Positions 1 to 43,200 of a stretch of DNA of 43,200 nucleotides are shown piece after piece. Location of the stretch: positions 1 to 43,200 of the forward strand of contig JAICGN010000027.1 of assembly GCA_025923075.1 (NCBI GenBank). Direction: 5' to 3'. Source of the stretch: Chitinophagaceae bacterium. Its GTDB lineage: Bacteria > Bacteroidota > Bacteroidia > Chitinophagales > Chitinophagaceae. Position 1 is the first letter of the stretch; every line of letters starts with the position of its first letter. The translations under genes were made by a program, and so were the position numbers. Under the pieces are notes generated by a model. That model worked only from the letters and a program-made list of their open reading frames with translations, made no database searches and was not told the DNA's origin.

Positions 1-486
1 ACCTTTGATGGAGTCAAGACCGGACCTTATGCTGATCTTGGCGCTGTTTACAGGCCAATGAATGAGAACGAAAAGAAGTTTGTTCAGCAAACCATTGATG
101 AGATATATCTCAGCTTCAAACAGCGGGTTGCGGACGGGAGAAAAAAGTCCGTAGAATTTATTGATAGCATAGCGCAGGGCAGGGTGTGGAGTGGTAACAG
201 GGCAGTTGGTATTGGTTTGGTTGATAAGTTCGGTGGATTGCAGGATGCTGTTGATTGTGCGGCAAGACTGGCAAAACTTAAAGATTATCGTTTACGTGAA
301 TACCCCGAGGTTCAAAATCTTTTTGAGAGGTTATTTGGTGGTACAAAGGACAACACGTTAAAAACAGAAATGATAAAAAAAGAACTGGGAGAGGAGCAAT
401 TTAAAATTTACAATGAGATGCTGCGTATAAAGCAAATGACCAATTCGGCGCAGGCAAGATTGCCTTTTGAGTTTTTTATTAATTAG
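1..486 (+). CDS. sppA: Signal peptide peptidase SppA-type serine protease, C-terminal part
   Basis: The reading frame is open from base 1, so the gene starts before the window and only its last 161 codons are visible. The visible start reads TFDGVKTGPYADLG, which matches the segment of SppA (S49 family) following the catalytic core, and is followed by a helical region (FVQQTIDEIYLSFKQRVADG) and the phrase GRVWSGNRAVGIGLVDKFGG, typical of SppA (the enzyme travels with a G-x-A-x-x-x-GLVD-x-GG signature). SppA is a membrane-anchored protease that degrades cleaved signal peptides. The catalytic Lys and Ser lie partly outside the window, so activity cannot be judged. No gene follows closely on the same strand. 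Confidence 0.85.
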   Translation, partial: TFDGVKTGPYADLGAVYRPMNENEKKFVQQTIDEIYLSFKQRVADGRKKSVEFIDSIAQGRVWSGNRAVGIGLVDKFGGLQDAVDCAARLAKLKDYRLREYPEVQNLFERLFGGTKDNTLKTEMIKKELGEEQFKIYNEMLRIKQMTNSAQARLPFEFFIN

Positions 487-596
487 TGAAAAAACGTTCA
501 GAGTGTGGCGGTAGGTCGAGCATTTGAAATACGTTGGTTCAGCACGGAAGCCAATCTAAAGAAATAACGATGATGATTAAATTGCCCTTAGTAGGT

Positions 597-953
597 TTAA
601 TTTTTTATCTTTTCTCCTATCTCGAATTCAGGAATTTTGTTGCCCTGTAAATGAAAAAAATGATAAACAGTTTCATCTGCTAAAAGCTTTCCGTTCAGGT
701 CATGAACCACCTGATGGACTTTTACTTTTACAGTTCCGTTTTCTGGATCAATTTCTAACGGAGTTACTCTTGAACTTACCATTGTAAATTGTTTTGACCA
801 GTATTCCCGAACTCCCTCGTGTCCATAAACATAGCCTCCTTCCATGCCATTTGCCCATTTTACATTATCGGTCATATGAGAAATAACCGAGTCAATTTTG
901 CGGGCATTAAAGTTCATATACAATTCCTGAAAAAAATTATTAAGGCTGTCCAT
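597..953 (-). CDS. SnoaL/NTF2-like small protein
   Basis: A 118-residue soluble protein with no signal peptide. Its opening (FFQELYMNFNARKIDSVISHM) followed by WANGMEGGYVYGHEGVREYW and a C-terminal beta-rich half with VHDLNGKLLADETVYHFF is the layout of the NTF2-like / SnoaL-like cone fold. Such proteins bind small hydrophobic ligands, and some are isomerases or hydrolases; nothing here fixes a substrate. It is transcribed in the same direction as the lipoprotein gene at 1017-1457, 63 bases downstream of it, so the two may share a transcript. Family assignment is by overall pattern; the function is unknown. Confidence 0.6.
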   Translation of the reverse strand: MDSLNNFFQELYMNFNARKIDSVISHMTDNVKWANGMEGGYVYGHEGVREYWSKQFTMVSSRVTPLEIDPENGTVKVKVHQVVHDLNGKLLADETVYHFFHLQGNKIPEFEIGEKIKN

Positions 954-1016
954 TTCAATTGAATTTATTTGAAAGGGGTTCTATATGCTGTTGAAGCCTA
1001 AGTTATGCGCGCGGTA

Positions 1017-1457
1017 TCAGCCTCTTTTAAATGTAAGTGTTTTGTCCATTGTCTTAATAGTAAGCCTGCCATCGGCGTCAAAACTATACTCCTGGGAATT
1101 ACGAATATTGTCCACAAATTCAGCTCCCCAGGTTGTTTCCATAACTTTTGTCATATTTAAATTCGGAATTGACAGGGATCGATTGGCTCCAATTGAGTAA
1201 TCGTTCTGCATGATGTAGTTAGTTGGAGTATTCCCGGTAAAAGTTCCATTAGTTGCGTTGGTAGAAGCAAATATAATATCTACGTCACCTTGAATTGAAG
1301 ATGGTTTGATTGTTGTCAAACCCGAAGAATTCTCTTTTACAATTATCATTCTCCATTTTCCGTCCAACGATGCAGGCATCGGGTCACATGAATCTGCTTT
1401 TGTACAGGAAAACAGAGTTGCGCCGATTGTGGCAACAAGAAATAATAGTTGTTTCAT
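1017..1457 (-). CDS. Small lipoprotein, lipocalin-like
   Basis: A 146-residue protein with a lipoprotein signal: MKQLLFLVATIGATLFSC, with the lipidated Cys at residue 18 followed by TKADSC. The mature part begins with a short proline-rich stretch and LDGKWRMIIVKENSSG, then a run of predicted beta strands ending in EYSFDADGRLTIKTMDKTLTFKRG. This is the usual look of small lipocalin-like or META-like lipoproteins of Bacteroidota, which are anchored in the cell envelope. No enzyme motif is visible. It is divergently oriented to the ABC permease at 1697, with 239 bases between them. Confidence 0.6.
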   Translation of the reverse strand: MKQLLFLVATIGATLFSCTKADSCDPMPASLDGKWRMIIVKENSSGLTTIKPSSIQGDVDIIFASTNATNGTFTGNTPTNYIMQNDYSIGANRSLSIPNLNMTKVMETTWGAEFVDNIRNSQEYSFDADGRLTIKTMDKTLTFKRG

Positions 1458-1671
1458 AAAAAGTAATTATGTCATTGACAATTTTTAGCGTCGAAATGTT
1501 GCATTTGGTAGTGTGCAAACAGAGTCCCGTCGCAATAATTGTTACCTTCTAATTTATGATATAAATCGCTACTTGAAAAAGAATCGACAAGGCGTAGTCA
1601 ATGTTTTAATAGTATGCATTTTGTAATAGATGTTAATACAATCCGCCACTCAGAAAATGGAGCAAGAAACC

Positions 1672-1679
1672 TACATTTG
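1672..1679 (+). promoter_or_regulatory. Putative -7 promoter element for the ABC-2 permease gene
   Basis: TACATTTG matches the Bacteroidota -7 consensus TAnnTTTG exactly and is followed by the GC-rich GCGGCC and, 17 bases on, the ATG at 1697. No good TTG was found at the usual distance upstream, so only the -7 part is supported. Confidence 0.4.
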
Positions 1680-1696
1680 CGGCCTAAGATAAATTA

Positions 1697-2803
1697 ATGC
1701 CACAACCATACAGCCAGCTGCGTGCCATGATGGCGATCACTAAGGCTAGTCTTAAAGGAGTTTTCAGAAGTCCGTCAGCCGTGATCTTTAGTTTTGTTTT
1801 TCCACTCATCTTTATTCTTGTGTTTGGCTTTATCGGTAATAGCGGAAGAGTATCTGTTCGTGTGGCTTTCGATCCTAAAAGTGATACTTCCAATATTGTA
1901 TATAAGGGGTTGAGAAGTATTTCGGCATTAAATGTCATTGAAAAGGATTCTGCAGAATTGGTCAGAGATCTTGAGAAGGGAAGGATTTCTGCGATCATCA
2001 GTTTGAAAAATGATGCTGATCTGACAAAACCTGTTCAAATACATTTAAAAACATCAGATGCGGTTAACCCCCAGAATATCCAGATACTTCGTTCCATTAT
2101 GGATGGAATGATAAAGGGAATGAATGAAGGCCTGTTTGGTGAGGCTAAATCCGTGGCCGTTGTCAGCGATGAAGTAGTAAAGATTGAAGGAAGAATTTAC
2201 CGGACCATTGATTTTATTTTGCCTGGTCAACTCGGATTTTCATTGTTAAGTGCCGGTGTATTTGGTGTAGCCTTTATATTTTTTAGCTTACGGCAAACAC
2301 TTGTTTTAAAAAGATTTTTTGCTACACCTATCAAACGGGAATATATTGTTTTAGGTGAAGCACTCAGTCGTGTGCTGTTCGGATTAATAACTGCTGTTGT
2401 CATTTTAGGATTTGGTCATTACCTTTTTAAATTCACATTGGTGAATGGTTGGATCACTTTCCTGGAATTGGTGGTACTTAGTTTTCTTGGACTGCTCGTA
2501 TTTATGGGTTTTGGTTTTATTGTCAGCGGGATGGCGAAAAATGAAAGTGTGATCCCGCCATTTGCAAACCTGATCACATTACCACAATTTTTAATCGGCG
2601 GTACTTTTTTCTCAACGGATGCATTTCCCCGCTGGTTAAAATCAGTGGCCGATATAATGCCTTTAAAACATCTGAATGATGCAATGCGTAATGTAGCATT
2701 TGAAGGGGCCCATCTTAATGATTGTCTGAAACAGATCGGTGTTCTCGCTATATGGGGAGTTATCGTTTATATAATTGCAATTAAAGTTTTTCGATGGGAG
2801 TGA
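1697..2803 (+). CDS. ABC-2 type transporter permease
   Basis: A 368-residue membrane protein. One helix lies near the N-terminus (AVIFSFVFPLIFILVFGFI, about residues 28-46), then comes an extracytoplasmic loop of about 130 residues, then five helices between residues 180 and 366. This is the DrrB/YhhJ-like ABC-2 permease plan, with the conserved region PFANLITLPQFLIGGTFF near residue 300. Such permeases work with a separate ATPase to export drugs, lipids or polysaccharides. No ATP-binding gene is next to it, so its partner must be encoded elsewhere. The ATG at 1697 follows a candidate TAnnTTTG promoter box. The stop codon is followed after 2 bases by the heptamer repeat array at 2806. Confidence 0.85.
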   Translation: MPQPYSQLRAMMAITKASLKGVFRSPSAVIFSFVFPLIFILVFGFIGNSGRVSVRVAFDPKSDTSNIVYKGLRSISALNVIEKDSAELVRDLEKGRISAIISLKNDADLTKPVQIHLKTSDAVNPQNIQILRSIMDGMIKGMNEGLFGEAKSVAVVSDEVVKIEGRIYRTIDFILPGQLGFSLLSAGVFGVAFIFFSLRQTLVLKRFFATPIKREYIVLGEALSRVLFGLITAVVILGFGHYLFKFTLVNGWITFLELVVLSFLGLLVFMGFGFIVSGMAKNESVIPPFANLITLPQFLIGGTFFSTDAFPRWLKSVADIMPLKHLNDAMRNVAFEGAHLNDCLKQIGVLAIWGVIVYIIAIKVFRWE

Positions 2804-2805
2804 GC

Positions 2806-2873
2806 GAGTTCGGAGTTCGGAGTTCGGAGTTCAGAGTTCAGAGTTCGGAATTCGGAGTCGGGAGTTCAGAGTT
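2806..2873 (+). repeat. GAGTTCG heptamer array (copy 1)
   Basis: Eight tandem heptamers plus a partial one, of the form GAGTTCG or GAGTTCA with a few variants (GAATTCG, GAGTCGG). The array starts 2 bases after the permease stop codon. Related arrays lie at 32764-32853, 34665-34691 and 35081-35170. Because 7 is not a multiple of 3 and the unit has no stop, the array creates a meaningless open frame. Confidence 0.85.
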
Positions 2874-2905
2874 TTTGACTTTTGACTTTTTAATTTATCA
2901 TTATT

Positions 2906-3421
2906 ATGAGAGTCATCAAACTAGCCATACTGAGTTTTATTTTTATTTTCCTTCTTATCACTCTTATCTCGCTTTTTATTCCGGGGAGTATCAGGATATC
3001 AAAAGCCACTAATATTGCTGCTGATGATAGGGTTGTGTACACCTATGTTGATGAACTTCCGGATTGGAAACAATGGCATCCCGTTTTAAAAAATGTTCCG
3101 GAAAATGAGTTTGTCGTTTTGGACGATAGCAGTGTGAAAGTCCAGGGAACCTCGATCAGGGTAGTGGGAAGAAAAAACGAAGAGATAATAACTGAAATGG
3201 TGACTGACAACGGAAGACCAATAATAAGCGTCCTAAAGGTTATACGTCACCAGGAGGGCGATTCGTCTACGCTTCAATGGTATATGGACTTTAAGCTGAG
3301 ATGGTATCCCTGGGAGAAATTTAAGTCGCTTTTTTTTGAGAATATCTATGGTTTTCAGATGGAACGGGGTCTTGAAAACCTGAAGCAACTAAGCGAAGGG
3401 AACCGCTCGTCAATTAACTAA
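2906..3421 (+). CDS. SRPBCC-family (START/polyketide cyclase-like) protein with N-terminal membrane helix
   Basis: 171 residues. Residues 1-28 form a hydrophobic signal-anchor (LAILSFIFIFLLITLISLFI). The rest shows the SRPBCC pattern: ATNIAADDRVVYTYVDELPDWKQW near the start, a central beta region and a C-terminal helix (YGFQMERGLENLKQLSEG). The fold binds hydrophobic ligands in a deep cavity; no ligand can be inferred. The ATG at 2906 is preceded by an AT-rich stretch just after the heptamer array. Family call is by pattern. Confidence 0.65.
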   Translation: MRVIKLAILSFIFIFLLITLISLFIPGSIRISKATNIAADDRVVYTYVDELPDWKQWHPVLKNVPENEFVVLDDSSVKVQGTSIRVVGRKNEEIITEMVTDNGRPIISVLKVIRHQEGDSSTLQWYMDFKLRWYPWEKFKSLFFENIYGFQMERGLENLKQLSEGNRSSIN

Positions 3422-3482
3422 CTTTGATTTGGTTCTTATCAGTATTTTTAATAATAAACCTTTAGGCGAACTCCCTGTCTGC

Positions 3483-3503
3483 CCTGTCTGCCGACAGGCA
3501 GGC
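3483..3503. repeat. Small GC-rich palindrome (CCTGTC-TGCC-GACAGG)
   Basis: In an AT-rich intergenic space, CCTGTC (3483-3488) pairs with GACAGG (3493-3498) around a TGCC loop; a second, overlapping pairing CTGCC / GGCAG is also possible (3488-3501). No T-run follows, so a terminator is not supported. It resembles short dispersed palindromes found in this phylum. Confidence 0.5.
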
Positions 3504-3534
3504 ATCTGACCAAAAAACAATAAAATTTAATCAA

Positions 3535-4038
3535 ATGAAACAATTACTTTTTGCAGCAGTATTATTTATTTCAGTGGGTGTATTCGCTCAGAATCCACCT
3601 GCCAGCCCCCCGGCAAAAGTTTCGGGGACTAACGATAAAGGCGCAACGATTACTATTAATTATAGCCAGCCGTCAGTGAAAGGAAGAACAATCGGTAAAG
3701 ACCTTGAGCCAATGGAAGGGAAAGTATGGCGTACAGGGGCAAACAAAGCCACCGTGTTTGAGGTAAACAAGGATGTAAAAGTGGAGGGAAAAGATTTACC
3801 AGCCGGTAAGTATGGATTATTTACATTGGTAAATGGTGATGAGTGGACGATCATCTTTAATAAAACATGGGATCAATGGGGTGCATTCGGTTATAAAGAA
3901 GCCGATGATGCACTAAGAGTTAAAGTAAAAGGTGGTAAGACGAAGACTTTTTCTGAAAAAATGACTTTTGCTGTCGAAAAAAATGGCAAAGTTTCGTTGA
4001 TGTGGGGCGATAAGCAGGCCGATTTTACAGTTAAGTAA
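3535..4038 (+). CDS. DUF2911 family secreted protein
   Basis: 167 residues with a type I signal peptide (MKQLLFAAVLFISVGVFAQ, cleavage after about residue 19). The mature part has ITINYSQPSVKGRTIGKDL, VWRTGANKATVFEVNKDV, PAGKYGLFTL and NKTWDQWGAF, all characteristic of the DUF2911 family, which is common in Bacteroidota and of unknown function. It should be periplasmic or outer-membrane associated. The stop codon (4036-4038) touches the stop codon of anmK on the other strand (4039-4041) with no spacer. Confidence 0.85.
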   Translation: MKQLLFAAVLFISVGVFAQNPPASPPAKVSGTNDKGATITINYSQPSVKGRTIGKDLEPMEGKVWRTGANKATVFEVNKDVKVEGKDLPAGKYGLFTLVNGDEWTIIFNKTWDQWGAFGYKEADDALRVKVKGGKTKTFSEKMTFAVEKNGKVSLMWGDKQADFTVK

Positions 4039-5241
4039 TTAATCAGGAAAGCTGATCTTTCCCATTGTAACCGAAGGAATTTTATTTCTTCCTTTACCAA
4101 CATTGATTTTCTCTCCGCAAACACATTCATTAGCAAGCAGTGCAAACAGCACTGCTTCTTTTGCATCAGGGTTGATATGTAAATCATCGGTGCTATAAAA
4201 CTTCATTCCCGGCAATCGTGATTTGATATTTTCCATCAGTAATGGATTGTGCATACCACCGCCACTTACATACACTGAATAGCTTTCCCCGTCTTCTGCA
4301 CATCGCTTAATGGCATCAACCGTTGTCTCTGCAGAAAAAAGATTTAGGGTTGCCATTATATCTTCTTTGCTTATTGAATTTGTATTTGCTCTTTCAATTG
4401 CCTTTTCCAAATAAGAAAGATTGAATAATTCGGGTCCGATCGTTTTGGGGAAATCACTATTGAAAAAGGGATGATCTTTCAAATAGTTCAGTAAATCGTT
4501 ATTTGCTGTTCCTTTGCCCGCAACAGCAGATCCTTCATCAAAATATTTTCCGGGGAAATGTCTTTGTACAAACGCATCCATCATCGTATTGCCGGGACCC
4601 ACATCAGTGCTGAAAATTTTTGATCCATCAAGATCACCGGGAAGAAACGTAAAGTTGGCAATACCTCCAATGTTCAGCATTATCCTGTTTTCTCCCTTCT
4701 TTGAAAACAAAAGATAATCACCATACACAGCTAATGGTGCACCTTCACCCCCGGCAGCGATATGTTTTTGACGAAAATCACTGACAGTAATAATTCCCGT
4801 GTTGACCGCGATATGATCACCATCACCGATCTGGAGTGTGGCATTTGGAAATTGTTCACGTCCGTGTAAGGACTTTGGTGCATGATAAATAGTTTGACCA
4901 TGGCTTGCAATAAGATCAATATCATTTTTTGAATAACCCCATTTTTGCAGGCAGGCATTTATCAATGCCGCATGTTGAATAGCTACCCATTCGTTTAACA
5001 AACAAACTTTTTCAAGGTCTGCATCGCGACGGGAAAAAACAGTTTTCAATTCTTCCTTAAACTCTGGCCGATAAACAGCGGTTTCAAACTCAACTACTTT
5101 GACCTCTGTCTCCATCCCGCTTCCTTTTATTTTACAAAGCGCCACATCAAGTCCGTCAAAAGAGGTTCCGCTCATTAATCCCACTATAATTTTTTTCTTT
5201 TTCAAAGAGATGTTGTACAATTTTTTGATGTTCTTCTTCAT
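4039..5241 (-). CDS. anmK: Anhydro-N-acetylmuramic acid kinase
   Basis: 400 residues. AnmK converts 1,6-anhydro-N-acetylmuramic acid plus ATP to MurNAc-6-phosphate in cell-wall recycling. Seen are the N-terminal nucleotide-binding signature VGLMSGTSFDGLD, LIASHGQTIYHAP, the FSTDVGPGNTMMDAF region and the C-terminal YVSGGGMHNPLL, all of the ASKHA-fold AnmK family. The ATG used here gives about 17 residues before VGLMSGTS, longer than most relatives; an in-frame TTG at 5205 would give the more usual MKKKKIIVGLMSG start. A candidate promoter (5246-5279) lies directly before the ATG, which would make the ATG nearly leaderless or leave a 35-base leader for the TTG. The gene is divergent from a DeoR-type regulator, and a SusC/SusD pair follows that regulator. 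Confidence 0.9.
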   Translation of the reverse strand: MKKNIKKLYNISLKKKKIIVGLMSGTSFDGLDVALCKIKGSGMETEVKVVEFETAVYRPEFKEELKTVFSRRDADLEKVCLLNEWVAIQHAALINACLQKWGYSKNDIDLIASHGQTIYHAPKSLHGREQFPNATLQIGDGDHIAVNTGIITVSDFRQKHIAAGGEGAPLAVYGDYLLFSKKGENRIMLNIGGIANFTFLPGDLDGSKIFSTDVGPGNTMMDAFVQRHFPGKYFDEGSAVAGKGTANNDLLNYLKDHPFFNSDFPKTIGPELFNLSYLEKAIERANTNSISKEDIMATLNLFSAETTVDAIKRCAEDGESYSVYVSGGGMHNPLLMENIKSRLPGMKFYSTDDLHINPDAKEAVLFALLANECVCGEKINVGKGRNKIPSVTMGKISFPD

Positions 5242-5245
5242 ATTT

Positions 5246-5279
5246 TAAATATAAGTCTTTGCTGGCTTTAGTTGCAAAA
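5246..5279 (-). promoter_or_regulatory. Candidate anmK promoter
   Basis: Read on the minus strand: TTTTG (5279-5275), 21 bases, then TATATTTA (5253-5246), one mismatch from TAnnTTTG. It ends only 4 bases before the annotated ATG. Spacing is at the long end for this phylum. Confidence 0.35.
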
Positions 5280-5330
5280 GTTAATGGTTCGTGAATGTTT
5301 TTGCGGGAAATTGGAAAATTTTATGCTTTT

Positions 5331-5359
5331 TTTTGCGGGTTTTAGAAAAACTACCTTAG
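5331..5359 (+). promoter_or_regulatory. Candidate promoter of the DeoR-type regulator
   Basis: TTTTG (5331-5335) and TACCTTAG (5352-5359, one mismatch to TAnnTTTG) are separated by 16 bases, 33 bases before the ATG at 5392. The -33 part lies inside TTTTTGCGGG (5330-5339), which occurs a second time at 5298-5307; the pair of direct repeats could be regulator-binding sites. Confidence 0.3.
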
Positions 5360-5391
5360 TTTTAATATGCGAAAACCAACATTGAACGCTT

Positions 5392-6138
5392 ATGCTGAAA
5401 AAGGAACGACAAGAGTTTATCCTTCGCGAGATCAATCTGCACAATAAGGTTTTAACATCAGATCTCTGTGAGGCTATCAATGTTTCTGAAGATACAATCC
5501 GCCGGGATCTCTCGGAACTGGCAGAAACAGGCGAGATCATCAAAGTGCATGGCGGCGCCTTATCAAAATCATTTCATGTTTCCTTCCAGTCAAACGGCGT
5601 TTATTCCCATGACAATAAAAAACTGATCGCTCAAAAAGCCGTTACGCTCATACGTGATGGCATGTTTGTGTTAACGACCGGTGGAACGACGATCATAGAG
5701 CTTGCAAAAGCATTACCACAACATTTGCGTGCAACTTTTTTTACCGGAAGCCTGCCTGCCGCCATGGAATATATTCAGCACCCGAATATCGAGGTGATTT
5801 TTATTGGTGACCGGATTTCAAAAAATTCCAAGATCACGGTCGGTGGAGATGCCATTACAAAAATCAAACAGATCAACGCTGACATCTGTTTTTTGGGTAT
5901 CAATGCAATTGACACGGAGCATGGCCTTACTGATAATGACTGGGATGTTGTGCAGGTAAAAAGAGCCATGATGCAATCATCAAAAAAGGTAGTGGCATTA
6001 ACCATTGCTGAAAAAATAAATTCACTACAAAAAATAAAAATCGCCGGGATCGAAGAACTGGATGCAATGATCACCGATATGGATCCCGGTGATAAGATTT
6101 TTGATACGTATAAACAAAAAGGCGTAGAAATATTATAG
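5392..6138 (+). CDS. DeoR/GlpR-type sugar-metabolism transcriptional regulator
   Basis: 248 residues. Residues 1-57 are the DeoR winged helix-turn-helix with its signature (VLTSDLCEAINVSEDTIRRD, then LAETGEIIKVHGGA). Residues 75-240 are the DeoR C-terminal sensor domain, related to ribose-phosphate isomerase, with VLTTGGTTIIELAKAL and FLGINAIDTEHGLTDND. Members usually repress a sugar operon and respond to a sugar phosphate. It lies between divergent anmK and a downstream SusC/SusD pair, 61 bases before the SusC start, so it probably controls one or both. MurNAc-6-phosphate, the product of AnmK, is a possible effector, but that is only inference from position. Confidence 0.85.
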   Translation: MLKKERQEFILREINLHNKVLTSDLCEAINVSEDTIRRDLSELAETGEIIKVHGGALSKSFHVSFQSNGVYSHDNKKLIAQKAVTLIRDGMFVLTTGGTTIIELAKALPQHLRATFFTGSLPAAMEYIQHPNIEVIFIGDRISKNSKITVGGDAITKIKQINADICFLGINAIDTEHGLTDNDWDVVQVKRAMMQSSKKVVALTIAEKINSLQKIKIAGIEELDAMITDMDPGDKIFDTYKQKGVEIL

Positions 6139-6199
6139 CAATCCCTTCCCCTTGAAATGGATAAAAAGTATACCATTTAATTATTCAAACAAAAAAAGT

Positions 6200-9100
6200 A
6201 TGAACCGAAAAAAAATCTCAAGACCATTGTATTATCAATTGAGTCTTGCATTGATCCTTTGTTTTTTTTCCATGGTCTCCTTTAGCCAGGTTAAGATATC
6301 TGGTAAGGTAACAGGCACTGATGGTAAGGGACTTCCTTACATTTCTGTACAGGTAAAAGGTACCGGTTTGGGCAGTTCAACAGACCTGGATGGTACCTAC
6401 AGCTTTTTTGCTGATCTGAAACCAGGTCAATATGTATTGGAGTTTACCGGTATTGGACTTAAGTCAAAAGAACAGGCTCTTCGTGTTGGAAGCGAAACGT
6501 CTTACACTGCCGACATCAGTCTTGCAGAAGATGCTCTTAATCTTGATGAGGTGGTTGTTACCGGCGTTTCGGCGGGAACAACAAGAAAACAACTTGGGAG
6601 TTATGTCAGCACAGTAAAAAGTGACCAGCTAAACAAAGGCGGTTCGCCAAATGTGTTGTCTGCATTACAAGGCAAGACCGCGGGTGCCCAAATTATTCAA
6701 AACAATGGAGATCCTGGCGGTGGCGTATCCGTTCGTCTGCGTGGTATCAGCTCGGTATTATCTTCGTCCGAGCCCCTTTATATTGTTGATGGAGTAATTG
6801 TCAACAATGCAACGAATCGAGTTACGAATACGCAAAACACCTATGATGGAACAAATTTTGTCGGGACAATCGGTCAAAACAGATTGGCGGATATAAACCC
6901 GGCAGATATTGACCGGATTGAAGTGTTGAATGGCGCTGCCGCTGCAGCTATCTATGGTTCAAGAGCCAACTCAGGTGTCGTTCAAATATTTACCAAGAGA
7001 GGAACAAGCGGCGCACCAATTGTGAACTTTTCATCATCGTTTTTAGTTAGCACGCTGCGCAAGAAACTTGAAGTGAACAATGCACCAACAAAATTTGGCG
7101 GGCCTACTGATGGAGTGGGTGCACTTACTCAGGATCTTATTACAACTGTCGGTACTCCGCCTGCATTGCCAACAAATACTACGGCGGTATCACGTTACGA
7201 TTACCAGGATTATATTTTCAGAACTGGCATCGGCACAGATAACAATATATCAGTAAGTGGCGGTACGGATAAAACCAAGTATTATGTTTCGGGTTCTTAC
7301 TTCTTTAACCAGGGAATTGTACAGAATACAGATTTTCGCAGGTATAGCTTCCGGGCTAACATTGATCAAACTCTTAACAGTTGGATTAGCTTTAATCTCG
7401 GGTTGAATTATATCAACAGTACTTCAAACGAAAAACCTGATGGCAATTCATTTTTCTCACCTATGAATTCTGTGACTATCATTGGCAATTTTCATGATCT
7501 GTGGACAAGGGATGCCCTGGGAAATATTAAAGCTGTTGGTGAAAGGGGACGTGTAAATCCCGTATCGGTCATTGAAGATTTCAAACAAAGACAAGAAACA
7601 AACCGTATTATCAGCAGTCTTGGTGTGAAGCTGAGACCAATGAAGGGTTTGACTTTTGATTATACTTTGGGAGTTGACAATTATAGCCAGAATGGCACTA
7701 CTTATATGCCACCGTTTGCATATAACGTGAATACAGCTTTTTTTGGTGGCGCTGCCAGCTTAGATCCCACATTGAATGGTTATGCAAGCACAGGCACTGA
7801 TAATTTTTTTCAAATCAACAATGAGTTGAACGGTACTTACCAGTTTAACATTAATAAAGATGTTGGTTCTACTACACAGGTTGGTTATTCAGTACAGTAT
7901 GAAAAAAATCGCTATGCCTTATTGCAGGGTCGCGGTTTAAGTCCTTTTGTCCAAACAGTAAATGGTGCAAGCACTATTTTACCGGCTGTCGATGACCGTA
8001 GTGAACAATCGATCTCCGGTGCCTACATTCAACAAAACTTTAAGTTCAGAAACCAATTATTCGTTACCGGTGCTGTACGTTTTGATGGTTCTTCCGTTTT
8101 CGGAGAAGATGAACGCAACCAGGTTTATTTCAAAGCAAACGCCAGCTATATTTTATCTGAATCAGGATTTTGGAAAAATATGAGTTGGTGGAATTTCTTA
8201 AAACTAAGAGCAGCTTATGGGGAATCAGGAAATCTTACTGGCATCGGGGCTTACTCAAGATTTAATTCATACACGTCTAATTCATTTCTAAGCAGAACAG
8301 CACTTACTTCAAGTTCGGTGCTGGCAAATGAACACGTAAAACCAGAAAGACAAAAAGAACTTGAAATTGGAACCGATATGTCCTTTTTCAATAATCGCAT
8401 CGGTCTGACATTTAACTGGTATAAGAAACGTGTTGAAGATATGCTGATCAACAGGGTGATCGCTCCAACAAATGGTTTTTCAAGTTTGTTAGACAATTTT
8501 GGTTCATTGGAAAATAAAGGAATCGAAGTTGTATTAAAAGGTACACCGGTAAGTAAAAAAGATTTAAGATGGGATGTAACATTGATTTTTAACCGGAATA
8601 GGAATGAAGTGTTAGAGGTCGGTCCCTCACTCACGCTTATACCTACTACTACAGGTGCCCCTGTTTCTTTATTGGAAGGATATCCTGTTGGAGTATTTTA
8701 CGGAACATTCTTTGCCGTTGATGCCAGTGGCAACCAGGTAAAAAATGCCGCCGGTATTCCTCAATTAGAAAGAGGAACTCAGAATTCGCCGCTTGTCTAC
8801 ACACCACAGCGCGACGCAAATGGATTGCCAACAGGAACGACTTTAAGAAAAGTAATTGGAGATCCCAATCCTGATTATACAGCATCATTAACAAATGAAA
8901 TCAGTTTTAAGAAGTTCAACTTGAGTTTCCAATTTGATGCGGTGCAGGGAGTAGATGTATTTAATGCAGATTTCAGAACAAGACAAGGTGTAGGTAATGG
9001 AAAAGTTGCTGAACAGGAGCATTCAGGTCAACTACCAAGAGGATATATTCTTGGTGTTTACCAGATCGAGGAATGGCGTGTTGATGATGGCTCCTTTGTA

Positions 9101-9322
9101 AAGCTTCGTGAAGTGGCATTGAGTTATAATCTCGGTAAAGTCAAGTTCTTCAGAGACCTGACAATAAGCCTCAGCGGCAGAAACCTTATTTCATGGGATG
9201 ATTACAAGGGTTATGATCCGGAAGTCAATTCGGCTGGACAAAGCACACTATTACGTGGAATTGATTTTGGTTCTGTTCCTATTCCGGCGACATTCCGGTT
9301 TGGTATCTCAACAAAATTTTAA
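6200..9322 (+). CDS. SusC/RagA-family TonB-dependent outer-membrane transporter
   Basis: 1040 residues from the ATG at 6200. An in-frame TTG at 6152 exists, but the residues from the ATG form a proper signal peptide ending in MVSFSQ at about residue 30. Next is a CarboxypepD-reg-like domain (about 33-115: KISGKVTGTDGKGLPYISVQ), a TonB-box-like LDEVVVTG, a plug domain (about 125-240, with LQGKTAGAQI, SVRLRGISS, EPLYIVDGV, NGAAAAAIYGSRANSGVV), then the long beta-barrel ending in FGISTKF. No STN domain is present, so it is unlikely to signal through FecR. It imports oligomers across the outer membrane with the SusD-like lipoprotein encoded 17 bases downstream. Confidence 0.95.
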   Translation: MNRKKISRPLYYQLSLALILCFFSMVSFSQVKISGKVTGTDGKGLPYISVQVKGTGLGSSTDLDGTYSFFADLKPGQYVLEFTGIGLKSKEQALRVGSETSYTADISLAEDALNLDEVVVTGVSAGTTRKQLGSYVSTVKSDQLNKGGSPNVLSALQGKTAGAQIIQNNGDPGGGVSVRLRGISSVLSSSEPLYIVDGVIVNNATNRVTNTQNTYDGTNFVGTIGQNRLADINPADIDRIEVLNGAAAAAIYGSRANSGVVQIFTKRGTSGAPIVNFSSSFLVSTLRKKLEVNNAPTKFGGPTDGVGALTQDLITTVGTPPALPTNTTAVSRYDYQDYIFRTGIGTDNNISVSGGTDKTKYYVSGSYFFNQGIVQNTDFRRYSFRANIDQTLNSWISFNLGLNYINSTSNEKPDGNSFFSPMNSVTIIGNFHDLWTRDALGNIKAVGERGRVNPVSVIEDFKQRQETNRIISSLGVKLRPMKGLTFDYTLGVDNYSQNGTTYMPPFAYNVNTAFFGGAASLDPTLNGYASTGTDNFFQINNELNGTYQFNINKDVGSTTQVGYSVQYEKNRYALLQGRGLSPFVQTVNGASTILPAVDDRSEQSISGAYIQQNFKFRNQLFVTGAVRFDGSSVFGEDERNQVYFKANASYILSESGFWKNMSWWNFLKLRAAYGESGNLTGIGAYSRFNSYTSNSFLSRTALTSSSVLANEHVKPERQKELEIGTDMSFFNNRIGLTFNWYKKRVEDMLINRVIAPTNGFSSLLDNFGSLENKGIEVVLKGTPVSKKDLRWDVTLIFNRNRNEVLEVGPSLTLIPTTTGAPVSLLEGYPVGVFYGTFFAVDASGNQVKNAAGIPQLERGTQNSPLVYTPQRDANGLPTGTTLRKVIGDPNPDYTASLTNEISFKKFNLSFQFDAVQGVDVFNADFRTRQGVGNGKVAEQEHSGQLPRGYILGVYQIEEWRVDDGSFVKLREVALSYNLGKVKFFRDLTISLSGRNLISWDDYKGYDPEVNSAGQSTLLRGIDFGSVPIPATFRFGISTKF

Positions 9323-9339
9323 CCTACTAAATTATCAGT

Positions 9340-10638
9340 ATGAAAAAGCAAATAATAAAATTATCAGTGGTGGGACTATCGGCAACGATGCTTTTGTTCC
9401 AGTCATCCTGTACAAAAGATTATATAAATCCAAATGCAGCCACCGAAGACCAGGTGTTTAGTTCGCCGCAGGGCTTAACCGGCGTTGCGGTTGGATTGCA
9501 AAGAGTGTATACTGCCGGTCGTGCGAGCTCATTATATAATAGGGTTACAATAAATGGACTTGTAACGAAGGAATTGATTGTATTAAACCAGGGTAATACG
9601 GGTGAATACCAGTTACAGTTGGGTGGCGGTTCAGTAGATGGTACCAATAGCCTGATGAGTGGCCTATGGACAAGCAGCAATAAAATAATTTATGATGCTG
9701 ATAATGTAATTGCAGGGGCGAAGACCCTTGCAGACAAAGGTTATGCAAGTGGTTTGATTGGTTATGCCTCTTTGTTCAAATCATTGGCATTAGGTGATCT
9801 ATCGACTTTTTGGGAAAAAGTTCCCGCTGGTATCGGTTTGAATGTCGGCTTTATTGACAGAGCACAGGGATTTGCAAAGGCAATTACAGTAATTGATGAA
9901 GCATTGACCGCAATAAATGCAAACGCGATTTCATCCGAATTCACAGCCAACGTTCCAGCTGGAATTAATTTACCAAATGCATTGCATGCGTTGAAAGCCA
10001 GATATTCTTTGTACACAGGAAACTATGCAACTGCATTGTCAGAAGCCACTGCCGCAAGTCTTACGGTAAAATCAACTTTCAATTTTACAACGGTAAACCT
10101 GAACCCGATCTTTGAGACTGCTACATCCACGAACAATGTGACAGCCGCCATTGATAATACCACTTTAGGATTGCCAGCAGGCTTTCAACCCGATGCCGGG
10201 GATAAGCGATTGGCATTTTATACCACCACGGCTTATGCATCGAAGATCCTGGGGTTTGCAGCAACATCTACAGCTGCATGGCCGGTTTATTTGCCGGGTG
10301 AGATGATATTGACAAAAGCAGAAGCGTATGCAAGACAAGCAAGTCCTGACCTCGCGAATGCACTTACAGAGTTAAATAAAATTGTTACAAAAACACCTGC
10401 AGGTGATGTTTACGGAGTAGGGGCAGACCTGCCTATGTTAGTTGGCCCATATACGCAAGCGCAGATTTTGGATCTGATCTATAAACACCGGAGCATTGAA
10501 TTATATATGTCAGGCTTAAAGCTGGAGGACATGCGTCGGTTTGCAAGACCAAATGCTGAAAGAACAAGAAACCTTTTACCCTATCCATTTTTGGAAAGAG
10601 ATAATAATCCGAATACTCCTCCCGATCCCCCGTTTTGA
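9340..10638 (+). CDS. SusD/RagB-family outer-membrane nutrient-binding lipoprotein
   Basis: 432 residues with a lipoprotein signal (lipobox FQSSC, Cys at residue 24) followed by TKDYINPNAATEDQVF. The helical TPR-like body and the C-terminal signatures YKHRSIELYMSGLKLEDMRRF and LPYPFLERDNNPNTP identify the SusD family. At 432 residues it is on the short side for the family. It forms the lid of the transporter encoded just upstream. The substrate is not readable from the sequence; the nearest metabolic gene is anmK. A strong terminator follows at 10664. Confidence 0.92.
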   Translation: MKKQIIKLSVVGLSATMLLFQSSCTKDYINPNAATEDQVFSSPQGLTGVAVGLQRVYTAGRASSLYNRVTINGLVTKELIVLNQGNTGEYQLQLGGGSVDGTNSLMSGLWTSSNKIIYDADNVIAGAKTLADKGYASGLIGYASLFKSLALGDLSTFWEKVPAGIGLNVGFIDRAQGFAKAITVIDEALTAINANAISSEFTANVPAGINLPNALHALKARYSLYTGNYATALSEATAASLTVKSTFNFTTVNLNPIFETATSTNNVTAAIDNTTLGLPAGFQPDAGDKRLAFYTTTAYASKILGFAATSTAAWPVYLPGEMILTKAEAYARQASPDLANALTELNKIVTKTPAGDVYGVGADLPMLVGPYTQAQILDLIYKHRSIELYMSGLKLEDMRRFARPNAERTRNLLPYPFLERDNNPNTPPDPPF

Positions 10639-10663
10639 TTTTCGCCGGTTCATATAAGCAGTA

Positions 10664-10694
10664 GGGCTACCCGGGTCGGTAGCCCTTATTTTTT
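10664..10694 (+). terminator. Rho-independent terminator of the SusC/SusD transcript
   Basis: Perfect 8-bp stem GGGCTACC (10664-10671) / GGTAGCCC (10678-10685) with a 6-base loop, followed by TTATTTTTT. It lies 26 bases after the SusD stop and separates this unit from the ECF sigma gene. Confidence 0.9.
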
Positions 10695-10779
10695 GCCGAC
10701 CGGATTGTTATTAAATAGTTTAAAATTGACAATGCAACGTAAAGCAAAAAGCCGTTGTCAGAGCAAGTAAGAAAGGATA

Positions 10780-11343
10780 ATGGATACTCAAAAACTGGTA
10801 AAAGATTGTATCAGGGAAATACCTGCTGCCCAACGGCAGTTATATGATCATTTTGCTGAAACGATGTTGGGTATCTGTTACCGTTATACCAAATCAATGG
10901 ATGATGCCGAAGATGTACTGCAGGACGGATTTGTAAAAGTTTTCAAAAACCTGTATCAATATAAATATGAAGGTGAGCTTGGTGGCTGGATAAGAAGGAT
11001 CATGGTGACCACGGCGCTGAATTACCTGAAAAAGAATTCCCGGTACAATCACGACTTTTCTTTTGACAATGAAAACCTCCACCCGGTGACGAATGATAAC
11101 CCGGAAATAAAAATGACGGGTAAAGAACTGGCTGACCTGATCCGGCAACTGCCAATAGGATACCAAACAATTTTTAACCTTCATGCGGTGGAAGGGTTTA
11201 GCCATGTTGAAATTGGAAAAATGCTCGGAATCAATGAAGGTACTTCGAGATCGCAGTATGCAAGAGCAAGAGCATTGTTGATCAGCTGGATAAAAAAAAA
11301 CGATGAAGTAAATATTAAAACTGGTGCATATGCCGGAAAATGA
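10780..11343 (+). CDS. ECF-type RNA polymerase sigma factor
   Basis: 187 residues. Region 2 spans about 20-90, with MLGICYRYTKSMDDAEDVLQ, DGFVKVFKNLYQYKYEG and GGWIRRIMVTTALNYLK. Region 4 spans about 125-178, with LIRQLPIGYQTIFNLHAVEG, then FSHVEIGKMLGINEGTSRSQ. An AAGAAAGG sits just before the ATG. The last 20 bases overlap the next gene, so translation is probably coupled. ECF factors direct polymerase to a small regulon and are held by a membrane anti-sigma protein; the overlapping gene product has the right topology for that role. The regulon is unknown. Confidence 0.92.
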   Translation: MDTQKLVKDCIREIPAAQRQLYDHFAETMLGICYRYTKSMDDAEDVLQDGFVKVFKNLYQYKYEGELGGWIRRIMVTTALNYLKKNSRYNHDFSFDNENLHPVTNDNPEIKMTGKELADLIRQLPIGYQTIFNLHAVEGFSHVEIGKMLGINEGTSRSQYARARALLISWIKKNDEVNIKTGAYAGK

Positions 11344-12829
11344 ATTTGAGAAAAAAGTTTCTTCCGAAATGCAGGGGCTGAAGTTCAAGCCTTCAGACAA
11401 AGTTTGGCTGCAAGTTGAAGAGAGAATACGCAGGAAAAAGAAAAGAAAAGTCTTTGTTATTATTTTCTTTTTGGCCGGCCTGGCATTGCTGGGCTATTGG
11501 CAACGCGATAATTTGTTTGGAGAAATGAAAAATGATATTGTAAAAACTGAGACACAAGACGAAGAGAACTCCATAACTACAGGGGACCCGACGAGTTCTT
11601 CAGCAACCAATCAAAATATTGAAACAATAAACCTGGATAAAATAAAAAATCCAATTGATAAAACTGCTACCAAGGAAGTTGTAGTTGACAAACCAGCTGT
11701 TGAGAAAAAGAATACAGTTATTTCAAAACCTGAAATTTATAGCACAAAGAATAAGACTAAGAATGAAACAAGAAATAAACAAGTAGCCGGAAAAACTAAA
11801 ATAATAGAAGAATCTCAAGGGCCTGGTGATGTTGTATCGGCCGCACAACAAAAACAAAATCTCGTTACTGATAATAACAAAACCAACGATTCTGTTGGGT
11901 TAAAAGACAACGAACTATTAATACAGGAGGAAATCAATCAAGGAGACACAACACCTGTCGAAAACAGAATTGATTCCAATTATACTGAAGTAATTAAACA
12001 GAAAAAAGACAGTATAGAAACCAGGGATACAGTTTTGAAAATAAAGGCCAAAGATTCAGCGGCTGCAATCGTTCAAAAAAATCTTCCGGACAAAAAATGG
12101 AAATGGGGTTTACATATTACACCGGGTATTTCATCGTTAAGCGGTCATGGTCTTTCCTTTGGTTCGCAAACCCTCGCGGATGCATTCAATTATCAGAGTC
12201 CTGTAACCGGAGGTGCTACCGGTGCACCTCGTGTCATACAAAAACCTTCTGAGCCCAGATCGGGATTTGCTTTCCAGGTAGGGGGCGCTGCGCACAGGCA
12301 ATTATCATCCCGTGCCGGTTTTTCATTGGGTTTGCAGTATGGTTATTATAGCAATCATATTGGAATTGGAAACAAGAGAAACGTAGCTGGCCGCTTTAAT
12401 CAATCCGGCAATATGAGTAATGACAACTATGTGTATAATGCCGGCGGTGATACTGTCAAATACACCAATCAGTATCATTTTATTGAACTACCGGTTAATT
12501 TTCAATGGCAACTAAATAAAAACAAAGCAAAGCCATTTACATGGAGCATAGGGCTTACCGTTGGGCAGCTGGTCGCAAGTAATGCGCTGATGTACGACAC
12601 TGCTTTCGGTGGTATTTATTATGAAAATCAGAACCTGCTCAATAGAACACAGTTCGGTCTATCAACCGGCTTTTCGTGGACGATAGCGAATACCAGCCAG
12701 GCACAATGGAACATCGGTCCTGAAGCAAACATGCATTTGAACAAGTTATTTGATAGTCCTTTTGAAAATAAACGATACTTATTCTTTGTTGGCTTACGAA
12801 CTGCGGTTCTTTTTAATCAAAAGAAATAA
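11324..12829 (+). CDS. Putative anti-sigma-like protein: cytoplasmic tail, one inner-membrane helix, charged linker, beta-barrel-like C-terminus
   Basis: 501 residues. Residues 1-42 are charged and cytoplasmic by the positive-inside rule (EERIRRKKKRK just before the helix). Residues 43-59 are a single hydrophobic helix. Residues 65-250 are a low-complexity K/E/N/T-rich linker. From about 255 (KKWKWGLHITPGISSLSGHG) the protein resembles an outer-membrane beta-barrel domain of the OmpA/PorT-like type and ends with FFVGLRTAVLFNQKK. There is no cleavable signal peptide. The gene overlaps the sigma gene by 20 bases. An in-frame ATG two codons downstream is an equally good start. The anti-sigma role is inferred from overlap and topology. 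A helix that stays in the inner membrane plus a barrel in the outer membrane would make it span the envelope; the C-terminal part may instead be a soluble beta domain. Confidence 0.65.
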   Translation: MHMPENEFEKKVSSEMQGLKFKPSDKVWLQVEERIRRKKKRKVFVIIFFLAGLALLGYWQRDNLFGEMKNDIVKTETQDEENSITTGDPTSSSATNQNIETINLDKIKNPIDKTATKEVVVDKPAVEKKNTVISKPEIYSTKNKTKNETRNKQVAGKTKIIEESQGPGDVVSAAQQKQNLVTDNNKTNDSVGLKDNELLIQEEINQGDTTPVENRIDSNYTEVIKQKKDSIETRDTVLKIKAKDSAAAIVQKNLPDKKWKWGLHITPGISSLSGHGLSFGSQTLADAFNYQSPVTGGATGAPRVIQKPSEPRSGFAFQVGGAAHRQLSSRAGFSLGLQYGYYSNHIGIGNKRNVAGRFNQSGNMSNDNYVYNAGGDTVKYTNQYHFIELPVNFQWQLNKNKAKPFTWSIGLTVGQLVASNALMYDTAFGGIYYENQNLLNRTQFGLSTGFSWTIANTSQAQWNIGPEANMHLNKLFDSPFENKRYLFFVGLRTAVLFNQKK

Positions 12830-12875
12830 TGCAACGATTGTTTAGTTGCTGTTGTCAATCTTAAAAATTGCTTTT

Positions 12876-14126
12876 ATGAGAAAAATAATTCTGATGCCGC
12901 TGCTAGTTTTTGCATTGCAATCCTGCCTGAAGGATAATGTAACAAAAACCTATTCAATCTTCGAACCCATTTACAAAAGCAAAACGGAAGTACTTTCTGA
13001 AATAAAAAGCAGTACACCGGTTTCCATATCCAATCCCGGCAAAATTTATATGTATGGAAATTATATTTTTCTGAATGAAGTAAATAAAGGAGTGCATATA
13101 ATTGATAACAGTAATCCTGCGAATCCTTCAATAAAAGCATTCATTAATATTCCGGGAAATGTAGATATAGCAGTGAAGGGTTCTACTTTGTATGCCGACC
13201 TGTTTACCGATCTGGTCGTTGTCGATATCAGTAATCCATTAGATGCAGTGTTGAAAAAAATGATCCCAAAGATCTTCCCTGAAAGAGTATATGCAGCAGG
13301 ATTCGTTGCAGACTCATCCAAAGTAATTGTTGGATGGACAGAAAAGAAAATTAAGGAATCTGTCGATGGACCGCCGCCGGCAGGTGGTGGATGGATAAGA
13401 GGAGATCGCTTTCTGTTAATGAGTGCTGCTCAATCCGGTACCGCTGGTAGTAGTGCTGCGCCAGCAGTAACAGGAATCGCAGGTTCTATGTCACGATTCA
13501 GTATTGTAAACGATTATTTATATGCAGTAAATAATTCAAGTATAAAAGTATTCGATATCTCCGCCGTGAGCGATCCTCAACTGAAGAATACGGTTGGGGT
13601 TGGCTGGAATATTGAGACCATTTATCCTTTTAAAAACAAACTATTCCTGGGTTCATCAAACGGCATGTTCATTTTTGATATTACTAACCCGGTGACTCCG
13701 GCTCGCGAAGGCTCTTTATCACATTTCCGGGCATGCGATCCGGTCGTGGCTGATGATGATTATGCTTTTGTTACGCTTCGTGCCGGCACATTTTGCCAGG
13801 GCACCAATAATCAGCTTGATGTGGTCAACGTTCAAAACGTGCAGTCTCCGTGGCTGGTGAAAACTTATGGACTTACAAATCCGCATGGATTGGCGAAAGA
13901 TGGCGACTTGCTGTTTGTCTGCGATGGCAGCGATGGATTAAAAATATACAACAAATCGAATGTCTTTAGCCTGCAATTGCTTAGCCATATAAAAAATATT
14001 GAAACCTATGATGTGATAGCCTGGAATAATAGACTATTAGTAGTGGCAAAAGGCGGTTTGTATCAGTATAACTATTCAAATCCTTCAAGCCTTTCCTTGC
14101 TCAGCAAATTGAAAGTAAATAATTAA
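12876..14126 (+). CDS. LVIVD-repeat surface lipoprotein
   Basis: 416 residues from the ATG at 12876 (the frame extends upstream, but this ATG starts a proper lipoprotein signal: MRKIILMPLLVFALQSC, Cys 17). The mature protein has repeated blades such as YIFLNEVNKGVHIIDNSNP, LYADLFTDLVVVDISNP, LYAVNNSSIKVFDIS and LFLGSSNGMFIFDITNP, typical of LVIVD-repeat beta-propellers. Seven-bladed folds of this kind bind proteins or ligands at the surface; no enzyme residues are evident. It follows the membrane protein gene by 46 bases and precedes the next gene by 2 bases, so it probably belongs to the sigma-factor operon. Confidence 0.8.
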   Translation: MRKIILMPLLVFALQSCLKDNVTKTYSIFEPIYKSKTEVLSEIKSSTPVSISNPGKIYMYGNYIFLNEVNKGVHIIDNSNPANPSIKAFINIPGNVDIAVKGSTLYADLFTDLVVVDISNPLDAVLKKMIPKIFPERVYAAGFVADSSKVIVGWTEKKIKESVDGPPPAGGGWIRGDRFLLMSAAQSGTAGSSAAPAVTGIAGSMSRFSIVNDYLYAVNNSSIKVFDISAVSDPQLKNTVGVGWNIETIYPFKNKLFLGSSNGMFIFDITNPVTPAREGSLSHFRACDPVVADDDYAFVTLRAGTFCQGTNNQLDVVNVQNVQSPWLVKTYGLTNPHGLAKDGDLLFVCDGSDGLKIYNKSNVFSLQLLSHIKNIETYDVIAWNNRLLVVAKGGLYQYNYSNPSSLSLLSKLKVNN

Positions 14127-14128
14127 TT

Positions 14129-14713
14129 ATGAAAAGACCTTTTCTCATTTTGCTGTTGTTCCTGATAATTAAAAACGAAATCACAGCACAGGAAACTAAA
14201 AAAGAAAGGAAATTTTTTAGCTCGCAAATTTCAACCGGGGTTGTGGAAGGGGAGCAGGGTACAAGTTTCCATATCGAAGTAGTAAACGGTATCCGTTATA
14301 AAACCTGGTTTGCCGGCATCGGTACTGGACTTGATTATTATTATTTTCGTAGCATACCTGTTTATCTTTCAGGAATAAAATATCTTTCGAAGCGCAATCA
14401 TAGCTTTTTTATCCAGGGCGATGCAGGAATGAACTTTGCATGGGTTGAAGACAGGATAAATGCCTGGAATGAAGTTAGCCATGAATATAAACCCGGTATG
14501 TATTGGAACGGCATGTTAGGTTTTGCCACGGGTCTTGACAGAAAAAATTCATTTTCGTTTGGAATGGGCTATTCTTATAAAAATTTAAAGGAAGTGAGAG
14601 AGATGACAGTAATGTGTTTTAATCCTCCATGTGAAAACACTTTTGAAACTTATAAGTATAATTTAAAAAGATTGACGTTGAGACTTGGCTGGCATTTCAA
14701 TTATTCCCGTTAG
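14129..14713 (+). CDS. Small outer-membrane beta-barrel protein
   Basis: 194 residues with a signal peptide ending near ITAQ (residue 21). The rest alternates aromatic and polar residues in short strands ([40 protein letters not shown]), as in eight-stranded barrels; the final residues are aromatic but not a textbook Phe terminus. It starts 2 bases after the LVIVD gene and is probably translated with it. Its 3' end overlaps the 3' end of queG on the other strand by 17 bases. No specific family recognised. Confidence 0.65.
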
Positions 14714-15635
14714 CATGGCTGATGAATTTTAAATTTCGTTGAATGCCCTTGAATTTACTGCGGCTTAGGGGAGAGTTCCTGAATATTTCTTTAAATTTTT
14801 CCTCCGTCATCATTTCCCATTCTTTTGTAGACAGATTAAGGATCTCAGGTATGGGTGTAAATTCAATTTCGCCAGTCGGTTTCGAAAATCGGTTCCAGGG
14901 ACAAACATCCTGGCATATATCACAACCAAACATCCAGTTGTCAAACTTCCCTTTCATTTCACCCGGTATGAGCATTTCTTTTAACTCGATCGTAAAATAA
15001 GAAATGCACCTGCTTCCATCTACAATCTTGCCAGGAAGTATCGCATCGGTGGGACACGCATCAATACAACGCGTACAACTGCCGCAATAATCTTTTGTAA
15101 ACATTTCATCAGCTTCAAGATCAAGATCTGTTATTAATGTTGCGATGAAAAAGAAAGAGCCCATTTGTTTATTGATCAGGTTCCCGTTTTTACCCACCCA
15201 ACCCAGTCCGCTGCGTTGGGCCCAGGTTCTTTCCAGTACCGGCGCACTGTCGACAAAACCACGACCATGGATTTCTCCAATATTTTTTTTAACTAATTCG
15301 ATCAGTGTATTTAATTTTTTCCTTATTACGTCATGATAGTCTTTGCCATAAGCATATTTTGAAATTTTCACCGCATCATTACCTTGTTTTTCCGTCGGAA
15401 AATAATTCAACAATAATGTGATCACTGACTTCGCACCAGGCACGAGCTTGCAGGGATCGATCCGCAGATCAAAATATCTTTCCATGTAGTGCATGCTTCC
15501 ATGCATGCCTTTGTTAAGCCATCTTTCAAGTCGTTCTGCGTCGGCATCAAGTTTGGTGGCACTTGCAATGCCACAAAAGCTGAAACCGAGCTGTGCCGCC
15601 AGGTCTTTCACTAATATTGTTTGTCTTTCTCTCAA
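14697..15635 (-). CDS. queG: Epoxyqueuosine reductase
   Basis: 312 residues. QueG performs the last step of queuosine synthesis, reducing epoxyqueuosine to queuosine in tRNA with cobalamin and two [4Fe-4S] clusters. Seen are [20 protein letters not shown] with the catalytic Asp at 129, the first ferredoxin cluster Cys 184, 187, 190, 194 ([12 protein letters not shown]), and the second with Cys 238, 241, 245 (CDICQDVCP) plus Cys 210. It lacks the C-terminal HEAT extension of longer homologues, as is common in this phylum. It is monocistronic as far as can be seen. Confidence 0.93.
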
Positions 15636-15778
15636 ACCAATTACTAAATGCGCAGGTAATTTTTTAAGGTGGAGGTAATATAACTTCTGTAAAATTCGGT
15701 AAAATATCGCCAGCAGATTTTAAAAAAACCGTTTATAGCATTTGATAGTAGTGCTTCCGTCTTCTGTGACAAACGGAG

Positions 15779-17020
15779 TTAATCCAGCCAATAATATTTC
15801 CAATGCGGTTTCCTGGCATTATAGGTTGCAAAATGTCCTTTGACGTTATGCTCGTCATTCTTATTATACATTACTATTTCCTCTGTAGCGCCAAAATGCA
15901 ACCATTGTATAAAAGATAAATTGTAGCCATTTTGATTTTTTTCATAGAGAAAACCACCTGCTCCCATAATGGAAGTGTGTTTAGGAGCATTGGCCAGGTA
16001 CTCGATAGATTCAGGATAATCACCTTTTTCCCTGTAATAATTCTCGATCGCGTTTATAAGTAATTGGCCTTGCTTTATTGCATAAGTCCTGCTGAAATCG
16101 CTTACAGGAGTTGTTACGAACATTGCAACTAAAAACGCGGTCAATGGGATACTAAGCAGGTAAACGGGCAGCCGGTTGAATTTTCTTTCAACTTTCTCCC
16201 TGATGTTTCTGATTTGTCTTAATGCCCAAATTATTCCAGCCGAAAACACCAGCAATCCAAAAATTCCAGCTACTATTCCTTCTGCTTCAAACAAGCCCAG
16301 TGTGCCTATTATGAAGAAAATGGAAATAATGGCAGTAGTCAGAATGGCGAAGATAAAAGAAGGTGCCCTGTTCATAAAAGTATCGTTTACTTCTTTCCAT
16401 TTATTTATTGTCTGTTTGCCTGCAACCAAACCAAAGATGACAAGAAGAAGCCCTGTGAGTGCAAAAATCTTCATACCAGAAGGGAATATGAATATGCCAG
16501 CAAGGAAAAATGAAGCCATAAAAACTGAAGTACCCATTGCCAATTGATAAAGCGATGTCTTATTCTTAATTTGCTTACCTTCCTGCTTCCATTTTTTTAC
16601 TTCGGTTATTGTCCACATTAATCCAACCGGTACAAGAAGAACCGCAGTAAGACCGGCTATATTTCCCATCATAGAAAATATTTTTACCAGTTTATTAGGT
16701 GGCCCGGGAATGAATGGGGAAATTATCATCAGTACACACGCAAGGTTTAATGCGGTTAGTTTAATCCAATTAATCTTACTCATATTGAAGAATTTAAGTT
16801 GAGACTGATTCAGCATACCCCTGATAATGCGGGGTCTTAATAGCAGTAACACCTCTTTAATAAACAACCATCTTGCTTTCTTTTCAGAATAACTAGTTGA
16901 ATGTTTATGGAATCGCTCCAGCAGATCACCCTCTATTTCTTCGCGCAGATCAGGATGACAATACCAGCGGAAGAAAGTCAGCGGCAGTCGGGGAGGTTGA
17001 TTATTTTCTTTGGACTTCAT
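15779..17020 (-). CDS. Membrane protein with a permease-prefix-like N-terminus
   Basis: 413 residues. Residues 8-65 (PPRLPLTFFRWYCHPDLREE, then IEGDLLERF and KARWLFIKEVLLLLRP) match the small prefix domain that normally precedes MacB/FtsX ABC permeases in Bacteroidota. Here it is followed by about eight hydrophobic helices (about residues 85-320) with no FtsX domain. The tail has LLINAIENYYREKGDYPESI, which resembles the processed region of pseudopilin-like proteins. It starts 12 bases after the PadR gene stop, and PadR genes often accompany the prefix domain. Function unknown; the prefix assignment is by pattern. Confidence 0.65.
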   Translation of the reverse strand: MKSKENNQPPRLPLTFFRWYCHPDLREEIEGDLLERFHKHSTSYSEKKARWLFIKEVLLLLRPRIIRGMLNQSQLKFFNMSKINWIKLTALNLACVLMIISPFIPGPPNKLVKIFSMMGNIAGLTAVLLVPVGLMWTITEVKKWKQEGKQIKNKTSLYQLAMGTSVFMASFFLAGIFIFPSGMKIFALTGLLLVIFGLVAGKQTINKWKEVNDTFMNRAPSFIFAILTTAIISIFFIIGTLGLFEAEGIVAGIFGLLVFSAGIIWALRQIRNIREKVERKFNRLPVYLLSIPLTAFLVAMFVTTPVSDFSRTYAIKQGQLLINAIENYYREKGDYPESIEYLANAPKHTSIMGAGGFLYEKNQNGYNLSFIQWLHFGATEEIVMYNKNDEHNVKGHFATYNARKPHWKYYWLD

Positions 17021-17032
17021 TTCTGTTTATTG

Positions 17033-17353
17033 CTATGCTGTTTTTGGAATCGCATTCCAAAGTGATAAACGTTGATCTTTTGTATTTTTTAATACACGTT
17101 GTCCTTCAGCAGTGATCGTATAGTATCTTTTTCTTTTACCGCCCCTTATTTTGGTGGCTTCGCCAAATAATGACCTGACCATTTTTTTATCTTCCAGTCT
17201 TTTTAGAACTGTTTGAATAGCGCCTAAACTTACATTGCGTTTCAGCCGGGTTTCAATTTCTTCAACGATACTTATGCCATAGGCTTCGCCATCCAAAATT
17301 GCTACGGTTAGCAATACAATTTCTTCAAATTCCCCAAGATGGTATTGACTCAT
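17033..17353 (-). CDS. PadR-family transcriptional regulator
   Basis: 106 residues. A winged-helix protein of the PadR type: LGEFEEIVLLTVAILDGEAY, GISIVEEIETRL, SLGAIQTVLKRLEDKKMVRS and GKRKRYYTITAEGQRVL. PadR proteins repress nearby transport or stress genes. It is the first gene of a two-gene unit with the prefix-domain membrane protein, and a good Bacteroidota promoter precedes it. Confidence 0.88.
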   Translation of the reverse strand: MSQYHLGEFEEIVLLTVAILDGEAYGISIVEEIETRLKRNVSLGAIQTVLKRLEDKKMVRSLFGEATKIRGGKRKRYYTITAEGQRVLKNTKDQRLSLWNAIPKTA

Positions 17354-17368
17354 TGATTATATTTACCA

Positions 17369-17399
17369 TAAATGTAGTTATTATGTGGATACAAACAAA
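17369..17399 (-). promoter_or_regulatory. Candidate promoter of the padR gene
   Basis: On the minus strand a TTTTG (17400-17396) is followed after 19 bases by TACATTTA (17376-17369), one mismatch to TAnnTTTG, 15 bases before the ATG. A second TTTG at 17395-17392 is 15 bases from the -7 box. Confidence 0.4.
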
Positions 17400-17444
17400 A
17401 AACCGCTGGGAAAAAATTGGATGAACGGACCGTGTCGGCAGTTC

Positions 17445-17819
17445 TTAAGGTCTGCGTCCAAGCCCCGCAAGGAAAATGATAATGCCAAGACCTATGTGCA
17501 AGTAATTATCAGCTTTGTTTACATGCAGAAAGCCCAATAGTTTTTGCATTTCGGCTGTACCCATCGTGGCCATTCCATAAATCCCAAGACCCAAATAAAC
17601 TATCCCAAAGACCTTTAAGAAAATGGATGCCGATGCAGGCACAGCAAAGGCAATAAGTAAAAACAAAGCGCCACTGACGATATGTACAATATTATGCACG
17701 TTGTCTGTATGAAAAATTGCATCAGGAGAGGCGCCAACAATTGGATTGGATACAAATCCTAATAAGCCAACAGCCAGGAAAGCGAGGCCAATGACAATGG
17801 CAGCAGTTTTGGTATTCAT
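17445..17819 (-). CDS. DUF4383 membrane protein
   Basis: 124 residues with four hydrophobic helices. The central phrase HNIVHIVSGALFLL and the closing DNYLHIGLGIIIFLAGL carry the two His-containing helices characteristic of DUF4383, a family of small integral membrane proteins of unknown function. It stands alone, 91 bases upstream of padR in the same direction. Confidence 0.85.
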   Translation of the reverse strand: MNTKTAAIVIGLAFLAVGLLGFVSNPIVGASPDAIFHTDNVHNIVHIVSGALFLLIAFAVPASASIFLKVFGIVYLGLGIYGMATMGTAEMQKLLGFLHVNKADNYLHIGLGIIIFLAGLGRRP

Positions 17820-18090
17820 AATTATAAGTTTTGGTTTAGCGAATAGTAAGATACAAAACTTCTTTAACCCGGAATAACAGCCTGGTTATAATTGTACGCA
17901 TAACGTAGAGTGGCTCCTCTGATCTTTCACTCACTGTACGTAATCAATGCTTGCCCGGCTTGATTATTGTCATTCCAGAACATAAATATCACCTGTGATG
18001 ACTGGACACATTATTACAATGATGATTTTTCGCAAACGTCTGCTCATAACATATTTTTACACCGATATGCCGTAAAGAAACTGAAACCTT

Positions 18091-19899
18091 ATGCAGATTT
18101 TGTGGAAATACCTTAAGCCGTACAAATGGCTGGCAATTTTTTCAATGGTGCTGGCTGCCATTTCACAGGCACTCAATTTTCTCGATCCTGTGATCTTTGG
18201 TAAGATATTGGACAACTATGCATTAAACCCGGGCGACAGAACTGAACGGGAATTAATAAATGGCGTTTTATGGTTGCTTGCATTAGCTATTGCTATTGCC
18301 ATTGCCGCCAAAGCAACAAAAGCATTCCAGGAATATATGCTAAGGATTGTTGTTCAAAAATTTGGCAAAAATGTTTTTGATGATGGGCTTAAGCAAACAC
18401 TTCGGTTATCATACCAGGAATTTGAAGATCAACGAAGCGGTGAAACCTTATCTATTCTTCAAAAGACAAGGAGGGATACAGAAAATTTTTTAAACTCATT
18501 TATTAATATTCTTTTCTCCACATTGGTAGGCATAAGTTTCCTTATATATTATGCTATTACCAAACATTGGGCACTGATCCCGGTTTTTCTTATCGGTGTT
18601 TTATTGCTTGGCGGGCTGACTGGTCTACTAAGCAAAAAAATAAAGACCATCCAGCGAAAAATTTTTCGGGAGAATGCGGTGATGTCAGGCAACATAACGG
18701 AATCCCTCAGGAATATAGAACTGGTAAAAAGCCTTGGGCTGACTTATCCTGAGATCAGAAGACTAAAAACCTTTACGCAGAAGATCTTCGATCTTGAAAT
18801 GATCAAAGTAAAAAAAGTAAGAACACTTACTTTTTTACAGGGCGTAACGCTCAATTTACTTAAGCAATCAATACTTTTTATTTTGCTCTGGCTGATCTTC
18901 CGCAAGGTATTGACGACAGGAGAACTTATTTCCATGCAGATCATCATGAATTATGTTTTTATTCCGCTGCAGGACCTGGGCACAATCATTCTTGCTTACC
19001 GTGAAGCGGAAACTTCGTTACAAAATTTTGATCTGCTGATGAAGAAGCCAGTTGAAACAAGACCTGAAGAACCTATAGAATTAGGAACAGTAGAAAAACT
19101 CGAGTTTAAGAACGTTGTATTCAGACATAAAACGGCCTTTGAAAATTCTATTGACGGCATTTCATTTAAAGTTAAGACGGGTGAATCCATTGCTTTTGCC
19201 GGACCGAGCGGTTCAGGCAAATCAACGCTGATTAAATTGCTTGTTGGCTTATATACTCCCGTAAGCGGGAGTATTTGTTTTGATGATGTTTCAGTAAAAG
19301 ATATTCGATACAACAGGATCAGGCGTCAAATTGGATTAGTAACTCAGGATACACAGCTGTTTGCGGGAACTGTGCGGCAAAATCTTCAGTTTATAAAACC
19401 TGCTGCCACAGATGACGAAATGATTACTGCATTAAGGAGATCTTCTTCAACCCATTTATTAAACAATCCAAAAGGCCTGGACACAATCCTTGGAGAAGGT
19501 GGTACCAAACTGTCAGGTGGCGAAAAGCAACGCTTATCTATTGCCCGGGCATTGTTAAGAAACCCACAGATATTGATCTTCGATGAAGCCACCGCTTCGC
19601 TTGATTCACTTACGGAAGAATCGATTACAGATACGATAAACAATATTGCCGCTGAAAAAAAGCAGATCATTATTACAATTGCCCACAGGCTTTCAACTAT
19701 TATGAATGCTGACACGATTTATGTGTTGGAAAAAGGAAGAATATCTGAAACAGGATCACACGAAGAATTATTAGAACAAAAAGGTTTGTATTATGCTTTA
19801 TGGCGCCAACAGGTGGGAGAGAGGATCATAAAGATCAATAAGCCTGATAAACTAAAGACTGTATTAAGCAACGATATTCCGGAAACAGATGAAATATGA
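18091..19899 (+). CDS. ABC exporter, fused permease and ATPase
   Basis: 602 residues. The N-terminal half has six helices (first at about 15-33, a long Ala/Ile-rich one at about 55-75). The C-terminal ATPase has Walker A GPSGSGKS at about 371, the Q-loop IGLVTQDTQLF, signature LSGGEKQR at about 474, Walker B ILIFDEATASLD at about 495 and the H-loop IAHRLST. This is the MsbA/MdlB-like half-transporter plan; it would work as a homodimer exporting lipids or drugs. Substrate not determinable. It is a single-gene unit with 271 bases of gene-free DNA before it, in which no clear signal was found. Confidence 0.92.
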   Translation: MQILWKYLKPYKWLAIFSMVLAAISQALNFLDPVIFGKILDNYALNPGDRTERELINGVLWLLALAIAIAIAAKATKAFQEYMLRIVVQKFGKNVFDDGLKQTLRLSYQEFEDQRSGETLSILQKTRRDTENFLNSFINILFSTLVGISFLIYYAITKHWALIPVFLIGVLLLGGLTGLLSKKIKTIQRKIFRENAVMSGNITESLRNIELVKSLGLTYPEIRRLKTFTQKIFDLEMIKVKKVRTLTFLQGVTLNLLKQSILFILLWLIFRKVLTTGELISMQIIMNYVFIPLQDLGTIILAYREAETSLQNFDLLMKKPVETRPEEPIELGTVEKLEFKNVVFRHKTAFENSIDGISFKVKTGESIAFAGPSGSGKSTLIKLLVGLYTPVSGSICFDDVSVKDIRYNRIRRQIGLVTQDTQLFAGTVRQNLQFIKPAATDDEMITALRRSSSTHLLNNPKGLDTILGEGGTKLSGGEKQRLSIARALLRNPQILIFDEATASLDSLTEESITDTINNIAAEKKQIIITIAHRLSTIMNADTIYVLEKGRISETGSHEELLEQKGLYYALWRQQVGERIIKINKPDKLKTVLSNDIPETDEI

Positions 19900-19998
19900 A
19901 ACCGCGCTTGCAAAAAAACCGCGCTTGTCTCCGTATTATTCCTCACCAAAGTCCATAAATAAGTCAGTAGTGTAAGATCTGTTGCCTGGTTTATGAAA

Positions 19999-20805
19999 TC
20001 AAGGTTTACCGTCATGCATAACCAACAGCGGGTAGTGGGTATGCGAAGCCATCTCTCTTGTGTAGTGCTTTTGTATAAGATGCCCTGAATTCCGGGCAAT
20101 CATCGCAATCAAACCGGAGTCCTCGTTTTTGTTAAGGTAAAAATTAATCCCATTGATCACGTTACTGCCGAAAACCGTGATCCGTTCAGTTTCAATCTCA
20201 GGAGTGAAAAATGAAAGGAGAAAATCACGTTCCATCCGTTTCAGATCGGGAAGTCTGGTATTTTCCGGTCTGACACTTAACACGCTTATTCTTGATTCCC
20301 TGATTAACATACCAATTTCTCTTAGAATTTCGAGGGCCTGTTCATTTTCCAATAAGTCAAGGTCAGTGGCCAGAACAATTCTGTTTTTTCCTTTGGCCAG
20401 AAAATTTTCAAACCGCGCCACTTCCGGAATGACAAGTACCGGCACTTTGGTATTCGCCAGCACTTTCACCGTATTACTCCCGATTAAAGTTTTCTTCAAA
20501 CCACTTGCTCCTTTCGTACCCATTACAATAAGATCGGGCTGCTGAGCTGCTATTATTTTTTTCAGCGTAGTGATAAGATTTCCGTGTGCAAGAGACGATT
20601 CGCAATTTAAGCCGGGGCCGAAGGATTTTTTCAAACCTGACTCTACGGATTTTAGTTTGTGTTTTGCTGCCTCCTCATTTTCAGTTTTCTGCAGAATATT
20701 TATTATAATAAGACGAGCAGTGGCTCTCTTAGACAATTCTGCTGCAAATGAAAGAGCGTTTGCGGATGCATCAGAGAAATCAACAGGAGCAATAATGGTT
20801 TTCAT
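19999..20805 (-). CDS. Universal stress protein with two UspA-like domains
   Basis: 268 residues. The first half opens with KTIIAPVDFSDASANALSFA and has the ATP-binding G-x2-G-x9-GS motif (GTKGASGLKKTLIGSN) followed by KVPVLVIPE. The second half starts at RIVLATDLDLLEN and ends with SHTHYPLLVMHD, but its glycine motif is replaced (MIARNSGHLIQKHYTREM), so probably only the first domain binds nucleotide. Tandem UspA proteins of this kind are cytoplasmic and rise under energy or oxygen stress. Confidence 0.88.
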   Translation of the reverse strand: MKTIIAPVDFSDASANALSFAAELSKRATARLIIINILQKTENEEAAKHKLKSVESGLKKSFGPGLNCESSLAHGNLITTLKKIIAAQQPDLIVMGTKGASGLKKTLIGSNTVKVLANTKVPVLVIPEVARFENFLAKGKNRIVLATDLDLLENEQALEILREIGMLIRESRISVLSVRPENTRLPDLKRMERDFLLSFFTPEIETERITVFGSNVINGINFYLNKNEDSGLIAMIARNSGHLIQKHYTREMASHTHYPLLVMHDGKP

Positions 20806-20982
20806 GCTAAAAGTTAATAATGGTTATTTAAACATAATGATAATTTGCCAAACAATCCTGACTCAATGAATGTAGTAGATGCGATCCGTTTCAAACAGAT
20901 CCAAAGAAATGTTTTCAGTGTGTAAAATTGTCCAAGTATAGTAATGGACGATTTTTCTTCCAGTGCCAAACTCTTCCGAAAT

Positions 20983-23130
20983 CTATGCCAGCATCCCGTT
21001 TGGCAGCATCGGCAAAGTATTCAGGGCTTTGCCCGTTGCATCCACGATCGCATTGCGTATAGCAGGTGCAATTCCAATGATCGAAGCCTCGCCTGCACCT
21101 GTTGATGGCAGATCTTTGCGGTCGATCAATACGATTTCGATTTTCGGCATATCGCTAAAGCGGGGCACCTTGTAAGCAGACAGTGCGGCATTAATAATTT
21201 TTCCATTGGCAAATTCAACCGCTTCAAACAATGCACCACCCAGTGCCTGCACGATACAACCCATCACCTGGTGTTCCAAATGATGAGGATTAATAATTGC
21301 GCCGCATTCAAATGCCTGGGTAACACGAACCACCTTTACTTCCTTATCGCCATTTATTTTTACCTCCGCACAGGTGCCTACATAACCACCTTTTTCAAAA
21401 CCACCAGCAATACCATAACCATGACCGGGAGTTTTTGAAGCATTCCATCCAAAATTCTTAGCCACCGCTTGCAACACTGCAATGAAACGATTGTCGTCTA
21501 AATTTTTTATTCGAAACTCCAGTGGGTCCATCTTTATAAGACGTGCCAGGTCGTCCATATGACATTCCCGGGCAAATACATTTGCGGTGGCGGCAAGTCC
21601 CCGATAAGAACCTTGCCTCAGTGGTGTGTTGGAGCGAACATGTGCTACCTGCTTGGTGGCGACTTTATATTGCGTGTCCAATCCGGCTCCACCTGAATTG
21701 TAGTTAATAAATTTCCAGGCATTGACGATACCATTTTTATTCACCCCGGCTTGAACTTCTATTACTCCACCGGGTCTGAAGTAAGCCCACACAAATTCTT
21801 CCTCTCTTGTCCAGACAACTTTAACAGGCTTATTCGCTTCCTTTGCCAGACGCGCCGCTTCAATAGCAGTCTCGCCGCTATGCTTTCCGCCATAGCCTGA
21901 CCCTGTATCAGGCATAATAACCCTGACTTTCTTTTTATCCAGTCTGAAAGTGTCGGCCAGTTCCTCCTGAACTCCAAACGGACGTTGCGTTCCTGTCCAG
22001 ACAGTAAGTTTTTCATTGGCCCATTCGGCTACTGCTGCTCGTGGTTCGAGCGGTACATGTGCGATGTAGTGGATATTATAGGCAGCAGCATGTTTGAAAT
22101 CAGCCTCTGTTAATCCCCGTTCAACATCTCCATTTGTCTGGCCTGAATTTCTGCCACTACTTTCGCCGGCAGGATTCTTTAGCAGATATTCGAAAATATT
22201 TGAGTTTGATGGATGTTCTTTTTTCTCTTCCCATTTTGCGTTTATCGACTGTATAGCTTTCGTTGCAGTTTTTATATCGGATGCTGCTACCCCGATAAAA
22301 TCTCCATCCTTCACAACAATAACACCCGGGATATTCTTTGCTTGAGCCAGATCGGCGTCAATGAGTTTTGCTCCATAAGATGGTGCACGCAACACTTTGC
22401 CATAAAGCATACCGGGCAACTTCATATCTGAGACATAGATATGTTTACCCGTGATAAAATTTCGTTGATCTACCTTCGGCAAAGATCTTCCTGCCACCTT
22501 CCAGTCTTTTGCTGCAATCACCGGTACATTATCTGAAATTGTGATCATGAGTTTCTCACCTTTCGTAAGTGCTCCATAGTTTGTTTTTGCATTGGTGGCA
22601 GTATTCACCACCATCCCGTTTTCAGTTCTTAAACCTGTTGGCGTCGTGTTCCATTTTTTTGCTGCCATGTCCACCAATGCCTGCCGCGCTGTTGCAGCGG
22701 CTTTACGCAGTTGAGTACCCATTTGCGGAGTCGTGCGGCTTCCGAAAGTACCGGCATCAAATGGTACCAGGTCTGTATCTCCCATTATCATCTTAATTGA
22801 CATGACAGGCACCATCAGTTCCTCTGCAACAATTTGACTCAATGAGGTACGTATGTTCTGGCCTACTTCAACCTTTCCGGTATAGACACTTACGGTCCCA
22901 TCTTCGCCAATATGTATCCATGACTCTACACCTGATATTGATGAATTTTCGGAAAGAGGAGTCTTGCTATCGAAAGAAAGCAGGTCTTTTAGAACAAATG
23001 CAACGATCAGACCGCCGCCGGTGAGCTTAAAAAATTTGCGACGGTCAAGTACAAAATCATAGTTCGACTTCGGTGGGAGTTCGTTTTGTTTTGGCTCAAA
23101 TGGATGGGGTGAATAATCTTGATTGTCCAT
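20983..23130 (-). CDS. Molybdopterin-binding subunit of an isoquinoline 1-oxidoreductase-type hydroxylase
   Basis: 715 residues of the xanthine dehydrogenase family. A twin-arginine-like segment DRRKFFKLTGGG (Arg 30-31) followed by a hydrophobic stretch points to Tat export. The molybdenum cofactor regions GTQRPFGVQ, GSGYGGKHSGETAIEAA and the C-terminal STGAGEASIIGIAPAIRNA, with the catalytic Glu in GAGEA, are present. Its partner iron-sulfur subunit is encoded 10 bases upstream. There is no FAD subunit gene, which is normal for the IorAB type, where electrons go to a cytochrome or other acceptor. It would hydroxylate an N-heterocycle or aldehyde; the substrate is unknown. Confidence 0.9.
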   Translation of the reverse strand: MDNQDYSPHPFEPKQNELPPKSNYDFVLDRRKFFKLTGGGLIVAFVLKDLLSFDSKTPLSENSSISGVESWIHIGEDGTVSVYTGKVEVGQNIRTSLSQIVAEELMVPVMSIKMIMGDTDLVPFDAGTFGSRTTPQMGTQLRKAAATARQALVDMAAKKWNTTPTGLRTENGMVVNTATNAKTNYGALTKGEKLMITISDNVPVIAAKDWKVAGRSLPKVDQRNFITGKHIYVSDMKLPGMLYGKVLRAPSYGAKLIDADLAQAKNIPGVIVVKDGDFIGVAASDIKTATKAIQSINAKWEEKKEHPSNSNIFEYLLKNPAGESSGRNSGQTNGDVERGLTEADFKHAAAYNIHYIAHVPLEPRAAVAEWANEKLTVWTGTQRPFGVQEELADTFRLDKKKVRVIMPDTGSGYGGKHSGETAIEAARLAKEANKPVKVVWTREEEFVWAYFRPGGVIEVQAGVNKNGIVNAWKFINYNSGGAGLDTQYKVATKQVAHVRSNTPLRQGSYRGLAATANVFARECHMDDLARLIKMDPLEFRIKNLDDNRFIAVLQAVAKNFGWNASKTPGHGYGIAGGFEKGGYVGTCAEVKINGDKEVKVVRVTQAFECGAIINPHHLEHQVMGCIVQALGGALFEAVEFANGKIINAALSAYKVPRFSDMPKIEIVLIDRKDLPSTGAGEASIIGIAPAIRNAIVDATGKALNTLPMLPNGMLA

Positions 23131-23140
23131 TGTGAGTAAT

Positions 23141-23590
23141 TTATGATTTAGCAGCCAGCTTGATGGCTTTTAGAATGTAGGGATAAGTTCCGCAACGGCA
23201 GATATTTCCGTTCATCGCCTTTATGATCGCCTCTTCGGTCGGGTCATTATTTTTTTTAAGCAGCGCGGCTGCGGACATGATCATACCCGGCGCACAATAA
23301 GAACATTGAAAAGCATCTGTTTTAAGAAACGCTTCCTGGACCGGATGGAGTTTTCCATTTTTTTCAAGGCCTTCAATCGTGATGATCTCTTTGTTTGTTG
23401 CATTACCAACAGGTGTTATACATGACTTGGTCGGGTTGTCATTTATTAATACGGTGCAGGCACCGCATGCTCCTTCTCCACAACCATATTTGCTACCGGT
23501 CAAATCGAGGTGATCGCGTAATACGGTTAACAAGGGAACATCGGGATCTACCGTGACCTCGCGTTTTACGCCGTTTACATTCAGAACCAT
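23141..23590 (-). CDS. [2Fe-2S] subunit of the molybdenum hydroxylase
   Basis: 149 residues. The N-terminal plant-ferredoxin-like domain has Cys 37, 42, 45 and 57 (GSKYGCGEGACGACTVLIND). The helical C-terminal domain has Cys 96, 99, 131 and 133 (FQCSYCAPGM and NICRCGTYP). This is the IorA/CoxS/XdhC-type small subunit carrying two clusters. It has no signal of its own, so it probably rides with the large subunit's Tat signal. It is the first gene of the two-gene unit. Confidence 0.93.
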   Translation of the reverse strand: MVLNVNGVKREVTVDPDVPLLTVLRDHLDLTGSKYGCGEGACGACTVLINDNPTKSCITPVGNATNKEIITIEGLEKNGKLHPVQEAFLKTDAFQCSYCAPGMIMSAAALLKKNNDPTEEAIIKAMNGNICRCGTYPYILKAIKLAAKS

Positions 23591-23692
23591 GATCTCGGAT
23601 TTTTATAATACTGTAATTTACGAAAATGGAACCAAAGAAGGTTAGTTAGCACAAATGTGCATGGTGTGTGCTGCTAAAATCTGTTACCTAAT

Positions 23693-24886
23693 TTACGATC
23701 GCGTAAAAGCTAATATTTCTTGCTTTGTCATAAAGCTAAATTTTTTTGCAAACTCGTCATATTCATTTTTGTCTATGTCAAAATTGATATTCTTACTTAT
23801 TATTCTTCTTACTTCTGAAAATAGTGGTTCTCTAAGATCTCCATTAGTACTTACATATTTGAAGTTTGGCTTTCCTGACAGACATGATGTTAAAAACCCA
23901 TCCCATTGTTCTACAAGTCTGCCGTAGCAATGAATCGGCTTGTAATTCATTGGATAAGTTAACTCGTGTAGTTTTTCAAGCCGCTTAACGGGTGAAAATG
24001 TTTTAATTCCTGCACCCCATTTGAAGATATGAAACAGCGGTTTGTATTGGTAGAATGTGGTCCAGTCCATCGGAACATCAAACGATGCGAAATCAAGCTG
24101 AGTACTGCCGATTATTTTGAATCCATTGTTTCTAATGAATTCGGAATTGGTAATTAGCGACCGAGTTGTTTTTATAGAAGCAAACTTTCCCGGCTTTACG
24201 TATGGGTCATCGGTCTTAAAAAGGTAAAGATCAATTAAACAAGGAATCATCAATCCTTTGTCAAAAATTAAACTTTCACGAAAACCATCATTTATTTTAG
24301 GTGCAAATGAGGGTGTGTAATTATGAAATTTCTTTAGGTCAAATAGCACCCTTCCGTATGCAAATTGGCAGTTACTAAGTTCAATTCTAAAAATATCTCC
24401 TGGTGTAACGGGTTGTCTTTTTTGTCTTTTATTGCCAATAAATTTTTCAAACTCCTCCTTTTCAAAAGCCGTTTTATTTTTTATTCTTTTTTCTATATAC
24501 TTGATAACATCGTGGGCCGACTTCAATTTAAGATTGTAGTCAGACAAGATATTAACGTCACTGTCAAAATTGTATAGGTCAATATTGGTTGGGGAAACAG
24601 TAAACATTTTATTAGCGGGCTTTATATTTTCCAGGGCTGAAGAGGAGAGCCCTTTTATTTTTCCGGTTTTGGTAATTATTTTGAAGTCTGTGGTCAATTG
24701 GATATGGTAATCGGTTTCCCTGTAAAAAGGCCTGTCTTTATTCCAATTGTCCTCAATGAGCTTTTGTAAAACATTATTCTTGTCAATAAGGACTTTACTG
24801 CTATGGATATTTTTTAATTCAAGTTCTTTCCAACCAGGTTTTATAGGTTTAATTTGATAATGCTCCCTGATATTATTTGTCAACAT
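23693..24886 (-). CDS. Unknown protein with an Imm26-like domain
   Basis: 397 residues, soluble, no signal peptide. Residues about 160-280 start with VTPGDIFRIELSNCQFAYGRVL, the opening of the Imm26 family of polymorphic-toxin immunity proteins (consensus G-D-x-F-x-I-x-L ... Y/F-A-Y-G-R-V). The N-terminal 150 residues (with DVNILSDYNLKLKSAHDVIK) and the C-terminal 100 residues are not recognised. The base composition is AT-rich like the neighbourhood. No toxin gene is adjacent, so if it is an immunity protein it is an orphan here. Reading frame confident; the domain call is by motif only. Confidence 0.6.
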   Translation of the reverse strand: MLTNNIREHYQIKPIKPGWKELELKNIHSSKVLIDKNNVLQKLIEDNWNKDRPFYRETDYHIQLTTDFKIITKTGKIKGLSSSALENIKPANKMFTVSPTNIDLYNFDSDVNILSDYNLKLKSAHDVIKYIEKRIKNKTAFEKEEFEKFIGNKRQKRQPVTPGDIFRIELSNCQFAYGRVLFDLKKFHNYTPSFAPKINDGFRESLIFDKGLMIPCLIDLYLFKTDDPYVKPGKFASIKTTRSLITNSEFIRNNGFKIIGSTQLDFASFDVPMDWTTFYQYKPLFHIFKWGAGIKTFSPVKRLEKLHELTYPMNYKPIHCYGRLVEQWDGFLTSCLSGKPNFKYVSTNGDLREPLFSEVRRIISKNINFDIDKNEYDEFAKKFSFMTKQEILAFTRS

Positions 24887-24930
24887 TTTTTTGTAAGTGT
24901 TTTGTGCTGTTCAAATTTAAAGAAACCACA

Positions 24931-25353
24931 CTAAAGAACTATTATGCAATCGAACTTATTGGCATACCAATAACGGCACAAAATGGAAATATCGTTAGGA
25001 AGAAGTCCTCTAAACAATGGTGAACCCTTAGCTTCTGTAAAACCCGCTTTACCATTACTAGATAGAATTGTTACGTTACTTTCTCTTTCACCTGTCACTT
25101 CCAGGTTCACCAACTTGTTATTATCAAAGTCGGTTGCTTCGACACTACCCTGATATTTACCAGCTTTAATTTTCATTGCATTATATAATGACAGCGAAAC
25201 ACTATTTGATTGTCCACGATCGGCAAACACATTGCTTCCGAATAATAGGCGTAGTATTAAACTAATGAATGTCCTTATTGTAGAAGAAATTCCTATCTGT
25301 ATTCCTTCTATTGACATCATTATTATCTTTTCTGCGAAATTCGTCTGTATCAT
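24931..25353 (-). CDS. Hypothetical small ORF overlapping repeat A
   Basis: 140 residues, not recognised. Residues 17-42 are hydrophobic (IGISSTIRTFISLILRLLFG); the rest is polar, and the C-terminus reads CRYWYANKFDCIIVL. The first 50 codons lie in a 308-base repeat whose second copy (28072-28375) has a broken version of the same frame. Comparing the two copies over about 135 bases, substitutions fall about equally on the three codon positions, so there is no sign of selection on the protein there. It could be a decayed gene or not a gene. Confidence 0.3.
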   Translation of the reverse strand: MIQTNFAEKIIMMSIEGIQIGISSTIRTFISLILRLLFGSNVFADRGQSNSVSLSLYNAMKIKAGKYQGSVEATDFDNNKLVNLEVTGERESNVTILSSNGKAGFTEAKGSPLFRGLLPNDISILCRYWYANKFDCIIVL

Positions 25354-25512
25354 AACAAATTATTTAGCTTATTACAATTTTAAATTTCCTTACACAAAGT
25401 TCCTTAAATGTATTGGCGTGGAAACAAACCATTAGATGAAACGATGAGGATTCTTGATTAAGGACATGGATGAAAAAAGACAGTGGATGAAAGGCTGAGA
25501 ACTCTTGATGAA
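25205..25512. repeat. Repeat A, direct copy of 28072-28375
   Basis: About 308 bases aligning end to end with 28072-28375. Shared landmarks in order: a TTTGAxTGT start, GGCAAAC, CTTCTATTGACAT, CTTACACAAAGTTCCTT, CATTAGATGAAACGATGAG and GAACTCTTGATGAA. The 3' third has an internal loose repetition of GATGAAA-type units. The two copies bracket about 2.6 kb with a lipoprotein gene and a CHRD-domain gene. Confidence 0.8.
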
Positions 25513-25786
25513 GCGCACCATGAAGAGGCATTTATTTGCGAAGTCAATATTTTTTATGCCGTTGTTGGTGTTCAAGATCTGGGATAGTTCTTCAATAGTT
25601 CTTCTTGCAAACAAACCAATTTATCAAACTTTATCCTATTCAGTTGTTGGTAGGATATCTCATCCTTGAAGTATTGTTAAAGCTGAATACCAACAACGGC
25701 GTAAGAGTCGAACCCCAACAATGGCGTAAGAAATTGCGCACCAATCGGAGATAAAACACTGGTAGTAAAAGGATGTCTTTTGTTTT
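25513..25786. other. Gene-free stretch with an inverted CCAACAACGGC-type motif
   Basis: No credible gene. GCCGTTGTTGGTGTT (25558-25572) is the reverse complement, with one difference, of the motif at 25687-25701 (ATACCAACAACGGCG); a third, looser copy is at 25712-25726. Further copies are at 24964-24978 and 28393-28407. The 25687 and 28393 copies are both preceded by TTAAAGCTGA. Confidence 0.55.
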
Positions 25787-26362
25787 CTACTGACAACTGA
25801 TGTTAGGATTGAACGGCGCGAACATTCCGGATGGATTGTCCTCATATAACCAAACATGCAGGCTCCAGTGCGGTACGGGAACGGGTGTGCCGCCAACGTC
25901 GAATTGCTGATCACCAAACATCGGCCTAGGTTGTCCAACATCTATAACAATATATTCCACTGCTATAAGCCGGAGGTTCCCACCTGGACCCATTGCATAA
26001 AGCATCGCCTCTGGTTTCAGCGGATCAAAGACCGGATCTACGAGTGAAGGATTAACCCAGTGGAAGCCCATTCCACCAAGGCCCGGTACGGAAACGCAAT
26101 GATCGTCGGGCTCATATCCCGCCGAGATAGCCTGCGCCGTAGAATGGAATCTCGCAGTAGCACGCCGCACGGATTTCACTAGCTCGCTTTCAGGCGTCGT
26201 TGCGACGCCGGATGTCGCAGACCTATTAGTGTTTGTGGCCAGTTCATTCTCCAATAAATTTCCTTCCGCAGGTTTATTGCTGATGTCTTTTTTACAAGAT
26301 GTGGCCAAAAGCAGCAGCAAGGCCGGTAACAAGAACGTGCGGAAAAATTGAATCATCTTCAT
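25787..26362 (-). CDS. Hypothetical lipoprotein
   Basis: 191 residues from the ATG at 26362 (a longer frame exists, but this Met starts a clean signal: MKMIQFFRTFLLPALLLLLA then TSC, Cys 23). The mature part has AISAGYEPDDHCVSVPGLGG, MGFHWVNPSLVDPVFDPLKP, EAMLYAMGPGGNLRLIAVEY and PHWSLHVWLYEDNPSGMFAP. The His, Asp and Trp pattern looks like a conserved secreted family also seen in other phyla, without a known activity. No partner gene in the same direction. GC is higher in the mature part than in the flanking repeats, which hints at transfer. Confidence 0.7.
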   Translation of the reverse strand: MKMIQFFRTFLLPALLLLLATSCKKDISNKPAEGNLLENELATNTNRSATSGVATTPESELVKSVRRATARFHSTAQAISAGYEPDDHCVSVPGLGGMGFHWVNPSLVDPVFDPLKPEAMLYAMGPGGNLRLIAVEYIVIDVGQPRPMFGDQQFDVGGTPVPVPHWSLHVWLYEDNPSGMFAPFNPNISCQ

Positions 26363-26787
26363 TGCTAAAAATTTTAAGTGTGGAAACAAAACCCTTTCCT
26401 CGTCAGGGTACGAAGTAGCGTTGCGTTTTTTCTTCTTTATTCGAATTTAGGTAAAAAACTTTCGTGCAAATCGGTGGTTGAGAAAAAAGATGATATTGAT
26501 TGAAGTAGCAGGTGGAGTAAAAATACTATGATAATTCAATTTGATTTGCCTTTGATAAAAGCAACCTCTTCTGGGTCTGTTCCGATTCTTTGAATGTCTT
26601 CACATATTATCCATTATCCCATCTTCAATCATTTTAGTCCTGCCTTGTGGCTTGTTTTCCCTTACGACCAATAACATAACAGGTGCTTTGCTATCCAGTC
26701 CATATTTTCTCTTTAGTTGAGAGAGTTGCATCACTCCTTCTGTCTATTCCTAGGAACTCGTTCTTAATCAATCTAAATAATACAGTT
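26363..26787. other. Gene-poor spacer before the CHRD gene
   Basis: 425 bases between two divergent genes. It holds no large ORF; one 43-codon frame on the minus strand is listed separately. No promoter pair of the TTG / TAnnTTTG type was recognised. Confidence 0.5.
26600..26731 (-). pseudogene. Short 43-codon ORF, possible gene remnant
   Basis: Reads MQLSQLKRKYGLDSKAPVML, then LVVRENKPQGRTKMIEDGIM and DNM before a stop. Composition is protein-like (amphipathic, K/E balanced). An AAGGAG lies 2 bases before the ATG, too close for a good ribosome site, and an in-frame stop is five codons upstream. It may be a small protein or a leftover of a larger gene. No family recognised. Confidence 0.25.
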
Positions 26788-28008
26788 ATGAGACAATTCT
26801 ATTCATTCCTTTTGCTCCAGGCAATAAAAAAAACTCTTTTGATTATCATCGTTTTTTTTGGAGCATCTTATGCATCTAATGGACAAATCTATTGGGTCAG
26901 CCTGTCGGGTCCAGCCGAAGCACCACCCAATAACTCCCCCGGAACCGGAAAGGCCCTTGTTACAATTGATGCTGTGGCGAATACCATGAGGGTCCAGACC
27001 ACCTTCTCAGGATTATTGGCTGGTGTAACAGCAGCGCACATCCATGCACCTACAGCGGTTCCCGGGACTGGCACTGCAGGGGTGGCAACCACGCTACCAA
27101 CTTTTCCTGGCTTTCCATCAGGTGTAACTGCCGGAACCTACGACCAAACATTTGATATGCTGCTGGCTTCAAGCTACAATCCTGCTTATATTACAAACAA
27201 TGGTGGTACAACTGCCACGGCCTTTACTGCATTAAGAGCGGCAATTAGTGCCGGCCGGGCTTACCTCAATATTCATTCAACTATGTTTCCCGGCGGTGAA
27301 ATCAGAGGTTTTCTCAACCTTTGTCCCACTATAAATGTTGCTATTCCGGATGTACTTGCATTACCGAGCGGTGTGCTTGCCAACACAGTTTATCCCGCTT
27401 ATGCTCCGGCATCATCGTTAATGCTGCAGGCGAATGTTAGTGGCGGCACAGGACCTTACACCTATACCTGGTCCACTGGTGCTACTACTTCCTCTATTAC
27501 GGTGAGTCCTGCGGCGACAACCACCTTTTCCGTTGCGGTTAAGGATCAAAACGGCTGCCCGGGTTCAGCCTCGGCCACAAAAACTATAAATGTGGTGGAT
27601 GTTTCAGGCGGAAATAAGGGTGATAAGATCGTTGTTTGTCATAAAGGAAATGCATTGACGATTGGGAGTTCAGGTGTAGCCGATCACCTTCTGCACGGTG
27701 ATATGTTAGGCAGTTGTGAACCTATTTCGGTTAGATCACGGCCGACCGATGTTATGGAAACAGATTTTGCAATAAGAGTGTTGGCCAACCCTTCACCTAA
27801 CTACTTTGCCATTCAAATACGGGGTCAAGCAGACAACAACATACGACTAACTGTGTATGACAACCTGGGCAGAGTTATAGAAAGAAAGTCCTCGCTGCCA
27901 TCCAATCAAACAGTAAGGTTTGGAAGTTCTTATCGTTCCGGAATCTACCTGGTGGAGATCGTACAGGGAATGCACAAACAAACATTGAAGCTGGTTAAGG
28001 CAAACTAG
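26788..28008 (+). CDS. CHRD-domain protein with type IX secretion sorting tail
   Basis: 406 residues from the ATG at 26788, which gives a signal peptide ending near YASNGQ. Residues about 32-177 are a CHRD domain (WVSLSGPAEAPPNNSPGTGK, VTAAHIHAPTAVPGTGTAG, LNIHSTMFPGGEIRGFL). Next is a SprB/PKD-like repeat (VSGGTGPYTYTWSTGATTSS) and a spacer with VVCHKGNALTIGSSG. The last 80 residues (VLANPSPNYFAIQIRGQADN ... GIYLVEIVQG ... QTLKLVKAN) are a type A C-terminal sorting domain, so it should be exported by the type IX system and attached to the surface or released. CHRD domains come from chordin; their role in bacteria is unknown. Confidence 0.88.
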   Translation: MRQFYSFLLLQAIKKTLLIIIVFFGASYASNGQIYWVSLSGPAEAPPNNSPGTGKALVTIDAVANTMRVQTTFSGLLAGVTAAHIHAPTAVPGTGTAGVATTLPTFPGFPSGVTAGTYDQTFDMLLASSYNPAYITNNGGTTATAFTALRAAISAGRAYLNIHSTMFPGGEIRGFLNLCPTINVAIPDVLALPSGVLANTVYPAYAPASSLMLQANVSGGTGPYTYTWSTGATTSSITVSPAATTTFSVAVKDQNGCPGSASATKTINVVDVSGGNKGDKIVVCHKGNALTIGSSGVADHLLHGDMLGSCEPISVRSRPTDVMETDFAIRVLANPSPNYFAIQIRGQADNNIRLTVYDNLGRVIERKSSLPSNQTVRFGSSYRSGIYLVEIVQGMHKQTLKLVKAN

Positions 28009-28029
28009 CGAACAAGAAAACTGATTTAT

Positions 28030-28060
28030 AAGGCGCTTATAACAGGCGCCTTTTATTTTT
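28030..28060 (+). terminator. Rho-independent terminator after the CHRD gene
   Basis: Stem AAGGCGC (28030-28036) / GCGCCTT (28046-28052) with a 9-base loop, followed by TTATTTTT, 21 bases after the stop codon. Confidence 0.85.
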
Positions 28061-28071
28061 CTTCTTAATTA

Positions 28072-28375
28072 TTTGAATGTTCACAATTGGCAAACGCACT
28101 CTCCTATTACTAAGCAAAGTATCAAACTAATGAAATTCCGTATTCCGAAAGAAATTCCCATGTTTATGCCTTCTATTGACATAACTATTATCCGTTCTAC
28201 GAGATTAGGCTGTTTCATATCAACGTATTTAGGTTGTTCCAATTTTAAATTCCTTACACAAAGTTCCTTCAACGTATTGGATGGGAACAGACCATTAGAT
28301 GAAACGATGAGAATTCTTGCTTAAGGACCTGGATGAAAACCGACACTGGATGAAAGGTTAAGAACTCTTGATGAA
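28072..28375. repeat. Repeat B, degenerate direct copy of 25205-25512
   Basis: Same landmarks in the same order as repeat A. The minus-strand frame that opens the 24931-25353 ORF is present here as MSIEGINMGISFGIRNFISL but stops soon after (VCQL), because a short deletion shifts the frame relative to copy A. No gene is supported between 28061 and 28524; besides this repeat the stretch holds only the 28393-28407 motif copy. Confidence 0.75.
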
Positions 28376-28524
28376 TCACATTTTAAAGCTGAACACCAAC
28401 AGCCGGTGATGTTGAATTGATCGCAAATGTTTCATTGAAGCGTCAGCCGCCATGTTGCAAAACCGAGGTGAGCGGTTCGTTGTTTTAGTTATTTGAAGTG
28501 TCAATTTGATTTTCGAATTTTTCC

Positions 28525-28971
28525 TTAATCCTCGATTGCCTCAATCCCAAGTTGCTTAAGTCGTTCAAGGTGTTCTTTCATGGTCTTGAGCTGATCCGGG
28601 GAGTGTCCCTGCCAATCGGTGACTTCTCCCGTGACCCGAAGCGGATCCCGGGACCGGTATGATTTTGTTGGATTTCCCGGGAACTTCTTATCCGTTAAAT
28701 TGGGGTCATCTTCAATCGGACCTGTCGGCTCTACTATATAAATTCTGCCAGGTCCTTCGCCCAGGGCAAGTTCGGCTCCCCAGGTAGCAGCATCCAAAGT
28801 CGCAGTTAAATATATATAGGACGCTTTCTTCTTCTTACCGTAGTTTGAACTAAAGCCGGGTTCGATCAGGTCTCCCAGCTTCAGACTGGCCTTAGTACCA
28901 TGGTAGAACTTTTGTGAGGTTGAGTCGTCGGTAGACTCTATTGGCTTGTCTTCACTTCTGTTTGTTTTCAT
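28525..28971 (-). CDS. arr: NAD+--rifampin ADP-ribosyltransferase
   Basis: 148 residues. Arr inactivates rifamycins by ADP-ribosylating the C23 hydroxyl using NAD+. The typical segments are FYHGTKASLKLGDLIEPGF, YIYLTATLDAATWGAELAL, RIYIVEPTGPIEDDPNLTDK and KFPGNPTKSYRSRDPLRV; the catalytic triad residues fall at His24, Tyr54 and Asp89, each offset by 5 from the known His19-Tyr49-Asp84. The N-terminal 20 residues are a variable polar extension. GC over 28561-28800 is 127 of 240 bases (53%), well above neighbouring genes, which suggests transfer. It starts 9 bases after the stop of the ADP-ribosylglycohydrolase gene, so the two are probably one transcript. No signal peptide: cytoplasmic. Confidence 0.93.
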   Translation of the reverse strand: MKTNRSEDKPIESTDDSTSQKFYHGTKASLKLGDLIEPGFSSNYGKKKKASYIYLTATLDAATWGAELALGEGPGRIYIVEPTGPIEDDPNLTDKKFPGNPTKSYRSRDPLRVTGEVTDWQGHSPDQLKTMKEHLERLKQLGIEAIED

Positions 28972-28980
28972 TGTCGCTGA

Positions 28981-30507
28981 TTATCTATTTTTAGAATAAA
29001 TCAATAAGGATGATAATAAGCATTCATATCCACTATCGGGATTTAGTAGTTTTAGTTTCACAGTATGCTTGGCATTCTCTAATTGATATTTCCAGGCGAT
29101 CTCATGTCTTCTTAATGTATAACTCACCGGGAGTTTTATCAGTTCATTGAGCCTACCGTCAATGTATAACTCAACATTGGCGACATAGTTAATGCCTTCC
29201 TTGTCGGCGGTACCTTTTTTTGGCCTGCATTCTCCGGCGATCACAAAGGCATCGCCGGTGAATTCGAATTCATATTCATGATCCAATGCTTTTCCTATCC
29301 ACTTTTTGTCAATAGGTATTAAGTCAGTAAAGCTTTGCTCCCGTTCTACGGCTTTTGGTTGCTGGGCTTCTATAACGATCTTATCACCAGTTACTGCTCC
29401 GCCATTTCGTTTTATGTTTTCAATAGCATGCTTGTAACTCATTTCATAAACCTTGTTCAATGAAGTATGGGTGTATTTGAAATCCATGTCTTCAATTTCT
29501 TTCAAACCCATTTTCCAGTATGCAGGTATTTTATCATAACCAAGCATGGCACCAAGTATGCCGGCAACCGTGGAAGGGTTACAATCTGCATCTTGTCCTG
29601 CTCTTGCTGCGATCTCAATGCTCTTACCAAAATCTCCCTTACCATACAACAGACCCAACACTACGTAAGCGGCATTTACTTTTGCATCTATATTAAATGG
29701 CGCAAATACACCTTCGGGACAACCAATATCATCGGTCCATTTCTTTTGGATCTCAAACCAGGTTCTTTTCCAATCATTGGGATATAACTTGTGCCAGTGA
29801 ATTACATCTGATATGCATTGATTGAAAGTGGTATTTGCCGGTACTGTTTTTAGCGCTTCTGAAACTATGTAGTTAATATCTCTTGATGTAAATGCCAATG
29901 CATACATCGCTCCAACATAAACGCCACCATACCAACCGTCGCCATAATTCATGATATGCCCGATCTTTTTAGAAATTTCTGAAGCAGTATTTGGCATTGC
30001 CGGCGACATCAGTCCTGCAAAGTCTGATTCAATTTGATAATCTATACAATCTGCATGCGGATTATTTAACCAATGACCAGATTGTGGCGTAGTAATGCCA
30101 TTCAGAATATTATAGCGTGCTGCCTGGTTAGCATGCCATAGCATATAACCGGCATTTGCAAATGCATTTGCATGTGATGAAACCAGGGCATCCAATCCTT
30201 CTTTGTCAAAGACCTCTACAAATGTTATATCCATATAAAGATCATCATAAATGCCCGGACTGTTGATCATCGATTTCTTCAGCAGTCCATCATACCATTC
30301 CAGTTTTTGATAATCATTGATCATTGTGCCTAAGAAACGAAACTCTACGGGTGCACCATAAGTAACACCGATCGTTTGTCCCGCCCATCCACCTTTGATC
30401 TTGTCTTTTAATATTTCAGTGCTAATACTGAATTTCTTTTGTGCAGTGCAATATGTTGGTGCGAGCAACAATAAACTAAAGAAGCAGACAGTGGATAGAA
30501 TTTTCAT
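28981..30507 (-). CDS. Exported ADP-ribosylglycohydrolase (ARH/DraG) family protein
   Basis: 508 residues with a signal peptide (MKILSTVCFFSLLLLAPTYC, then TAQ). The ARH fold spans about residues 30-370: KGGWAGQTIGVTYGAPVEF, YDDLYMDITFVEVF with Asp 88-89, and ARAGQDADCNPSTVAGILGA with Asp 306 and 308. These are the metal-binding Asp pairs of the family, but the Thr that usually sits beside each pair is replaced (Tyr 87 before the first, Cys 309 after the second). About 130 C-terminal residues form a beta-rich domain (ALDHEYEFEFTGDAFVIAGE, VANVELYIDGRLNELIKLPV), like carbohydrate-binding modules of secreted enzymes. The family removes ADP-ribose from proteins or splits related N- or O-glycosides; this secreted branch is not characterised, so the substrate may be another glycoside. 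It shares an operon with arr. Confidence 0.85.
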   Translation of the reverse strand: MKILSTVCFFSLLLLAPTYCTAQKKFSISTEILKDKIKGGWAGQTIGVTYGAPVEFRFLGTMINDYQKLEWYDGLLKKSMINSPGIYDDLYMDITFVEVFDKEGLDALVSSHANAFANAGYMLWHANQAARYNILNGITTPQSGHWLNNPHADCIDYQIESDFAGLMSPAMPNTASEISKKIGHIMNYGDGWYGGVYVGAMYALAFTSRDINYIVSEALKTVPANTTFNQCISDVIHWHKLYPNDWKRTWFEIQKKWTDDIGCPEGVFAPFNIDAKVNAAYVVLGLLYGKGDFGKSIEIAARAGQDADCNPSTVAGILGAMLGYDKIPAYWKMGLKEIEDMDFKYTHTSLNKVYEMSYKHAIENIKRNGGAVTGDKIVIEAQQPKAVEREQSFTDLIPIDKKWIGKALDHEYEFEFTGDAFVIAGECRPKKGTADKEGINYVANVELYIDGRLNELIKLPVSYTLRRHEIAWKYQLENAKHTVKLKLLNPDSGYECLLSSLLIYSKNR

Positions 30508-30551
30508 TTGGTAGTTATGAAGTCTTAATTGTTGCGATCAAATCAACGTTC

Positions 30552-31988
30552 CTATGCGCTGACGGGCTTTCGGGAAACTGGTTTGATATTTTGATTGACG
30601 CGGAAGAAATTATCCGGATCATATTTCCGTTTGACTTTTGCAAGCTGTTCAAAATTTGCACCAAAAGCTGCTTCAACTCTATCCTCGCCTTCGCTTATAA
30701 AATTCACATAGACGCCCCCGGTAGAATATGGAGCCGTTTGATCAAATAATTTTCTTGCCCAATCAATACACATGGTATCCATAGATTTGTCCTCCCAGCG
30801 TGTGTGAACGTTCATTACAAAATTTGCATTTCTGTGAGGATAGGCGGTAGCATCGGCAGCGATCCGGTTGACAGCACCTCCGAGTTGCCCTACAAATATT
30901 TCACTTAAGGGTGACGGTAAGTTGCCTGTATATTCTATCAGGGTATTTATTAATCCATCGGAAAGTTCTGTGAAGTTGTGTGACTTCCAGTAATTACGGG
31001 CTCCGGGAGTGAGCAGGGGATCAAATGCTTGCTGCCACGCAGCAAATGGTGCAGGCCCTATAACATCCGCTATGGGGTTACCAAAACGACGAAGCGGTTC
31101 CAATACTTTTTCACCTTCTTTCATGTCTCCTGCGTACATAGCCGCGATCACAAAAATTTCTTTGCCATGAACATCCTGCGGAAGAAAAGGAAGAGGCGGA
31201 GCTTTCCTTAACACCACCCAGCAAGTTGCCTTATCAGGCGCTGATGCAACATAGTTTCTGTAATGATCGAAAACTTTTTTTGCATCTTTAAATGGATGGA
31301 CAATCAATCCTGCCAACACCTGTGGTCCTACCGCGTGTAATTTGAATTCAAAGGAAGTTACAATACCGAAATTGCCTGACCCTCCACGTATAGCCCAAAA
31401 GAGATCGGCATTTTCTTTTTCATTGGCACGAATTACTTTTCCGTCGGCAGTGATTACTTCGGCCGAGATCAGATTATCAACCGTAAGCCCATAGCTCCTG
31501 CTAAGCCAGCCAAAGCCTCCGCCCAAGGTAAGTCCGGCAATGCCAGTGGTTGAATTAATTCCGGTTGATGTGGCTAAGCCGTAAAGCTGCGTTTCATGGT
31601 CTACATGACGAAGCGTAGCACCTGGTGCAACAAATGCCGTTTGGGTTTCAGGATTTACCCGAACCCATTTCATTGGCGAAAGATCGATCAGCATCGCATC
31701 ATTTGCTAATGACATACCGGCAATATTGTGTCCGCCACCGCGAATGGATGTTAAAAGATTATGCTCGCGGGCAAATTTCACACAGCTAACCACATCGGCA
31801 GTTCCCATACATTGTACTATAATTGCAGGTCTTCGGTCAATCATGGCATTCCATATCGCTCGGGCTTCATCGTATCCCCGATCAGCTGGCCGTACTAAAT
31901 TGCCGGTAAGCTGTGACCTGAATCCATCTATGATTTCACTGGCAAGAGTGATATCTTTGCCATCAAGTGTTTTAATAGTAGTATTCAT
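30552..31988 (-). CDS. FAD-dependent oxidase, berberine-bridge type
   Basis: 478 residues. The FAD-binding (PCMH) domain has SIRGGGHNIAGMS with the His (87) that normally links to the flavin C8-methyl group, and GIAGLTLGGGFGWLSRSYGL with no Cys, so the second covalent link of bicovalent relatives is absent. The C-terminal BBE-type segment YVNFISEGEDRVEAAFGANF, then LAKVKRKYDPDNFFRVNQNI, is typical. Such enzymes oxidise sugars, alcohols or alkaloid-like substrates with O2. No signal peptide. It is 44 bases upstream of the ADP-ribosylglycohydrolase gene and reads the same way; whether they are co-transcribed is unclear. Confidence 0.9.
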   Translation of the reverse strand: MNTTIKTLDGKDITLASEIIDGFRSQLTGNLVRPADRGYDEARAIWNAMIDRRPAIIVQCMGTADVVSCVKFAREHNLLTSIRGGGHNIAGMSLANDAMLIDLSPMKWVRVNPETQTAFVAPGATLRHVDHETQLYGLATSTGINSTTGIAGLTLGGGFGWLSRSYGLTVDNLISAEVITADGKVIRANEKENADLFWAIRGGSGNFGIVTSFEFKLHAVGPQVLAGLIVHPFKDAKKVFDHYRNYVASAPDKATCWVVLRKAPPLPFLPQDVHGKEIFVIAAMYAGDMKEGEKVLEPLRRFGNPIADVIGPAPFAAWQQAFDPLLTPGARNYWKSHNFTELSDGLINTLIEYTGNLPSPLSEIFVGQLGGAVNRIAADATAYPHRNANFVMNVHTRWEDKSMDTMCIDWARKLFDQTAPYSTGGVYVNFISEGEDRVEAAFGANFEQLAKVKRKYDPDNFFRVNQNIKPVSRKPVSA

Positions 31989-32027
31989 GTCTTAATATTT
32001 TAATGTTAGAAGAACGAATAGTAGTTT

Positions 32028-32744
32028 TTATAACCCCAACACATCTTTCATACTATAAATGCCTTTCTTTCCTTTCAAAAATTCAGCAGCAAGCACAGCG
32101 CCTAAAGCAAATCCCTTTCTTGTATGCGCCGTATGGATGATCTCAATATCATCAACGCCGGAAGAGTATTTTACTTTATGTGTGCCAGCAGCGGGGTCTA
32201 TCCGTTCGCTGAGTATTTCCAATTCTTCAGGGTTATCGCTGATATTGTTCACCCAATTTCTTTTTCGGGAAATATTTTCAAGCACCTGCTCGGCAAGTGT
32301 AATAGCCGTGCCGCTTGGTGCATCTTTTTTTTCTGTGTGATGAATTTCGGTCAACTGTATTTCATAATCCTGATGGGCCTTCATTAATGAGGCAAGCCGT
32401 TTATTCACTTCAAAAAAAATATTGACGCCGACACTAAAATTGCTGGCATATATAAATGCAGTATTATTTTTTTTACAATCGTTATTTATTTCTTCTATTT
32501 TGTCAAGCCAGCCGGTGGAACCGCAAACGGTTCGAACGCCAAACTGCATAAGTTTTTTTACATTATCAAATGCGCTATGCGGCCCGGTAAATTCAATGGC
32601 GACATCCGCTTTATCAAGATTTTCTTTTGTAAACTGATCGGCATTATCAACATCAATTTTTAAAACAATAGTGTGGCCCCGCTGCAAAGCGATGTCTTCA
32701 ATTGCTTTGCCCATTTTACCATAGCCGATTAATGCAATGTTCAT
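32028..32744 (-). CDS. dapB: 4-hydroxy-tetrahydrodipicolinate reductase
   Basis: 238 residues. DapB reduces the diaminopimelate/lysine pathway intermediate HTPA with NAD(P)H. Residues 1-12 carry the nucleotide-binding MNIALIGYGKMG, and the catalytic loop TEIHHTEKKDAPSGTA has the His pair and the Lys that bind the substrate. Shorter than proteobacterial DapB (about 270), as is usual for Bacteroidota. It is the last gene of the parA-parB-DUF5683-dapB string, a conserved order in this phylum in which lepB often follows; here other genes follow instead. Confidence 0.93.
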   Translation of the reverse strand: MNIALIGYGKMGKAIEDIALQRGHTIVLKIDVDNADQFTKENLDKADVAIEFTGPHSAFDNVKKLMQFGVRTVCGSTGWLDKIEEINNDCKKNNTAFIYASNFSVGVNIFFEVNKRLASLMKAHQDYEIQLTEIHHTEKKDAPSGTAITLAEQVLENISRKRNWVNNISDNPEELEILSERIDPAAGTHKVKYSSGVDDIEIIHTAHTRKGFALGAVLAAEFLKGKKGIYSMKDVLGL

Positions 32745-32763
32745 GTTAGTTCAGGGTTTTCGC

Positions 32764-32853
32764 GTTCAGAGTCTAGAGTTCAGAGTTCAGAGTCTGAAGC
32801 TCAAAGGTATTGGATAAGACTCAACTTCAGGAGTCTGACTCTGAACTCTGGAC
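32764..32853. repeat. GAGTTCA/GAGTCT heptamer arms in inverted orientation (copy 2)
   Basis: Left arm 32764-32798 reads GTTCAGAGTCTAGAGTTCAG and on; right arm 32824-32853 is its rough reverse complement (ACTTCAGGAGTCTGACTCTG and on). The arms can form a long hairpin in the transcript between the DUF5683 gene and dapB. Confidence 0.7.
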
Positions 32854-32866
32854 TAATGACTAAGAA

Positions 32867-33475
32867 CTACTTTCCAATCTTCAAAACAAGACTGACGCCA
32901 TTTGTTCTTGCCATGTCGCTATAACCTGGTTTCAGGTGGAGGGAAAGGTCGGGACTTACATCAAAGCCTTTTAAATGTGCATCAACAGCAGCATCAACAA
33001 CATTTAATCCCCAAAGTAATATAAATATCAAGGCAGAGTAATCGACATATCTTCTGAACTCATCTCGTGCAGCCCTGATAGTATTTGGACTTAGTGTTTT
33101 GTAAATCTCATCGAGTTGATTATACTTGGTTGAATCTGGGTTTGGAGGTTGTGCTTCGATCCGGGCAGTGTAGGCGAATTTATATTCCTTATACGTTTTT
33201 ATATTGTCAACAAAAATATAACCTGTTACACCAAGACCTGCATATATAATCGGCACCTTCCAGTATTTTTTGTTGTAGACCTGGCCCCAGCCTGGTATTA
33301 TAGCTGATCTTCTTGCTGCAACTTTTGGGCTATAGACTTTTTTTGTTGCAGTATCCGGTTCCGTTGTTTTTACTATGGCAGAATCTTTTTTGGGTACGGC
33401 ATTTTCTGCAGGCTGATCCTGTGAGTAAACATTGCTTATGAAAAATATGAATATGAGTAAGTAAAAAAATTTCAT
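32867..33475 (-). CDS. DUF5683 family protein
   Basis: 202 residues with a signal peptide (MKFFYLLIFIFFISNVYSQ). A charged region (to residue 48) is followed by the DUF5683 core VAARRSAIIPGWGQVYNKKY, WKVPIIYAGLGVTGYIFVDN, YVDYSALIFILLWGLNVVDA and AAVDAHLKGFDVSPDLSLHL, with two hydrophobic helices. Role unknown; it is regularly found between parB and dapB in Bacteroidota, which supports the call. Confidence 0.85.
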   Translation of the reverse strand: MKFFYLLIFIFFISNVYSQDQPAENAVPKKDSAIVKTTEPDTATKKVYSPKVAARRSAIIPGWGQVYNKKYWKVPIIYAGLGVTGYIFVDNIKTYKEYKFAYTARIEAQPPNPDSTKYNQLDEIYKTLSPNTIRAARDEFRRYVDYSALIFILLWGLNVVDAAVDAHLKGFDVSPDLSLHLKPGYSDMARTNGVSLVLKIGK

Positions 33476-33728
33476 CTGGTTGTTCTGTTTTGCTGAGTAG
33501 CCTTGTCGTCGTACCAGAGTGCGGCCCTTCTACCTCGACAAGTTCGGTGTCTGGGTAAACTGCGACTTAATTGCCGAATATAAGGCAGAACGCTGAACGG
33601 AGCGTCGCAACCGAAGCCCGATAGTAGGATAAAAGCTAAGTACATAAAAACTAAAGATTCAAAATTAAGCATTGAATTGTTAAGTATAAGTTGATGCTAT
33701 CTAAGTTTCCCCTTTGGGGAACAAGGGG
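33476..33728. other. Intergenic stretch between parB and the DUF5683 gene
   Basis: 253 bases with no ORF of note. The half near parB carries a small hairpin (33708-33722). The half near the DUF5683 gene has locally GC-richer DNA (around 33510-33620) that looks like a non-coding insertion rather than the AT-rich spacer nearby. Confidence 0.4.
33708..33722. repeat. TTCCCC-TTT-GGGGAA hairpin after parB
   Basis: A 6-bp perfect stem with a 3-base loop, beginning 6 bases after the parB stop (minus strand). It is followed by ACTTAG, not a T-run, so it is at most a weak terminator or RNA-processing hairpin. A similar C4/G4 hairpin lies between lon and porQ (42719-42742). Confidence 0.5.
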
Positions 33729-34652
33729 CTAATCCAACGGAACATTTAATTGCCCAAGAAGTTTATTTAGCTCTTCCTGCGAATAGTATTCAAATGTGAT
33801 AGAACCGCTATTGCTTTTACTGTGTCTCAGCTTGACCCGCGTGCTGAAATGCGATGCTAATTTATCTTCAATTCGCTGAAAGCCGTCAGGCAATGAATTT
33901 TTTGTAGGTTTTTTAACGGTGCCATTGTCTTTATAAAGATTACGAACCAGGGCTTCGGTTTGACGAACAGATAATCCTTTTTCTTTGATCTCATCAAAAA
34001 TAAAAAGCTGCTTGTCGATGGAATCAACATTGATCAATGCCCGTGCATGACCCATGCTTAATTCGCCAATTCGCACAGCAATTTGTATATCCGGCGGAAG
34101 CTTAAGTAAACGAATAAAGTTGGCGATAGTGCTTCGGTCCTTACTCATTCTCTCTGCCACCTGCTCCTGCGTAAAATCCAATTCTTCCATCATGCGTTTG
34201 TAGCTAAGGGCAATTTCCATTGCATTAAGATCTTCACGCTGCAGGTTTTCAAGCAGCGCCAATTCGAGTAGTTGCTGATCATTGGTTTGCCGTATGTATG
34301 CAGGAATATCCGGAAGCTCTGCAAGTTTTGCTGCCCTTAATCTTCTTTCTCCACTGATCAACCGATACCGGCCAGATGGCATCTTTGTAACTGTTATCGG
34401 TTGAATGATATCATGCAATTTTATTGATGCTGCGAGTTCCTGCAATCCCTGGTCATCAAAGTAGCGACGTGGTTGTTTTGGATTCGCATCAATTACATCA
34501 ACGGGAATCCGCATAATACCAGTCGCCGTCTCTACTACGGCAGGTTTCAACGTTCCGGCACCGGTTTTTAGATCGGCATCGATACTTTGAAGCAAGGAAC
34601 GGATCCCTTTGCCGAGAGCTTCTTTATTTTGGTTGGGCTTTTGAGGGTTCAT
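33729..34652 (-). CDS. parB: Chromosome partition protein ParB
   Basis: 307 residues. ParB binds centromere-like parS sites, spreads as a CTP clamp and loads condensin. Seen are the CTPase boxes VDVIDANPKQPRRYFDDQGL and ISGERRLRAAKLAELPDIPA (GERR motif), the helix-turn-helix TQEQVAERMSKDRSTIANFI and a C-terminal dimerisation tail. Its partner parA is upstream but separated by an S23-type gene; the usual spacing is close. No parS palindrome was found in the window. Confidence 0.93.
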   Translation of the reverse strand: MNPQKPNQNKEALGKGIRSLLQSIDADLKTGAGTLKPAVVETATGIMRIPVDVIDANPKQPRRYFDDQGLQELAASIKLHDIIQPITVTKMPSGRYRLISGERRLRAAKLAELPDIPAYIRQTNDQQLLELALLENLQREDLNAMEIALSYKRMMEELDFTQEQVAERMSKDRSTIANFIRLLKLPPDIQIAVRIGELSMGHARALINVDSIDKQLFIFDEIKEKGLSVRQTEALVRNLYKDNGTVKKPTKNSLPDGFQRIEDKLASHFSTRVKLRHSKSNSGSITFEYYSQEELNKLLGQLNVPLD

Positions 34653-34664
34653 AGTTTGTAGTTG

Positions 34665-34691
34665 GGAGTTCGGAGTTCATAGTTCGGAGTC
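34665..34691 (+). repeat. GAGTTCG heptamer array (copy 3), 3' side of the S23-type gene
   Basis: Reads GGAGTTCGGAGTTCATAGTT and on, on the plus strand, between the S23-type stop and the parB start. It is in inverted orientation relative to copy 4 at 35081-35170 on the other side of the gene. Confidence 0.8.
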
Positions 34692-34695
34692 CAGC

Positions 34696-35058
34696 TCAAA
34701 TAAACTTGTCCGGGTTTTCAATCATGTGCCAAATTATTTTCCCTATCTCATCATTCCTGGATTTGAAATCTTCATATTCATCCATTTTAAGATATCCACA
34801 ATCCTTTGAAAATTCTAACCAAACTTGCGTCTCGGCATTTTCAGTCGAAGAGTCAGTCAGTTTAGATACAAAATGAGCTTTATATTTTCGTCGTCGATAA
34901 GCTTCCACAAGATTTACGCACACAGATCGTGAAGACCGTCTAATTTGATCCGTAAGACTATATTTTTCTTCTGCAGGAATTTTTTTAGTTCTTTCAAAAA
35001 TATCCATTGCTAGTTTATAAGCTTTTTGATAAACAATTAAATCTTTATAACTACCCAT
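34696..35058 (-). CDS. Four-helix-bundle (S23/intervening-sequence type) protein
   Basis: 120 residues, all helical. The opening YKDLIVYQKAYKLAMDIFER, then YSLTDQIRRSSRSVCVNLVE and AHFVSKLTDSSTENAETQVW, LEFSKDCGYL identify the S23 four-helix-bundle family first found in 23S rRNA intervening sequences. Related proteins act as accessory factors of reverse transcriptases, but no reverse transcriptase is nearby. It lies between parA and parB in the same direction, and heptamer arrays of opposite orientation bracket it. Biochemical role unknown; RNA binding is likely from the family. Confidence 0.88.
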   Translation of the reverse strand: MGSYKDLIVYQKAYKLAMDIFERTKKIPAEEKYSLTDQIRRSSRSVCVNLVEAYRRRKYKAHFVSKLTDSSTENAETQVWLEFSKDCGYLKMDEYEDFKSRNDEIGKIIWHMIENPDKFI

Positions 35059-35080
35059 TCCAGTTTAAATAATCATTCTC

Positions 35081-35170
35081 AGACTCCGAACTCCCGACTC
35101 CGAACTCCTGACTCTGAACTCTGAACTCTGAACTGTCGACTCCGAACTCCCGACTCCGAACTCGAACTCA
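35081..35170 (-). repeat. GAGTTCG heptamer array (copy 4), between parA and the S23-type gene
   Basis: About 90 bases, the longest copy. On the minus strand it reads GAGTTCGGAGTCGGGAGTTC and on, with GAGTCGA and GAGTTCA variants. It starts at the parA stop codon, so parA's stop (35168-35170) lies at the edge of the array. Confidence 0.85.
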
Positions 35171-35971
35171 TAACTCCAAAATTCTTTCTTCCTGACTGAT
35201 CTTTGTCATATTATTCTTCTGAAGGATCTCTTTGGCAAGATTAAGATAATTCATAGAGCCTTTGCTGGTGGCATCGTATAACACTACAGGCTTTCCGACA
35301 CTTGGCGCCTCGCTGAGCTTTGAATTACGGTGAATGATAGTATTAAAGACAATATTTTCAAAATGTTTTCTTACTTCACTCACTACCTGGTTGCAGAGGC
35401 GAAGCCGGCCATCATACATTGTCATTAAAATGCCTTCGATCTCAAGGTTCATATTTAGCCTGGTCTGAACAATCTTAATTGTATTCAGCAATTTCCCCAA
35501 ACCTTCCAATGCAAAAAATTCGCATTGTACAGGAATGATGACCGAATCGGAAGCCGTTAACGCATTTACAGTAATTAAACCAAGAGAAGGTGAGCAATCG
35601 ACAACTACAAAATCATAATCATCTTTCACCGGGTCCAGAATATTTTTTAAAACCAGCTCCCTGTTCGGATAATTGATCATTTCAATTTCTGCACCTACCA
35701 GGTCAATATGCGATGGAATAAGATCAAGATTCGGAATTTCTGTTTTTAATAGCACATCTTTTGCGAATGATTCATTGACCATGCAATCATAAAGACTGTG
35801 CGTGATGTTGTGGAGATCGAAACCAACACCGGTTGTGCTATTAGCTTGCGGATCAGCATCAACCAGCAAGGTTTTAAATTCAAGAACAGCAAGACTTGCA
35901 GCCAGGTTAATAGCTGTAGTGGTTTTCCCTACTCCTCCTTTTTGATTGGCAACGCCAATGATTCTTCCCAT
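35168..35971 (-). CDS. parA: Chromosome partition ATPase ParA
   Basis: 267 residues. Deviant Walker A KGGVGKTTT at residues 11-19 with the signature Lys, the Walker A' VDADPQANSTTGVGFD, and Walker B DFVVVDCSPSLGLITVNAL mark the ParA/Soj family. It positions ParB-parS complexes on the nucleoid. It heads the reverse-strand block and starts 5 bases after the UPF0173 gene ends on the same strand; that gene could be its co-transcribed upstream neighbour. Confidence 0.94.
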   Translation of the reverse strand: MGRIIGVANQKGGVGKTTTAINLAASLAVLEFKTLLVDADPQANSTTGVGFDLHNITHSLYDCMVNESFAKDVLLKTEIPNLDLIPSHIDLVGAEIEMINYPNRELVLKNILDPVKDDYDFVVVDCSPSLGLITVNALTASDSVIIPVQCEFFALEGLGKLLNTIKIVQTRLNMNLEIEGILMTMYDGRLRLCNQVVSEVRKHFENIVFNTIIHRNSKLSEAPSVGKPVVLYDATSKGSMNYLNLAKEILQKNNMTKISQEERILEL

Positions 35972-35976
35972 AGGTA

Positions 35977-36657
35977 TTAAATTGTAATTGTTTCCCCGAT
36001 TTTGATCAATAATAATTCTGCTCCCTTATCTGCGAACGCTTTCTTAGCTTCTTCGTGATCAATTTTAATAAAGCCAAACGTGTCGTAATGTACACCGACA
36101 ACGGTTTTGCAATTGATCATATTAGCGCAGTTCGCAGCATCAGCAGCGTCCATGGTAAAATTGTCGCCGATCGGCAAAACGGCAAAATTTAGTTTTGCCC
36201 ATTTTGGTATCAACGTCATGTCGGTCGTAAGCGCCGTATCGCCGCTATAATAAAAGCTTCCTTCATTAGTGGTTACGATAAAACCCATTGGATTGCCGCC
36301 ATAACTGCCATCCGGCAACCCGCTTGAGTGCTGAGCCGCCGTACATTTAACGGTGAAGTCACCAAAATTCCATTTGCCACCTGTATTCATTGGATGCGTG
36401 TTTTTAATACCCCGATGATTCAGCCATTCATGAATTTCCCAGCTACAAACAACTTTGGCATTTGAATTTTCTGCAATTTGGATACAATCTGCTATATGAT
36501 CGCTGTGCCCATGTGAAAGAAGAACAAAATGCGGCTTTATTACATTTATATTAACATTTTTTGCTAAGTCATTGTAAGTAATAAACGGATCAAACAGGAT
36601 CTTTTTACCAGCTGTTTCAACCATGAAACAAGAGTGACCGTAATAGGTGAACTTCAT
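35977..36657 (-). CDS. Metal-dependent hydrolase of the UPF0173 family
   Basis: 226 residues from the ATG at 36657. The frame runs 55 codons further upstream, but those codons run through a heptamer repeat and do not resemble a protein, and the Met gives the typical MKFTYYGHSCFMVE start. Beta-lactamase fold: VLLSHGHSDHIADC with the H-x-H-x-D-H metal motif, FTVKCTAAQHSSGLP, YYSGDTALTTDM and GVHYDTF. Substrate unknown. It reads toward parA with a 5-base gap and is divergent from the metallophosphoesterase gene. Confidence 0.9.
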   Translation of the reverse strand: MKFTYYGHSCFMVETAGKKILFDPFITYNDLAKNVNINVIKPHFVLLSHGHSDHIADCIQIAENSNAKVVCSWEIHEWLNHRGIKNTHPMNTGGKWNFGDFTVKCTAAQHSSGLPDGSYGGNPMGFIVTTNEGSFYYSGDTALTTDMTLIPKWAKLNFAVLPIGDNFTMDAADAANCANMINCKTVVGVHYDTFGFIKIDHEEAKKAFADKGAELLLIKIGETITI

Positions 36658-36665
36658 ACTAGTTG

Positions 36666-36749
36666 GTTTGAGGTTTGAGGTTTGAAGTTTGACGTTGACT
36701 ATAAAAGGTTTCAAAATGAACCGCGAACGCCAAACCTCAAACTTCAAAC
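36666..36749. repeat. Inverted GTTTGAG heptamer arrays
   Basis: 36666-36693 has four tandem heptamers (GTTTGAG, GTTTGAG, GTTTGAA, GTTTGAC). 36729-36749 is the inverse complement of three of them (GCCAAACCTCAAACTTCAAA and C). A hairpin with a loop of about 36 bases is possible. It lies in the divergent space between two genes. Confidence 0.75.
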
Positions 36750-36787
36750 AGTTCGGGCAAAAGTAAGTTTTGTGACCGAACAATGGG

Positions 36788-36817
36788 TTGCGTGCCCGAG
36801 TAATTATGCTAATTTTG
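36788..36817 (+). promoter_or_regulatory. Strong candidate promoter of the metallophosphoesterase gene, near-leaderless
   Basis: TTG (36788-36790), a 19-base spacer, then TAATTTTG (36810-36817), an exact match to TAnnTTTG. The ATG at 36824 begins 7 bases after the -7 box, so the transcript should start at or next to the start codon. Confidence 0.6.
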
Positions 36818-36823
36818 GTCACG

Positions 36824-38065
36824 ATGAGAAACTCAGTTTTCTGGTGGTTGTTTATCGGTTTTATGGTGTTGCTTGATTTCTATTTTTTCCATGGGTTAAA
36901 AGCGATCACCCATTCCGCAAGTTCAAGAACGAGACTCATCATTTTTATTTGTTACTGGACGATTTCTATCAGCGCTGTTGTGCTTTTGTTGTTATTGCCG
37001 TATTTGAATTTTGAAAACAAATTTTTTCGAAACACGATTTTTGCGTGTATCGCCGGTTTGTTTTTTGCGAAAGTGATTGCCTCCTCTATTTTTCTTATTG
37101 ATGATATTCGTCGTGGTGTTCAATGGATCGCCGGTAAAGTATTTTTTTCAAATGCGGAAGGAGAAGGTGACCAGGCTGGTGAAAGGATCTCCCGTTCCGT
37201 TTTTCTTAGCTGGACGGGCATGTTACTGGGTGGGGGATTATTTGGTTCGTTAATCTTTGGCTTTGCCAATAAATACAACTACCAGCTCCGTCGGCTGCAA
37301 TTATCATTTGAAAAATTACCTACCGCTTTTAAGGGATTAAAAGTTGTTCATATTTCCGACATACATTCAGGGAGTTTTACTGATAAGCGGGCTGTAAGTA
37401 AGGGGGTGGAGAAAATCTTAAATGAAAAACCTGATCTTATTCTTTTTACCGGGGATCTTGTAAACGACCGGAGTCATGAAATGGACCATTTCATAGACAT
37501 TTTCAAGGAATTAAAAGCGCCGATGGGTGTTTATTCAATTTTAGGAAATCATGATTATGGCGACTATACACAATGGAATTCGCCTGAAGAAAAGCAAGCA
37601 AATCTTGAGCGGTTAAAGAAAGTGCATGCCGACCTTGGCTGGCGCCTGCTGCTTGATGAAAACACTCAACTGGAAAAGAATGGAGAAAGGATCTCCTTGT
37701 TAGGTGTCCAAAACATCAGTGGCAAGAACTTCAGGAGCTATGGCGATCTCTCAAAAGCTTATAATGGTGTTGATGATTCGCATTTTAAGATCCTTATGAG
37801 TCATGATCCCTCGCACTGGGATGCTGAAGTAAGGAAGAGTTACCCGGGTATTGACCTTATGTTGTCTGGTCACACACATGGTTTTCAATTCGGTGTTGAA
37901 ATTCCCGGGTTTAAATGGAGCCCGGTACAATACGTTTATAAACAATGGGCGGGGCATTATGTGGAAGGGAACCAGCAGCTCTATATCAACCGTGGCTTTG
38001 GTTTTATTGGCTATCCGGGCAGGGTGGGAATTCTTCCTGAAATCACCGTAATCGAGCTTGTTTGA
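36824..38065 (+). CDS. Membrane-bound metallophosphoesterase (YkuE/YaeI-like)
   Basis: 413 residues from the ATG at 36824, chosen because the promoter lies directly upstream (in-frame ATG 36806 and TTG 36788 fall inside or before it). About four helices occupy residues 1-145. The phosphoesterase domain has VVHISDIHSGSF, LILFTGDLVNDR, YSILGNHDYGDY, ILMSHDPSHWD and LMLSGHTHGFQFG, giving the D-x-H, G-D, G-N-H-D/E and G-H-x-H metal motifs in order. Relatives hydrolyse phosphodiesters such as lipid A intermediates or phospholipid headgroups; which one is not known here. No operon partner on this strand. Confidence 0.9.
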   Translation: MRNSVFWWLFIGFMVLLDFYFFHGLKAITHSASSRTRLIIFICYWTISISAVVLLLLLPYLNFENKFFRNTIFACIAGLFFAKVIASSIFLIDDIRRGVQWIAGKVFFSNAEGEGDQAGERISRSVFLSWTGMLLGGGLFGSLIFGFANKYNYQLRRLQLSFEKLPTAFKGLKVVHISDIHSGSFTDKRAVSKGVEKILNEKPDLILFTGDLVNDRSHEMDHFIDIFKELKAPMGVYSILGNHDYGDYTQWNSPEEKQANLERLKKVHADLGWRLLLDENTQLEKNGERISLLGVQNISGKNFRSYGDLSKAYNGVDDSHFKILMSHDPSHWDAEVRKSYPGIDLMLSGHTHGFQFGVEIPGFKWSPVQYVYKQWAGHYVEGNQQLYINRGFGFIGYPGRVGILPEITVIELV

Positions 38066-38215
38066 TCAATATTTTGGTGAAAAAACTAAATAAAGCAGCC
38101 CGGTGCAGCGTTTTCAGGTCTGGTGATATAGATTTTAAACTATCTAAGTATTTATAAGTCACAGCCTTTGAATTTATTTGGCCAAATAAACAGAATGCAA
38201 GGACACCACTGCAGT

Positions 38216-39247
38216 ATGATGAAAAAGATCATCACCATACTTCCCTTAGTCTTTTTGGGGATGACTTTATTTTCGCAGGTTTCTTCGTCTGATAGTACCG
38301 GGAAAAAGGAGAAGGCAGATGTTTGGGCCATTGATTCTACAATTGATTATGATCTGCTGCTACAGGACATGGAAACGTTTCTTGATTCTATTTCATTACC
38401 TCATAGTTATCTTTTAGGCAGCCTTGCAATTGGAAGAGGTTATTTTAACTACACTAATAAATCAAATGTTTTTCTTGAAACAAGAAGAGCTTTCACTTAT
38501 ACGCCAACATTGGGATTTTTTCATAAAGGTGGATTTAGCCTGATGGCTGCAGGCAATATTATTATTCACGATGATAAGCCAAATTTTTACCAGTTCGGAG
38601 TAAGTCCTGGTTATGATTATCTAAAGAACCGGGATTTTGCAACCGGCATTACCTATACACGATTTTTTACAAAAGATTCGTTGCCGTTTTATACCACGCC
38701 ATTGCAAAACGAAGTGTATGGCTATTTTACTTATCGGAAATGGTGGGTCAGGCCCACGGTGGCATTGAGCTATGGCTGGGGTAACCGTACAGATTACATG
38801 GAGCGGGAAGAGTTGATCCAGGATCTTCGTTTGCGCAGGAGTGGCATCACACGAATTAACTCAAAAGAGTCCATCAGCGATTTTTCCGTTATTACTTCTT
38901 TGCGACATGATTTTTATTGGCTGGGCGTTTTTTCGTATAAAGACCATTTTCGTATTACCCCTCAGCTTTCTTTTATCAGCGGTACGCAAAAATTTGGTTT
39001 CAATCAGTCAGCAAACACATATGCAACGATCCTCCGTACGGGGGCTAACGTATTATACAATTCGGAAAACGTTTACCTTGATGATCAGTTAAAATTTCAA
39101 CCGCTTTCACTTACCATGTTTTTAAGAGGCGAATATTCTATTGGTAAATTTTTTATCCAACCACAGGTTGTATTTGATTATTATTTTCCAGCGGCAGAAA
39201 GCAATTTCAGCACATTGTTTTCATTTAATCTTGGAATGATCTTCTGA
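38216..39247 (+). CDS. Outer-membrane beta-barrel protein, unrecognised
   Basis: 343 residues from the ATG at 38216 (a TTG-started frame is longer; the ATG, or the next one at 38219, gives a clean signal peptide ending at LFSQ). Strand-like segments rich in aromatic residues (GSLAIGRGYFNY, YGYFTYRKWWVRPTVALSYG, FIQPQVVFDYYFPA) and the C-terminal Phe (LGMIF) fit an outer-membrane barrel. Acidic N-terminal linker (DYDLLLQDMETFLDSI) of unknown role. Nothing fixes a substrate. Confidence 0.7.
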   Translation: MMKKIITILPLVFLGMTLFSQVSSSDSTGKKEKADVWAIDSTIDYDLLLQDMETFLDSISLPHSYLLGSLAIGRGYFNYTNKSNVFLETRRAFTYTPTLGFFHKGGFSLMAAGNIIIHDDKPNFYQFGVSPGYDYLKNRDFATGITYTRFFTKDSLPFYTTPLQNEVYGYFTYRKWWVRPTVALSYGWGNRTDYMEREELIQDLRLRRSGITRINSKESISDFSVITSLRHDFYWLGVFSYKDHFRITPQLSFISGTQKFGFNQSANTYATILRTGANVLYNSENVYLDDQLKFQPLSLTMFLRGEYSIGKFFIQPQVVFDYYFPAAESNFSTLFSFNLGMIF

Positions 39248-39389
39248 TACTTTTACATTTTGTTATCAATTACCGGGCAATATCTTTTCCTTTCAGTAGT
39301 TAATGCATTGTATTTTAAAGATTTTAACAGCACGAAACCCCTGGTGGCATTATAGTTGGAGTTTTACACACCAAACAAAAATTCTTAGC

Positions 39390-39980
39390 ATGAAAACAAA
39401 ACTCGCTATCATGGCCATTGCATTGCTTACAATGCAGGCTGCATCTGCCCAATTCCGCCTTGGCGCTAAGGCTGGCGCTAATCTTGTAAAAGTTGATGGA
39501 AAATCTTTCAAAGATGAATTCAGGTATAACTATCATGTTGGAGGTTTTGCCGAAATAGTCGTTACGCAGGATAAAAAACTTTCTATTCAGCCCGAAGTTC
39601 TATTTAACCAATACTCCACAACGCTTGACAGCAGTTTCAAAGCAATTTACGAGGACATTATTACCTCCGAGCAACGCCATGTAAAGCTTAATTATCTTTC
39701 AATTCCGATCCTGGTCAATTACAGATTAGCAGGTCCAATCTATCTGCAGGCTGGTCCGGCATTTAGTATACTGATGGATCAGAACAAATCCATTTTACAA
39801 AATGGTGGCGATGCCTTTAAGAAAGGAGACTTTTCAATGATCGGCGGCGCACAGATCAGGATAGCCAAAATTTATCTTACAGGCCGTTATTTCGTTGGCC
39901 TTGCCAATATCAATGACATCGATGATAAAGACAAATGGAAAAGCCAGGCAATACAATTATCCGTAGGATTGTCTCTCTAA
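39390..39980 (+). CDS. OmpA-like outer-membrane beta-barrel protein
   Basis: 196 residues from the ATG at 39390, which gives a signal peptide MKTKLAIMAIALLTMQAASA (cleaved before Q). The mature part is the porin-family/PorT-like barrel common in Bacteroidota: FRLGAKAGANLVKVDG, YNYHVGGFAEIVV, KLSIQPEVLFNQYS, LNYLSIPILVNYRLAGPIYL, QAGPAFSILMD and a final strand AIQLSVGLSL. A strong terminator follows at 40002. Confidence 0.85.
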   Translation: MKTKLAIMAIALLTMQAASAQFRLGAKAGANLVKVDGKSFKDEFRYNYHVGGFAEIVVTQDKKLSIQPEVLFNQYSTTLDSSFKAIYEDIITSEQRHVKLNYLSIPILVNYRLAGPIYLQAGPAFSILMDQNKSILQNGGDAFKKGDFSMIGGAQIRIAKIYLTGRYFVGLANINDIDDKDKWKSQAIQLSVGLSL

Positions 39981-40001
39981 AATCATATATCTCATGAAGC
40001 T

Positions 40002-40035
40002 AATCCCTCTCGCTACGGCGTGGGGGATTTTTTTT
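40002..40035 (+). terminator. Rho-independent terminator with a TACG tetraloop
   Basis: Arms 40002-40013 and 40018-40029 pair over 12 positions with one T-G wobble and one T-T mismatch, closed by C(TACG)G, a UNCG-type tetraloop, and followed by a run of T. It lies 22 bases after the barrel gene stop. Confidence 0.85.
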
Positions 40036-40134
40036 AGCACGGATCACGCGGATTGATATCTGGATTACGCAGGTTTAAAAAAGATTCAGTTGAAAGTTCC
40101 GTGAAATCCTGTTCCATCCGTGGAATCAGTGGTA
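40036..40134. repeat. Intergenic repeat of CACGGATTACGC / ATCCGTGGAATC type
   Basis: The left part (CACGGATCACGCGGATTG, then GGATTACGCAGG) and the right part (TTCCGTGAAATCCTGTTCC, then ATCCGTGGAATCAGTGG) are loose inverse complements built from the same short words. It overlaps a GTG-started extension of the lon frame, which is therefore not the real start. Confidence 0.5.
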
Positions 40135-40140
40135 CAATAC

Positions 40141-40171
40141 TTGACAACTATAGTTTCGCTATGTATATTTA
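40141..40171 (+). promoter_or_regulatory. Candidate lon promoter
   Basis: TTG (40141-40143), 20 bases, then TATATTTA (40164-40171), one mismatch to TAnnTTTG. Expected start of transcription near 40178, leaving a leader of about 40 bases to the ATG at 40219. Confidence 0.5.
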
Positions 40172-40218
40172 ACCCCTTGACCGTTTGTGTGTCAGGTTGT
40201 CAAAATGAAGACCAGCCA

Positions 40219-42621
40219 ATGAAAGATTCCAATTTTTTCCAGCGGACAGAAGATGAAATGGATTTTATCCCGATAATTCCATTAAATGAAAGCGATGGTG
40301 AAACCGGGGATGGGACTGATATTCCGGAGCAACTGCCTGTAATTCCACTTCGTAATACGGTACTTTTTCCCGGCGTCGTATTGCCGATAACAGTAGGTCG
40401 CGATAAAAGCATAAAGGCGGTAAATGACGCATACAAGGCTGACAAATTGATCGGGGTAGTGGCGCAAAAAGACAGTAACATAGAAGACCCGGGGCTACTG
40501 GATATAGAAAATATAGGTACCGTAGCGAGAATTGTAAAGCTGATAAAAATGCCTGATGGAGGTACTACAGTCATAATCCAGGGAAGAAATCGTTTCCGGG
40601 TAAAAAATATTCTTTCCGATGACCCTTATTTTAAAGCAAGCATTGAAATTATAAAAGAAGAAGAATCTCCAAAGGACGAAGATTTCGCTGCTTATGTTTC
40701 GAATATAAAAGAAACCGCTGCCGATATTATTCAGCTATCACCAAATATTCCTGCAGAGGCTGCAATTATATTACGCAATATTGAAAACCCCTCGTTTCTT
40801 ATCCATTTTGTTTCAAGCAATCTTAGCGCTGAACTAAAGGAAAAACAACAATTGCTCGAAACAAATAACATCAGGGAAAGGGCTGATGTGCTGATGAAAA
40901 TGCTGCAACGTGAACTTCAGTTTGCCGAATTAAAAAATAAAGTAACTACAAAAACAAAAACAGAACTGGAGAAGCAGCAACGGGATTATTTCCTGCAACA
41001 GCAAATGAAAAGCATCAAGGAAGAGTTGGGCGGGGATTCAAATGACCGTGAAATAAAAGAGATGCAGAAAAAGGCCGATGCTAAAAAGTGGCCAACTGCT
41101 GCCCGGGAAATGTTTCAAAAAGGAATTGAGAAGCTGGAACGGATGCACCCAACAACCCCGGATTATTCAGTCGTCTATAATCATCTCGACCTGATGCTTG
41201 ATCTTCCATGGGAAGAATATACTGCCGATAAATATGATCTTAGAAAAGCAAAGAAGGTGCTTGACAATGATCATTATGGAATGGAAAAAATCAAAGAGCG
41301 AATTCTTGAGTATCTGGCGGTCTTGAAATTGAAAGGAGATATGAAAAGCCCTATACTCTGTTTTGTTGGTCCTCCGGGGATCGGGAAGACTTCTCTTGGC
41401 AAAAGTATTGCCAATGCGATCGGCAGAAAGTATGTGAGACAAAGTCTTGGAGGCTTACATGATGAAAGTGAAATAAGGGGACATCGCAAAACATATATCG
41501 GCGCTATGCCCGGACGCATCCTTCAATCTATTCGCAAAGCAAAAACATCAAACCCGGTAATGATCCTTGATGAGATCGATAAAGTAGGTAATGATTTCCG
41601 CGGAGACCCGTCTTCTGCATTGCTTGAAGTGCTTGATCCGGAACAGAACAATACCTTTTACGATAATTATCTCGAATTGGAGTATGACCTTAGTAAAGTT
41701 CTTTTTATAGCAACGGCAAATAACCTTCAGAATATTCAACCTGCACTGCGTGACAGGCTCGAAATAATTGATCTTGGTGGATATGCTGTAGAAGAAAAGC
41801 TGGAAATTGCCAAACGCCATTTGATCCCTAAACAAAAAGAGGCGCATGGTTTAAAGACAACCAACTTTACCATCAATGATAAAATAATCGAAAAAATAAT
41901 TCAGGAATATACAAGAGAAAGCGGTGTTCGGGAACTCGACAGGCATATTGCATCCATTATGCGCAACCAGGCGAAGGAACTTGCATTGAATGAAAAAGTA
42001 CGATCAAATATTTCAGGGAATGATGTTGAACGTATACTCGGAAAGCCCAAATATAGTAACGATCTATACAAGACCGTAAATATGCCCGGTGTGGCTGTAG
42101 GTCTTGCATGGACCTATGTGGGTGGCGATATTTTATTTATTGAATCAAGCCTGAGTGAAGGCAAAGGTGAAATGAAGATCACAGGGAATCTCGGCAATGT
42201 AATGAAGGAAAGTGCAAGCACCGCGCTTAGCTATTTACAGGCTAATGCAAAAAAGTATGGCATTGATCAAAAACTTTTTGATAAAAGAAATGTACATATA
42301 CACGTACCCGAAGGTGCAGTGCCAAAAGATGGCCCCAGCGCAGGTATTACTATGATGACTTCGCTTGCTTCCGCGTACACAACTAAAAAAGTCAGACCTT
42401 TTGTGGCCATGACGGGAGAAATAACGCTTCGTGGCCAGGTATTACCGGTTGGCGGCATAAAGGAAAAAGTACTCGCGGCAAAACGTGCCGGAATAAAGGA
42501 AGTGATCCTTTGCTGGCAAAACGAAAAGGATGTAGAAGAAATTGACCCGGAGTTTATCAAAGGATTAAAATTCCGGTATGTAAAAACCATGAGCCAGGTG
42601 CTGGATCATGCGTTAGAATAA
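40219..42621 (+). CDS. lon: ATP-dependent protease Lon
   Basis: 800 residues from the ATG at 40219 (the frame extends upstream to a GTG through a repeat, an unlikely start). N-terminal LON substrate domain ([20 protein letters not shown]), coiled-coil, AAA+ ATPase with Walker A GPPGIGKT at 384-391 and Walker [13 protein letters not shown], and the protease domain with catalytic Ser707 ([11 protein letters not shown]) and Lys750 ([11 protein letters not shown]), spaced 43 apart as in E. coli Lon (679/722). It forms a hexamer that degrades misfolded and regulatory proteins. It is a single-gene unit with its own promoter. Confidence 0.96.
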
Positions 42622-42718
42622 AATTATTTTTAACTGCAGGCAACCCACCAGGGAATTTGTGTTATTAGATTATATGCAAATTTCTCCATATTGGTTGTTT
42701 TAAGGGTTTTAAGAAGAT

Positions 42719-42742
42719 TTTCCCCTGGCTCTCCAGGGGAAA
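42719..42742. repeat. Long perfect hairpin between lon and porQ
   Basis: TTTCCCCTGG (42719-42728) pairs perfectly with CCAGGGGAAA (42733-42742) around CTCT. It is 13 bases before the porQ ATG and about 100 bases after the lon stop. No T-run follows, so a role as a terminator is doubtful; it could occlude or set translation of porQ. Confidence 0.7.
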
Positions 42743-42754
42743 GTCTTTATAGGG

Positions 42755-43200
42755 ATGTATCAAACTCTGCCGAAGTTTTCTCACCTTAGCCGTTTGCGAC
42801 CTGTCATTACAATATTATCCGTGTTGGTTTCTTCAACATTGTTTGGGCAAACACTTGGCGGCAGTTCGGTATTCAATTTTTTAAAATTACCGAATACGCC
42901 GCAGCTTACCGCCCTAGGTGGAGTAAATGTTTCCGTAACGTCGAATGATGTTGGCCTGGCATTTAATAATCCCGCATTACTTAAAAAAGAAATGCATACG
43001 CAAATGAATGCTGTATTCAATGACTTTTATGCCGGTATCAACACATATCATTTATCGTTTGCATATCGGCAGGAAAAATTGAAAACAAATTTTGGATGGG
43101 GACTTACCTATATAGATTATGGGAAAATTTCTGAAACAGATGCGTCGGGAAATATGATGGGCTCGGTCAAACCAACTGATTGGGTAATGCAGGTTTCAGC
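42755..43200 (+). CDS. porQ: Type IX secretion system protein PorQ, N-terminal part
   Basis: The gene starts at 42755 and continues past the window; 148 codons are visible. After a signal region ending in TLFGQ comes GGSSVFNFLKLPNTPQLTAL, then GGVNVSVTSNDVGLAFNNPA, the beginning typical of PorQ. The following FAYRQEKLKTNFGWGLTYI is a barrel strand pair. PorQ is an outer-membrane protein that works with PorU, PorV and PorZ at the surface attachment stage of type IX secretion. Its presence fits the sorting tail on the CHRD-domain protein at 26788. Only the N-terminal third is seen, so the call rests on that part. Confidence 0.88.
   Translation, partial: MYQTLPKFSHLSRLRPVITILSVLVSSTLFGQTLGGSSVFNFLKLPNTPQLTALGGVNVSVTSNDVGLAFNNPALLKKEMHTQMNAVFNDFYAGINTYHLSFAYRQEKLKTNFGWGLTYIDYGKISETDASGNMMGSVKPTDWVMQVS

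Follow-up and report, generated by a model that had tools for sequence, protein, structure and literature searches.

The overlapping genes at positions 10780..12829 of the window (the whole stretch of 43,200 nt analysed here) very probably form a Dma/Reo-type switch of sigma and anti-sigma factor, which would drive surface remodelling from promoters of the form RTGCAACG-N15-TTGTCAR. Both the outer-membrane barrel of the anti-sigma factor and its topology are predicted.

Gene Structure of the Sigma Factor and Its Overlapping Partner

The first gene (10780..11343, plus strand) encodes an ECF sigma factor of 187 amino acids that shares 63–74% identity with 15 relatives. Pfam analysis revealed both Sigma70_r2 (4e-13) and r4_2 (3e-15) in this protein, and among the 25 listed of 90 matched NCBIfam families, the general sigma70-ECF model was the only one above its cut-off. 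The second gene (11330..12829, plus strand) overlaps the first by 14 nt and encodes a predicted Dma/Reo-type anti-sigma factor of 499 amino acids. Its open reading frame, which ends at 12829, has two alternative starts, GTG 11324 and ATG 11330. We judged ATG 11330 to be the better one by comparison of relatives, because the partner starts 11–20 nt inside the sigma gene in all 77 relatives found by script, and exactly 14 nt inside it in 53 of them. With this start, the residue numbers in an earlier note on this DNA are too high by 2.

The earlier note had described an ECF sigma factor gene overlapping a single partner with a basic tail, one helix, a linker rich in K, E, N and T, and a barrel-like C-terminus. 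Both open reading frames are present, Pfam found the sigma regions, and all four parts of the partner were recovered with the numbering shifted by 2: a tail with the basic stretch RRKKKRK, one helix at about residues 41–57, a linker rich in K, E, N, T and S, and the C-terminal part. The sole Pfam match of the partner at E ≤1 was OMP_b-brl_2 (residues 307–462, E 2.4e-7, above the family cut-off). As no FecR domain was detected by Pfam at E up to 1, a FecR-type anti-sigma identity was dropped.

Between susC/susD-like genes and the sigma gene lies an intrinsic-terminator-like hairpin (10663..10686, plus strand) with a 9-pair stem and a T-rich tail; it is a consensus match, and 7 such hairpins were found in the region compared with 3.6 expected. 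Considering this intervening hairpin and the presence of susC/susD relatives upstream of sigma in only 11 of 70 loci having enough upstream sequence, a functional link between the pair and susC/susD was rejected.

Predicted Structure of the Partner

The partner may be divided into four parts, all on the plus strand: a cytoplasmic tail with a basic end that is a putative sigma-binding domain (residues 1–40, 11330..11449), a single transmembrane helix (residues 41–63, 11450..11518), a disordered linker (residues 64–245, 11519..12064) and a predicted 8-stranded outer-membrane barrel (residues 250–499, 12077..12826). The AlphaFold2 model, built with 75 aligned sequences, has a mean pLDDT of 70.9 and a pTM of 0.56. 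It contains helices at 5–15 and 23–63, the latter in agreement with hydropathy, which also revealed a single transmembrane helix in relatives. Residues 64–245 are without secondary structure (block pLDDT 42–51 up to residue 240), and eight long strands lie within 257–495, most of the strand-bearing blocks having pLDDT >90.

No solved relative was found by sequence at E 0.1 with a profile of the whole partner. By fold, Foldseek matched the barrel to OmpA, NspA and OmpW. A second look at these matches with VIA-align, using residues 253–499, gave a Z of 16.6 for OmpA (rmsd 3.2 over 167), 15.9 for NspA (rmsd 3.6 over 155) and 14.3 for OmpW (rmsd 2.9 over 171). A soluble periplasmic C-terminal domain, the fold that the earlier note had set against its own proposal, was therefore rejected at the level of prediction, and the proposal itself, a single protein running from cytoplasm to outer membrane, gains support from the same model and fold matches.

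Multiple alignment (75 rows) showed that mean column conservation is highest in the tail (0.60), where F6, P21 and W26 are invariant, intermediate in the barrel strands (0.40–0.51) and lowest in the linker (0.17). Linker length, estimated as the stretch from the end of the helix to the start of the final 230 residues, varies from roughly 147 to 296 amino acids among complete relatives. With the tether being periplasmic, loops 1–4 of the barrel would be external. Loop 3 (residues 418–439) has a conservation of 0.52, on a par with the strands, and the values for loops 1, 2 and 4 are 0.24, 0.30 and 0.37.

Conservation of the Pair

For the sigma protein, the best 80 of 223 relatives in named genomes were kept, the nearest being from Bacteroidetes (93%), Chitinophagaceae (87%) and Sphingobacteriales (87%), followed by Niastella and other Chitinophagaceae, which points to a Bacteroidota genome of the Chitinophagaceae type. 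The same partner is located 3' of sigma in 78 of these 80 relatives, 77 of which were recognised by script from the same tail and helix and one (L141, reported by the script as having no next gene) by eye. In the other two (L093 and L105), the contig ends 86 and 14 nt past sigma. Thus, the gene pairing is not due to chance. Three of the 77 partners are truncated ahead of the barrel, so that 74 are complete.

Within the family, matches to P0002 were detected in 59 of 117 genomes, including the window's own. Partner identity is 21–30% across 26 relatives, rising to 54, 47 and 36% for the closest rows of the larger set. Judged by these identities, a steady switch (sigma, 63–74%) is paired with a fast-changing putative sensor (partner, 21–30%). 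A phylum-wide search with the partner profile gave matches in 62 of 247 genomes, and an ECF sigma gene is directly upstream in 26 of the 28 loci fetched from these matches (L280–L307; L301 and L303 are without one). The earlier note regarded the design as unusual; instead, it is not rare, and the window's own genome alone has four matches to the family profile (C27, C44, C124 and C2).

The loci on C44, C124 and C2 (L036, L003 and L048) encode three further Dma-type proteins of full length, paired with paralogous sigma genes; their Pfam matches to the barrel family are below the cut-off. Two short partners of sigma genes are also present in this genome, of 196 and 278 amino acids (C12, L002:1306-1893; C50, L035:608-1441). 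In both, a single helix and a comparable tail motif are found with no recognised barrel, and in the C50 partner a motif of the P-x-x-x-W type was seen twice by eye.

A Predicted Promoter Motif Upstream of the Pair and of an LVIVD Lipoprotein Unit

The predicted promoter motif is RTGCAACG-N15-TTGTCAR, with the exact core GCAACG-N16-TGTCA. Only two exact core matches are present in the window, both on the plus strand. The first, predicted promoter P1 of the sigma-dma operon (10733..10761, TGCAACG-N16-TGTCAG), is 18 nt before the sigma start, and the second, predicted promoter P2 (12830..12858, TGCAACG-N16-TGTCAA), directly follows the dma stop codon and is 17 nt before the start of an LVIVD gene.

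The exact core was found upstream of sigma in 79 of the 80 loci (best 80 of 223), the one miss (L081) being a near-match, and the leading T and trailing purine are also present in 64 of the 80. With spacing free by 1, all 80 loci match ≥10 of 12 letters, compared with about 0.5 in 80 for shuffles, a crude control that moves non-overlapping dinucleotides. In the motif logo (79 sequences), the full conservation of GCAACG is circular, as this was the selection criterion.

The LVIVD-repeat lipoprotein downstream of P2 (12876..14126, plus strand, 416 amino acids; Pfam LVIVD, 6e-12) has a lipobox-like LQSC followed by LKD, as seen by eye. Next to it is a gene for a predicted small outer-membrane barrel protein of 194 amino acids (14129..14713, plus strand), with an N-terminal hydrophobic helix resembling a signal peptide. 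Its AlphaFold2 model (mean pLDDT 90.8) has strands from residue 29 onward and matches OmpW and NspA at Foldseek E of about 1e-5.

The LVIVD gene is directly 3' of dma in 40 of the 74 relatives with complete dma. The motif, one mismatch in 11 being allowed, occurs in the dma-LVIVD gap in 38 of these 40 loci (the sites in L065, L077, L115 and L117 included; absent in L091 and L123). The LVIVD gene is not next in the other 34 loci, one of which (L130) was left out as it ends at the dma stop; the motif was found in the gap after dma in none of the remaining 33. These counts suggest that the motif is tied to the target gene rather than to the gap.

Several other features of this unit were observed. 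In L134, the LVIVD motif (7192-7218) is 200 nt after the anti-sigma gene and 19 nt before a start codon at 7238, a better start for LVIVD than that given by the script. The small barrel gene overlaps a convergent minus-strand gene, presumably queG, by 17 nt at the 3' ends (14697-14713). At the beginning of the LVIVD gene in the window (12876-12960) and in many LVIVD relatives, the sequence at the lipobox cysteine reads C-x-K-D/E. This pattern resembles the surface-export signal reported for Bacteroidota lipoproteins.

Genome-Wide Sites and Predicted Regulon

Exact motif sites numbered 110 in 35 genomes having this sigma factor, compared with 9 for the reversed pattern. The 13-letter pattern gave 29, 44 and 37 sites in three batches of 12, 12 and 11 genomes, and its reversal 3, 4 and 2. 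Twelve genomes of the family that lack the pair (no P0002 match) contain sigma hits at E 1e-20 or better that are only 30–44% identical; these genomes have 3 sites versus 2 reversed, and no lipoprotein was found within 200 nt downstream of the 3 sites. In 12 genomes of the same class with diverged pairs, 2 sites versus 0 reversed were detected. This number is near chance, so we rejected the idea that other Dma-bearing genomes of the class share the motif, which appears to belong to this branch.

After an identical repeat stretch (L213) and the sigma promoter site of G142 were left out, 108 of the 110 sites were classified by target: 26 sigma, 12 LVIVD, 45 other lipoprotein, 3 sugar transferase, 15 other and 7 none. 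Lipoproteins, including LVIVD, thus account for 57 of the 108 sites, the 45 other ones being assigned by a strict lipobox rule; the class of 15 others holds at least 4 proteins that look like lipoproteins by eye (L228, L278, L255 and L268) and were not moved. For 22 of the 108 sites, no kind of target could be named. In the sigma, LVIVD and other lipoprotein classes, a start codon is located 13–23 nt past the motif in 59 of 83 sites. When the sigma and LVIVD classes are excluded, 45 of 70 targets are lipoproteins, versus 93 of 823 (11%) background ORFs (Fisher p 1e-22); the enrichment is approximate, as the background consists of ORFs of at least 150 amino acids and many targets are shorter.

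Some target families were found repeatedly: LVIVD in 11 genomes, a lipocalin-like family in 10, another in 5, and one in 4 genomes including the window's own (C86, L147). The term lipocalin-like is our own description; Pfam analysis of 7 lipoprotein targets, two of them from this group, gave no match. Two LVIVD genes (L203 and L247) keep the motif although they lie on other contigs than sigma; the pairs of these two genomes (L081 and L120) do not have LVIVD as their neighbour. In three genomes, a sugar transferase gene begins 119–142 nt after the motif, and a glycosyltransferase gene follows it in one further genome (L192). Bac_transf was detected by Pfam in L171 and L146, the two sugar transferases scanned.

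The window's own genome has 4 exact-core sites outside the window, and a plausible target was identified for only 2 of them (C86 and C77). On C77 (L146), the core, which is without the leading T of the 13-letter pattern, lies 144 nt before the Bac_transf sugar transferase gene. This spacing is akin to that in the three genomes and unlike the 13–23 nt that is usual for lipoprotein targets. The site on C38 is antisense and inside a gene. The site on C166 (L148), after ruvB, has the exact core with no clear gene downstream on its strand; it could be a chance match or mark a small unannotated gene or RNA. A search of this genome allowing one mismatch was discarded as noisy (21 sites versus 11 reversed).

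Neither the motif nor a lipoprotein regulon of Chitinophagaceae was found in print by a literature search that covered few subscription papers. What appears to be new here is the sharply defined predicted promoter and lipoprotein-rich predicted regulon of one branch.

Relationship to Known Systems

In FecR/FecI systems with a TonB-dependent receptor, an outer-membrane signal reaches an ECF sigma factor, as is proposed here, but the anti-sigma factor and the outer-membrane receptor are separate proteins; the partner here also differs in having no FecR match. The earlier note assumed that the known systems of this phylum use only such separate proteins, which does not hold: three papers describe Dma1, Dma2, Dma3 and Reo as fused (PMC13088901, PMC13114119, PMC9308784). 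The fused design is real, but has already been described from gut Bacteroides.

The descriptions of EcfO-Reo, from Phocaeicola vulgatus (M0N98_03761-03760) and Bacteroides fragilis, give the same order as here, an ECF sigma gene followed by that of a periplasm-crossing anti-sigma factor with a predicted outer-membrane barrel (PMC9308784, PMC13114119); Reo is described as spanning all compartments from the cytoplasm to the surface (PMC13114119). Three surface lipoproteins, all NigD, are driven by EcfO, a glycosyltransferase from the LPS glycan region is reported among its outputs (PMC9308784, PMC13114119), and O-antigens are longer in strains whose anti-sigma factor is impaired (PMC9308784). 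By comparison, the targets predicted here comprise the LVIVD protein, lipocalin-like proteins and further lipoproteins, to which a sugar transferase is added in some genomes. The likeness to Reo is a likeness to its published description.

Similarly, the literature on Das1-Dma1 and Das2-Dma2 of Bacteroides thetaiotaomicron reports the same anti-sigma domain, transmembrane helix, disordered tether and barrel, with an adjacent sigma gene, and ties these pairs to vesiculation and Dma2 to glycan use (PMC13088901). The comparison here is one of anatomy. The operon partner of Dma2 is given there as BT_1557, with function unassigned, and Dma3 works without a separate sigma gene, indicating that the Dma family is not uniform (PMC13088901).

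Alternative Explanations and Proposed Mechanism

As the Pfam match of the partner is to a general outer-membrane barrel family, one might take it for an ordinary outer-membrane protein with a cleaved signal peptide, merely co-transcribed with sigma and having no anti-sigma function. We consider this extremely unlikely, since conservation peaks on the cytoplasmic side of the helix, where three residues are invariant in 75 sequences, a pattern that a signal peptide would not be expected to show. Moreover, the short partners of other sigma factors (C12 and C50), which have no recognised barrel, carry a comparable tail (P-x-x-x-V/A-W, by eye), and Dma and Reo provide a precedent. It is also quite improbable that a different ECF sigma factor reads the motif and that the pair is merely one of its targets. 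The pairing of motif and sigma is predicted, and sigma region 4 is matched 33 times in the genome (30 of these loci were fetched and 28 looked at); however, sites are numerous only in the 35 genomes with this sigma factor and near chance in the 12 family genomes with more distant ones, and in 26 genomes a single sigma gene lies directly behind an exact motif, its first residues being those of this ortholog.

The nature of the signal is a separate matter. Instead of stress of the outer membrane or of barrel assembly, the barrel might sense a ligand or partner that it binds at the cell surface (the LVIVD lipoprotein or a glycan, for instance), which we regard as possible but somewhat doubtful. 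This would fit the strand-like conservation of the third external loop, and the authors of the Dma2 work propose that it senses glycans (PMC13088901). However, loop 3 has a conservation of 0.54 in 35 rows without LVIVD next, a group in which the window's own row was counted, and 0.57 in 40 rows with it; as the two values are nearly equal, the LVIVD lipoprotein is unlikely to be the ligand of this loop and was rejected as such. Also against a surface ligand, the toxins BcpT and Bd-A act as inducers of EcfO-Reo (PMC13114119). Bacteroidetocin A is reported to bind and inhibit BamA. We take Bd-A to be bacteroidetocin A.

For a Dma/Reo-type switch, the following mechanism may be proposed. The 40-residue cytoplasmic tail would hold sigma until the barrel or the surrounding outer membrane is disturbed, when the tether would relay the change to the inner membrane and sigma would be freed, by proteolysis or conformational change. 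Free sigma would then start transcription at RTGCAACG-N15-TTGTCAR promoters: that of its own operon, providing autoregulation with a built-in shut-off, those of the unit of LVIVD lipoprotein and small barrel and of further lipoproteins and, in some genomes, that of a sugar transferase initiating surface polysaccharide. The output would be a remodelled cell surface. We infer that the cell thereby remodels its surface in response to outer-membrane stress, in parallel with EcfO-Reo and its NigD lipoproteins.

A more tentative idea, which we hold to be possible but somewhat doubtful, is that the barrel of the anti-sigma factor is its own sensor, a client of outer-membrane assembly whose failure to fold or to stay folded would free sigma and so renew the surface lipoprotein coat and polysaccharide initiation; one logic might then apply across Bacteroidota, with lipoproteins differing by family.

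Dma and Reo proteins have been described in gut Bacteroides and Phocaeicola, and their targets are known there from mutants and toxin treatment. The present branch, being well conserved, yields a sharp motif and a predicted target list across many genomes, including Niastella and Pinibacter. Two questions thereby become testable: what long anti-sigma factors sense, and whether the renewal of surface lipoproteins and glycans may be their common output.
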